Source of the DNA: Cinnamomum chago
Lineage: Eukaryota > Streptophyta > Magnoliopsida > Laurales > Lauraceae
Direction: 5' to 3'
DNA length: 64,000 nt
Assembly: GCA_038049695.1 (NCBI GenBank)
Contig: CP142455.1
Span: 23,163,501-23,227,500, forward strand
Made by a program: the position numbers and the translations under genes
The notes under the pieces: model-generated
What the model saw: only the letters and a program-made list of their open reading frames with translations
What the model was told of the DNA's origin: nothing
Databases searched by the model: none
Part shown: one piece after another, positions 1 to 64,000 of the stretch
How positions within the stretch are numbered: the stretch's first letter is position 1
Layout of the letters: every line of letters starts with the position of its first letter

Positions 1-750
1 TTTGAAGGGGCAGACAATGGCTTACATTCTTCATTATTTTGTCATTTGAGAGGGACAAGGGCTTATTTCGAATAAGATTCTAGTCAAGTCTAATAATCAC
101 AGGTCTACATTGCCTCCAGGGCTTAGTTTCAACGACCACCTTAAATTGTGATGATGCACTGTTGATTTTAATCCCCAAGTTTTCTATGGTCATTGTGGGC
201 CTACAAGTATGCAACATGCATTATACAAATAGGTTCATGTGAATTTGAAGAATCTTCTGCCGGGCATAAGACAATTTTCATAGGCCATAGATGCTATAAG
301 AGTCACACAAAAGAAAAATTGGTATTAAGTAGCTTTTTAAAGGATTCCTTTTTTGTTTTGTTGGAGTGATGCTACTATGTAAATGCACATGCATGGGCCA
401 ATCATAATTCTATCATTTTGGCGAGTGGACCAAAACTGATTTTGAGGGCAAGAAGGCCTTTTTGTTTATCTCAAAACATATTAACAGGTCACAGTCACTG
501 TCAAAATAACATAAAATGATTTTTTTTAATTTAAAAAATACAGTTGCAATTATAGAAAAAATACAGTGGAAATTTGTAAAATGCCATGACATGTAGTGCT
601 AATAGCACATGGTCCGGATTGATTTTTCTGACAAATCCAACTTTCTGATTTCAAGCAGTGTTGGAAAATTTAGAAAATCTGTTGTCAGGATTGATTTTTC
701 TTTTCTCATTTTTGTTGAGAATGATGACTTTGAAAGGGATAGAAAGAGAC

Positions 751-2340
751 CTGTTGCATTTGACTGGAGCTGAGGTATTGGTCTCACATATTCCCTTCCA
801 CCTTGGTGGAGCGGGTCCAAGTCCTGTATCATTGAAGCTCTGAGATTCTGGCCACACACCTGACCAACCAACAAAACAGAAAGCTAATCACTTGAGTATT
901 GCAGTCTTACCACCCATTTCAAACTAGGTAGCAAACACATTGAGTAGTAAAGGTATAAATATTAAAATGACTTGGAATCCAATGAAGTGAGATGGTCTCA
1001 TTGGTGTCAGCCAACAAATAAAAGGTTCATATCTAATTTCTATAACAAAAAGAAAGAGAGCAAGAGACATTAATTCAAGTGTAGGGAGGCTAACTGAGAG
1101 ATTCAAAATATTACCAGTGTCCATATTTGCTATTATTACACCTTGACCATATTTGCCCTGGTTCATGAGTGAGTCCGTTGGAACATGCCCATCTCGCTCA
1201 AGTTGAAGAAAACCCCATGATCTAGTGGTGTGTAATTTCTTTCTCTCGTTTAAGAATACTGAAATCACATTGGGATGTCCTACATTGGAAAGCGAAGTGA
1301 AACAGGCATTACAAGTTAATAATAAGAATTAGTTTGAACAGAGGAAAGCAAATGAATGGAAATTAGACATCAGTAGATGACAGAGAGAACTGCTTGTTAC
1401 TTGATATCTGTTGAGCTTCTTCCTCTTTGAGGTTCGCCGCAAAGCCATTAATAGATCTTGTGTATGAGTAGAAGATGGCATCTTTTGCCTTCTCCTTACT
1501 GCAAATATAATCAAAGAAAATTCATAATGAGAACAGATTCGGTGGACTCCAAACGAAAAAAAAAACCATGGTCCTGCATGGAGTTGAAGACAACAATTGA
1601 TTTCAGTTCCTAACCTTCCCAAGAAAGATCCCAAGAAATCATAATGAGCATCTGTCACTTTCTCATAATCTACCAAATTATACGATGCATCATGAGAATG
1701 TGCACCCATGTACACCACGTAAGACTGCAGAGAGAGAACCAAAGAGAAATGTAATCAGTATCATGGAAAGTTTCCAAAGCAAAACAATGCAGCTGAGTTT
1801 TAATCAATTCAAGAGCCAAAGTGAAGAAAAACCCAGATCAGATTAGTACTTGAAGTGATAAAAATTCAAACATAAAGGGAACTTACACTCATTCAAAGTG
1901 AAGTGTCTTATATATTCGTTTTGTCTTATATATTCGTTCTTTCATATTTATATTCATATGCACAAAAAGGTGATATGATTACACATATACATATCACTAA
2001 AAAGAGAACCAAATGGAAAAATATTCAATGCCATTGAATTTTTCTAAACCAAGAGAATGTAAATAAGGTTCAATCAATTCAAAAGCCAAAAGAAGAGAAA
2101 ACCCAAACCAGTTAAAATACTGAAGTGATAAAAAGTTTGTAACACTAAATGAATTAGCACTCATTGAAGCTCTTGAAAAACCAGACTTCCAAATCACATC
2201 TTTCATACAAAAAAGAAAAAAATGAATGTACAAATCACTGTAATGCTTGCCTTCCTGCTAGCATTGATGGGACACAGCAGCAGAGAGAAAAAGAGAGAGA
2301 CTGAGAGAAAGAAAGAAGAAAGCCTTGAGAACCCCATCAT
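751..2340 (-). CDS. Subtilisin-like protease gene A, 5' part (exons 1-5; continues beyond window start)
   Basis: Secreted serine protease of the plant subtilase family (S8A), SBT5.3/AIR3 type, expected to act in the apoplast. Exons on the minus strand: 2340-2251, 1724-1615, 1498-1401, 1279-1115, 859-751; their lengths (90, 110, 98, 165, 109 nt) match genes B and C except for exon 1. Exon 1 encodes a hydrophobic signal peptide starting MMGFSRLSS. Exons 2-3 encode the I9 propeptide (SYVVYMGAHSHD, then YSYTRSINGF). Exon 4 ends in the catalytic Asp block (ANMDT; Asp about residue 153) and exon 5 carries GVWPES. Exon 6 onward, with the catalytic His and Ser, would lie below position 1, so completeness cannot be judged. 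Intron 1 has a GC donor (AAG/GCAAGC). No stop or frameshift is seen in the visible exons. It is clearly more diverged from B and C than they are from each other. Confidence 0.88.
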
Positions 2341-2411
2341 TTCTTAGCTTATCCTTGATTCTCAGAAGAAGCTAAACGAAAATCACTTTGAAGAATATTA
2401 TAACCTTTGGC

Positions 2412-2420
2412 CTTTAAATA
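2412..2420 (-). promoter_or_regulatory. TATA-like box of subtilase gene A
   Basis: The minus strand reads TATTTAAAG about 72 nt upstream of the gene A start codon. The same nonamer sits 80 nt upstream of the start codons of genes B and C. The conservation in three copies supports a core promoter element; the transcription start itself is not visible. Confidence 0.5.
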
Positions 2421-3134
2421 CAATGCATTTGTGGTGAGGTTTGGGGGGGAGAAACTAATAGAATTCAAATTAAGATCTTGGATAGAGAAGAAATTTAAAT
2501 TCGTATGCAAAACAGCTCCCGGTCTCCTCAACCTCCTATCTTAGCAGTTGTCAACTCAGTAGGTTTTAACCTCCAAGTCCGGATCCTTTTTGGGTCCCAC
2601 TCAAGAGAATTTCTTGAGGCTTATCATAGGGACCCTTATACAGATTTGAACCGTTTAAAATAAATGACACTCTCTTATATGAATGTTTGCTCAAATGATT
2701 TTACTCAAAATAGGAGTTAGGCCCATTATGGGATGAAAAAAAAATTAGTGTAACATATTCAAATGTTCTATGGGGCCTGAATGTTTTGTAGAATTCATGA
2801 AAATTCTAAGAAATCTAATTTCCAAGAAAGGTAAGTGAGGAAAGCTAAATGACTATTAGATAATCTCATGGGAGATCATCTCATTTCATCACATTCAAAT
2901 TCAAACAAAACCATATCAATTATTTTAAGACATTCAAATTCAAACAAAAAAAATCATACCAATTATCTCATTACATTTCTGGCACTGATGCATATCAAGA
3001 GTATGGGTGATGGAGACAACAAAGCTTGAAATCTTCGTTAGTTGTGTTGTTGTCATTAAAGGGAGTCCAATTTTTATGTCGATAGTAGATTAGACTAAAT
3101 GAGATCATTCTTTCTAACATTTTCGTTTGTTATA
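2421..3134. other. Intergenic DNA upstream of gene A
   Basis: AT-rich sequence between the gene A promoter and the first transposon terminus. I see no convincing coding region, RNA gene or repeat here beyond short A runs. Confidence 0.5.
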
Positions 3135-3171
3135 CTAGCGACCATGGCCCGCCGTGCTTAGCCCGGGCAAA
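3135..3171 (-). mobile_element. Helitron-type 3' terminus (minus strand)
   Basis: Read on the minus strand this is a GC-rich stem-loop (GCCCG ... CGGGC around GGCTAAGCACGG) followed by a short spacer and CTAG, then T outside the element. Hairpin plus CTAG next to a host T is the standard Helitron 3' end in plants. The matching 5' end was not found. Confidence 0.5.
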
Positions 3172-3334
3172 CAATAAAAATATAGTTAATTTTATTAGTT
3201 TCTTTAAAATATTACTGATAAAAAATAGAGGATTTTACTGGAAAAAACAAATTATGTGACCACTATACCAAAAATGTAATTTTAAGTGCCCTTACACCAA
3301 ACCAGTCACATTGCCCGAAAAACTTATTTTGTAT

Positions 3335-3511
3335 TAACATTCTTTTCTAAGGTCGATAGAGACCTTCATTTGAAATGTTAAGGGTCCTTCATTTGAAATG
3401 TTAAGGGTCGATTGAGATTCTGCAGTCTAGTCTAACCTTCATAGAACCTATTCACGTTGACTGTTAACATTGCAAATGAAGGTCTCTATCGACCTTAGAA
3501 AAGAATGTTAA
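3335..3511. mobile_element. Foldback MITE-like repeat
   Basis: Two arms of about 47 bp (3335-3381 and 3464-3511) are near-perfect inverted copies, starting TTAACATTCTTTTCTAAGG. A 23-bp segment around CCTTCATTTGAAATGTTAAGGG is repeated directly inside. The ends are TTAA/TTAA, so a short TA-rich target duplication is possible. No coding capacity. It looks like a small non-autonomous DNA transposon of undetermined superfamily. Confidence 0.6.
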
Positions 3512-3517
3512 AAAAAA

Positions 3518-4012
3518 AACACTCAGGTATGATATTGTTCGTTTTGGCCCACGGGCCTCACAATTTTGTTTATGGTAGGTCTTAATCCACAAAAAGGCCC
3601 CATGCAAGGTAAATGTGTAAGCTCTACATATAATTAATCCCATTCACTTTCTTCTCTATAGTAGATGTGGGACTTGGGGGGGGGGGTCACAATCCACTTC
3701 CCTTAGGGCTGCACGTCCCTGTGCATTAGCTTGCCAGTTTCTGTAGCATGCCAGCCCTCTTGGCCCACCACATGAAAACCCCACTTGCACCAAACTACAT
3801 GATTGGAACTCGCAGGCTACTGCACAGGGTCGTGCAGCCCTAAGGGGGGGTGGAATGTGATGCCCGGGAGTCCCACATCGACTATAGAGAGGAAAATAAA
3901 TGAGATTATATGTAGACCTTACACCCTTACCTTGCATGAGGCCTTTTGATGGGTTAAGACCCATTATAAATAAAACCGTGAGGCCTGTAGGCCAAATCGG
4001 ACAATATCATGC
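3518..4012. repeat. Large inverted repeat with LTR-like motif
   Basis: The stretch 3518-3735 is the imperfect reverse complement of about 3840-4012. The right arm begins TGTGATGCCCGGGAGTCCC then ACATCG, a start resembling that of several plant LTR retroelements, and carries GACCCATTATAAATAAAACC. No coding sequence. It may be two inverted solo LTRs or one foldback element. The right arm recurs at 5148-5320 in the second tandem unit. Confidence 0.45.
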
Positions 4013-6292
4013 TTGGATATGAGGTGGGGCAATGTAATGTAGATTATATCGAACAAGGAGAATAAAGTTATTTCCATTTCTTGATTGAGGGATTGGAATA
4101 ACAAACGAGGACTTGACAGGGGAACTCCGAACTATTGCAAAATCTAGAACTATTTGTCTTTGTTGTTATTGATGAACACACACAAAATGATACATCTATC
4201 TTTTATAATAAAGATCTTGTGTCTCTTATTTTTGAAGTTTTTTAATTGTTTGCTATTTTTTCTAAATTATGAATGTTCTTATGATTCTTATAGGTTCTTA
4301 TAATAGAACCTTATATTTTCCAAAAAAAGAAAAAGGAGGAAAACTTATTATCTTTTAGGATCTTCTTTTTCTATTTTTGATAATATGTTTAATTCATTTT
4401 GGTTAAATTTTAAATATATTTTAGGAGCTTTCTACTACATTCAGAATGATATCTTGTTTTTATTTTTTTATTTTTTTATTCAGTTTCTTATTGAAATTGA
4501 ACTTTTAACTTATTCATTATAGAACATCGTAATATACTTTAGGTCCTTTTTACTTTTGTCATCTTACTAGATGAGTTAGTTTTGTTTCTATCATTAAATC
4601 TTATTTTGTTTAATTTGAAATGTATTTTAGGTGTATAGATTAATTTTTTATGTAGTTTTCATTTGCTAAATTATAGCATTTCCATTTACAAATATGATAT
4701 CATACAACTTTTATATTTTGGATGCACTATTATCTCAATGAGATCATATTCCCATCAAGATGATATTGCAGGTATAATGTGATCGATTACATATTTCTCT
4801 CATTAGTTCTTTTACCCATATCATTTTATAATTTGATTTTGTACCCATATCATTTTATAATTAAATTGTTATCTTATTATATTTTAGTGCTTTGATTTCA
4901 TTATAAGTTTTTTTCTCAATATATATTTTTATCTCATTATTGGATTTTTTTAACCATATGTGATATGTTTGACACATTGATATGTTTGTCAAATCATAAG
5001 TATTCAAAGTCCTGTCAGTTTCTGTAGCCTGCCAGCCCTCTTGGCCCACCACATGGAAACCCCACTTGCACCAGACTACATGATTGGAACTCGCAGGCTA
5101 TAGGGACTGGCAGGCTACTGCACAGGGTCGTGCAGCCCTAAGGGGGGTGAAATGTGATGCCCAAGAGTCTCACATCGACTATAGAGAGGAAAGTGAATGA
5201 GATTATATGTAGACCTTACACCCTTATCTTGCATGAGGCCTTTTGATGGGTTAAGACCCATTATAAATAAAACCGTGAGGCCCGTGGGCCAAAGCGGACA
5301 ATATCATGCTTGGATATGAGGTGGGGCGATGTAATGTAGATTATATCGAACAAGGAGAATAAAATTATTTCCATTTCTTGATTGAGGGATTGGAATAACA
5401 AAGGAGGACTTGACTGGGGAACTCCGAACTATTGCAAAATCTAGAACTATTTGTCTTTGTTGTTATTGATGCACACACACAAAATGATACATCTATCTTT
5501 TATAATAAAGATCTTGTGTCTCTTATTTTTGAAGTTTTTTAATTGTTTGCTATTTTTTCTAAATTATGAATGTTCCTATGATTCTTATAGGTTCTTATAA
5601 TAGAACCTTATATTTTCCAAAAAAAAAAAAAAAAGAAGGAAAACTTATTATCTTTTAGGATCTTCTTTTTCTATTTTTGATAATATGTTTAATTCATTTT
5701 GGTTAAATTTTAAATATATTTTAGGAGCTTTCTACTACATTCAGAATGATATCTTGTTTTTTATTTATTTATTTAGTTTCTTATTGAAATTGAACTTTTA
5801 ACTTATTCATTATAAAACATCGTAATATACTTTAGGTCCTTTTTACTTTTGTCATCTTACTAGATGAGTTAGTTTTGTTTCTATCATTAAATCTTATTTT
5901 GTTTAATTTGAAATGTATTTTAGGTGTATAGATTAATTTTTTATGTAGTTTTCATTTGCTAAATTATAGCATTTCCATTTACAAATATGATATCATACAA
6001 CTTTTATATTTTGGATGCACTATTATCTCAATGAGATCATATTCCCATCAAGATGATATTGTAGGTATAATGTGATCGATTACATATTTCTCTCATTAGT
6101 TCTTTTACCCATATCATTTTATAATTTGATTTTGTACCCATTTCATTTTATAATTTAATCGTTATCTCATTATATTTTAGTGCTTTGATTTCATTATAAG
6201 TTTTTATCTCATTATTGGATTTTTTTAACCATATGTGATATGTTTAATACATTGATATGTTTGTCAAATCATGAGTATTGAAAGTGCTTGCC
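3735..6292. repeat. Tandem 1.3-kb duplication (two units)
   Basis: Unit 1 (about 3735-5010) and unit 2 (about 5018-6292) are highly similar throughout, from CAGTTTCTGTAGC to the closing TGTTTGTCAAATCAT. They differ by scattered substitutions and by A-run and small indels. Unit 2 has a short partial repeat of GGCAGGCTA near 5110. Each unit contains the LTR-like arm and a Helitron-type 5' start (positions 4195 and 5492). Only unit 2 is followed by a Helitron 3' terminus (6540). No genes. Confidence 0.8.
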
Positions 6293-6540
6293 AACATCTA
6301 AAAAATTGCATTAAAAGTTATTTTATTTTTCACACTGATCACGATATACTTTGTAAGAGTATATATAACGCAAAAAATAAATAATATTTTTTTCTTTGAA
6401 TTTATTTTTTGTGATAAGTTTTAAACAAAACCCCAAGTTGTTTGTTTTAGATTTATTTTCTTCACATTTATATTAAAATAGCCCAAGATTGGATATATCT
6501 CTATTTTTGGCTCGGACTTAGCACGGGCCTTTGTTGCTAG
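5492..6540 (+). mobile_element. Non-autonomous Helitron candidate
   Basis: The 5' end reads TCTATCTTTTATAATAAAGA, a common plant Helitron start, after a host A. The 3' end has a stem-loop (GGCTCG ... CGGGCC at 6509-6526) followed by TTTGTTGCTAG and a host T. That fits insertion between A and T without target duplication. AT-rich and non-coding, 1,049 bp. The same 5' end occurs at 4195 in the upstream tandem unit without its own 3' end. Confidence 0.55.
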
Positions 6541-6975
6541 TTTGATTTAAAACGGAAGTCTTGAATGACCCAAATTCTTAAGGAGCATAAGTTTTTATAT
6601 TCCAATCAGTTTAATCAAATTAGAGAGCAGGCCTGAACTATATTTAAAAAAAAATAGATAATTAATAACTTACCAGTGAAGACAAATTTTGATTAAACTA
6701 ATTTATACCTTTTAGTTATAAATACTAAATATTAGTTTATCTTTTAATTAAACTTTTTGCTATAGCTTGAAGTTATTTAGACTTTAGAAAGAGGATACTT
6801 AATTACAAATTCAATTTCTAATTTGATTTATTTTTATAGTAGATAAAAGATCTTTTTGATGTAAAGTAAGAGTGAGCATATTTTAATTTCTTATATCAAA
6901 TTACAATTTATAGTTATAATTAAGTTAAAATTTCACAATTGAGGGCTCCCTTTTAATGAAACTACTTTTATGAAA
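6541..6975. other. Intergenic AT-rich DNA
   Basis: No gene, hairpin or repeat recognised between the Helitron 3' end at 6540 and the Helitron-type 5' end at 6976. Confidence 0.4.
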
Positions 6976-7257
6976 TCTAATTATATAATAAAAGACAACA
7001 GCCCTCTTTGCCAAAGTGCACACGTAGCGCATCTTAAATTTTTTTGCAATACTACATTCCGGAATTACCCTTCTAATCTTCCATAAGACCTCTCAATTAA
7101 AATCTCCTCTCTCTAATTGCAATATAATCTCTTTAAAATTCCAAAAGAAATCTTTCCTAAAATTAATCTCTCCACTATTGACCCACCCTTGAACTTATCT
7201 TCCCAGTAATATTTTTTAATTATTTTAATTTTCTTTTCTTTTAGAGTAGCAGCTTCC

Positions 7258-7520
7258 AATTGTAGTGGCGGCCGTTTGACTGCCGCTATAAAAAAAGGGT
7301 TTTTAGTGGCAGCCATTCTCAGTTTTACCGGCGGTTAGTGGCCCCCGCTAAAAGCTTCTTTCATCGTTCCACGAATTTCTTTTACTGGCGGTCATGGTCG
7401 CCGCAGAAAAATCAATAGCGGCGGCAGTCATCAGCCGTCGCTAAAACCTTTAGCACCCAAGCGGAGGTCAGGTTTTATTGGCGGTCTCCGGCCCTCGCTA
7501 AAAGCAGTTTTTCTTGTAGT
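7258..7520 (-). mobile_element. Lone CACTA (En/Spm) terminus with subterminal repeats
   Basis: The right boundary, read on the minus strand, is CACTACAAGAAAAA, the canonical CACTA terminal motif. The adjoining 250 bp alternates short GC-rich repeats in both orientations (GCGGCGG, GGCGGTC, CCGCTAAAA), as in CACTA subterminal regions. No opposite CACTACAA end is seen nearby and no transposase, so this is a remnant or captured end. It contrasts sharply with the AT-rich surroundings. Confidence 0.65.
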
Positions 7521-7661
7521 GCTTGCTAGAGAGGGGCATGTGGCACTTAAAGTTTATGCAATGCAGCATGCAAATCCTTTCAAAACAATATCTCATGGGC
7601 AGGAGACTCATGGTTACAACTCTCCTATAAAACCCCAAAATCTCTCTACCTAAAGCTATCC

Positions 7662-10600
7662 TTTTTTTTTTTTTGCTAAAAGGTAAAATTGTATTAAGAA
7701 GAAAGGGCAAGGCTCCCAAAACAGAAGAAAGGCAACCAAGACAACACAGAAAAAGACAGAGAGAAGAGGAAAGCCTTTAAAACAAAATAATGAAAGAAGA
7801 AACATGGATCAAGCTCCAATAAATAAGAGAAAGAATTGCTAAATGAGAATTCCCATAGCAGTCAAGATGGGATGGGGATGCAACACTTTGGCTGTGGAGA
7901 CCATGCCTTTTATACTGTCCTTGAAGATCACCTTTGCTCTCTCCAAGGAAGGAGTTATGGAGTGGTGTTTGGAGCTGTTCCGAAGAGACCATAGGATTGA
8001 GATAGCATGGAAGAAAATAGCTGCAGCACAGTTCATTCCTTGAGTATCTCCAGCATAGTAAATTGCCAACCAAATGGAAGAAGCTGAGAGAGAAGAAGAA
8101 AGAGGGACCCCACAACTCGTGAGCAGCCAATGCCAAAAGGCTGATGCCATATTGCAAGAGAAGAACAGATGAGGTTCATTTTCTTCAGCTTTAAAACAGT
8201 TGAAGCATCTGGAAGCCAAGCTGCATCCTTTTGATTTAGCCCAGCTGTCCGTCGAGGTTCTTCTATGGAAAAGGCGTCAGCTCATGCAAGCAATTCTGGG
8301 ATGGATGAGATTGTTCCAGATCAGTTTATGCCAAGGGACTTCAGCAGCAGCAATCCTAATTGAGTTCCAAGCAACCTTAATGGAGAAAGCTCCTGAGGAG
8401 CTCCCAGGCCATATGAGGGAGTCTGGGACGTTGCTTTGCTCAGAGGGAATGGAAATTTGACTAGTGGAATGCATGAGATACTCCTTGAGCTGGGATGGCA
8501 GCTGGGGGGGAATGCTCCACATATTATCCTTTATGATGTCTGCTACCAGGTCATTAGCAGAGAAGAGAAAAGAAGGGAACAAAGAGGCTATAGGTTTACT
8601 GTCGATCCAGGTATCATACCAGAGGTTAATAGATTTGCCATTACCAATTTGCCATTTGCTGTCCTTTTGGAGAGAAGAGAGATGAGTACTAATTTTTTTT
8701 CAAATACATGATCCACCACAGTGAGTTCTCTTATTCCAGAACAAGGGGTTCCTTAGATATTTGCCTCTGAACCAGGTTGCCCACAGGGAATTGGTGTTGA
8801 TGGCAGACCACGCCAGAAATCTAAGGCAAGCTTCGTTACAATCTTTGACCCGACGAAGACCTAATCCTCCCTCTGCTTTTGGAAGACAAACTAGATCCCA
8901 TTTGACCAGGTGGGCTTTGATTTTATCAGGGGAAGTTGACCATAGGAAGTTCCTCATAATTCTCTCTATTTGCAAGCAAGTTTTGCTGGGAAGGGGAAGG
9001 ACAAGAGATATGTGGAGAGGGATGGAGGCTAACACATGTTTAACAAGGATCAGCCTAGCTGCAAATGAGAGGCATTTCATCTTCCAGCCCGCCAGCCTAG
9101 AGCTGATAGAATCCAGCATTTGGCTAAAAAGAGTGTGCCTTGCACTGCCTAAGAATAAGGGCACTCCAAGATAAATTGCAGGGAGAGGGGCTGTGCTAAT
9201 CTGCAAGGTGCTGGAGATCATGTTGGCTGTCCTGATACTACATTTGCCCAGATATAGGTGACTTTTCTGGAGATTAAAACATTGGCCTGACGAGTCTTGA
9301 TACAGATGGAGGAGTTCTTGCAGCCGTCTGAGCCCCTTTTTATAACCTTTTATGAAAACCAAAATGTCATCTGCATAAATTAAATGGCAGGGAGTAGAGG
9401 GCACCTGGGAGATAGGAAGAATGGCTCCCTCGAACCTAAGTTCTTCAATTTTTCGGCTGAGAATCTCTTCTGCAAGAATGAAGAGGTAAGGAGAGAGCGG
9501 GTCTCCTTGGCGCAGCCCACAGGAGGTACTGAAGAAGCCACTGGGGCTTTTGTTAATCAGAACTGAACCTCTACATGTGCAGACAAGCTCTCTTATCAAA
9601 TTGATCCACTTGGAGGAGAAGTTGAAATATTAAAGAGCTCTGAATAAAAAATTCCATTGCAGCTTATCAAAGGCCTTAGAGATGTCCAGTTTCATGCAGA
9701 CTGCCCCTCCTCTGGTAGAAGATTTTAGGTTTTGAAAAAGGTCATGGGCAAGGGCAACATGATGATGTATTGTTCTACCTTTAACAAAGGCAGACTGGTG
9801 ATTGGAGATAAGGAAAGGGAGGATTTGGGAAAGCCTGGAAGCCAGGATTTTAGAGATAATTTTATAGGAAAAATTAAGGAGGCTAATGGGTCTGAAATCA
9901 GAGAATGTGGTTGGGGAAAGCTTTTTTGGAATAAGAGTAAAAAAGAAGGCATTGGAAGCTCTGAGAAGTCTACCTTTGCTAAAGAAATGAGAAATAACTT
10001 TGATGACTTGAGGGCCTACAATCTCCCAGCAGTGAGTGAAGAAGACCCCTGAAAATCCATCAGGCCCAGGGGAGCTGGATCTCTTGAGGTTAAAGACAAC
10101 TTCTTTAATTTCAGCTAAAGAGGGGATAGCTGCTAAGATAGAGTTCTGCTCCTTAGAGACAGCTGGACCTGGACGATTAAAGAGGGAATCATCTGAGACA
10201 GAGGGATTAGACTGCAACAGGTTGGAGTAGAAAGAGCAGGCTTCATTCCTAATTTGTTCCACATCTTCAGTGATGATCCCATCGACTGTAATCCTATCAA
10301 TCCTGTTTATAGAGCTCCTGGATTTAGCAGACAAGTGGAAGAACTTAGTGTTTCTATCCCCTTCTTTTAACCATCTTATTTTGGATTTTTGCTTCCAGTG
10401 GACTGATTCAGCTTTAAGCCAATTGTGAAGGGAGGACTTGCTAGAATTAAGATCTATCAGAAGAGATTCAGTAGGATTGGAATCATAAGAAGATTGGGCT
10501 TCCAAGACCTGCTTCTCAGCTTTAGCTATATTCTGCTTAAGTTGCCCAAAAACCTCAAAGTTCCAAGTCTTCAACTTGTTCTTAAGAGTTTTGAGCTTTT

Positions 10601-10991
10601 GGGCTAGAATGAACTGTGGGGAACCACTACAAGGAATGACCCAACTGTCCTTAACCAGAGGGAGGAAGGAATCATGGGAAGGCCACATCTCTTCAAACTT
10701 AAAGGGGACATTCTTAATGGGAGGAGAGGATCTATGAGACAACAAGAGAGGGCTATGGTCAGAAGAGATTCTAGGAAGGTGGGATAGAAGAGGATCAGCA
10801 AATTGGTCAAGCCAAGCATTATTGGCCAAGGCACGGTCTAGTCTAGTTGCAACGTAAGCAAGACCTTGCCTGTTATTGGCCCAAGTGAATTTGTTTCCTC
10901 TAAACCCAAGGTCTTTAAGGCTAGCAGCAAGCACCATTTCTGAGAACTCTTTAGTAATCTTATTAATTCTATAATGGCTCCCATCGCCCAT
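7662..10991 (-). mobile_element. 5'-truncated L1-type LINE (LINE1)
   Basis: Minus-strand retroposon whose 3' end is a T run on the plus strand (7662-7674), preceded in the element by TTTTAGC as in LINE2. It covers the last part of the endonuclease domain, reverse transcriptase and the C-terminal zinc-binding region. ORF1 and the start of ORF2 are missing, a usual result of incomplete target-primed reverse transcription. I could not find a convincing target duplication. Confidence 0.85.
7839..10991 (-). pseudogene. LINE1 ORF2 remnant (endonuclease C-part, reverse transcriptase, zf-RVT)
   Basis: One reading frame carries the whole remnant, interrupted by three nonsense codons: TAA near 9632, TGA near 8710 and TGA near 8280; the last two fall at tryptophan codons in the related LINE2. 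Visible motifs are the endonuclease tail (GNKFTWANNRQG, SSDHSPLLL), RT core blocks (SSSPGPDGFSG, SFVKG-like, CGLRQGDPLSPYLF, YADDILVF), and a C-terminal zf-RVT with Cys/His (CFNCFKAEENEPHLFFSC). The product would reverse-transcribe LINE RNA at a nicked target; this copy is dead. Confidence 0.85.
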
Positions 10992-12025
10992 GCAGTTACC
11001 TCAATACATGGCAGTTTTTCAAGTTCAAATCGATACACCATGCAATTTTTCAAATTCAAATTAATACAAAAGAAAGAAATGAGAGATTCTGAATCATGGA
11101 TAGCTGGATGAGAGTCACTCAAGGCTGGACCTAAATCATGTGTATTCTTACCACACGATGCACTTACCATTCGCTGTTGTGGACTCTTACACGATATTCT
11201 TACCATTCACAGTTTCATTAAAAAGACGACATCATCTCAGAGGCATTTTTGTCAAACTTTAACAGGTAGCAGATTTTTTGTTTTTTTGGTAAATACCAGT
11301 CATAGATTGATGAAGTGATTTTAGCCATTATGGCCATAAGATGTAATGGGTATGAGCCAAAAGTAGTTGAACAAACTTGGTGACTGATACGTATTTAATG
11401 GTAACACATTTTACAGAAAATTGGAGTGAATTGTTGCCTCGATTGGAGATTCCATTCAACACATTTTAGAGAAAATTGGATTGAAATGATGGCTCAATTG
11501 GAAATTCTATGGATTGTTCACCTCCTATTACATTTGATGAATTTTGAGATATTAGTAGTGGATTTGCAAAAAAAAAAAAAAAATAGTGTAAATCTCATAT
11601 AGTACTCGCATAAACTGATGTAGTTATTAATGTTTTTAAATGATAGTGAGTTTGTTTATTTCATTGTTAAGTTCTTTTTATACCAAGAGTCTTTGTTTCT
11701 TTTATTCTTTCTTATTAATTGTTTTGAATCTTATATATATTAGATGTTGTTTAATAGGTTAGATGTTGTTTAATAGGTGGGAGTTTTAGTTCCTAATTAT
11801 AGGAAGAAGCAGCCAACTATTATTCTCTCATCTTTATACATTTTCAAGTTACCAATGATGACCTTTTTATTTATTTATTTATTTGTTGTTTTTCTTTATA
11901 TGTATTACATTTTTAAAAGACCTATAAAATTACCAAAAAACACCGGCTCCATCTCTGCTGGTGATCTCTCTCTCTCTCTCTCTCTTATGCATTGAATTAA
12001 ATCATTTTAAGATCTTTTTGTCCCT
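10992..12025. other. Spacer between the two LINEs
   Basis: AT-rich, with an A run (11571-11582), a duplicated TTAGATGTTGTTTAATAGGT (about 11740-11777) and a CT microsatellite (about 11965-11986). No gene recognised. Confidence 0.45.
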
Positions 12026-12041
12026 ATAAATTGTGTTATTT
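12026..12041. repeat. LINE2 left target-site duplication
   Basis: ATAAATTGTGTTATTT, identical to 17666-17681 after the LINE2 poly(A). This 16-bp direct repeat defines the ends of LINE2. Confidence 0.9.
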
Positions 12042-12388
12042 CACCAGTGGATGCATCCTCTTCTCGAGTCGGAGTCGAGTTGCCCTAGATGAACCCCCAT
12101 TTTCTTCCTCTCTCCAGCCTCCCTCCGCCTCTGATCATCTCCTCCGATTTTCCCCCTCTTAGTCGTCCAGCCTCTTCGTCCCAACTCCTCAACTCTTCTA
12201 CCCCATCCTTGCTTACCTTCCTTTCCTAGGGGCAACCTACTGTCCTTCCCCTCTCCTTTTCGCACCTGCCAGAGCAAAATCTCCAAGGAACTGGAGTCTC
12301 CCTAGCCTCTGCAGCTTCAGCTCCCCTCGCCAGCTCGGATGTTGCTTCCGCTCTCCCTTCCCCGACCTGGGACCTCAATCAACTGGAA

Positions 12389-13900
12389 ATGCTGCACCAA
12401 CATCTCTCTGGCATCATCCTCTCTGCTAAAGGTCAAACCTCAGGTGAGCTAATCCCTCTCCCCCAAAAACCCCCAGATCCTGCCCCGCCACAACCCTACC
12501 TCCCCTCAGACCCCATTTCGAAGTTTCTTCATCCTCCTTCGAGTCAATCGCTACCCCTCCCTATCCATAAACCCTGGTTATCCCTCTTCCCTGATTCAGC
12601 CCCTCTATCCCCCTCGGATTACCCCCCTTCCTCCCTCATAGATGGCCAACTAACGATGAAAATCCCCTCCTCCTTGATTGAACCCAGCAAATCCTCCTTC
12701 TCTAATGCTGCTATTGGAAAATTCTTTGGGAAAAGACCTACAGTAGAATGGTTAATGGCCCAGGTAAACTCCTCGTGGAGCCTTTCCAAGCCTTGCCTTG
12801 TTTCACTCACAGACAAAGGTTCATTCCTATTTAGGATTGCAACTAAGGATGATAGGGATATTGCTCTTTCAAAAGGTCCCACTCTCCTGCAAAAACATAT
12901 CCTGCCTTGGTCGCCAGGTCAAGACCTCTCCACCTGGCCTTCCCTGCACCCGGTCTGGATTCGTATCCATGGAATTTCCTACCACTCTTGGAGCTCTAAT
13001 ATCCTATTCTCCATAGCCAGCTCCATTGGCACCCCCCTCAAACTAGATGACATTACAGCCTCCCAAAAACTCCTCACTTTCGCTAGGATTCTAGTGAGGC
13101 TGGACCTCTCTGGACCAAAGCCTTCAGAGATCAAAGTTGATATAGCAGGAGAATCGGAAATCCTCCTTTCTATCTCCTATGAAAACCTCCCCTGCTCCAA
13201 ATGTTTATCCACAGGTCACTCTGAGAACCTCTGTTCTCCCATTTCCAAACCCACCATCCCAAACTCTACCTCGCCGGTGCAACAGCAAAGCGCAGGCATT
13301 TTGGGAAAATCCCCCACCAACCAACCCCTTCCACCCACTACTCCTCATTTATTCACTGCTTCAGCCTCCAACGATCCCCCCTTGACCTCCCATGACAACC
13401 TCCTATCCCCAGCTAATACCCATGCTTCTGTCATATCCTCCCGTCCGAATTTTGGCCCTCCAGAACTCCTTGTCTCAGACAATATGGACCCAACAGGCAC
13501 TCTCCACAACATCTCCAATTTCCCCTCTTCCCCCCCTCTTATCCCCTGCTCCAATACTGTCTCTTGCTCTGGCATAATGGATACTCCCCTAGACCTATCC
13601 TTTGACATTCTAGAAGAATTCCCAGAACCAATCCTAGACACTTCCAATTCTTTCTCTATCCTAGAAAACTGATCTCTTCTTGAACCCCCCTCCTTCTCCC
13701 TCCCCAACTCCAAAAACTCTGTTTTAGGAGAAGCTTCTGGCCAGTTGCCTACTACCTCTGGTATCTCCCTAGTAGTTGATCTCACCCCCTACTCCAAGAA
13801 AAAGAAACCAAAACCCAAAAGGAAAATAGAAAGTTCCAACTCCAGGCCAACCACAAGGAGCTCCAATGGTCCCCCCCTCCTTTTAACTAGTTCCAAATGA
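12389..13900 (+). pseudogene. LINE2 ORF1 (DUF4283 and CCHC zinc knuckle), one premature stop
   Basis: ORF1 protein of a plant L1, expected to bind the LINE RNA in the ribonucleoprotein. The first Met in frame is at 12389, with an in-frame TAG upstream near 12231. A DUF4283-type region spans roughly residues 110-265 (GKFFGKRPTVEWLMAQV; LHPVWIRIHGI). A zinc knuckle follows at residues 269-282 (CSKCLSTGHSENLC, CX2CX4HX4C). A TGA at 13670 stops it after 427 codons. Read past it, the frame stays open through a Pro/Ser-rich tail and a basic patch (KKKKPKPKRK, nuclear-localisation-like) to TGA at 13898-13900. That stop overlaps the ORF2 start as ATGA. Confidence 0.82.
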
Positions 13901-16900
13901 TCAAAGCCCTCTACTGGAACTGCAGGCGAATCTCTAATTCCCCAACCATCAGATCCCTCCGCCACTTTGCTTCCTCTAAATCCCCTGATATCATCTTTAT
14001 TGCTGAGCCCAAGACTGCCTCCCCTTCTCTCTCCCTCCTCTCTTCCCTGGGCTATGACGGTTTCTTCTCTAACAACCCCCTTTCTCCAGCCTCTATATGG
14101 TGCTTCTTTAAATCCAATCCCAATCTTGGAATCTCTCTCATAGACTCCTCTCCCCAATTCCTGACCATCTCTTACACCAATCCTGCTATTGCCACAATTT
14201 GCCTTCTTACAGGGATTTATGCCTCAACAAACTATATCCAGAGACGTGAGCTGTGGAGCTATCTCTCCTCCCAGGCTAGTACCAACAACCCCTGGTGTGT
14301 GCTGGGTGATTTCAATTCCATCATCTCCGCCTCTGAGAAATTCAGCCTTAGGCCTTCCCGCCTCAACCTTGAATTCCAGCAGCTGCTTTTCTCCTCTGGC
14401 TTGCAGGATATGGGTTTCTCAGGTAACAAATATACCTGGTCCAACAACCGCCAGGGAGCTAGCTATGTCGCGCCAGGCTGGACAGAGCCCTCTGCAACCA
14501 CCACTGGCTCTCCACTTTCTCTGACCCTCAGATCATCATCCTGCCAAAGATTTCCTCTAATCACTGCCCTCTGCTCCTTACTCATAACAGTCGGCCCACT
14601 GCTCCTATGGCTCCTTTCAAGTTTGAAGCAATGTGGATCCAACACCCTAATTTTCTCACTCTTGTGGCAGACTCTTGGAATCATGAATCTACAGGCAATT
14701 ACCAGTAGGAGCTGGCTTCCAACCTGAAAAATTCGAAGCAGGTCCTCAAAGGCTGGAACAAAAATGTGTTTGGTGATATCAGGCTTAAGGTTGCAGCTGC
14801 TGAAAAGCTAGTTCAAGAAGCTCAAGATCTCCTTGATGCTGGTCCTACCCCCTCTCTTCACCTTTCTCTTGCTGAAGCAAAGGCTTCCCTCCACAACTGC
14901 CTCCATCTTCAAGAAACTCACTGGCGTAAAAAATCTAGAATTAGATGGCTGAATGAGGGTGATAGGAACACAACTTTCTTTCATGCCTCTGCCAAATCTA
15001 GAGGGGTAGTTAACCCCCATCGACAAAATCCAATCAGAGGGTATATGGGTAGAGGACCCTGCAGCTATTCAGTCCCTGGCAGTGGACCACTTCTCCTCTA
15101 TAGCTAATTCCAATCACTCAGTCCCCTCTGATTTCCTTTTTGGGGTAGGCAGCCACAAAGTTAATGAAGAAATGAATATCCTCCTCTCCAGAACTCCTGA
15201 TGCTGAAGAGATTAGGGAAGCAGTTTTTGCCCTCAGAAAAGACAACTCTCCAGGCTCGGATGGTTTCTCAGGCCATTTTTTCACTACAGCCTGGCACATC
15301 ATTGGCTCCTCAGTGGTCAAAGCCATCCAACAGTTCTTTACCTCAGGCAAGCTTTATAGAGCCTTCAACACGTATTTCCTATCCTTGATCCCCAAATCCT
15401 TTTCCCCTACCACCTTTGCGGACTATAGGCCTATCAGCCTCCTCAACTTTACCTACAAAATCATTGCTAAAATTTTGGCCTCTAGACTTTCTCAGATCAT
15501 CCCCCATCTTGTATCCCAAAACCAGGCTGCTTTTGTCCAAGGTAGATCTATTCATCAACACATAGCCTTAGCTCATGAATTGTTTCAAAAACTCCAGACC
15601 AAGCTGAAAGGTGGTACATTATGTATGCAATTGGATATTTCCAAGGCATTTGACAAACTTAGCTGGCCCTTCCTCTTCAAATGCCTCCAATTCTTTGGCT
15701 TCTCCTCCAAGTGGATTAGCCTCATAAGAGCATGTGTTTGCACAGCCAAAGGCTCTGTCCTCATCAACAGAACTCCTTATGGTTTCTTCAACTCCTCTTG
15801 CGGTCTAAGGCAATGGGACCCTCTATCCCCCTACCTCTTTATCCTCGCTGAAGAAACTCTAAGCCTCAACATCCATAGCCTGGCCTCTAGCAACACCATT
15901 TCTCCCCTCTCATCGATCCACTCCAAACACCCCCTGCCATCTCTTGTATGCTGATGATATTCTTCTATTCCTCAAAAGCCACAAGAGAAGCCTCTTAGCC
16001 TTACAGGAGGTAATCTCCAATTACCAAACTAGTGCTGGCCAGACCATTAACTTGGATAAGAGAAAACTCTTTATTGGCAAATGTAACCCCAGTAAGAGAA
16101 GGCAAATCCTGGGCATCACCAAAATTCAGGACAGACCTCTCCACTCTTTCTACCTTGGAGCTCCTCTCATCATTGGTACCCTAAGAAGACATCACTTCAC
16201 CCCCCTGCTTGATCGATTCATGAGCATACTTTTTGGCTGGAAATCCCAGCTCCTCTCTATGGCTGGTCGCAGGATTTACACGTGCTTAGCAGCTTGCCTA
16301 TCCACATTGCGCTGGTTCTTCCAATTCCTAAGTCAGTGTCAACCAACATGGAGACCATTATGAGGAATTTCCTTTGGTCTGGGGGGGGGGGGGGGGGGGG
16401 GGGGTGGCAACCAAGCAGAAAAGAAGCCAAATTAACTGGCACACGGTCACTCTCCCCATCAAAGAAGGAGGCCTGGGCATCAGGCGAGTCAGTGAGCAAA
16501 ACACTGCCTCTTTCATCAAACTTGGCCGGACGGCCATGACCTCCAATTCTCTCTGGGCTAACTGGATGGTGGGCAAGTATTTTCCAAATTCTTCTATCTG
16601 GCATCCCTCCACCTCCAAATCTGGATCCTGTATTTGGCGAAAAATCAAGAATTTGGCTCACCACATTCATTCTGGCAGTAAGTGGAAAGTAGGAGATGGT
16701 AAGGATATCGACTACTGGTATGATAACTGGATGCCAGAAGGTAGCTTGGCCTCCCATTACCCTTCTGTCAATAATCCTCCTAACCAAAAGCTGCATTATC
16801 TCTGGGATGGCTCTCAATGGACGACACCTCCAGACCTACCTGCTGCTGCTGCTGTCTCCCTGAGTCTAGCTACCCAGCACCTCTCCTTGGACCAGTCTTC

Positions 16901-17509
16901 TAAAGACACTTTGCAATGGATTTCCCACCAGGGCAAAGGCCTCACTCTTCAGGATGCTTGGCAAATTATCAGAACCAGTAACCCCTCCACTTACTGGTTG
17001 AACTGGGCACCTCTGGTTTGGAACTCCTTTCAACATCCCAGGATTTCCTTCTTTGCCTGGAGGCTGCTGCATGGAAAGACCCCTTCTCAAGCTTGGGCTT
17101 AGCACGCTGGTATTAGTATGGCTTCAAGGTGCAGTCTGTGTCAAAAAGATCAGTAGATACTTTGCATCTCCTCTTCCTCTGCTCTTTCTCCTCTGTCATA
17201 TGGAAATGGATTCTCTCCAAGGCAGGTTTGGCTGTTGATGGCCCTTTTTTTCCTTCTAAGATCTGGCAAGCTCTCTCCCTCCAAAGTGACACTCTGGCCT
17301 GCAAAGGAGCTGCTACCATCTTCTTCTCAACTGCTTTTGCTCTATGGAAATGCAGGAATGAAGCTTTCTTTTCTAACTCTAGAGCCTCCCAGACGAAGGT
17401 CCATTTATACTTGACTGAGCTCCTCTCTGCCTCTCTCAAGCGTATTAACAAGCCTTTTTCTGGTAGACCTCTTAACCTCTTCTGTAATTTTTTTTTCCCC
17501 ATTTCTTAA
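13897..17509 (+). pseudogene. LINE2 ORF2 (endonuclease, reverse transcriptase, zf-RVT), frameshifted
   Basis: The ATG overlaps the ORF1 terminal TGA. The N-terminal half is an apurinic-type endonuclease (WNCRRISNSPT, IFIAEPK, VLGDFNSI, GNKYTWSNNRQG). Reverse transcriptase follows (DNSPGSDGFSGHFF, FADYRPISLLNF, AAFVQGRSIHQH, YADDILLF) and then a zf-RVT-like tail. The frame changes near 14475, again around 14700-14770, at 15030-15085, at about 15950, around the poly-G at 16381 and at about 17105. A residue expected to be Gly in the RT block LRQGDPLSP is Trp. It cannot make an active enzyme as it stands. Confidence 0.85.
16381..16404 (+). repeat. G24 homopolymer inside LINE2 reverse transcriptase
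   Basis: 24 consecutive G after TTTGGTCT. LINE1 has ordinary coding sequence at the same place (NFLWSTSPDKIK). Either a true expansion or an assembly error. Confidence 0.9.
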
Positions 17510-17665
17510 GCCTGGTATGTGTTTTCTTGGCTTTTGTTGGTTTCTTTTAATTTTTTGTTTTCTTCTTCTCTGTTGTAGCTCTTTGAGCTTCCTCTCTTCT
17601 GGGCTCATTGGCCCGGTCTCCTTCCTCTTTCTCTTTTAATTCATCTTGCCTTTTAGCAAAAAAAA

Positions 17666-17681
17666 ATAAATTGTGTTATTT
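17666..17681. repeat. LINE2 right target-site duplication
   Basis: Second copy of the 16-bp repeat at 12026-12041, immediately after the LINE A tail. Confidence 0.9.
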
Positions 17682-17760
17682 ATCCTGTATATTTTATATA
17701 ATGAAATCTTTTATTAGTAATCATTCATATATTATTATTTGTAATATTTTTTCCTTTTTA

Positions 17761-17791
17761 GCTCGGGTTGGGCCCAGGCCTCTTTCGCTAG
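17761..17791 (+). mobile_element. Helitron-type 3' terminus
   Basis: GCTCGGG, TTGGG loop, CCCAGGC imperfect stem, then CTCTTTCGCTAG followed by T. Probable right end of the composite element that may start at 6976. Confidence 0.55.
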
Positions 17792-17929
17792 TTCTGTAAA
17801 AAAACACTATAGATTTTCATTCCCAGGTCATCTATCCAAAGCTATAAGGCTTTGAAAGTTGAAACCACTTTCAACACCTTAGCATGTAACACCAGCGAAA
17901 GAGCATCCGGAATCTACTATCATCATATC

Positions 17930-18330
17930 AAACTTCCATTATCATTTGTCGCTTCAGGATTTTATATGGGTTTTGGGGGCGGACCCATGATTTCATATGA
18001 ATCTTGGAAGCAGACCTAAAATTTTCTTATAACTTTTTTGAAAGTAGATCCAAGCCCTTTTATATATGAGGCCGTACAAAAAATTTCTTATGCCTCTTGA
18101 GAGCAGACCTATGCCCTTTTCTAAAACCGGTCAAGCAGCGGCAGACCTAGGATTTTTTTAGTAGGTTAGGGGGTGTGGATTTTACGTGGGTTTTGAGGGC
18201 AGATCTAAGTTTTTTATATGGATTTTAGAAGCGGACCAAAATATTAGAATTTCCAAGTCATGATAATTGGTAACCAAAAATTTTCATATGATTTTTGAAA
18301 GGGGAGCCAGGAACTTTTCTAGTCATGATG
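17930..18330. repeat. Degenerate short tandem repeats (GCAGACCTA family)
   Basis: A unit resembling TTTTATATGGGTTTTGGGGG then CGGACCTA recurs about eight times with irregular 30-60 bp spacing (for example at 17978, 18009, 18043, 18102, 18140, 18198, 18231). No open frame. The copy at 18136 resembles the terminus of the hAT-type element at 31902 (GGCGGACCTAGGATTTTT). Confidence 0.55.
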
Positions 18331-19085
18331 AATGAAGATGAATATTCGGAGCTCAGTAATCAGTTTTCCCAAGTGGGCAATAGTTGTATTATACATGGAT
18401 GGATTAGCCAACCTATCTTAACACGTTAATTGATTCCTTCCTGTTAATTAACAAGGTGTGCATGGTAGAATATATATCCACAAGCATTGGCATATTTTGT
18501 GGATCAAACATGTAAAAAAGAGATATTACCAAAAATAAACAACATCCACATTTTCTTTATTCTCTCTAAAAGCTGAAAAAAGAAATAACAGTTATTTAAT
18601 TGAAGATTTTATAAAATAACAGAGAATTAATATTACCATATGTTTATTGAGTATGTGTGAACTATGGAGTCCTTTTGTATTATAAATCGACAAGAAAAAT
18701 GAGAGGAAAAACCAATACAACCACTATATAAGAAGTAACATGAGCCCCATATCATGATAAATTTTTTGAATTTTTCCCAAAAAGTTATAAAGGAATCCAA
18801 TAATCACTAATTAATGTTAGGGACTTGAGTTTTTTTTCCAAAAGAAGATAATTAAAGTTTTGGAGTTTTCTTTTTGAAAAACGTACACCACTAATCTTAT
18901 CTTGGACTTTCTTTCCTAAAAATAAAATAACATGGACCACTGTTCTTTTTTCTTTATGCAATATATAGTTGGTGGCCACCAACTTAAGGGCTAATATTTT
19001 CTTATCAAGGACATTTTATTCCAGACAGCTTGAACTATCTCGTTTGCTTGCTGTTGGTGATTGGACCTATTGCTCGATTCAAGCA
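18331..19085. other. Intergenic AT-rich DNA
   Basis: No gene or repeat recognised between the degenerate repeats and the SINE target duplication. Confidence 0.4.
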
Positions 19086-19301
19086 ATCAAAACTAATTTT
19101 AGATTTTTTTTTTTTTTTTTGCTATCGGAGGGTGCCCAACCCTTTGGGCTGGACTAATCCCTTCAAGCGCAGAGGGAAGCCGGGTAAACTCCCACGTAGC
19201 CCCATTGTGATAGTGCAGTTTCAAGCTTATAACTTCCGAGTAAAAACCGTAGTCCTAGGCGAACTGAGCTACCCTTGGGGTTATCAAAACTAATCTTAGA
19301 T
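19086..19301 (-). mobile_element. tRNA-derived SINE, copy 1, with 19-bp target duplication
   Basis: The element body is 19105-19282, read on the minus strand. It starts near GGGTAGCTCAGTTCG, a tRNA-like A box for RNA polymerase III, and ends in an A run (T run on plus). Flanks 19086-19104 and 19283-19301 are the same 19-bp sequence (ATCAAAACTAAT, C or T, TTAGAT) with one mismatch. It is the same family as the copies at 21638 and 47298. Confidence 0.88.
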
Positions 19302-21485
19302 GCTGACAAATAATGGGTTAATGGTTAGCCCTTTCTTACTTTTTCTTCCTTTGATTGAATTTTGATACATTCTTAAGAACGAAGAATAATATATTTATTT
19401 ATTTTGGATTTAGTTTCTTCTCGTTATTATCTCAACGATAATCCCAAACTGAATTTTTCCTTATTCTTGAGCTTGGGAATTTGATTTCAAGGACATACTC
19501 GCCGCCTTCCTTAATTCTAGGAAGGTCACTATTTTAATTTAATTTTCCTTTTTCTTAAACCAAATATTCCTTATGATAACAATGTCTATGTTCATAAGCA
19601 ATGGTTTTGAATAATGAGAGTTTCACGCACTAGTTTCTGACACTTTTCTTAACTCTTTTGGGATGCATTTGATCATACATAGATTACTCAGAATATAGTG
19701 TTTCAAATGTTTTAGGAGAGAGTAGAAGGTGATTTGTCTTATTTTAACTACATGTTGTTATACTGCATTTTGTATAAAAAATATTTTTTTTTTCTAAATT
19801 AACTTCAAAATTAAGTTGTAGTCATCTTCCTTTTACTTATAGAATACAACTTAACGGAGTACATGGATATATTCAATTAGTTTAGAGTCAAAGTGAGGAT
19901 AATTCCATTTTCATGGAATATTCTATAGTATAAATAAATAAGATAAGAAATGAATTTTAGAAATATTATTCGATTTTGATCAATAAGTTTTAAATTATCA
20001 TCAGTATCATTTTATTCATTATATATAATTATTTTATATGAATTTCAAAACTAGATATCATTAGTGTCTCTATAATTTCTTTTTAAATTCCTTCTTTTCT
20101 TAACGCACCATTAAAATCATTCCTTTTATATGCCCTTTTTTTTTAATCATTTCTAAAATTTATTTCATACCAACACTACTTACAAATCTATAATTAATCT
20201 TTCATTTTCATTTTAAATACTTATTTTGCCAATCAAAGATATAAAAAAGATATTTAGAATGATTCTCAAATTTGATTTAAAGGACGAATTGGTAAAAGAA
20301 ATGTAATAGCTAAAGATAACGCTCATATTTGGCATTTGTAATCAGGTTTATATTAGGCTCGTATTATTTAGAATATATTTTAGTTCTCTGCATGAAGTGG
20401 CAACCACTTTTGCTAGCTAATTAAGCTCTAGGGTCCCTAAAAATGACCTGTTTGGCTAATGATTATCTTATTTAGGTGTATTAACCGGTTTTCCCAATAT
20501 TTCGAGTCATTTTTTATGTCATTTTGAGACATTGATGTCAAGGGGTCCAAAAAATTGATTTTTGGTCCAAATCCTATAAAAATGTCCTATTTAGCTATTA
20601 TTACCTTGCTTTGACCTAGTATAGGGAATTCTTTTTATTTTTGGTTCATTTTGATGCTATCTTGGGATTTTTTTTTTTTTTTTTGTCATCAGGGTCACGG
20701 ACAGTGAAACATTTGGAAATTTCAGGCCCAAATCCTATGGAAATGAAACATTTGGTCCATAATTCTCCTATTTTTGACCTACCATATGGTTGATATATCT
20801 CTGGTTATTTTGATACCATTTTGGGCCTTTTTGGTTTTTGGCCTACAAAAACGATTGGGTTTATTGGGTTAAAAATCCAAAACTTATCGTGGATGGTTGT
20901 TTAAACCTATGTGAAGCTTCTTCTCATATTTTATACAATTCTAATGTCATTTGAGCCCATTTTGGCCTCTGGAACTTCAAGGTTGCCAAACCTTTTTGGC
21001 TGAAATTTTCACCAAGTTGGATGGATGGTCACAAGATTTTTTCACTTTCATTCATTGTGGAAGGTGATTGAAGACACTTGAGGGGACGCCTCAAGATAAT
21101 TTAGCTTTGCCTATGGCTTTGGATGTGGTGCGCTGGGCCTATTCATGTTCATGTTGACTTTCGATGTATCTTTGGGAGGAACTTATGTGAGATAGGATCA
21201 AAATCTTCATTTCTCCCCTACTTTGAAATTCCTTTTCAAGTTCACAGAGGGAGTGTTTTGCCCAAAAATATGGCATTGACCTGTAGATAATTCATGTATC
21301 ACAAGGCCATTCAAGGATGATCGGAGGAGTCAAAATAGCGTAAATCAAAACTTGCATCCGATAATTCGAACTTTTGTCCCTGTAGAACTTGAAATGTACA
21401 TTTACCAAAAAAAAAAAAAAAAAAAAACCAAAGATGTCCATCTCATATGCATGTAAAAAGAAATGCTATTAGTAAAGTTCATTTA
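19302..21485. other. Intergenic DNA, no gene seen
   Basis: AT-rich to 20380. From about 20400 to 21300 a diffuse repetitive style appears (recurring TTTGGTCCAAATCCTAT, CCTATTTAGCTA, GGCCTCTGGAACTTC). A T run lies at about 20668 and an A run at about 21406. I find no open reading frame of interest. Confidence 0.4.
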
Positions 21486-21637
21486 TGATAGAATGGCTCT
21501 TTATTTATACAATAATAAGAATTTTTAACACTTATTTCCATTTTTCGCATTACTATTCAAATATTGAACATGGGCTATGCATTGGAGAAATCAATTATCT
21601 TCCCACTTGGCACATGGTTGGCTTGTTTATTCTTATG

Positions 21638-21833
21638 TTAGGTTTTATTTCCAAGGGGTAGCTCAGTTGGCCTAAAATCACGGTTTGCATCCACAGGTTG
21701 TAAATTTGAAACTGCACTACCACACTGGGGCTACATGGGAGTTTACCCCCCGGAGGGATTAGTCCAGCTTAAAGGGTTGAGAACCCACTGATAGCAAAAA
21801 AAAAAAAAAAAAAAAAAAAAGGGCACCCTTATG
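21638..21833 (+). mobile_element. tRNA-derived SINE, copy 2
   Basis: Contains GGGGTAGCTCAGTTGG (A box), a body alignable with copy 1, and a long A run (21796-21820). A short CTTATG flanks both sides (about 21632-21637 and 21828-21833). The corresponding place in unit C (about 41297-41307) reads straight through CTTATGTGAGG, an empty site. Confidence 0.85.
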
Positions 21834-22139
21834 TGAGGCTTCCCCTCAAATATCAAACCATTCTGAGGTTGTTTGAGCATAATTTGGCCTCCAGAATTTC
21901 CAAGGTTGCCAAACCTTCTTGTTTATAAACATCACTAAGTAAAAGTTCAATCTTGCGACCCTGGAACAAAGGCCTTGCTGTAGGGTTGCCCCAAAACCAT
22001 GGACTCATCTCTACAGTTTCTCCACCTTGGACCACCATTATAAGCAAATTTGTAAATGGTTTTTACTGTTTTGTTTGCTTTGCATGTTTTCTTCTTTTGA
22101 GTAATGAATAGTGTCTCTGTTACAAAAAAAAAAAAAAAA
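21834..22139 (+). repeat. Poly(A)-ended retroposon-like segment (unit B copy)
   Basis: A segment ending GTAATGAATAGTGTCTCTGT then TAC and an A run, resembling a 5'-truncated plant retroposon tail. It is shared with unit C (about 41305-41608), so it predates the duplication. No intact coding region. Confidence 0.4.
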
Positions 22140-23141
22140 TGAAGAAAAGAAAAAGTCCTGAAAGTTTAATTACTTGGTTCTACACTTGTTTTGGCTTGGC
22201 CAACAGATTTAACACGAACATTTATATAAATTTTGTAAATTGGCTGGGCATTTTATTGAGGCCCCATTTGAGGTGGACCACTGGTGGGCTGGTGTTTATA
22301 GAAAGGAAGGAAGCTTGATTAATTCAACCTGTGTTACTAGGCCAGTGGGCTAGAAATGGGCCTACTATTTCGGCCTCGAAGTTGAGAAACCTGGTTAGGG
22401 AACTACTTTGACTTGGCCCAAAATGCTTAACACAAATTCACAAATTTCTATTTACACTACACAGTTTTTACTGAAGACCCAAAGAGGATTTGCCTTAGGC
22501 AGATTGACAGCCAACGTCAAATTGTCACAACCAAAAAATTTAGTCATGTAACCAACCACAATATAGTTGCGATATGAATTTGATAATGAAAATGGCTGGG
22601 CATATGTTGCAGGAACTATGTGGTGTACCCGTAGGTGGTCTCAATCAGTGGCGTTTGAAAATATGTTTGCAAGTACCTTTTTTGGGTAGAATTATCAGTA
22701 CTAGGAAGAATAGAATGCAAATAATACTAGGGCAAGTTGTTGGAATAAGAATTCTCCTATAGGATTTCTCTATGTAAAACAAGATACAATCTTACTAAAA
22801 GTTTGTTTGTGCACTAGAGTAACATTTAGCACTTTCGATCAAAGTGATCTGTATATTGATCGGACTATCATCCTACCTGGCACCTACATTCAAAATTGAA
22901 GGATGTTTGTATGCTTGGTCAAGTTATTAGAGGTGGGACAAGAGCTTCATCCTACATGTGAGGCTGTGAATGACCCATCTGCATTAGAAATGGAAAAAAA
23001 TGTGGAAACCAGCGTGCACCCACTCACATTAAGGCATACATTTGACATTTTTCTAGTGGAGTAACAAATGCTTTGGTTTTTTTTTTTTAAAACAAGATTT
23101 GTTTGGTAAAAAGGTCAATGTTGCATTCACCATAACAAAAT

Positions 23142-23143
<2 letters not shown>

Positions 23144-23193
<50 letters not shown>
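23144..23193. repeat. GA microsatellite
   Basis: About 25 GA dinucleotides. The orthologous place in unit C (about 42622-42661) has a shorter GA run. Confidence 0.9.
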
Positions 23194-23196
<3 letters not shown>

Positions 23197-23384
23197 ACTA
23201 TTCCTTGGTTACTCATTTTATTATACCTTTATTTAACAATAACAAATTGGACCAACTCTAAAGCAATTCAATGACCTAAATTAAAAAAAAAGGGCCATGA
23301 ATTCAACCCCTTGACAACCTAAGGCCTTTGGTGTAGTATACCAAATTATCTCTCTAAGAACCATGACTGAATATATGCAAACAA

Positions 23385-26300
23385 TTACAAACCACCTTTC
23401 ACCACAACAGGGCTTCTCACATAATGCATTCCATCAGACCATATCAACCTCCCAAACACATAATCACTGCCTATGCCTATGCCACCTTTTGGTGCCAAAG
23501 TAACTTTGAATTTTTTCTCTTCACCATTCTTAAAAACTAGGCTGTCTGGTTTAACCGACATTAAAACACCTTGAGGTGCATGGAAACGAACCTTATAAGT
23601 GCCCGGTCCGCCAACATTCCTGACTGTTCGAGTTACAGTAGTTGGGCAAGCAAGAGAGGGGACTGTGATAGAAGGGTAGTTTAACTGAAGGAGGCTCAAA
23701 TTTTTTGATGGGCATGAGTATGGCTCCTCGTAGAATATAGACATTGTGCTTGCATTGTAGCCAAGAGAACAAAGGAAGTTCAAGTAATCTTTAGTGGTTA
23801 AGTCATATACAAGGCCAGGGTCCATCGCACGGTTAGGACGCACGTGACCAGCACCATAGCTGAAAGGCGTCGCCTTGGTGAAGGATGAATTCTTCATAGG
23901 CTCCATCTTATTATCTCTAGTTCTAGCTATAAAAGAAATGTCAATGACAACAAACATTCATTAGCACAATATGATCAACTCATAATTGTGAATGTTCAAA
24001 ACTTGAGCCTAACCAATCTTAATTTATTCAGAAGTCTCACAAGAAGTCATGATCGCTGATCGAATTGCGGCAGGGCTCCAATCAGGGTGGAGAGCTTTAA
24101 GAAGGCCGACAATCCCAGAAATGTGGGGACATGACATTGATGTACCAGAAACTACGTAGAATGGAACGCGACGGGTATCAAAGGGGAGATGAGTTGGACT
24201 TGTTGCTTCAGAATATGCAGCAAGAATGCTCACTCCTGGTGCAGTAATATCAGGCTGTAGAGAAATTTAGTTGATGAAATAAAACACTAGATGAGAGAAA
24301 AAACCTGCACTTGAAAAATGGAAACTTGCAAACCTTGAGGATCTCTGGCGTAACGGTATTGGGTCCTTGAGATGAGAAAGCAGCCATGAAGGGTGCTGGT
24401 TTTGTGTTGAGAATGGTTTTTGGGCGCGAGATATATGCCGTTGGTGTCCTGAAACACAATAGAAAATGATGCTGATGAAAATATGTAAAGCAACTGTTCA
24501 AAAAAAAAAAAAGTGCTCATACAACAACAAAGCTGCAAAAGAATAGAAGATGATGCTGATGAAAATATGTAAAGCAACTGTTCAAAAAAAAAAAAAAAAG
24601 TGCTCTTACCACAACAAAGCTGCTAGAATAGAAGTTGGGAAGATGCAAAATCTATACTGCTATGAACTGCTATAGAAGGCATAAGAAACTGTTCTAGCAA
24701 GATCTTTAGAAATGCTTACTTGCTTGAACTGAAGTAAGAGAGAATAGCAGCACCCGCGCTTGCGGTTATATGTGTGGCAGGAAGAACATGAGCATCTGCG
24801 GCTAAATCGTTACCATTGGTTGGATCATTGGCAAGGATCATACCGATACCACCCGCCTCGCGGACAGCCTCACCCTTCTCCACTCTAGCATTAACACCGC
24901 GAAGGCAGAAAACAATTTTACCCTTCACCTTTACAGGATCAAGGGAACCAATGTGGCATTGCTGACTGCAAGATCAAAACAAATTACAGAGATGTAGTTC
25001 CTCAGTAATTGAAAAGTCAAAAGTAAGGAGACCAGCTATACAAAAGTATGCGGCATCTTCCAATGTGAGTGGTCGAACTGGGATCAAAGAAAGTGTAGCC
25101 AATGTAGTATTATTGAGAAGGAATCAATACAGGAAAATCATGCAATAAAGACAAATGGGAAATGAAGTTTCAGCTGGGAAGAATCCGAATATTAGAAAAG
25201 ATAAGGGTAGGGGCATTAAATCTTTGAATTATATGAAAAGTGAAGCTGTTGTAGCAGAGTACGAGTGTGAATACAAAGTAAAGTGAACAGTTTGTTTCAT
25301 GTGTTCCTCAACATATAATTCCATATGATGTAAGAGTGCAAATGCATGTAAAAAATACTACTTCAAATATTTGATTTCATTAAGAAATTTTATAGTAGCT
25401 TGTTTGCTTGACACACCATAGGTAGAAATGCCAATGGTCTGGTCTAAGGCCGGGAAATATGTGTTCAACCCAGCCTGTCAAGCCCAAGATCCAAACAGAC
25501 ACTTATTTAAATCAGATAAAGCAATAGATTAATGGTTTAAATATGTGATATGAGAGGTTGATTCTGTTCTTACGCATCAAGAGTTGTTATCGAAGCATTG
25601 ACGCTCTTAGCGTCAGCTGCATTAATCAGTGGATAAAGCTTATCAGGCAAGAACTTATCAGAAAGGCTTTGTCCCTGTTGATTAACATAGGCAGAACTGG
25701 TGTTAGAAGGATAGATTTTTGTTCTTACTTATGTTTTACTAAAAATCAATGAGCCATCCAAGTTTATTAGATATAAGTTCAAGATGATGACAAAGGCAAT
25801 TTTAAGTGTTTGCATGGAATTGAATTTTTCGGAATTTAAAGAAATATATTCATTCAAAGGGGCAAAATTATGAAAAAGCAAAGGTAAAAATCCACAAATG
25901 GCCATCAAATGTCCTTTGAAATTAATGAATACCAAGATATTACGTGCCCTAGTAAAGAAAGATTTGGGCAACGAACGGGAAAATGAATTTATCCAGAGCC
26001 ACTGGGATTAAAGCATTAAGAATAGTCACATTCAAGGTGGATTAGTAATAAAGTGGAAGTGCTGAACCCACTTGGATTAGTAATGAAGTTGTAGGGTTAA
26101 GTGGAGCCGAATTTCCATGGATGCAATTCATTGAAGTCTATGGAAATCCAAAATTGATGATGGCTCAATTGTGGCAATGGCTCGGGTCAAGTGGGGAAGG
26201 TTTACTATTGAATGAAACACCCCTGATTAACAGGGATTGTAATTGTCAATATGAACTGAACTATGAAGTCTAGGGCTGAGTCTCGGTTGGGCTAGGAATG

Positions 26301-29112
26301 GCACCCTTAGGTGGGCCACCTTGATGGGCTGTATCAAATAAATAGGACAGTCCAGATTTATATGGTGTTGATCATCTACCTTGTAGAGCTTCTTATTACC
26401 AAGAAGAGCATCAGATTCGCAATTCCGATCAATCGTACTGGCCCCCACGGTCAAGATCCATGGGGCCACATTGGAAACAGTCCCACCATACGGTCCATCA
26501 TTTCCAGCAGAGCAGATCACAGTGATCCCATTGCTAACAGCATGGAATGATCCAATCGCAATGCCATCATTGAAATAATCTGAGGGTGGCCCACCGACCG
26601 ATACAGATAGGACATCGACCCCATCATGGATGGCCATATCAAATGCGGCCAGGATATCAGCATCGAAACACTCGCTACCGTTGATTGGAGCCCAGCAGAC
26701 CTTGTAAGCAGCCACCCTGGCATTGGGTGACCCACCTTTTGCAGTTCCATTGGCATAACCGAAGATGCTGGCTGGTACCATGCGGCCCCCAGCAGTGGAT
26801 AGGGTGTGGGTCCCATGTCCACCTGTGTCGCGTGGGGTAGCCAAGGATGGGTCCAGTGGGCCAGAATAAGACTCATATCCCTTGCTGAAGTATCTTGCTC
26901 CAATTAGCTTCCTGAAAATAATTCCAGAAATCGCGTTAAAACTGGTAAAATATAGAATACATAAGAATTCATGTATTGAGCTCCATTTTGAGATTATTAT
27001 AGAGAGGGGTTAAGGATTAGTGGCGAGGTGTGATAAGACACAAAGCAGCAATGTAGATAGTATTTTTATTTTACTGATATTTGAATCACTAAGGTGATGG
27101 AAGGATATTAATGTGATATTCTCTTCGTTCAATTTCAATGGAAGAAAAAGTGATTTGATGCTCATTTTTCACTTCTGACCAGCTAATTCTAATTCCATAA
27201 ATTTCAATGTATACATGTGTATTCTATGCAAAGAGGCGTTTGACCAAAGAAGGAAAGGACAGACTAGGAGGCTGATAGTTAAAAAACAGAGTCACAGTCC
27301 AACGAAATATGATATTTTATCTTAAGGTCTCAAAGTTCAATAACTTTATATAGTGCAAATCTACTATGATTAGATTTAGAGGTGGCCAATGGTCAGATGA
27401 ATTTCACGGAAGTACTAATTCAACGAGCTTAATAATGTGTAAAAGGATTAGAATGATACACATTATGGGCATAACACAAATTATGCACATTATTTTCGTA
27501 GCCTTATCCCAACTATATTGAATCAGCATTGGAAACAAAGTAAAACTTTATCATTATCATCCGAGGCGAATCATTGAATATCAAATAGGATCTTACATGA
27601 TACATTGCATATGATATAGTATTCTAGTAATTAGGGGTGTACACGGATTGGATTGGTGCGGATTGCACCAAATTCGTCACCAATCTGTTACGTACGTGGA
27701 GGATCGGATCAGATCGGATCGGATTAATCCATTCAATCCGTTCAATATAATGAGAGAAGAAAGATATCAAATATGTTGTAAAAAATGTCATATTTGACCC
27801 TTAAAATTTTTTCTTATTTTATATTTAGACATCTTAACTTATATTTAGACCCCTTAAATATTTTTTATTTATATTTAATGTCAACGGATCAGATCGGATT
27901 GAATCTGCGGATTAAGGGTGAAATCCGTCATTGATTCGTTGCTATCGAATTACAAGATTTTCAATTTGTTACCAATTTGTTTACCTTCAGATCGGTTAAA
28001 AATCCGCGGATCGGATTGGATCGGATCGGTTTTACGGATTAACGGATTTTTTGTGCGCCCCTATAAGTAATGTGGAGGAGAATCATCAATATATATATAT
28101 ATATATATGGGAGATACTCTTACATCTTTTACCTTACTATAAGAAACAAGGTAGGGACCCTTACATTTAAGTTGTTGGCATTAGATATGGATGTGAGTCC
28201 CCACCTTATCTCTCATAGTAAGATGAGAGATGCTCTCACAGGAGCATATATATATATATATATATATATATAGAGGGCTGCTCTCCTCAGTTGCAGCCCT
28301 CCTTATCCTCAGCTGCAGGCATGTGAAGGGAGCAGCTGCAGCCCTCCTCACATGCTTGCAGCTGATATTAGAGGGGGGCTGCAGCTGAGGAGAGCAGCAG
28401 TCATATATATATATATATAACATTGATTGGTTGAAAGGCCTGTTGATACCGGATTCAAAGGATTAGTGCACCGCTTAAGGCAACACAGCTACATTCTTTA
28501 GGAAATAAAAAAGAAGAATCTATTCGAGGAGGAAATGAGAGATCAGAACGATCATTTACGGGATTTAATGACAGATTCATTCTTTTCTTTTAAACTATAT
28601 ATATATATAAATATAAGGTGCTCCAATGAGAGTTTATCTCACTTTACTATAAGAGATAAGGTGGAGACCCTCGCATTCATATCCAATGTCAGCACCTTAA
28701 ATGTAAGGGCCCCCACCTTTTTCTCTCATTGTAAGGTGATAGATGCTCTCGTAGGAGCATCTCCCTATATATACAGATATATATATATATATATATATGA
28801 GCAGTGCTCACACAGGCTGCAGCTATTGTTATTGTAAGCTGCTCACATGTGAGGCCCAACGGGTTGACTTGAATTTGAAATTTTGCAACACTGTGAGTAG
28901 CTTACAATAACAATAGTTGCAGCCTGTGTAAGCACTGCATTATATATATATATATATATATATGGGATATGTTCCTATGAGAGATGCTGTCACCTTATTA
29001 TGAGAGATAAGGTAGGGGCCCTCACAACCATATCCAATGCCAACAACTTAAATGTGAGGCCCCCCACCCCTATATCTCATAGTAAGGTGATAGATACTCT
29101 CATAGAAGCACC

Positions 29113-29144
<32 letters not shown>

Positions 29145-32100
29145 TATATGGAGGTGCTCTTATGAGAGACACTCTCACCAAATTGGTGAGAGATGAGTGA
29201 GGGCCCTCATATTTAAGTTGGGGGTCCTTGCGTTTAAGTTGGTGAGAGTGGATATAGAAGTGAGGGCCCCCACCCATCTCTCACCAACTTGGTGAGAGTG
29301 TCTCTTATAGGAGCACCTCCCATATATATATAGGGAATGCTCATATGAATTCATCCCTCACCCTATGGCGAAGGATGCTTTCATAAATGAGGGGTTTTAA
29401 GTACAAAAAAGGAGATTTCAAGTACATAGGGTGTACTTGAAACTTCTTATTTATAGAAGCATCCCTCACCTTATAGTGAGGGATGGATGCATATGAACAT
29501 CCCCCTATATATATATGGGGCATGTACTATTGGTTAATGGTTGCGTATCACTTTTAGGCAACAGATGAGTTTTGCCCCATAAATCATCTACATATCCAAA
29601 AAAAGATAAAAAAATCCGCATGTTGTATCGTGTGGAGCCTCGGTAGCATGGGAAGCGTCGGTAGCATGTGGCCCAAAAGCACTTGTGTGTGCGTCACGCA
29701 CAGTAATAAAGGCGCATCCCACCTTTACCCCACAAGAATAGTTTAAAAAATTTCAGAATCCATAGAATCCTGTGTTAGTCCCTTTGTGAGAATTAACTCT
29801 ATACCAACTAATTTAATGTGACAATAGCATGGTAATCTACACCATTCAAATCATGAGCACAATGTGTATGTGAAGTAGATTAATAGAAATAGAACATCAA
29901 TCTGATCACCAATATTGTACTTTTAATGATGTCACATGTTTTAACATGTTTAGCCAATGCCTTTAATTTTGATCAAATTGAAGTTATTTGCACCGGTGAA
30001 ATGTTGTCATATGTAGAAAATGCAGTTAGACGCATTAGATTTTAATACAATAGCGAAAGGACTGTACAAGGAGTGAGTGATTTTGTTCAAGCAAAGATTT
30101 GGCTAATTGTCAATGATTTATATCAACAAAATAATTTTTTGGTTGTAGTAGTTTTACCATATCATTAATTTTGAGCCATGTCATGAGAACATGAAAGCAA
30201 TGGAATGAATTGACTCTTATTATAACACAACAAGATTATTAAATTAGTAAGCATGAAGTTTTGTGGACGGCAAATATAGTTGTGCTCTAAACGTGAGCAG
30301 ACATTCGTTAAAACTACGGAATGTTTAGGAAATGGAAATATGTGGTGTTGAAAAACATGAACTTAGATCTAGAGGAAGGGTTATCATTAAATAATTATTA
30401 GATGATGGTTATTAAATGTTTAACGAATTTAGGACTTCTTTACGAAGAGATTTCTTAGAACTCCTAGGAGTTCAATTTCATGCAAACTGAAAAAAAAAAA
30501 TTCTACTATTAAAAGAGTTGCCAAATCGTGGGCGAAGATAATAAAATTATTAAATCAATTATATAAGGGATTTTAGTAGCAATGTAATGATTTTCATTTT
30601 CATGAGAATGCACCTTATTTTAAGATAATGCAGAGAAAAAGTAGGAGGGTTATTTCCATCCTTTAAAGAAATATGGAATGAAACTACATGGAGGAAATTA
30701 CCTTCAAACGTATTTATTTTTATGAAATTAATCCTTGATTTCAAGATAACGAAAAAGTAGATTTTTATGGTAGTCCAAGCATCCAAATGAATGTTTCATT
30801 TCTATATCTGAATTAAATATAAATGAAAAGTAGAAAACCCGGGTGACTATAAACAGCAACCCAACAATTGTTAAAGAAATAATTTAACATATACAGAATT
30901 TTTGGCAATATGATTAGTGATTTCAATTGATACTGAATTTTTTTGACCATCTAGAAACAGCCAAAAGTTCTCAAAGTACCATGTGAAATGATATTATCTT
31001 TGACCTCAAATGAAATATGTGAAATAATATTTTATTGACAGACTTTTTTGGCAATGTGGCCACTGATTTAATTGATAATGAATTCTGACCATTTAGAAGC
31101 AAAGTTCTAAAACTACCATGTGAGTGTTTATTATCTTTGACCTCAAATGTAAAGGGTGATGAATGATTCATATTTCCTTTTAATTACTAAAAAGTTAATG
31201 AACTTTGCAAGGAAAAAAAAGGGTGGAAGAAAATGACCTTCATAAGCACTAGTAATTGGGTGATGGGAGGAGACCAACTCACCATACAACACCCTGTATT
31301 ATAAAGTTAAGATTGCTGGCTGGACCAACTGATATGGGAATAGTACTTCCACTTTAAGAGAATCTTAGTTGACCTTTCTTTTGTCCACACCATCCTAATA
31401 CAGGTTAGGGTCTAAATATCCTTAACATGACCCATTTTCCAAAAAAAAAAAAAAAAAAACTTTTCTTTTCTTATTATTTAAAAAAACTGAAACAACAGAG
31501 GTCTTTAACAAGATTGTCATTGATTTACTGCATAGTAAAACTGATATCTAACATGTCAAGCAAGCCGATCTGCGCAGGCCCATCTTGGGCCAATACTTGT
31601 ATTTAGTTAGTGATTGTATTTTAGTTAAACTACAATTAGTCTAAGTAATAACTCATGTACAATTAGGTAGCTATAACTTAGGATTTGAATTGTATTAGGA
31701 TACGATTAATAGTGTAATCAAACCTTTATATATATGAGAAGGAGTCTACCCTAAGGGGACACAACATTCATTCAATCTTTTCTCCTCTTTTCTCCTTGCT
31801 GCGTGTTCATCAATTGAATATTAGTGACATGGTATCAGACCTAGGCTCAATAAGCTAGGTATCATTCATCTTCACCATCTATCTTGCTCAAGACTGATAG
31901 ACAGTGGCGGACCTAGGATTTTTACTTGGGTGGGGCTAAACTTTTACTTGACTTTGCTAACTTTTTTTCACATTAACCATACAAAAAATATATTGCATTT
32001 AAGTAGACACAAAACTTTCTTTATGCTTAGACTCTCTGCCCAAATGAAGTGCCTTCTCACTCCCTCTTCCAAATTTAAGTGATCATCAATTCATCATCAT

Positions 32101-35100
32101 CAAAACAACCTAAGATAACATTTCCTTTAATCTTAGGTGTTTGGATACTTTGCAACGATGATTAGGGTGAGCACCAATGTACCCAATTTGGGTTTCCAAA
32201 GGGATTTTATTTGGATTTAAGGAATTTGGTTATATGCACTTACCTAGCTAAAAAAATCATTCCCTATGATCATGGACTCATGGCAAAGAAGAAAAATCGT
32301 CACATAAATGTAACTCAAGTTATCTACACATATGAGTCATAAGGCCTGATTTATGTATGAATTGAAGTTTAAAGTGTGTTCAATGGTGATTTGGTCATCT
32401 TGGGACTTATAGATATGATTAGATATGGTGATTTAGGGCTTAAAGTTTGAATTAGGATTTAGAGATTTAGAGTTTGAAATTAGGATTTGAAAATTCATAG
32501 TTCAAATTTAGGTATAGAGCAATTAGGATTATACTGCATTTGAAGAGAGATGAAGATTGCTTTATTCAAGGTTATTTGGTGAGAGAGAGATTGACTACAA
32601 AAGAACCGACAACGAGAACTCAATTGGAGCGAGGATCTTAGCTCTTCATAGAAAGAGATATGTGTAAAGTGGATATGGTACTCTCAGTGGGAAGAAGATG
32701 TCCAAAGAAACTATGAGTGTTTTCACCAAGATTTTGTGATGTGGGGCAAACACAATAATTAGATGTGGGGCAACTATTTACTAGACATACATATGGGAGA
32801 GGTTCAGGGCCTTAGGCCCATTCAAATACCATGGGATTTCAGATTTGACCTGGGGCCACCGCCCCAGGTCATAATAGGGTAGGTCCGGCCCTGCTGATAG
32901 ATACAGATTCAGATTTGCATCTCTGGACTTTCTCATCATCTGGGACAAAGAAATTAGTTGCTGATCAGTCTAGATTCTTCGTGGCCCACCTGCGGTGATC
33001 AAGAATTGTCGAGAGACATATAAAGGTTGGTCGACTGGTTATCCTGGGATTTCTAGAGATTTTTTCATGATTTTTTGCTTCAAGGTGGGGTTTCTACTTG
33101 CTTTTGTGGACCTCCTCTTTTACGCACACAGTATCATCTCAACTGTCCAAAATCTTGGATTCTCATCCAGATTGGCTGAGCCCTGGTTACTTGGCAGTAG
33201 CTAGAAATACACTACCATCCTCCAGCGACCTCTGATCATTCAACTGATCACATAGTGGGACCCACGACCAAATCTAAAGCAAGAAACGGGGGTCGCCCCG
33301 CCTACTTTTTTGGAAAATCTGTGAGTTCAACACAGATCTGTTGTTGCAGCCTTGTTTCAATTAAATCTGCTGCTGAAACCTTGTTTCTGCTTTCTATTGC
33401 ATCATATCTAGTGATGCTGTTGGTTTGTACTGCTCCTAGTTTGTGCTGCTACTGCTGCTGGTTTGATTCTATTTACTTTCTGCTGTCTATTTTTATTATT
33501 GCTATTCCTTTCTTGATCTTTCTTGCTATTACTTGGCGGGGGCCACGTAAAGCATCCCCAATTGATCACAGATCCAAACCTTTTGTAGGTTCCCTATTCT
33601 CTTATTTGGAATCCTTACTCGTCTGCTATTAATGGAGAAATCTGAAGTTGCCCTCGTTCGTTTTGATGAGAAAAATTACACATCGTGGGCCTTTCAGTTT
33701 CAAATCTACTTGGAAGGAAAAGAACTCTGGGGCTACATGGATGATTCCAAACCTAAACCGGAAGACAATGACAAAAAGATATCAACCTGGAAAACTAAGG
33801 ATGCTAAAATCAAAACTTGGTTACTAGGAGATGTGGGATTATCTTAAAAAGATTTATCAACAAGGTAATGTTGCTTGATAATTTCACTTGGAGCTAGACA
33901 TCTCCCAATTTTCTCAAGGCACCCTGTCTATATAAGAATATTAGAATGGGTTTCGACGATTGTGGTTTGAATATGATGAGATCAACTTTGCAACTGTGTC
34001 TGAAGCTCTTTTACCATAATTATTTCTCTTACAGAAAAATAGCCACCGGGATAAGTTTTTCATGAAACTCCGTCTCGAGTTTGAGACCATTAGATCAAAC
34101 TTAATATGAGCCGGGCTTCTCTTCCTAGCTTAGATGATTGTCTTCAGGAACTTCTGAGGGAGGAGTACAACGTCTGGTTACTAAAACGACTCTAGAACAA
34201 CAGAGATCTACTGATGCTCCACTTGCTTATACTGCTACAACTAGACCCCATTCTCAGGACATCAGTAAAGTTCAGTGCTATAACTGTAAGAAATATGGTC
34301 ATTAACAAATCAATGCATGGCTAAAATCTTCAAATACTGTAGGCCACTGGTCACGTTATTGAATAATGTCGGAAGAAGGCTTGAAATTCTATTTCCCACA
34401 ACTATGCGCCGTCAGCCCTTGGTACTTACAATGTACAATCAGCTTCTAGTGCTTACACAGTGACTTCTCAACAATCTGCACCCTCTAACTTTAGTGGTTC
34501 CCTCCTGTTTGATTCTTCTTTACAGCCTGGTTCCTCATCACACTCTGCGTCTCCAGCTCTTTTCACTCCTGATATGGTAAATCAAATGATTATAAATGCC
34601 TTGCCATCCATGAACATCTCAGGTGGCATCCATGAACATCTCAGGCACTGATTCGTCTCTTTCTCATACATGGTACTTAGATTTTGGCGCTAGTAACCAT
34701 ATGACATTTTCACCCACAACATTACAACATGCTGTTCCTTATATTGGTAATCTTATTGATCAAACTGCCAATGGAGACCATCTTCCCATTTCCTATGTTG
34801 GTGATACTCCTGGCCTATTACCATTAACCAATGTTTTAGTGTCTCCTCATTTGACTACCAATTTAGTTTTAGTTGGTCAACTTGCTGAGGATGATTACAA
34901 TGTCTCATTTTCTTCTTTTGGTTGTGTTGTATAGGACCGGGGATCGGAGGAAGTGACCGCGAGGGGGCCTAAGCGTGGTAGACTGTTTTCTTTACCAGTG
35001 TCTACTTTTATTTAGCAAAAATCTTTACAACAGTTGTTTTATTTTTTTTCTTAAGAATAATTCTCGGTTGTGGCATAATAGACTTGGTCATTCGAATGCT

Positions 35101-38100
35101 TCTACGAAGTCTACTTTATTTAAATCTGGATTATTAAATAAAACTATTGATTCTGTTTCTTTTGAATGTGATGCTTGTAAATTAGGAAAAAGTAAAATTT
35201 TACATTTTCCTCATTCCACAACACAGAGCACTGAATGTTTTGACTTAATTCACAGTGTTGTTTGGGGCATTGCTCCCCACCTTTCCCATAGGCATTTCAA
35301 ATACTTTGTTACATTCATTGATGACTACAATAGGTTTACTTAGATTTATCTATTGTATTTCTAAGTCCGATGTTCTTAATACATTTCAATTTTTTCTTAG
35401 CTATGTTAAAACCAAATTTTCAAAATACATTAAAACCTTGTGCTCAGATTCAGGGGGGAGAATGTTTCTAATAATTTTCAATCTTTCCTAAAGACTAAAG
35501 GAATCACTTCTTAACGTATCTGTCCGTATACTCCACAACAAAATAGAGTCGCAGAACGGAAAAATAGGCATCTCCTTTATGTAACTAGAACATTAATGAT
35601 TGAAGCATCAGTTCCTCATTGTTTTTGGGCTGAAGCTCTCACCACTGTCTTTCATTTAATCAACCGTCTTCCATCACCTATCATTGCTCAATGAACACCG
35701 CATTTTAAACTGTTTGGTCATCATCCTGTATTTGGTAATCTGCATACATTCGGCTGTGTTTGCTTCGTTCATCTACCCCCCATAGAACGAACAAAATTAA
35801 CCGTATAATCTCACCGGTGTGCATTTCTGGGATATGCCACTAATAAAAAAGATTTAGTTTGTTATGATCCCATCGGTCGTCGTATTAGGGTTTCTCGCAA
35901 TGTTATTTTCTTTGCAAATCAGAATTTTTTCCAAACTCACTTGGATTGTCCTCATCCATCTTCTCCTGCCATCTTACTGGGTTTTTCAAATAAACCAACT
36001 GTTACTAGGTTTTATCTTGACTTTATTTATCATCGTCGGGAAAAACCTACCACTGCAGATGCCCGTCCTCCAAATCCTCCACCGGCAACTGGTTCCACAA
36101 CTACTCATATCCTGTGTCACTTCTCAAGAACCTCTAGACCACCTGAGCGGTATGGATTCACCCACACTTCCTTGATGACAACCCTTTCTTCTATTTCTAT
36201 TCCAAGTTCTTATTTGCAGGCAGTACAACATGATAGTTGGAAGCAAGCTATGAAAGCAGAATTGGATGCATTGAATCAAAATCACACATGAGACATTGTT
36301 GATAGTCCTTCAGCAGTTAAATTCATCGGTTGCAAATGGATATACTCCATTAAACTTAAATTTGATGGCTCCTTCGATAGACACAAAGCTAGACTCGTGA
36401 CATTCGGCAACAGGCAAGAATATGAGATTGACTACGAAGAGACGTTTGCACATGTGACAAAAATGACTACAGTTCGGTTGCTTCTCGCCACTGTTGCCTC
36501 TAAATCTTGGCCATTATACCAAATGGATGTAAAAAATGCCTTTCTCCATGGGGATTTGAAAGAAGAGGTCTATATGCAAGTACCTCAGGGAGTCACCTCT
36601 CCATTTAAGAAATTGGTTTGTCGCCTCCGGAAGCCTCTTTATGGTTTGAAGCAAGTTCCTCGGACATGGTTTGAAACTTTTAGGGGTCGTCTATGCACAA
36701 ATGGCTTTACTCAAAGCCTTTACGATCACTCTCTTTTCTGCAAACTACATCTACCGGTGTTATTGTACTCCCTGTGTATGTTGATGACATTATTATCACT
36801 GGTACCGATGATGGTATGATCAAGTCTATCTAAGCTTCTCTTAGGGATTCTTTCCATATGAGGGATTTGGGCCCCTTGCATTATTTTTTGGGGTTAGAAG
36901 TCCATCAATCTCCCAAACACCTGTTTCTTAATCAACATAAATACACATCTAATCTAATATTATTAAGCTTGCCGATCTCCAAGAATCTTCGCCCGTTGAT
37001 ACACTTGTAGAGGTCAATCTAAAATTGAGTAAAGATGATGGTGATCTTTTTCCTACTCCACACACCTACAGGCGCTCGGTGGGTAGTCTTGTCTATCTCA
37101 TTATCACTCGACCGGATATCTCTTATGCTGTCAATCTTGTGAGCTATTTCATGACATCTCATAAACATCTTCATCTGACTGTGGTCAAGCGCATCATCCG
37201 GTATTTGTTTGACACTGTCACTCGTGATTTATATTATCCCAAGGATAATCCTCTTCAGTTGACCGCTTATACAGATGCTGACTAGGCGGGCTGTCAGGAT
37301 ACATGTCGATCTACTACTGGTTGGTGCATGTATCTCGGAGATTCTCTAATTTCTTGGAAATGCAAGAAACAAGAGCTTCGTTCTCAATCTTCCACAGAGG
37401 CTGAATATAGAGCAATGTCTTCCGCATGTTCTAAAATCTTATGGCTCCGAGGACTTCTTTCGTACCTCAAATTTCCTCAATCCTCTCCTACTTCATTGCA
37501 CGCAGATAATACTGGAGCTATCCGGATCATTGAAAATCTTGTCTTCCATGAATGCACCAAACATATTAAAGTAGACTGCCACTTTATTCGGGATGAATTT
37601 AAGCGTGATGTCATTTCTTTACCTCAAGTCCCTACTGAGCTTCAGTTTGTTGATATCTTCATCAAAAGACTTCCTCGGCTTCGACATTAGTTTTTGGTTG
37701 GCAAATTGCTGCTATCTGTGTAGGCGCATCTGGGCCCAATACTTGTAGTTAGTTAGTGATTGTATTTTAGTTAAACTACAATTAGTCTAAGTCATAACTC
37801 ATGTACAATTAGGTAGCTATAATTTATGATTTGAATTGTATTAGGATATGATTAATAATGTAATCAAACCCTTATATATATGAGGAGTCTACCCTAAGGG
37901 GACACGACATTCATTCAATCTTTTCTCCTCTTTCTCCTTGCTGCGTGTTCATCAATTGAATATTAGTGACATAATAGTAACATAACATGATGAATTATAC
38001 CTTTGTTATTTGACTAGAAAAGTTAGATGAGCATTGAACTATGATATATTGGTTAATAAGAGAGATTTTTTAGAGGAGCCAACATCTATAAAAAGGGTAG

Positions 38101-40588
38101 AAAAGTGCAAACCTATTGCAACCAACTCCACCTTTGGTGTCATTCTGACAGATTCCTTTCCACTTTGATGGAACCGGTCCCATTCCCTCATCCCTAAAGC
38201 TCTCAGACTCTGACCATACACCTGATCCCACCACAAAAAAACAAGTCAAATATGATAGGAATTGAAAATGAAAGTAATTTCTAAATCATGTTTAATGCAA
38301 AAAAAAAAAAGAAGCAAGGTACCTGTCATCTTCTTTTGTTGCCACCAATCAATCAGGTACCCAAACATATTTTTAGACATCCAGATTAGTTAAAAAAGGT
38401 TGAGATACAAAAATTAGAAAGACATGATGGGTGCATCATTCAAAATACATAGGTGTAACAGGAGCCACACTGATTGGTAGCCATCAAAGGGGATTCTTAA
38501 ATGAAGGTAGCCATCAAAGTTGATTCTTAAATGAAATAAATCATTGGTTAGAATCCAAAAGAAAAGGAGTTGATTCAACAACTCATTTGGATCTATCAAA
38601 TTCAAAAGGAGACAAGCACTATTAAACCCAAAATACAGAAATCATTTGGGGTGAATATCATTTGGGGTTATACAAAAATCAAAGAAAATCATCATGAAAC
38701 ATGATGGCAATAGATACAGAACAATCTCAAACAGCGTTTCAATAGGCTTGCTTGCTGTTCATGTAGGCTTTTGCATCTGACAGGCATGAGTGGATCAAAT
38801 AGTGTATAGGTCTGAACAATTACATGACTAGGATTCCACTTATAGTCGAATCAAGTTCTGGCTTTTTTTTTTTTGTCTAACATGTAGGCGACTTGATTCA
38901 CTACATTTCATTGTCAAAACTTTGAAATCACTATTTCTTGGATATTTTTTAAAACCAAATAATTTAAAAAATAAATTCCAAGAGACATTTGAATGTGTCT
39001 TTTTAAAATCAAGTGTTTTGTGTCCTTTGGATGAGATGTGTCTTTTGGGCCCATTTGAGTGAATGTGATCAAATTTCAAAGATTGCTTTCAACGTTATAA
39101 ATTGAAGTTATTTGAAGTTTTCCAAAGTGTTGAAGAAGATCCAAATGAGTATAATGCAGTATTTTCAGAAGCATATTATCTAAGAGTATTTTATTCTCTT
39201 TTATTTTTACTTTGATTTTAAGGGCAATTCCATATTTCTGATTCTAGTGTGCAGGCTTCGGATCAGAGTTGGACATTATATCCTGGAGACAGAATTTTAT
39301 CAAAACCACATGCATGTGGAAAATTGCTATCTTTAAAAAAGCATCTAAATTGGTGTGCCATGCCTATTTTTCTTTTGCTTTCTTATTCAATTTCTCACAT
39401 TCACTATCATTTATATTATTCACTAATTATTTATAGTAATTGCTTATTTGATTTTTTTGATTGCACATTTTTTGTAAGTAATATCCCAAAAAACTATTAA
39501 GTCAACTTCACAATATTTACCAAACTTTCGCATTTTTACACCTAAGCAAAAACTATATTTAATGATAAAGGTTTCTTTAGAGCTAATTGACATTAAAAAA
39601 TGATAGATTTATATGTACAACTAGGAAAATGGGAGGATGATGTAATACTCTTGAAGATAAAGATGATTTACCTGTGTCAAGATTTCCAATTATTACATCT
39701 TTGCCAAATTTCGCTTTTTGCCACAGTGATCCTTCTAGAGTTCTCCCATCTCTCTCTAGTCCAAGAAATTCCCAAGATCGAGTGGTGTGTAATTTCCTTC
39801 CCTTATTTAGGAAAATCGATTTCACTTCCGGATTTTCTACAGTGAAGATGAGAAAATGACGAAAAGTAAGCAGAGGAAGAATACAGTGAACACTAGAGGT
39901 TTGGAAACTCATATTTTCTTCCGTACTCGATAATTCAATTGCTTCTTCCTCATCAAGAACTGCAGAAAAGCCATTGACATGTCTTGTGTATGAGTACAAA
40001 ATTGCATCTTTTGCCTTTTCCTCACTGTCGTAAAAATTACATGAAGTTTGTAATATGAACATGGTTGGAAGTAGAATTCATAGGAAAACAGATGAGAAGA
40101 CTTCATTGGAGTTCCTAACCTTCCCAAGAAAGATGCCAAGAATCCATAATGAGTTGTTTTTACTTTCTCATAATCAGCCGAAGTAGCCAAAGGACCATGA
40201 GAATGTGCCCCAAAGTACACAACATAAGACTGCATATAGGAATGCCACAGAGAAAAGCCAATCATTTCAATAGAATTAATCATATTCAAGCGACCCCAAA
40301 TGAGATTAGCAATCAAAACGCAAAAAAGAAGAGAACCCAGTTAAGACAATCAGTCAAAAGCCAAAAAGAAGAGAAACCCAGATCAGATTAGTACTACAAA
40401 CGATCAAAAGTTCCACAGGTTATCAAAATCCAATCTTTCATCATTCATTCATGGATAGAAACAGAGAAGAAAAAAATAGAGTAAATCAATGTAATGCTTT
40501 CCTTTTTGACAGCAAAAGTGGGACTCTGCAGCAGAGAGAGAAGGAGAAAGACCGACAGAAGGGAAAGAGAAAGACTCGGAAACTCCAT
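23385..40588 (-). CDS. Subtilisin-like protease gene B (SBT5.3/AIR3 type), 11 exons
   Basis: Secreted plant subtilase. Exons (minus): 40588-40502 or 40511 (see finding), 40229-40120, 40024-39927, 39836-39672, 38221-38113, 26911-26380, 25674-25574, 24965-24720, 24448-24334, 24254-24041, 23926-23385. They join in frame to about 769-772 aa. Order: signal peptide ([16 protein letters not shown]), I9 propeptide ([12 protein letters not shown]), catalytic Asp (GNLDTG), catalytic His (GGHGTHTLS), PA-like insert (exons 7-8), oxyanion Asn (CSAGNDGP), catalytic Ser (SGTSMSCPH), Fn3-like C-terminus. All catalytic residues are present. Oddities: intron 1 lacks the GC donor of A and C; GVWPES reads GVWSES; intron 5 is 11.2 kb and full of transposons; intron 8 holds an 88-bp duplication. 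It may still be functional; expression is not deducible. Confidence 0.88.
24459..24635. repeat. 88-bp tandem duplication in intron 8 of gene B
   Basis: A block with GATGCTGATGAAAATATGTA, an A run and AGTGCTC..ACAACAAAGCTGC occurs twice in gene B but once in gene C (about 43930-44015). A copy-specific duplication after the B/C split. Confidence 0.75.
27632..28063. mobile_element. hAT-like MITE rich in GGATCGGAT motifs (intron 5, gene B)
   Basis: Ends TAGGGGTGTACACGG ... GTGCGCCCCTA form short inverted termini. The flanks CTAGTAAT (27624-27631) and TAAGTAAT (28064-28071) look like an eroded 8-bp duplication. Unit C reads through CTAGTAATGG near 46745 without the element. The interior is dominated by repeats of GGATCGGAT and complements. 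Non-coding. Confidence 0.72.
28085..29516. repeat. Train of seven hairpin elements separated by TA microsatellites (intron 5, gene B)
   Basis: Palindromic segments lie at 28109-28246, 28273-28402, 28616-28765, 28799-28939, 28964-29112, 29150-29321 and 29333-29505, each bounded by runs of TA. Segments 1, 3 and 5 are related (GAGATGCTCTCAYAGGAGCA-like arms, CCCCACCTTATCTC). Segments 2 and 4 have GCTGCAG-rich arms; 6 and 7 differ again. A non-palindromic 178-bp piece (28420-28597) sits between 2 and 3. Unit C has only a short ATGTATATATAACC here (about 46775). Confidence 0.85.
31549..31553. repeat. Copia left target duplication (TAACA)
   Basis: TAACA here and TAATA at 37972-37976 flank the copia element. 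The empty unit C site (about 49721-49730) has a single TAACA followed by GTAACATAACATG. Confidence 0.8.
31554..31829 (+). repeat. Copia 5' LTR
   Basis: Starts TGTCAAGCAAGC and ends ATATTAGTGACA. It contains TTTATATATATGAGAAGGAG, a probable TATA region, and is aligned with 37699-37971. Confidence 0.88.
31830..31843 (+). promoter_or_regulatory. Copia primer-binding site
   Basis: TGGTATCAGACCTA abuts the left LTR, close to the usual TGGTATCAGAGC site complementary to initiator tRNA-Met. Confidence 0.8.
31902..32893. mobile_element. Non-autonomous hAT-type element nested in the copia leader
   Basis: Termini CAGTGGCGGACCTAGG and, in reverse complement, CAGGGCCGGACCTACC are imperfect inverted repeats. 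A perfect 8-bp duplication CTGATAGA flanks it (31894-31901 and 32894-32901), the hAT hallmark. Non-coding, 992 bp. It postdates the copia insertion, which itself postdates the B/C duplication. Confidence 0.88.
33632..37690 (+). pseudogene. Copia gag-pol remnant
   Basis: A broken polyprotein in several frames. Gag starts [19 protein letters not shown]; a zinc knuckle starts CYNCKKYGH (34276) and runs into a stop. Protease block [12 protein letters not shown] has Phe where DSGA is usual. Pre-integrase zinc region: [10 protein letters not shown]...CDACKLGKS. Integrase HSVVWG has Val where the first catalytic Asp is expected. [22 protein letters not shown] and YVDDIIIT (split by a frameshift). 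RNase [21 protein letters not shown]. Inactive. Confidence 0.88.
37699..37971 (+). repeat. Copia 3' LTR
   Basis: Matches 31554-31829 with scattered differences, notably in the first 35 bp. Followed by target copy TAATA. Confidence 0.85.
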
Positions 40589-40667
40589 TAGATCTCTTTC
40601 CTCTCTTCCTCTCAAGAATACCAAAGAAAAGAGACTCCCTGTATTGATCTCTTGGTTACTTAGGACC

Positions 40668-40676
40668 CTTTAAATA
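40668..40676 (-). promoter_or_regulatory. TATA-like box of subtilase gene B
   Basis: TATTTAAAG on the minus strand, 80 nt upstream of the start codon, identical in genes A and C. Confidence 0.5.
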
Positions 40677-40702
40677 ACGTGATAGTAGTCTATTTTCAGG
40701 AA

Positions 40703-41210
40703 AGATTACATTCTTATCTTATCCTTAAAGCTGGAAAACGGTTGGAGCAAAAAGGCCCTTTATCCTATCCTCTACAGGCCACATCAGCCTGTTTGGTAAA
40801 TTTACCTGTCAAGTAATGCCAAGTAAAGTAAGTATCAAATCAAAAGCATTAAACTCCTTTCATCTTTCTCAAAAAAAGTAAAAAAATAATATATTTATTC
40901 ACCAAAAGACAAAAAGCTTCTATTTCCCAATACAAAAAATAAAAAATATTTCATTCCAAACAACTAAAAATAAAATATCATCATAACTCACTTATATTTT
41001 ATTTCTGTTTTTTATTTTACTTCACTCCACTTTATTTTAAAAGTAAAATGCCAAATGGGGGCCAGCTAAGCTGAAAAACGGTTGGAGCAAAATAGCCCTA
41101 TACTCTATCTTTCACAGGCCACGTTAGCCTCGTCTATCCTTAAAACCAAGTTGGAAAACAGATGGAGCAAAAAAGCCCTATTGTGATGCTAATTCCTCAA
41201 ACCAAAGATA
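40703..41210. other. Spacer between duplication units
   Basis: Contains three degenerate copies of a GGTTGGAGCAAAA motif (about 40741, 41081 and 41159) followed by GGCCCT or GCCCTAT, two of them followed in turn by ACAGGCCAC. AT-rich DNA lies between them. No gene. Confidence 0.5.
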
Positions 41211-41304
41211 GAATGGCTCTTTAATTATACAATAAGGATTTTTAACATTTATTTCCATTTATCTTCCCACTTGGCACATGGTTGGCTTGTTTAATCTTAT
41301 GTGA

Positions 41305-41608
41305 GGCTTCCCCTCAAATATCAAACCATTCTGAGGTCGTTTGAGCCTATTTTGGCCTCCAGAATTTCCAAGGTTGCCAAACCTTCTTGTTTATAAACAT
41401 CACTAAGTAAAAGTTCAATCTTGCGACCCTGGAACGAAGGCCTTGCTGTAGGGTTGCCCACAACAATGGACTCATCTCTACAGTTCCTCCACCTTGGACA
41501 ACCATTATGAGCAGTTTATAAATGGTTTTTACTGTTTTGTTAGCTTTGCATGTTTTCTTCTTTTGAGTAATGAATAGTGCCTATGTTACCAAAAAAAAAA
41601 AAAAAAAA
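41305..41608 (+). repeat. Poly(A)-ended retroposon-like segment (unit C copy)
   Basis: Counterpart of 21834-22139, ending GTAATGAATAGTGCCTATGT then TACC and an A run. No intact coding region. Confidence 0.4.
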
Positions 41609-42617
41609 TGAAGAAAAGAAAAAGTCTGAAAGTTTAATTGCTTGGTTCTACACTTGTTTTGCTTGGCACAACAGATTTAACACAAACATTTATATAAATA
41701 TTGTAAATTGGCTGGGCTGGTGTTTATAGAATGGAAGGATGTTACCTATCTTGAATATTAGAATTGGAAATATTTAGGGGGAAGTTTGATTAATTCAACC
41801 TGTGTTACTATGCCAGTGGGCTAGAAATGGGCCTACAATTTCGGCCTGGAAGTTGAAGTTGAGAAACCTGGTTAGAGAGCTATTTTGATTTGGCTCAAAA
41901 TGCTTAACACAAATTCACAAATTTCTATATACACTTCACAGTTTTTCCTGATGATCCAAAGAGGATTTACCTTAGGCAGATTGACAGCCAACGTCAAATT
42001 GTCACAACACAAAAATTTAGTTATGTAACACACCACAACATAGTTGCATATGGATTTGATGATGAAAATGGCTGGGCATCTGTTGCAGGAACTATGTGGT
42101 GTACCCATCGGTGGTCTCAATCAGTGGCGTTTTAAAATATGTTTTGCAAGTACCTTTTTTGGGTAGAATTATCAGTACTAGGAAGAATAGAACGCCAATA
42201 ATACTAGGGCAAGTTGTTGGAATAAGAATTCTCCTATAGGATTTCTCTATGTAAAACAAGATACAATCTTACTAAAAGTTTGTTTGTGCACTAGAGTAAC
42301 ATTTAGCACTTTCGATGAGAGTGATCTGTATATTGATCGGACTACCATCCTACCTGGCACCTACATTCAAAATTGAAGGATGTTTGTAGGCTTGGTCAAG
42401 TTATTAGAGGTGGGACAAGAGCTTTATCCTACATGTGAGGCTGTGAATGACCCATCTGCATTAGAAATGGAAAAAAATGTGGAAACCAGCGTGCACCCAC
42501 TCACATTAAGGCATACATTTGACATTTTTCTAGTGGAGTAACAAATGCTTTGGTGTTTTTTTTTTTTAAACTAGACTTGTTTGGTAAAAAGGTCAATGCT
42601 GCATTCACCTTAACAAA

Positions 42618-42621
<4 letters not shown>

Positions 42622-42661
<40 letters not shown>
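42622..42661. repeat. GA microsatellite (unit C)
   Basis: Counterpart of the longer GA run at 23144-23193. Confidence 0.9.
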
Positions 42662-42664
<3 letters not shown>

Positions 42665-42853
42665 CTCTTCCTTGGTTACTCATTTTATTATAACTTTATT
42701 TAACAAGAACAAATTGGACCACCTCTAAAGCAATTCAATGACCTAAATTCAAAAAAAAAAGGGCCATGAATTCAACCCCTTGACAACCTAAGGCCTTAGG
42801 TGCAGTATACCAAATTATCTCTCTAAGAACCATGACTGAATATATGCAAACAA

Positions 42854-45800
42854 TTACGAACCACCTTTCACCACAACAGGGCTTCTCACATAATGCATTC
42901 CATCAGACCATATCAACCTCCCAAACACATAATCACTGCCTATGCCTATGCCACCTTTTGGTGCCAAAGTAACATTGAATTTTTTCTCTTCACCATTCTT
43001 CTTAAAAACTAGGCTGTCTGGTTTAACCGACATCAAAACACCTTGAGGTGCATGGAAATGAACCTTATAAGTGCCTGGTCCACCAACATTCCTGACTGTT
43101 CGAGTTACAGTAGTTGGGCCAGCAAGAGAGGGGACTGTGATCGAAGGGTAGTTTAACTGAAGGAGGCTCAAATTTTTTGATGGGCATGAGTATGGCTCCT
43201 CGGAGAATATAGACATTGTGCTTGCATTGTAGCCAAGAGAACAAAGGAAGTTCAAGTAATCTTTAGTGGTTAAGTCATATACAAGGCCAGGGTCCATCGC
43301 GCGGTTAGGACGCACATGACCAGCACCGTAGCCGAAAGGCGTTGCCTTGGTGAAGGACGAATTCTTCATAGGCTCCATCTTATTATCTCTAGTTCTAGCT
43401 GTAAAAGAAATGTCAATGACAACAAACATTAATTAGCACAATATGATCAACTCATAATTGTGAATGTTCAAAACTTGAGCCTAATCAATCTTAATTTATT
43501 CAGAAATCTCACAAGAAGTCATGATCGCTGATCGAATTGCGGCAGGGCTCCAATCAGGGTGGAGAGCTTTAAGAAGGCCGACAATCCCAGAAATGTGGGG
43601 ACATGACATTGACGTACCAGAAACTACGTAGAATGGAACGCGACGGGTATCAAAGGGGAGATCAGTTGGACTTGTTGCTTCAGAATATGCAGCAAGAATA
43701 CTTACTCCTGGTGCAGTAATATCAGGCTGCAGAGAACTTTAGTTGATGAAATAAAACACTAGATGAGAGAAAAAACCTGCACTTGAAAAATGGAAACTTG
43801 CAAACCTTGAGGATCTCTGGTGTAACGGTATTGGGTCCTTGAGATGAGAAAGCAGCCATGAAGGGTGCTGGTTTTGTGTTGAGAATGGTTTTTGGGCGCG
43901 AGATATATGCCGTTGGTGTCCTGAAACACAACAGAAAATGATGCTGATGAAAAAAATGTAAAGCTACTGTTTAAAAAAAAGTGCTCTTACAACAACAAAG
44001 CTGCAAGAATAGAAGATGGGAAGATGCAAAAGCTATACTGCTATGTACTGCTATAGAAGGCCTAAGAAACTGTTCTAGCAAGATCTTTAGGATTGCTTAC
44101 TTGCTTGAACTGATGTAAGAGAGAACAGCAGCACCCGCGCTTGCGGTTATATGTGTGGTAGGAAGAACATGAGCATCTGCGGATAAATCGTTACCAGTGG
44201 TTGGATCATTGGCAAGGATCATACCGATACCACCCGCCTTGCGAACGGCCTCACCCTTCTCCACTCTAGCATTATCACCGCGAAGGCAGAAAACAATTTT
44301 ACCCTTCACCTTTACAGGATCAAGGGAACCAATGTGGCATTGCTGACTGCAAGATCAAAACAAATTACAGAGATGTAGTTCCTCAGTAATTGAAAAGTGG
44401 AAAGTAAGGAGACCAGCTATACAAAAGTATACGTACGGCATCTTCCAATGTGAATGGTCAAACTGGGATCAAAGAAAGTGTAGCCAATGTAGTATTATTG
44501 AGAAGGAATCAATGCAGGAAAATCATGCAATAAAGACAAATGGGAAATGAAGTTTCAGCTGGGAAGAATCTGAATATTAGAAAAGATAAGGGTAGGGGCA
44601 TTAAATCTATGAACTATAAGAAAAGTGAAGCTGTTGTAGCAGAGTATGAGTGTGAATACAAGGTTAAGTGAACAGTCAGTTTCATGTGTTCCTCAACATA
44701 TAATCTATATGATGTAAGAGTGCAAATGCATGTAAAAAATACTACTTCAAATATTTGATTTCATTAAGAAATATTATAGTAGCTTGTTTGCTTGACACAC
44801 CATAGGTAGAAATGCCAATGGTCTGATCTAAGGCCGGGCCAATATGTGTCCAACCCAGCCTGTCAAGCCCAAGATCCAAACAGACACTTATTTAAATCAG
44901 ATAAAGCAAGAGATGAATGGTTTAAATATGTGATAATGAGAGGTTGATTCTGTTCTTACGCATCAAGAGTTGTTATCGAAGCATTGGCGCTCTTAGCATC
45001 AGCTGCATTAATCAGTGGATAAAGCTTATCAGGCAAGAAATTATCAGAAAGGCTTTGTCCCTGTTGATTAACATAGGCAGAAATGGTGTTAGAAGGATAG
45101 GTTTTTGTTCTTACTTATGTTTTACTAAAAAACAATGAGCCATCCGAGTTTATTAGATATAAATTCAAGACGATGACAAAGGCAATTTTAAGTGTTTGCA
45201 TGGAATTGAATTTTTTGGAATTTAAAGTAATATATTCCTTCAAAGGGGGCAAAATTCTGAAAAAGCAAAACTAAAAATCCACAAATGGCCATCAAATGTC
45301 CTTTGATGTTAATGAATACCAAGATATTGCATGCCCTAGTAAAAAAAATATCCGGGCAACGAACGGGAAAATGAATTTATCCAGAGCCAACTTGGATTAA
45401 AGCGTTAAGAATAGTCACATTCAAGGTGGATTAGTAATGAAGTGGAAGTGTTGAACCCACTTGGATTAGTAATGAAGTTGTAGGGTCAAGTGGATCCCAA
45501 TTTCCATGGATGCAATTCATAGAAGTCTATGGAAATCCAAAATTGATGATGGCTCAATTGTGGCAATTAATGGCTCGGGTCAAGTGGGGCAAGGTTTACT
45601 ATTGAATGAAACACCCCCGATTAATAGGGATTGTAATTGTCAATATGAACCGAACTAAGAAGTCTAGGGTTGAGTCTGGGTTGGGCCAAGAATTGCACCC
45701 TTAGGTGGACCACCTTGATGGGCTGTATCAAATAAGTTGGACAGTCCGGATTTATCTTGGTGTTGATAATGTACCTTGTAGAGCTTCTTATTTCCAAGAA

Positions 45801-48800
45801 GAGCATCAGATTCGAAATTCCGATCAATGGTACTGGCCCCCACGGTCAAGATCCATGGGGCCACATTGGAAACAGTCCCACCATACGGTCCATCATTTCC
45901 AGCAGAGCAGATCACAGTGATCCCATTGCTGACAGCATGGAATGATCCAATCGCAATGCCATCATTGAAATAATCTGAGGGCGGCCCACCGAGTGACACA
46001 GATAGGACATCGACCCCATCATGGATCGCCATATCAAATGCAGCCAGGATATCAGCATCGAAACACTCGTTACCGTTGATTGGAGCCCAGCAGACCTTGT
46101 AAGCAGCCACCCTGGCATTGGGGGACCCACCTTTTGCAGTTCCATTGGCATAACCGAATATGCTGGCTGGTACCATGCGGCCCCCAGCAGTGGATAGGGT
46201 GTGGGTCCCATGTCCCTCTGTGTCGCGTGGGGTGGCCAAGGATGGGTCCAGTGGGCCAGAATAAGACTCATATCCCTTGCTGAAGTATCTTGCTCCAATT
46301 AGCTTCCTGAAAATAATTCAAGAAATCGCGTTAAAACTGTAATAATATAGATTACATAGAAATTCATGCAAAATGAGCTCCATTTCGAGATTATTATAGG
46401 GAGGGGCCAAGAATAAGTATAATTTATACTAAGGTCTCAAAGTTTAATAACTTTCTATAGTGCAAATCTACTATGATTAAATTCAGAGGTGGACAAGTCC
46501 AACGGTCGGATGAATGTTAGGAAAGTATAAAATCAACGAGCGTCATATATTGTGTAGACGGATTAGACAGATACAGGTAATGGTTATAACGCAAATTATG
46601 TACATTATCTTCGTAGTCTTGTCCCAACTATACTGAATGAGCCTTCGAAACAAAGTAAAATATAATCATCATTATCATCAACGGAGGCCAATCATTGAAT
46701 ATCAAATAGGATCATACATGATACATTGCATGTGATAAAGTAAACTAGTAATGGAGAGGAGAATCACCAATAAAATGTATATATAACCATAGTTTAATGG
46801 TTGCTGATGACTTTAGGAAACAGATGAGTTTTGCCCCATAAATCATCTACATATCCAAAAAAAAATATCCTCATGTTGTTTTGTGTGGAGCCTCGATAGC
46901 ATGTGGCCCAAGAGCACTTGTGTGTGCGTCACGCACAGTATTGAAGGCGCATCCCATCATCACCCCACAAGAATAGTTTATGAAATAACAGAATCCATAG
47001 TGATTACAAGGCGGTAGTAAGATAAACAAAACAACGATGTGCTAGAATCCTGTGTTAGTCCCTCTGTGGGGAATTAACTCTATAGCAACTAATTTAATGT
47101 GACAATAGCATGGTACTGTACACCATTCAAATCATGAGCACAATGTGTATGTGAAGTAGATTAATAGAAATAGAACATCAACCTGATCACCAATATTGTA
47201 CTTTTAATGATGTCACATGTTTTACAATGTTTAGCCAGTGACCTTAATTTTGATTAAATTGAAGTTTTCTGCACGGGTGAACTGTTGTTACATGTAGTTT
47301 TCAATCCTTTGGGTTAGACTAATTCCTTCAAACACAGAGGAAAGTCCGGTAAACTCTCTTATAGCTCCAGTGTGGTAGTGTGGTAGTGTAATTTTGAACG
47401 TACAACATCTGAGGTGCAAACCCTGATCCTAAGCCATCCGGGTGCAAACCCTGATCCTAGGTCAACTGAGCTACCGCTTTATGATTGAGCTGTTGTTACA
47501 TGTAGAAAATGCAGTTTAATGCATCAGATTTTTTTTAATACAATCGTGAAAGGACTGTGCTAGGGGTGTAAAAAAAAAAAACGGAAAACCGTCTAACCGA
47601 ACCAAACCACGGTTAATAACTGTATTTCACGATTCGATTACGGTTACGGTTAATGAAATCCAAAAACCGCACGGTTCAGTTCAGTTACGGTTTTTCATAA
47701 TAATTTACGGTTATTAACCGAACCGAACCGTATAATATGGTTCGGTTAACCATATGCGGTTAACCGTACCATTTACAAATAAAAGAAAAAATAAGGGGGC
47801 TAAATGAAATATTTCTTACCTTATTCAATTGCTCCTTATATGTCATTTTACCTTCAATCATTCACATTTATCCCCTTATGTGAGAAAGGCATTCCACGGT
47901 TATTAACCGTAACCGAACCGTTTAATATGGTTAACCGCGGTTACGGTTTTCTATGGTTTTTATGGATACGGTTACGATTACGGTTTTGAAAGACAGAAAA
48001 CCGCGGTTACGGTTTAGTTAACGGTTTTTCCAAATTAATCGGTTAATCAAACCGTTACACCCCTACACTGTACAAGTAGTGAGAGATTTTGATCAAGCAA
48101 AGATTGGTTAATTGTCAATGATTTATATCAACAAAAGAAAATTTTGGTTGCAGTAGTTCTACAATATCATTAGTTTTTATCCTTGTAATGAGAACATGAA
48201 AGCAATGGAATGAATTGACTCTCATTATACCACAACAAGATTATTAAACGAAGCATAAAGTTTTGTGGAAGGCAAATATAGTTTTGCTCTAAACGTGAGC
48301 ACTGAGCTGGCATTCGTTAAAACTACGCAATGTTTTAGGAAATGGAAATTGGTGGCGTTGAAAACCATGGACTTAGATCTAGAGAAAGGGTTATCATTAA
48401 ATAATTATTAGATGACGGTTATTAAAGGTTTAACGAATTTAATTAGAGTTAGTCAACGACTTAATTTGCATTCAAGAAAAAAGATAAGTCATATTATATG
48501 AGAAAATCATGTGTCAGTGTATTCTTTGGCACTCTCATCTATCGTAACTAATTTACGAGAAATTCATTATAAAATGGGTTCCAACTGGATTATTAAAGAG
48601 ATATGGGTAAGAGATATATAGTGTTGATATGATGGATAGGTATTCATTTTCCGATTTTAGGACTTCTTTATGAAGAGATTTCTTAGAACTCCTAGGAGTT
48701 CAATTTTATGCAAACTGTAATAAAAAAAATATACTATTAAAAGAGTTGCGAAATCATGGCAAAGATAAGAAAATTATTAAATCATTTTATATAATTATAT

Positions 48801-51800
48801 AAGGGATTTTAGCAGCAATTTAATAATTTTCTTTTTCATGAGAATGCACCTTATTTTAAGATAATGCAGAAAAAAAGTAGGAGGTTTTGTTTCCATCCTT
48901 CAAAGGAAAATGGGATGAAACTACATGGAGGAAATTACCTTCAAATGTATTTATTGTTATGAAATTAATCATTGATTTCAAGATAAGGAAAAGGTAGGTT
49001 TTTATGGTAGTCCAAGAATACAATTGAAGGTTTCATCTCTATATTTGAATTAAATAAAAATGATTAGTAGAAAACCCGGGTGACTATAAACAGCGACCCA
49101 ACAATTGTTAAAGAAATAATTTAACATATACAGAATTTTTGGCAATATGATTAGTGATTTCAATTGATACTGAATTTCTTTGACCATCTAGAAACAGCCA
49201 AAAGTTCTCAAAAGTACCATGTCAAATGATATTATCTTTGACCACAAATGGAATATAAATAATTTATTATTGACGGACTTTTTTAGCAATGTGGACACTG
49301 ATTTCATTTAATTGATAACAAATTCTGACCATCTAGAAACAAAGTTCTAAAATTACCATGTGAATGTATATTATCTTTGACCTCAAATGTAAAGGGTGAT
49401 GAATGAATCATATTTCCTTTTAATTACTAAAAAGTTAATGAACTTTGCAAGAAAAAGGTAGAAGAAAATGACCTTTATAAGACCCTGTGTTATAAAGTTA
49501 AAATTGCTGATTGGACCAATAGATATGGAAATAGTACTTCCACTTTAGGAGAATGTTGTTGACCTTTCTTTTGTCCACACTATCCTAATACAGGTTAGGG
49601 TCTAAATATCCTTAACATCACCCATTTTCCAAAAAAAAAAAAGAACTTTTCTTTTTCTGATTATTTAAAAAAACTGCTTAACAAGATTGTCATTGATGTA
49701 CTGCATCATAAAACTGATATCTAACAGTAACATAACATGATGAATTAAACCATTGGCATTGGATTAGAAAGGTTAGATGAGCATTGTATTTTGATATGCT
49801 GGTTAATAAGAGAGAGATTTTTGAGAGGAACCAACATCTATAAAAAGGGTAGAAAAATGCAGACCTATTGCAACTAACTCCACCTTTGGTGTCATTCTGA
49901 CAGATTCCTTTCCACTTTGATGGAACTGGTCCCATTCCCTCATCCCTAAAGCTCTCAGACTCTGGCCACACACCTGATCCCACCACAAAAGAAGAAGTCA
50001 AACAAGATAGGAATTGAAAATGAAATAGTAGTAATTTATAAATTGTGTTTCATGCAAAAAGAAAGGCAAGGGGTTAATGGTACTTGTCGTCTTTTTTCGT
50101 TGCCACCAATCAATCAAGTACCCATGTATAATTTTAGACGTTCATTTTAGTAAAAAAAAAAAAAAAGTAAAGAATTACAATACAAAATTAGAAAGACATA
50201 ATGGGTGCATTAGTCAACATACAAGGGTGTAATTATAATTGAATAAATAAGGTGAGGACCAAATATATTCTCAAATAAGTTGAGGTGATGATGATCATAT
50301 GCATGCACACAACAAAGCACCCAGATCATGATCAGGAGTAGTTGATGAGTAACAGGAGCCACATTGATTGATAGCCATCAAAGGGGATTTTAAAATGAAA
50401 CAAGTCAATGGTTAGAATCGAAAATAAAAAGAGTTGAAGTAGAGTTAAATTCAACAACAACTCATTTGGATCTATCAAATTCAAAAGGAGACGAGCACTA
50501 TTAAAACCAAAATACAGAAATCATTTGGGGTGAATATCATTTGGTGTCATACAAAAATAAAAGAAAATCTTCATGAAACATGATGGCAACATAAATAGAA
50601 CTATCTCAAACAGCCTTTCAATAAGCTTGCTGTTTATGTAAGCTTTTGCATCTGACAGGCATGAATGGATCAAATAATGTGAAAGGTCTGAACAATTACA
50701 TGACTAGGATTCCACTTAAAGTCAAATCAAGTGCTGCCTTTATTTTGTCTAACCTGTAGGCAACTTGATTCACTATATTTCATTGTCAAAACTTTGAAAT
50801 CACTATAAAGTCAACTTCAAAATATTTACCAAACTTTATCATTTTTACTCCTAACCAAAAACTATATTTATTGATAAAGGTTTCTTTAGAGCTCGATTGA
50901 CACTCAATAATGATAGATTTATGTGTACAACTAGGAAAATGGGAGGATGAAATAATAATCTTGAAGATAAAGATGATTTACCTGTGTCAAGATTTCCAAT
51001 TATTACATCTTTGCCAAATTTCGCTTTTTGCCACAGTGATCCTTCTAGAGTTCTCCCATCTCTCTCTAGTCCAAGTAATTCCCAAGATCGAGTGGTGTGT
51101 AATTTCCTTCCCTTATTTAGGAATATCGATTTGACTTCCGGATTTTCTACAGTGAAGATGAGAAAATGACGAAAGTAAGCACAAGAACAAAACAGAGAAA
51201 ACTAGAGGTATGGAAACTAGTATTTTCTTCCTTACTAGCTAATTCAATTGCTTCTTCCTCATCAAGAACTGCAGAAAAGCCATTGATATGTCTTGTGTAT
51301 GAGTACAATATTGCACCTTTTGCCTTTTCCTCACTGTCATAAAAATTACATGAAGTTTGTAATATGAACATGGTTGGAAGTAGAATTCATAGGAAAACAG
51401 AGTTGAAGACTTCATTGGAGTTCCTAACCTTCCCAAGAAAGATGCCAAGAATCCATAATGAGTTGTTTTTACTTTCTCATAATCAGCCGAAGTAGCCAAA
51501 GGACCATGAGAATGTGCCCCAAAGTACACAACATAAGACTGCATATAGCAAAGCCACAGAGAAAAGCCAATCATTTCAATAGAATTAATCATATTCAAGA
51601 GACCCCAAATAAGATTACTAATCAAAACGCAAAAAAGAAGAGAACCCAGTTAAGACTATCAGTCAAAATCCAAAAACAAGAGAAATCCAGATCAGATTAG
51701 TACTACAAACGATCAAGAGTTCCACACAGGTTATCAGAAACCAATCTTTCATCATTCATTCATGGATAGAAAGAGAAAGAAAAAAAAAACGAAGAAAATC

Positions 51801-51907
51801 AATGTAATGCTTGCCTTTTTTTTGTTGTCAGCAAAAGTGGGACTCTGTAGCAGAGAGAAAAGGAGAAAGACCGACAGAAGGGAAAGAGAAAGACTCGAAA
51901 ACGCCAT
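42854..51907 (-). CDS. Subtilisin-like protease gene C (SBT5.3/AIR3 type), complete, 11 exons
   Basis: Secreted serine protease that probably matures by cleaving its own propeptide and acts in the cell wall. Exons (minus): 51907-51815, 51538-51429, 51333-51236, 51146-50982, 49973-49865, 46306-45775, 45060-44960, 44346-44101, 43920-43806, 43726-43513, 43398-42854. The sum is 2,328 nt, exactly 775 codons plus TAA. Signal peptide about 1-26 ([20 protein letters not shown]), I9 propeptide about 32-100, then catalytic Asp154 (NLDTG), His224 (GHGTHT), oxyanion Asn329 (SAGNDGP), Ser562 (SGTSMSCPH). PA-type insert in the 370-490 region; Fn3-like C-terminus in exon 11. All introns are GT-AG except intron 1 (AAG/GCAAGC donor). 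Very close to gene B; substrate unknown. Confidence 0.93.
47282..47505 (-). mobile_element. tRNA-derived SINE, copy 3, in intron 5 of gene C
   Basis: Flanked by a 16-bp duplication CTGTTGTTACATGTAG (47282-47297 and 47490-47505). Body 47298-47489, minus orientation, with GGTAGCTCAGTTGACC on the minus strand. It has internal duplications of TGCAAACCCTGATCCTA and GTGGTAGT, and a short, eroded A tail. The unit B counterpart (about 30001-30020) is unoccupied. Confidence 0.87.
47561..48065. mobile_element. hAT-like MITE rich in ACCGAACCG/CGGTTACGG motifs (intron 5, gene C)
   Basis: Ends TAGGGGTGTAA ... TTACACCCCTA are inverted repeats. The flanks GACTGTGC (47553-47560) and CACTGTAC (48066-48073) are an eroded 8-bp duplication; unit B reads GACTGTACAAG here (about 30060). 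The interior is built from CGGTTA, ACCGAACCG and complements, giving strong self-complementarity. Non-coding, 505 bp. Confidence 0.82.
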
Positions 51908-51986
51908 TAGATCTCTTTCCTCTCTTCCTCTCAAGAATACCAAAGAAAAGAGACTCTCTGTTTTGAGCGCATGGTTACTTAGGAGC

Positions 51987-51995
51987 CTTTAAATA
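51987..51995 (-). promoter_or_regulatory. TATA-like box of subtilase gene C
   Basis: TATTTAAAG on the minus strand, 80 nt before the start codon, conserved with genes A and B. Confidence 0.5.
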
Positions 51996-52028
51996 ACGTG
52001 AAAGTAGTCTTTTTTGAGGAAAGATTCC

Positions 52029-54751
52029 ATGAATAGAATAGGAGAGAATGCATACAACCTTTACTGTAATATCAATGAAGATTGCATTGAATTCGTGTCT
52101 ATTAAAGAAGGAGAGCATTAGAGAAATACCAAGAAGGAAATAAAAATCAATTGCTACATAATTTGCAGATTTGATGGAGGAATTACAGGTTAGAAACAGA
52201 TATCGTGCAGAGACTATAGGTGTTAATTTTACCAAACCTTCCGCGGAAAAACAGCATTCGTTGGATAACGTGGCTCATCTTCAGTTAATATCACATTCAT
52301 TGGGGCTAATCCAAGCCCAAATGGCCCAACTGGACCAGACCATAACCTCAATTGAGGTTGGACATTTTCGGCCCACGATCGTGCTCGTTGGGCTGGGTTC
52401 AGTTGAATTCGGGCTGGGGGTCGGGTCGTGGTTCGGTGAATTTTGAGAAATTGAAATTTAGTGGGGGGTGTAACATGGTTCAGGTTGGATCTTTGGGCAT
52501 TTGGATAGTTTCTGATTAAAATTGGTAAGAGCTAGGGGTCGGTCCGTCTAGTATTCGAGTCAGGTTTGGTTTGGCCCATTACTGGCCTGACCCTCTCTAG
52601 TTGATGTCATTATTTATCCTGGCCCAAAAAGGCAGGTGAAGGGGCAGTCACACTTCTCCTTCTATCTCAGCCTTTCTATTTTCTGTGACTCATGCGATTA
52701 AATGGGGCTGCATTGAATTTTGGAACATGGCATATTCAGGGAGGGTTCTACCTGGTGAACGGTTTGGATCTTGTATCACATTGCTTTGTTACATGAATAG
52801 GTGCTCAGGTTTTATTTAAGTTGGAAAGTTGGAACAGAATAGGATAGAAGTCAAAACGCTACTTGGCAATTTACAGCTAATGGTAGTATACAGTGCATGC
52901 CAAAGATATGGTGTGCACTGGACTAGAGGCCCACCTCTGATGAACAGGGCCGGTTAGATAGAAAGCTCATGAGCCATATACCTTAGCAATAGGGATGGTA
53001 GTGGGTTAGGCCCATTGATCTTTGATGTTTAACGAGTAGGGATGGGAATGGGTCAGGTCGATTTTAAATTTGATCTTTCAGGGTAACGGTATGGGTAGCA
53101 ATGAATCCAATTGGGTTGGATTTCCCTTTGAACGCGATGTGTATGGGGCCAATCTCAATTTGATCCGATTGTAAATTGGGTTTGAAATGTGAATATGAAC
53201 CCTAAATCTGGAGTTAGTTCAGCTTGGATTATCAAGTCAAAGTATAAAAATTAGGGTGCACTGGGGTTTGAAATTCTTTTGACAGTTGACTAGCATGTAT
53301 AGACTAACCCAAACCTTAACGGAGTGTTCCATGGAAGGAATTGGCACCCAGTGGTGCTACGCACCCCGAGATCCAGACCCCGGACGGACCCCGGGGTAGT
53401 GCCTGGGATCCGTTGGATTAGAAAGGGGTACCCGGGAACGGGGCCGATCCCCTTCTTAAATATTTGGCACCTCCCCCTTTTATTTTCTTTATTTTAATTA
53501 TTTTATCTTACTTGGATCCACTATGATTAATCTGTGTGAGGATTTTATTTGGAGTTTAACTCATGAGCCTGAATTGACCTTATATTAAATAGACTCAAAC
53601 TAATGTGACAGAACAATCGTCCTATGTTGCCGGCAGCACATTAGATGAGAGGAAGAACTCACCCACTTATTTTCTCCCCACATTTCTTCAGCTTTCGTCG
53701 AAGAACGGTGTTATTGCCGTTACCGTAGCTGGCAATTGTGATTCATCGATTTTGAGGGTAGTTAGAATCCTCATTTTCGATCTAAAATGAAAATAGCATA
53801 TATAAATGAATGGAGATTCCCCCGAGCCAAAAATGTCTTTTCCTTTTGCGGGGCCGAAATTCACATCCGACAACTACCATTTACAATTTTCAAACAATTT
53901 TGATCAAGATCTGTGGCCATCTGTAATTGCACAAGATGTAGGCCCTTCTTTAATTGCACAATATGTGGGTCGGTATTAAATGTATTATCCAACTCATTAT
54001 CAAATGCCAACTAATATTATGCAATCACTATCACATTTCTAGTTACTTCTAATTCTTACCTACTTTTTGGCAAAAAATTATACATGCAAGTGTTCGAGAC
54101 GAGATTGTTTTGAAAATCTGATTGGATAAGCTTTTCATTGCCATATATATATATATATATATATCCATTTGTAAAACAAGTTGAGGATGGACAACAAATT
54201 AGGAAGGTCAGTATCACTACATTAACCTTTCATTCACAGTGGTGATGCTTTGCTCAAGGTCACACACTTCCCCGTGTCCTCAACCTCATGATCTATCTCG
54301 AAATCTGAAAACAAATCAACACGATTATAAGTATAAAATTCCACAAGTAAATAGACTATAAAACCGTAGCAAACAATTAATAATCAATTGGCATATATTT
54401 TTAGGCTACGAAATATGACTACGGACATCTCCAAAGTAAATAATTAATTACTTAAGCTATAGTAACAAGAGGAATAGATTGAACCATTATAGCAAATAAA
54501 GAGTATGATAAAATGTAGATGTGACACAAGTCATGGGGCAAAATTCTGAATCTAGGAAAAGCATATCCTTTGTGTTAATCAAACACGAATTTATTGTGAC
54601 CGATTGGATTTTAACCCATAACTTCAGTAACTAGATTTATTTTTTACCTTTTTCTTTTTGTTGTGTGCAATCCCTAAACTTATTTGACATAACCTTTTTC
54701 CTTTATTCGAGTTGAGGATGGACACTCATAACGAATTAGGAGAGTCACGCT
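52029..54751. other. Intergenic DNA upstream of gene C
   Basis: No recognised gene. A short open frame at 52171-52446 (starts MMEELQVRNRYRAETIG) has no family I recognise and is probably chance or a remnant. A GC-rich patch at 53345-53450 (CCCCGGACGGACCCCGG) stands out from AT-rich surroundings. A TA microsatellite lies at about 54144-54164. Confidence 0.4.
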
Positions 54752-55184
54752 CATAGTTATTAATTTCGTTTCGTTTTAGCTAAAATAGTCGAAATTTTTC
54801 GTTTCGGTCAAGTGGCTGAACTTTTCAGTTAGAATTTCGGTCAAGCTCGGCCGAAATTCAAGATTTCATTCGAAATGTGACTTTTTGGCCTAAATGGAAT
54901 TTTACATAATTAGTTTTTTTTTTTTACCTTTTTTACACAAATATATTTTGTATTTCTTACATTTTCACAAAATATAATTCCAAAAAAATTAATATAATGG
55001 ATTAAATCTATATTTATTACTCTTTCTATTTTTTTTACTTATATATGTATATATATATATATATTATGTTATATTTTCCCCGAAATGTAATTCCGAAAAG
55101 TTTAGCCGAAATCCCGAATTGGCCGAAACTTTTCATCTTGCAGACCAGAGTGAAATGAGGTCCGAAACGATATTAACAGCTATG
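54752..55184. mobile_element. MITE-like element with CATAGTTATTAA termini
   Basis: Left end CATAGTTATTAATTTCGTTT and right end, in reverse complement, CATAGCTGTTAATATCGTTT match with few differences. The interior is rich in CCGAAAT/ATTTCGG motifs and TA repeats, with no coding frame. Flanks (GTCACGCT, ATCAGGAT) are at best a badly eroded 8-bp duplication. A similar terminus recurs at about 55530. Confidence 0.55.
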
Positions 55185-56104
55185 ATCAGGATTCAATTAC
55201 AATTTTTTATTTTTCTTATTTTAAAATAAAAAAATTAAATATAAAAATTACTTACAAACCGGATTCAAGCGTGCAATCCACTACATCTACTATACAAATG
55301 TCCTTTTTATCCATTTTGCTAAAGAGTTTATGGTATTATATTTTAAGTAGAGTCTGTATTCCTTGAGTGGTCTTATCCTTTTTGTAAGTGGAATTTGCGA
55401 AACTCGTCTTGGGGCCAACCTATTAACAATCCAAACCATTAATATTGAATGCAATCCCCTCCTGTAGTATATTTTAAAATTTTAATTAAATATGACTTGG
55501 TTTCATCTAAGAGTGAGCACATGATTGCATAGTTATTAATTTCGCATCGTTTCAACCCACTTCGACCCCTACACACACAAAATCAGTAAACCCACGATCA
55601 AACCTGCCCTGACCAAATTTATCCCTACCTATTCCCATCCCTGGTTATAGTAGTTGGGAAAGGTCCATGCTGGGATCAATAAGACCTGGATAAAATGATC
55701 TATATACTCAGATTTTTCGAAAATAAGACCTGCTTAACGAAGCATCATATTTCCAAATAATCTCAAAACCAACTAACCAACCAACAAACAAACAGTTATT
55801 AACAGAGCTTCTTCCCAACCTCTTCATTCGAATTAGGGGAAAAGCTACACTGCAGGAACGTGGTATGTGGGTTTTATCCTTCATAGATATCTCTCTTTCT
55901 TTTAGTATTTGTGATTTATTTAGGCGTGAGCATTCCACTTTAACTAGGTGATCACCCATTATACTATATTAAGCTAAGAGGGTTTTGGTTTGGATTTTGA
56001 CCGCCATGGGGGATTTTGACTTCAACTAATGGCTCCATCCAGCAACTTAAAGTGCTTCTATTCTTCTTCAAGGTCACTCACCGCTCACGTTCTCCCCCAC
56101 GTCT
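55185..56104. other. Intergenic DNA left of the MULE
   Basis: AT-rich. Apart from a fragment of the preceding MITE family at about 55530, I see no gene or repeat. Confidence 0.4.
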
Positions 56105-56113
56105 CTACGTGTA
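56105..56113. repeat. MULE left target-site duplication (CTACGTGTA)
   Basis: Perfect match to 62999-63007. Nine base pairs is the standard length for Mutator-like insertions. Confidence 0.95.
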
Positions 56114-56157
56114 GGGAAATTCTATATGTACCCACCTATTCTCCTGAATACACCTAC
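56114..56157. repeat. MULE left terminal inverted repeat
   Basis: About three quarters identical to the reverse complement of 62955-62998, perfect over the first 12 bp. Confidence 0.9.
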
Positions 56158-56620
56158 TTGCTGACCGCACCACACCCATTCTAATTTTGGCTTGATTTTG
56201 CTGAGCACACCCACCATAATCCCCAGACTGCCCATCCAACCTCACCGTTCGTTCCCTGTTCCATTTCCTAAACATTCTCTCGTTTGCATTTTTTAAATTT
56301 GTGGCCATTCGGAGTCGTCCCACTTCACAGCTCTGAAACCCTCGTGGACAGTTGGTGAGCTGCGCTCCTTCTTCTTCGTCTTCTTCATCAGGACAGTGAA
56401 ACAGGTCAGAGCCCTTCTTCTTCTTCTTCTTTTTCATAGGTTTATCATTTTCACAAATTTGTTTAGGTTGTAATTTATGCATTAGAGAGTATAGTTGTGA
56501 GACCTTTGCAACAAATATGGAAGAATTTGGTGTGAAAAGAATAGTTTCGAACTCCAGTTTTTCATTTTTGAAAACATCTGTTCGCGATCTGCTCGGCAGT
56601 CCAGAGACGTGCAGGGATTT

Positions 56621-56814
56621 TATGCACGGCAATTGTAAACCGTGCAGAATATATATGCACGGCCTATATAAGCTATGCACATATAATTTGCACGGTTTCA
56701 TATAACCGTGCAAACATAGGTTGTACGGTTACATTGAGTTGTGCAAACAGAACTGGCACGGTTCCATTTCGCCGTACAGAATAATGTTGCACTGTCTATT
56801 TAAACCGAGCAGTA
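56621..56814. repeat. Palindromic 33-bp repeat cluster 1 (six units, before the mobile domain gene)
   Basis: Units start at about 56621, 56654, 56688, 56721, 56754 and 56787. The best units read TGCACGG, about 10 nt, CCGTGCA; the third has a 9-bp stem (TGCACGGTT/AACCGTGCA). Sequence between arms varies. A likely splice acceptor (TTTTTTAACAG) at 56860 suggests the cluster may lie in a 5' UTR intron of the mobile domain gene. Confidence 0.88.
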
Positions 56815-56869
56815 CAAAAAAATATGATATCCTCTTTTATTGGTTTTCTTTTTTAACAGATTGGAAGAA

Positions 56870-59190
56870 ATGCCGAGAAGACCAGCTCGCCGTATTGGTG
56901 GAAGCTCACAGATGACAGGGGGACGGGCCAGTTCTTCTAGCAAGCCATCGAGAGTTCGGACGAAGATCGGTGTCTCAAGATCGCGTTCCCGAGGTGTGCA
57001 TGCGAGTTCTTCGACCGCCGGCCGTCAACGGCCAACGGCGTCTGAACGAAGACGAAAATTGCAACAGGATCCACTCCCGGAGCAGGTTGAGGAGCATGTT
57101 GACAGTTCTTCAGAGGATGATTCCTCAGAGGAGGAGGCACAGTCGTTCAGTCCCCGTGCATCGGCACCAGGAGAAGAGCATGGTGACAGTTCTTCAGAGG
57201 ATGATTCCTCTGAGGAGGAGGCACAATTGTCCAGTCTCCCTGCAGCGGCACCAGGGGAGGATGATTCCCATTTCGAGGAGGGACAGCCATCCAGTCCTCC
57301 GGCTGCGGCGGCAAGGGAGGGTCCTATCCCCGGCGGTCCGGCCGACCTATCTGTCCTTATGAGTTTTAGGACACACGTAGCCTTGTCCATATGGGACGGG
57401 GAGGTACAATTGCCTTTTTTAATGTTTTAATTAATCGTTTTTCAAATAAGATGTGTTGAAGTCTATAATAACAGATATTAATGAAGATTTATACTTGTAA
57501 TGTGCAGGAACGTGAGGCACTCAAGTGTATCAATCATTGGCGAGGGCTGAAGGATTGGTACATACCTTTGCCCGGGGATGGGGCCGATATCCATGTTCCT
57601 CGATTTTATGCTATTATAGAAGAGTCTGGATTGGCAGATTTGAAGCGTTTTTCTTACCGATATATCTCCAGCCCTCTGGTATCCAGCTTTGTAGAGAGGT
57701 GGCAGCCCGAGACAAATACATTCCACATGCCATTTGGTGAGATGACGATCACCTTAGATGATGTGGGTACTCTCCTCGGCATCCCAGTAACGGGACTGCC
57801 TGTCCACGCATCGACTAGTATGGGATTTACTGATCAAGTAGATTTACTTGAGCGTGGACTGGGCGTGGATAGGGCATCTGTGTCAGCTGAGTTGAGAGTA
57901 GCTCATGGTGGGGTAGTGAGGATGGCCTGGATCAAACGGGTGTGCGGCGATGTGAGTCCTGCGTCGTCTGTTGAGCAGGTAGAGTGTGCAGCTAGAGGCT
58001 ATCTTCTGTATTTGTTAGGCTGCACACTCTTCTCCGATAAGTCAGCCACTCGAGTCCCCATTGCCTACCTACATTTACTGATGGACTTGCCACGGGTCCG
58101 TCGTTATGCATGGGGGGCTGCCGCACTTGCATATCTTTATCGCCAATTGGGGACCGCCACGAGGGCAGACGTGCGACAGATTGCTGGATATCTGACACTG
58201 CTCACGGTAATACATATACATATACATGTTCCATCGTAATTGATCATTTAAATTTATAATTAATAATTGGTATCTTTTGCAGTCTTGGGTGTACGAGCAC
58301 TTCCCATTTACCCGTCCTCCTGCGCAGTGGGGATATACCGCTGGTATGCCTCAAGCGAGCCGCTGGAATGCTGGACAGGATTTTGGGATTGCGAGGGAGA
58401 ACATAAAACTGTTGCGTGAGAGGCTGGATGACCTACATCCGAGTCAGGTGAGCACCCATATGGGGTCCTTGGTATAATGTTGCACTTTTTTTCAATGAAC
58501 AAATTTTTATTATAATAATGAGTTCTTTCATTTACTTGCCACAGGTCCAGTGGGATCCATATACTGGTGTCAGGGCTCATCATCCATTCCATCAGATATC
58601 TTTCTTCTGTGGTTGCTTGAGAGTGCTAGATGTCATTGAACCCTACCATCCACATAGGGTTCTCCGACAGTTTGGATATGTACAGACCATCCCACCCGCA
58701 CCGCTCGCCCCCATTCGTGCATCTCGGGGATCTACTGTTGGACAATACAGGGTCTCTTACAGATTTCTAGACCAGTACTGGGTTACTTGGGAGGATCATG
58801 TATTGTCCTTAGCGCACCGCGGCCATCGAGCGCAACATGCATGGGAGTGCTCACCCGACTACCTCGAGTGGTTTTCTAGGATTTCACACCCTCGAGTACA
58901 GAACCCCCAACGTCATTCCCACTATCACCCTAATGAGGGTGTAGCTGACTCGACTCCAAGAGTGGTGAGTGTTTGTACTTTATCGAAACATTATGCATCC
59001 ATTTGTTATACTTATCTTAGGTATTGACACAGTTAATTGTTTCTTACAGATCACTCGGGCGAGGGACCATCTCCGCGCTACGATTGCACGAACGGAACAG
59101 CCTGCAGATTTCTATTACCGGGCACTCCAAACCACCCTCGAGATCCTGGATGGCTTGCCGGTGACATACCGACGACGTACAGATCCATGA
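56870..59190 (+). CDS. Plant mobile domain (PMD/MAIN-like) protein carried by the MULE
   Basis: Five exons: 56870-57403, 57508-58206, 58283-58447, 58545-58964, 59050-59190. All splice at GT-AG in phase 0, giving 652 aa. Residues 1-60 are basic and Arg/Ser-rich. At about 75-150 two copies of an acidic SSEDDSSEEEAQ repeat occur, then a Pro/Ala-rich linker. From about 185 to the end is the plant mobile domain (aminotransferase-like PMD): HWRGLKDWYIPL, FHMPFGEMTITLDDVGTLLG, VECAARGYLLYLLGCTLF, WGAAALAYLYRQLG. Host relatives (MAIN/MAIL1) act in meristem maintenance and transposon silencing; other PMD genes ride in MULEs and LTR elements. A role in mobility or silencing evasion is only inference. 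The ATG chosen is the first after a probable 3' splice site at 56860. Confidence 0.85.
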
Positions 59191-59233
59191 TGGCATGAGG
59201 GTTTTTTTTTTGTCTTATTCTTTTGTTAAGTCT

Positions 59234-59330
59234 GTATGGATGGGAAATTAAAGCATACACTTTAGAGGATGTATGGATGGGAAATTAAAGCATACACTTT
59301 AGAGGATGTATGGATGGGTTTATCCATTTT
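59234..59330. repeat. 37-bp tandem repeat after the mobile domain gene
   Basis: GTATGGATGGGAAATTAAAG plus 17 more bases is repeated exactly at 59234-59270 and 59271-59307, then a partial copy begins at 59308. TATGGATGG recurs further to about 59365. Lies in the 3' flank or 3' UTR. Confidence 0.85.
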
Positions 59331-59499
59331 TGGGATTTCAGGAATTTTTTGGATATGTATGGATGGATCACCTGAGTTTTTGGATGTATCCATTTTTTTA
59401 ATGGATGTTTTGAGGATACACTTTTTTATGTTTGAACTTGTATGGGCCTTATGGATATGTATGTTATGTGTTTCTGTCCGAATATTTGCTAAAATACAC

Positions 59500-59655
59500 T
59501 GCACGACCACCATGTACCGAGCAAATAGTGTGTGCACGGCACTTTATTAATGTGCAAATAGTTTATGCACGGCAACTTTATTCCGTGCATTATCCATTTT
59601 CACGGAACATATTCGCCGTGCAGAACAAAATTGCCCAGCCATGTTTAACTGAGCA
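59500..59655. repeat. Palindromic 33-bp repeat cluster 2 (five units, between convergent stops)
   Basis: Units start at 59500, 59533, 59566, 59599 and 59632, exactly 33 bp apart. The third is TGCACGG ... CCGTGCA; the outer ones are degenerate (TGCACGA, TGCCCAG). Same motif and period as clusters 1 and 3. Confidence 0.88.
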
Positions 59656-59800
59656 GTTGTTAATGAAGTAATACATTCTTTGGAATATTATTAATGAATT
59701 AATACACAACATAAACACATAAAGACTTGATCGAATTCATTGGCCATCCAATACAAAATAGGTAATATGTTTGGTTACATCAAATGGAGAGTACACATAA

Positions 59801-62654
59801 TTAATCGCTCTCAAGATTGGCCGACTCCTGCGTTGCGACACTGTTTCCAATCAATTCTCTGAATTGCTCGATGCTCTTTGCATATGGGATTTGCCATCCG
59901 TCTGCTTCAGGATGGTGGTGTCTATGCCAATTTGTAGCAATGGGAGGCATGAGTGATTCGGGTTTCATGAAGACCTGAACAAAATGGTTTCCATTGACGA
60001 AACCAACCGCGAGCACTTTGTGAGAACTTAATGGAATCGAGGATGATCTCAAAGGCAGGAAAGTAAGGCACTGCTGCAGTGAAAGAAGGACCAATACAAC
60101 GTTATAATATGAAGATATTAAGTGACCCATGTCCGGCATTGTCATCCATCGATCAAATGAAGGATTGCTTTCAAAGTAACACAATGCGTAATACAGCTCC
60201 CCAACCCTGTCCTCTCCTCCATAGACCAGTGCATAATAATTTTGATACCTCTGCAATTCATTGCTCAAATCCATTCTAACCTGCATCCATTTATCCTCGC
60301 CCATTCCTAGGAGACCAGCTATCGCTCGGAATCCACAGTTACCATCAGCTGCAACATCCTTAATAGTGTGGATATAGGGGCCCAAAGACTGAGGAAGCAA
60401 ATGCAGAAACGTACATGACCGAGTGCGACGGACAGTCATTTTCTCCTTATTCTTCGTTGCAACTGTATTGCTTAATCTACCTGGAACGCTATCTTTTATC
60501 GACAGTGCGTATTCAAAATTAGATGGTTCCCGACGCGTAGATCTATCCAACTTCTTTCTTTTCGATGATGACCGACCGCGGGTATTCAATTTTACGTCTG
60601 GTTCGATAAGAGAAGTAGATGAAGGACAACCGAGTTCTCTAAGTTTTCTTAAAATTTGTATTTTACCCTTCTGATCACTACTTTGAAATCTCTTAGTGAT
60701 CAACTCGAACTCTGAAGTTGTGGTCAACTCAAGGGCTTCGTTCACCATAGTGGCTTCTAAATTAAGCTTCCGCCAATAGTGGTGGACACTACTCAGTGGT
60801 ATATGAGAACCTTCCCTTATGTACTCGGCAATTTCATGTGCACATGGCAAACCATGAGTCCGTCGGATTACGCACCCACATGATGTAGAATCTGGACCAA
60901 TATCACTAGCCCTTAACGACTCATTTAACACTATATCCAAAGCATTCCTTGATAGAAATCCTCTCAATTCACGAAACAGTGCCGGTTTGAACTTATGTTG
61001 CACGGTGTTCAAACTCTTTTCAAAAGAAGCCTTTATTTCTGTAAAAAGCAACTCTAGCAAGGCATGTATAACCTGCCAGGACGAATCAAAGCTACAGCTC
61101 GATGTGCCTAGGTGTCTCTTTAATTTTGCATGTGCACTCTCAGCTCTGTTAGTAGTGACGTTCCCAAAGTGCATATGCCGATCCGTCCATGCAGCCACAA
61201 ATTGCTCCTTATGCTTATTCAACCATGAGGTCTTCACATAATCAACAGCATGTGGATACCCGCAGTAATTCCGTTCCAAAGCACTTAGCATTTGCGTGTA
61301 GTCGCTTTCAGTTGGAGAGACTACCAACGTGTTCCAACAAGAGATAAATGCAACCCATCTGTCGTTGGTCTCAAAACACTTCTTACAATTTGCCAAGATG
61401 TTCCTAGAAATATGCCACCTGCATAATAAGTTTGCTGCATTCGGAAAAATAACATTTATTGCATTCATCAGCGCTAACTCTTTGTCTGTGACAATCACAC
61501 GGGTCGTGATGCATCCATCCATTAATTCCTTAAGCCTCTCCAAAGCCCATCTATAATTGGCCTCCCTCTCTGATTCAAGGTACACAAAAGCAACGGAGAA
61601 CGTCAATTGAGTAGATGTGACACCAACAATCTCAAGCAAGGGAAGTCGATATCTATTAGTCTTGTATGTGGAATCCATTATCAAAACTTCTGGAAATGCA
61701 CGTAATAACTGAATAGATGATGGATGTGCCCAGAATAGGTTCATGATAACATCTGTAGCATCGTTGATAGTGTGATACTCAATGTAGTTGTTCTCTTCCA
61801 AATGCCTCATGAGTTGCTGTATTTGTGATCGACCGGCCATCTCTGTCACCCTAAACTTCTGGCGAGCATTGTAGATACTCTTAATTGTAGTGGTGTTGTG
61901 CACATCCCTTTCCTGCAATGTTCGAAGGATGTTCCTCGGTTTCACCAAACTATTAGACATATCAATCAAAACGTTGATTTCTTCCACAGAAAGCCTCCCA
62001 GCAAACGAGTGCCCCTCTAGATGCTGTGCGTTTGGATGATTGTGCACCCCACAAACCACTGTTAACATCCAATCGTCGTCAGTTGCCAACTTTCGACCCT
62101 TCAAAGCAAAAGGGCAACTACACTTCTTCGTTCCCGTTGCCTTCTTAGGATTTCTCTTCTCGAATACCTTCGATGGACTCCTGTAACTACCACTTCTCTC
62201 ACAAGAAAAAACGACTCTCGGCTTCCGTCCATCTCCACCAGCATCCGAAGTCTTGATTACAATTACCAAGCCATGTTTCTTTCCAACATCCCTTGTCCAT
62301 TGGATTAGGCCCTCTCGACTTCTGAATATCATGTCAGTGGTGAAGACATTTGTAAAATCCAAAAGGCACTCACTGGCACCGGTTGATTCAACCTCCTGCA
62401 AGTCACAAATTTTTAGATTAGCACTGCACACTCATTTATTAATTTTGCACGGTTTATATAGGCGGTGCAAAATTATTCTGCACGGTTTATATAGGCGGTG
62501 CAAAATTATATTGCACGGTATATATAGGCAGTTCATAATAATTTTGCACGGTATATAGAATGCCGTGCAGGACGCGAGAAAACAAAAAAAAATGAACGAA
62601 ATGAAGTCAAAATGTATATACCTCATTTTCGTAGATCGTCAATTGCTTGTCCAT
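59801..62654 (-). CDS. MULE transposase with C-terminal OTU cysteine-protease domain
   Basis: Two exons: 62654-62622 (MDKQLTIYENE) and 62395-59801, GT-AG intron in phase 0, 875 aa. FAR1/WRKY-GCM1-like zinc finger about residues 30-135 (Cys76, Cys103/105, His129/131). MULE catalytic domain follows with probable DDE residues Asp252 (LIMDSTYKT), Asp315 (VIVTDKEL) and Glu430 (TNRAESAHAKL). SWIM zinc finger: Cys517, Cys519, Cys529, His531 (CGCVIRRTHGLPCAH). A Lys/Arg-rich linker (about 618-634) leads to an OTU domain: Asp695, Cys698 (DVAADGNCGFRAI) and His815 (NGNHFVQV). The core should cut and join element ends; the OTU part could remove ubiquitin or a similar modifier. The frame is uninterrupted. 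Upstream Met assignment rests on the splice prediction. Confidence 0.9.
62446..62570. repeat. Palindromic 33-bp repeat cluster 3 (four units, in the transposase intron)
   Basis: TGCACGG starts at 62446, 62479, 62512 and 62545, exactly 33 bp apart. Units 1 and 2 are nearly identical (TGCACGGTTTATATAGGCGG then TGCA). The last is TGCACGG ... GCCGTGCA. Lies in the intron between transposase exons 1 and 2. Confidence 0.9.
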
Positions 62655-62807
62655 ATTGCAAATGCCTACTTTAAATACACAATGTGGTGTAGGGATAATT
62701 GTACTTCCAAGTTCGTTCAATAAATGGAGGAGACTTGATGATATATTAAAAAGAGTTAGAAGAAATGATGATGAAGGAGATGAAAATCAATGAGGAAGAA
62801 GGAGTGC

Positions 62808-62849
62808 GAAGAAGAAGAAGAAGAAGAAGAAGAAGAAGAAGAAGAGACT
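62808..62849. repeat. GAA microsatellite near MULE right end
   Basis: About thirteen GAA/AAG triplets, opposite a CTT-rich stretch near the left end (about 56370-56440). Confidence 0.85.
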
Positions 62850-62954
62850 GGAGACTGCTGCTGGTGAACTAAAGGAGGAAGACAGATGTTGATGGTAAGG
62901 GCAATTTCATCCTTTCACCCGAGGGCATTTTAGTAATTAAAAATTATTTAAGTT

Positions 62955-62998
62955 GTGGGTGTATTCATCACTTCCAGTGGGTGCGAATAGAATTTCCC
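62955..62998. repeat. MULE right terminal inverted repeat
   Basis: Reverse complement starts GGGAAATTCTAT and contains GCACCCAC and GAATACACC; pairs with 56114-56157. Confidence 0.9.
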
Positions 62999-63007
62999 CT
63001 ACGTGTA
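62999..63007. repeat. MULE right target-site duplication (CTACGTGTA)
   Basis: Perfect copy of 56105-56113. Confidence 0.95.
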
Positions 63008-63132
63008 ACTACCTCCACATACTTTTTGAAGATGCAACCACTGATGGATCAAAGTTTTCAGTCTTCTGCAAATCTCTCTGCAACTTATCTACTTGGCTCT
63101 CCATCTTCATCCCTAATCTGTCTTCTCATCAA

Positions 63133-63335
63133 AGGTACTTTCCCTATCTGATTTCGATTTTTTACCTTTTTTTTTTTTTTTGTTCACTACTGCTGAATGA
63201 AACGATTACATCTACAATCTCTTTTCTCTAGGGATTCGAAGGTACTTTCCCTCTTTGATTTCGATTTTGGACCTTTTTTTTTTTTTTTTTTGTTCACTAC
63301 TGCTGAATGAAACGATTACATCCCCAATCTCTCTT
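63133..63335. repeat. About 107-bp tandem duplication
   Basis: GGTACTTTCCCT ... T run ... GTTCACTACTGCTGAATGAA then ACGATTACATC occurs twice (about 63133-63240 and 63241-63335), differing by a few bases and T-run length. Confidence 0.8.
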
Positions 63336-64000
63336 TCGGATGGGTTCAGAAAGATGTCAAGAGACAGGGGGAGGGTTGTGGGTGGGCAAGGAGAGAGGGA
63401 CGAAGAAGGGGAGATTTGGGTTTTGGGGGTTTTGGGTCAATGAGAGACAGGAGGATCAGAGAGTTTTTTGGGTTTTTCGTTGTACCTGATCAGGGATCGG
63501 AGAGGTTTTTGGGTTTTGGTCACTTATTTGTCCTGCTTCTTTTTCAAATTCATCGCATCCATCACACGTGACCTGATCATGTATGCAAAGATAAACTCGC
63601 ACAAAGCCTGTTTAATGGCAATGTCTGCCCATTCTAGGGAAGACCGTTTGACAAAAGTACTCTTGCTCGTTGCCAAACATCCTTGGGGAATTTAACAGAG
63701 AGTTTTTATTCCATTTGGGTTGGAGGAACGAGAGAAATAATGCACCCATTTTTTCTGTACTTTTTCCTTGATTGATTTCTCATATGTAATCTAAAGATGG
63801 AAGAGGGTTCTATTTAATAGTTGCTCAGCTGTGGGCATCACAATAAATAACCTTCTGTTCTCATGTGAGCAATGTTCCCATTTGTTGTAGTTCTCAATGG
63901 CCTCAATCTCCTTTTTCGTGGTCCTTCTCAAAGTATTATTTTTTTTTATCAAAATCCATTTGATGATTTGATCACTATAGCAAAGTGAATCTCATCATCA
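63336..64000. other. Right-end flank, no gene recognised
   Basis: Contains GGGAGAG-rich and TTTTGGG-rich sequence (63360-63520) and AT-rich DNA. It could be the 5' region of a gene outside the window, but nothing here is recognisable. Confidence 0.35.

Follow-up and report, generated by a model that had tools for sequence, protein, structure and literature searches.

Structure of the element

The window, i.e., the whole 64,000-nucleotide stretch of DNA analysed here, lies within the 1.06-Gb genome of Cinnamomum chago (14 contigs). It contains a Mutator-like element (MULE) that encodes a plant mobile domain (PMD) protein and a transposase and carries three palindrome arrays, referred to as C1, C2, and C3. 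The features are as follows, in window positions.

56105..56113: left target site duplication, CTACGTGTA
56114..62998: MULE, 6,885 bp, ends GGGAAATTCTAT (defined by sequence, target site duplication, and transposase domain)
56114..56157, plus strand: left terminal inverted repeat
56405..56859, plus strand: possible 5' UTR intron of the PMD gene, which would contain C1 (splice sites by eye)
56590..56811: array C1, 7 palindromes, 14 half-sites, before the PMD start codon
56870..59190, plus strand: PMD gene, predicted splice model, exons 56870-57403, 57508-58206, 58283-58447, 58545-58964, and 59050-59190; 652 aa
59500..59655: array C2, 5 palindromes, 10 half-sites, between the convergent stop codons of the PMD gene and the transposase
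59801..62395, minus strand: transposase exon 2
62396..62621, minus strand: predicted transposase intron containing C3
62446..62569: array C3, 4 palindromes, 8 half-sites, within the predicted transposase intron
62622..62654, minus strand: predicted transposase exon 1
62955..62998, minus strand: right terminal inverted repeat, with CGCACCCAC and TACACCCAC 22 bp apart
62999..63007: right target site duplication, CTACGTGTA

The 9-bp duplication on both sides and the inverted ends are those of a Mutator-like element, for which a duplication of about 9 bp is expected. The terminal inverted repeats (TIRs) carry the motif YRCACCC twice, as direct repeats 22 bp apart. Of 15 left ends in the family, 12 have TGCACCCAC at position 14 of the left TIR; the window copy is changed to TGTACCCAC. 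Immediately to the right of the MULE lies a 110-bp tandem duplication (63132-63337).

The transposase (ORF2) runs on the opposite strand to the PMD gene, convergent with it, and has 875 aa by the predicted splice model. Its MULE transposase domain (PF10551, E 6.9e-25) likewise identifies the element as Mutator-like. The N-terminus matches Pfam AFT above the cut-off (E 4.1e-7) and FAR1 below the FAR1 cut-off (E 2.2e-4), and its best PDB match is a weak one to Aft2 (4lmg, E 0.058). As for the C-terminus (59801-60500, minus strand), it looks OTU-like by eye, and Pfam lists no OTU there at E 0.001.

The product of ORF1 is a PMD protein (PF10536, 237.5 bits vs a gathering score of 34.9), PMD being the only family listed for it at E 0.001. 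Its three best homologues belong to Cinnamomum micranthum (71-74% identity), and others were detected in Camellia, Stephania, and Diospyros. For a close homologue, the predicted fold matches VANC21 on DNA (9lnj) according to the predicted model; by sequence, no VANC21 match was found. DUF1985 was not detected by sequence (14.7 bits for P0001 vs a cut-off of 35.1), and 25 of 45 homologues have weak matches to it at E up to 10, the best being 4.3e-4. DUF287 is absent among the 18 families listed in the homologue profile search, the filters of which drop weak matches. Two tandem repeats accompany the gene: an 84-bp one within ORF1 (57089-57256), which codes for an acidic, serine-rich stretch, and a perfect 37-bp one (59233-59306) directly after the stop codon.

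Geometry of the arrays

Each array unit consists of a 24-bp palindrome TGCACGG-N10-CCGTGCA and a 9-bp linker, giving a period of 33 bp. The half-site TGCACGG and its complement thus switch strand each time, with start-to-start steps of 17 and then 16 bp, and the only irregular step across the three arrays belongs to the last palindrome of C3 (18 bp in place of 17). The original prediction, made from the window alone, had described clusters with a common 33-bp period before the PMD gene, between the convergent stop codons, and within the transposase intron. These places are correct, and so is the period, since the seven unit starts of C1 are all 33 bp apart; a 34-bp step claimed for that cluster was not found in it. 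The predicted unit counts of 6, 5, and 4 agree with C2 and C3, while C1 has seven palindromes rather than six. The idea that 33 bp, as about three helical turns, would place all sites on one face of the DNA is only approximately right: with 10.5 bp per turn the period amounts to 3.14 turns, and successive sites would rotate slowly round the helix.

The arrays are confirmed and lie well outside what chance would produce. Scored as strict-phase chains, C1, C2, and C3 reach 31, 21, and 17, respectively, vs a best score of 3 in 20 first-order Markov simulations of 64 kb. Between units, half-site identity is far above spacer identity in C1 (0.79 vs 0.34) and C2 (0.77 vs 0.31), which indicates that the palindrome and the spacing are the maintained features there, as originally proposed for all three clusters. 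C3 departs from this pattern, being uniform throughout (0.90 for half-sites vs 0.82 for spacers; three units compared, the irregular fourth omitted), and the likeness of its half-sites and spacers points to recent duplication of its units. Derivation of the arrays from the TIR motif was rejected as stated, because YRCACCC is repeated directly, at 22 bp; TGCAC is common to both.

Other copies of the family

In the transposase search, 52 of 3,811 candidates were scored, and these 52 are 93-100% identical. Genomic slices were fetched by the exact N11 palindrome of C3, and 16 of the 19 obtained are family copies; the presence of C3 in them therefore follows from the selection, and that of C1 and C2 does not. 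C1 is present in 14 of the 16 copies (12 with 14 half-sites, one with 12, and one, L030, with an extra unit and 16) and C2 in all 16 (15 with 10 half-sites and one with 8). C3 is found in 15 (10 with 12 half-sites and 5 with 10), the slice of L030 stopping short of it. The window copy of C3 has two units fewer than the longest family copies, and among the copies array units are gained and lost in whole 33-bp steps. Purifying selection on half-sites was sought among these young copies and is not clear; in their C1 alignment the row of L019 is a wrong short match, which inflates the C1 values.

Several slices show local peculiarities. L026 and L027 are overlapping slices of one tandem pair on contig C8, with copies about 4 kb apart, and no C1 array was found in the second copy of the pair. 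L009, L010, and L022 carry a second, shorter C3 array because the start of the transposase and its intron are locally duplicated. A lone palindrome in L002/L034 is not part of an array and was taken as chance.

Arrays outside the family

Genome-wide, the exact N10 palindrome has 637 matches (vs 1 for the reversed pattern), the exact N9 linker 397 (vs 1), and the exact N11 palindrome 21 (vs 0). Among the N9 matches listed, 15 extra loci were chosen for spacers unlike those of the window family, all on one contig (contig C1). All 15 have longer chains, with half-sites and phasing as in the window. With the selecting pairs excluded, the phased positions have scores of 3.83 and 3.86 out of 7, and when spacing is counted without a preset value, 17, 16, and 33 bp dominate. 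Since 14 of 20 chains start with TGCACGG and finish with CCGTGCA, the N10 palindrome is suggested as the unit. In the truncated diverged relative L024, the intron chain scores 10.5, whereas 2,000 simulations gave at most 4 and 200 permuted half-sites at most 5. A chance origin is ruled out by the simulations, the permuted half-sites, the reversed-pattern counts, and the phased scores at other loci.

The arrangement of arrays and genes is as in the window in 13 of the 15 chosen loci: the array adjoins the transposase N-terminal exon in seven, the PMD start in five, and lies between the two C-termini in one (L041). The remaining two (L042 and L043) have arrays with neither gene in view. The PMD N-terminus is 35-42% identical in L035, L036, and L040. 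C2 was not found in L035/L050, where the PMD 3' exons are also missing, which makes its absence uninformative. Two non-autonomous MULEs were noticed among the slices: one of 711 bp (L018:4846-5556) with a 9-bp target site duplication GGAACATTA and two palindromes just within the left TIR, and another in L042 (about 490-1070) with the duplication CAATTTGTT, assigned by eye, and nine phased half-sites within the left TIR.

In comparison with 10 diverged arrays, half-site identity is 0.70-0.85 and spacer identity 0.43-0.73, a column being marked as half-site if one or the other sequence resembled the motif there, a procedure biased towards half-sites. When diverged copies are compared in close pairs, half-sites have no advantage (for example, 0.83 vs 0.91 for L045-L024 and 0.88 vs 0.93 for L047-L049). 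We read this as decay after insertion, because most changes are C>T and G>A at the CpG, of which each half-site contains one. Judging from these alignments, the pattern can be read as long-term constraint combined with decay of dead copies. Thus, clusters, period, and arms are all kept in other copies and in diverged families, as the original prediction asked to be checked, and internal binding sites, one of the functions it offered, appear to be the right class of answer.

Candidate binders of the arrays

We favour, with a probability of roughly 0.6, a reading in which the PMD protein acts as a VANC-type anti-silencing factor with sequence specificity and has the arrays as its cis targets. 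We infer that the protein would bind each 24-bp palindrome, probably as two subunits, one per TGCACGG half-site, and would occupy the array cooperatively. Once bound, it would mark non-coding DNA in its own MULE families and in their non-autonomous derivatives and would counter methylation (i.e., lead to demethylation) and silencing of the marked DNA, so that the PMD and transposase genes would remain expressed and the elements able to move. Specificity for such a short motif would come from array density and phasing. The short arrays beside the left TIR of the non-autonomous elements in L018 and L042 are what is expected of a cis signal acting in trans on derivatives. Several points speak against this reading: the fold evidence is a prediction on a homologue and would suit host silencers as well, the arrays share neither the single direction nor the between-family change of VANC motifs, and half-sites of young copies are under no clear constraint.

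The main rival binder is the transposase finger, and the earlier suggestion of internal sites for a FAR1-type finger seems sound as to the sites and less so as to the protein: given the VANC21-like fold predicted for its homologue, the PMD protein is probably the better candidate. Binding by the AFT/FAR1-type finger, with internal sites that would repress or tune both genes by autoregulation or aid assembly of the transposition complex, TGCACGG then being a version of TGCACCC in the TIRs, we consider rather unlikely. The AFT and Aft2 matches of the N-terminus speak for it, as do the TGCAC core shared by array half-site and TIR motif and the retention of short arrays beside the TIR in non-autonomous elements. 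In addition, yeast Aft1/Aft2 are described in the available excerpts as preferring TGCACCC/ACACCC, which resembles the YRCACCC found twice in the TIRs. However, the array motif ends in GG, not CC, the arrays are palindromic at 17/16 bp in contrast to the 22-bp direct repeats of the TIRs, and this explanation leaves both the predicted VANC21 fold of the PMD protein and the VANC-like placement of the arrays unused. The more likely target of the finger is the YRCACCC motif in the TIRs.

It is improbable that the arrays are recognised by a transcription factor or chromatin protein of the host that activates or represses the two genes. Palindromic half-sites at fixed spacing are typical of dimeric factors and would fit one, but half-site and phasing recur in all 15 array loci outside the family, and each reversed pattern quoted above for the N10 palindrome and N9 linker has a single match in the genome.

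The chances of the hairpin RNA source, also raised originally, are very slim. Array transcripts would form hairpins and supply small RNAs that help or counter the element; the palindromes do lie in presumably transcribed regions, and tandem repeats are named in the available excerpts as possible sources of siRNA. However, the half-site sequence itself is kept, beyond pairing, and the arms do not co-vary (9 double changes vs 17.4 expected, 4 of the 9 complementary, and 200 one-sided changes), so RNA pairing is not the kept feature. Functionless tandem duplication of a short palindrome, which would suit the turnover in 33-bp steps, the near-identical C3 units, and the little-constrained half-sites of young copies, is scarcely credible, as spacers of C1 and C2 are unrelated between units and families and yet half-sites and phase persist at the same three places.

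Comparison with known systems

The original prediction knew of no named MULE feature of this kind, which is not quite right, because the target repeats of VANC anti-silencing proteins in Arabidopsis VANDAL MULEs are of the same kind. According to the available text of two papers (PMC5735166, PMC10398659), the VANC motif is YAGTATTAY, occurs in one orientation, and differs between families; excerpts also state that VANC21 covers the non-coding arrays of VANDAL21 and that VANC proteins have tandem peptide motifs in variable regions. Both systems combine a transposase with an accessory protein, and both have short motifs densely arrayed in introns and upstream regions, i.e., in non-coding parts of the element, with units gained and lost. 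The PMD protein further resembles VANCs in the VANC21-like fold predicted for its homologue and in the tandem peptide repeat encoded by the 84-bp repeat. In contrast, the accessory protein here is annotated as PMD, and neither the single orientation nor the between-family change of the VANC motif was found in the arrays: TGCACGG alternates strands at 17/16 bp and is common to diverged families. The TIRs are recognisable here, whereas those of VANDALs are called degenerated in the available text.

MULEs with PMD are reported, in the available part of the source, from grasses and Amborella, with speculation on anti-silencing use (Ikeda 2017, PMC5418596). The PMD of those elements is described as a fusion with the transposase, in contrast to the separate convergent gene with a candidate target found here. 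The host proteins MAIN/MAIL1 differ in that they keep transposable elements (TEs) silent, and the available sections mention no tandem array target (PMC5418596, PMC7156037). Among the matches listed, with bioRxiv outside the scope, no literature links PMD to the VANC21 structure or describes these arrays.

In the available excerpts, sequence-specific anti-silencing of TEs is described for VANCs of Arabidopsis VANDALs, and a 2021 review counts the plant mobile domain among domains of unknown function. If true, the anti-silencing reading of the PMD protein would extend such a mechanism to another MULE lineage, in a distantly related plant, whose target code has persisted through long divergence. 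It would give the plant mobile domain a biochemical role and would provide a structural basis for the earlier speculation that PMDs encoded by TEs counteract silencing. It would also suggest that the host silencing factors MAIN/MAIL1 are DNA readers with a VANC21-like fold. A wider generalisation is tentative, with the odds somewhat against it: all of the PMD family would be VANC-fold, sequence-specific DNA binders, TE-encoded members opening array-bearing elements and host MAIN/MAIL1 reading motifs to silence, so that related silencers and anti-silencers may compete for DNA, and this MULE lineage would represent a second, palindrome-based system outside VANDAL with one target code across families. 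The anti-silencing reading is directly testable, as protein, motif, and spacing are all specified.

A further parallel is TnpA of Spm/En, a protein that is encoded by its element, has numerous short sites within it, and is linked to demethylation. It differs in belonging to the CACTA superfamily, in the subterminal position of its sites, and in its motif.
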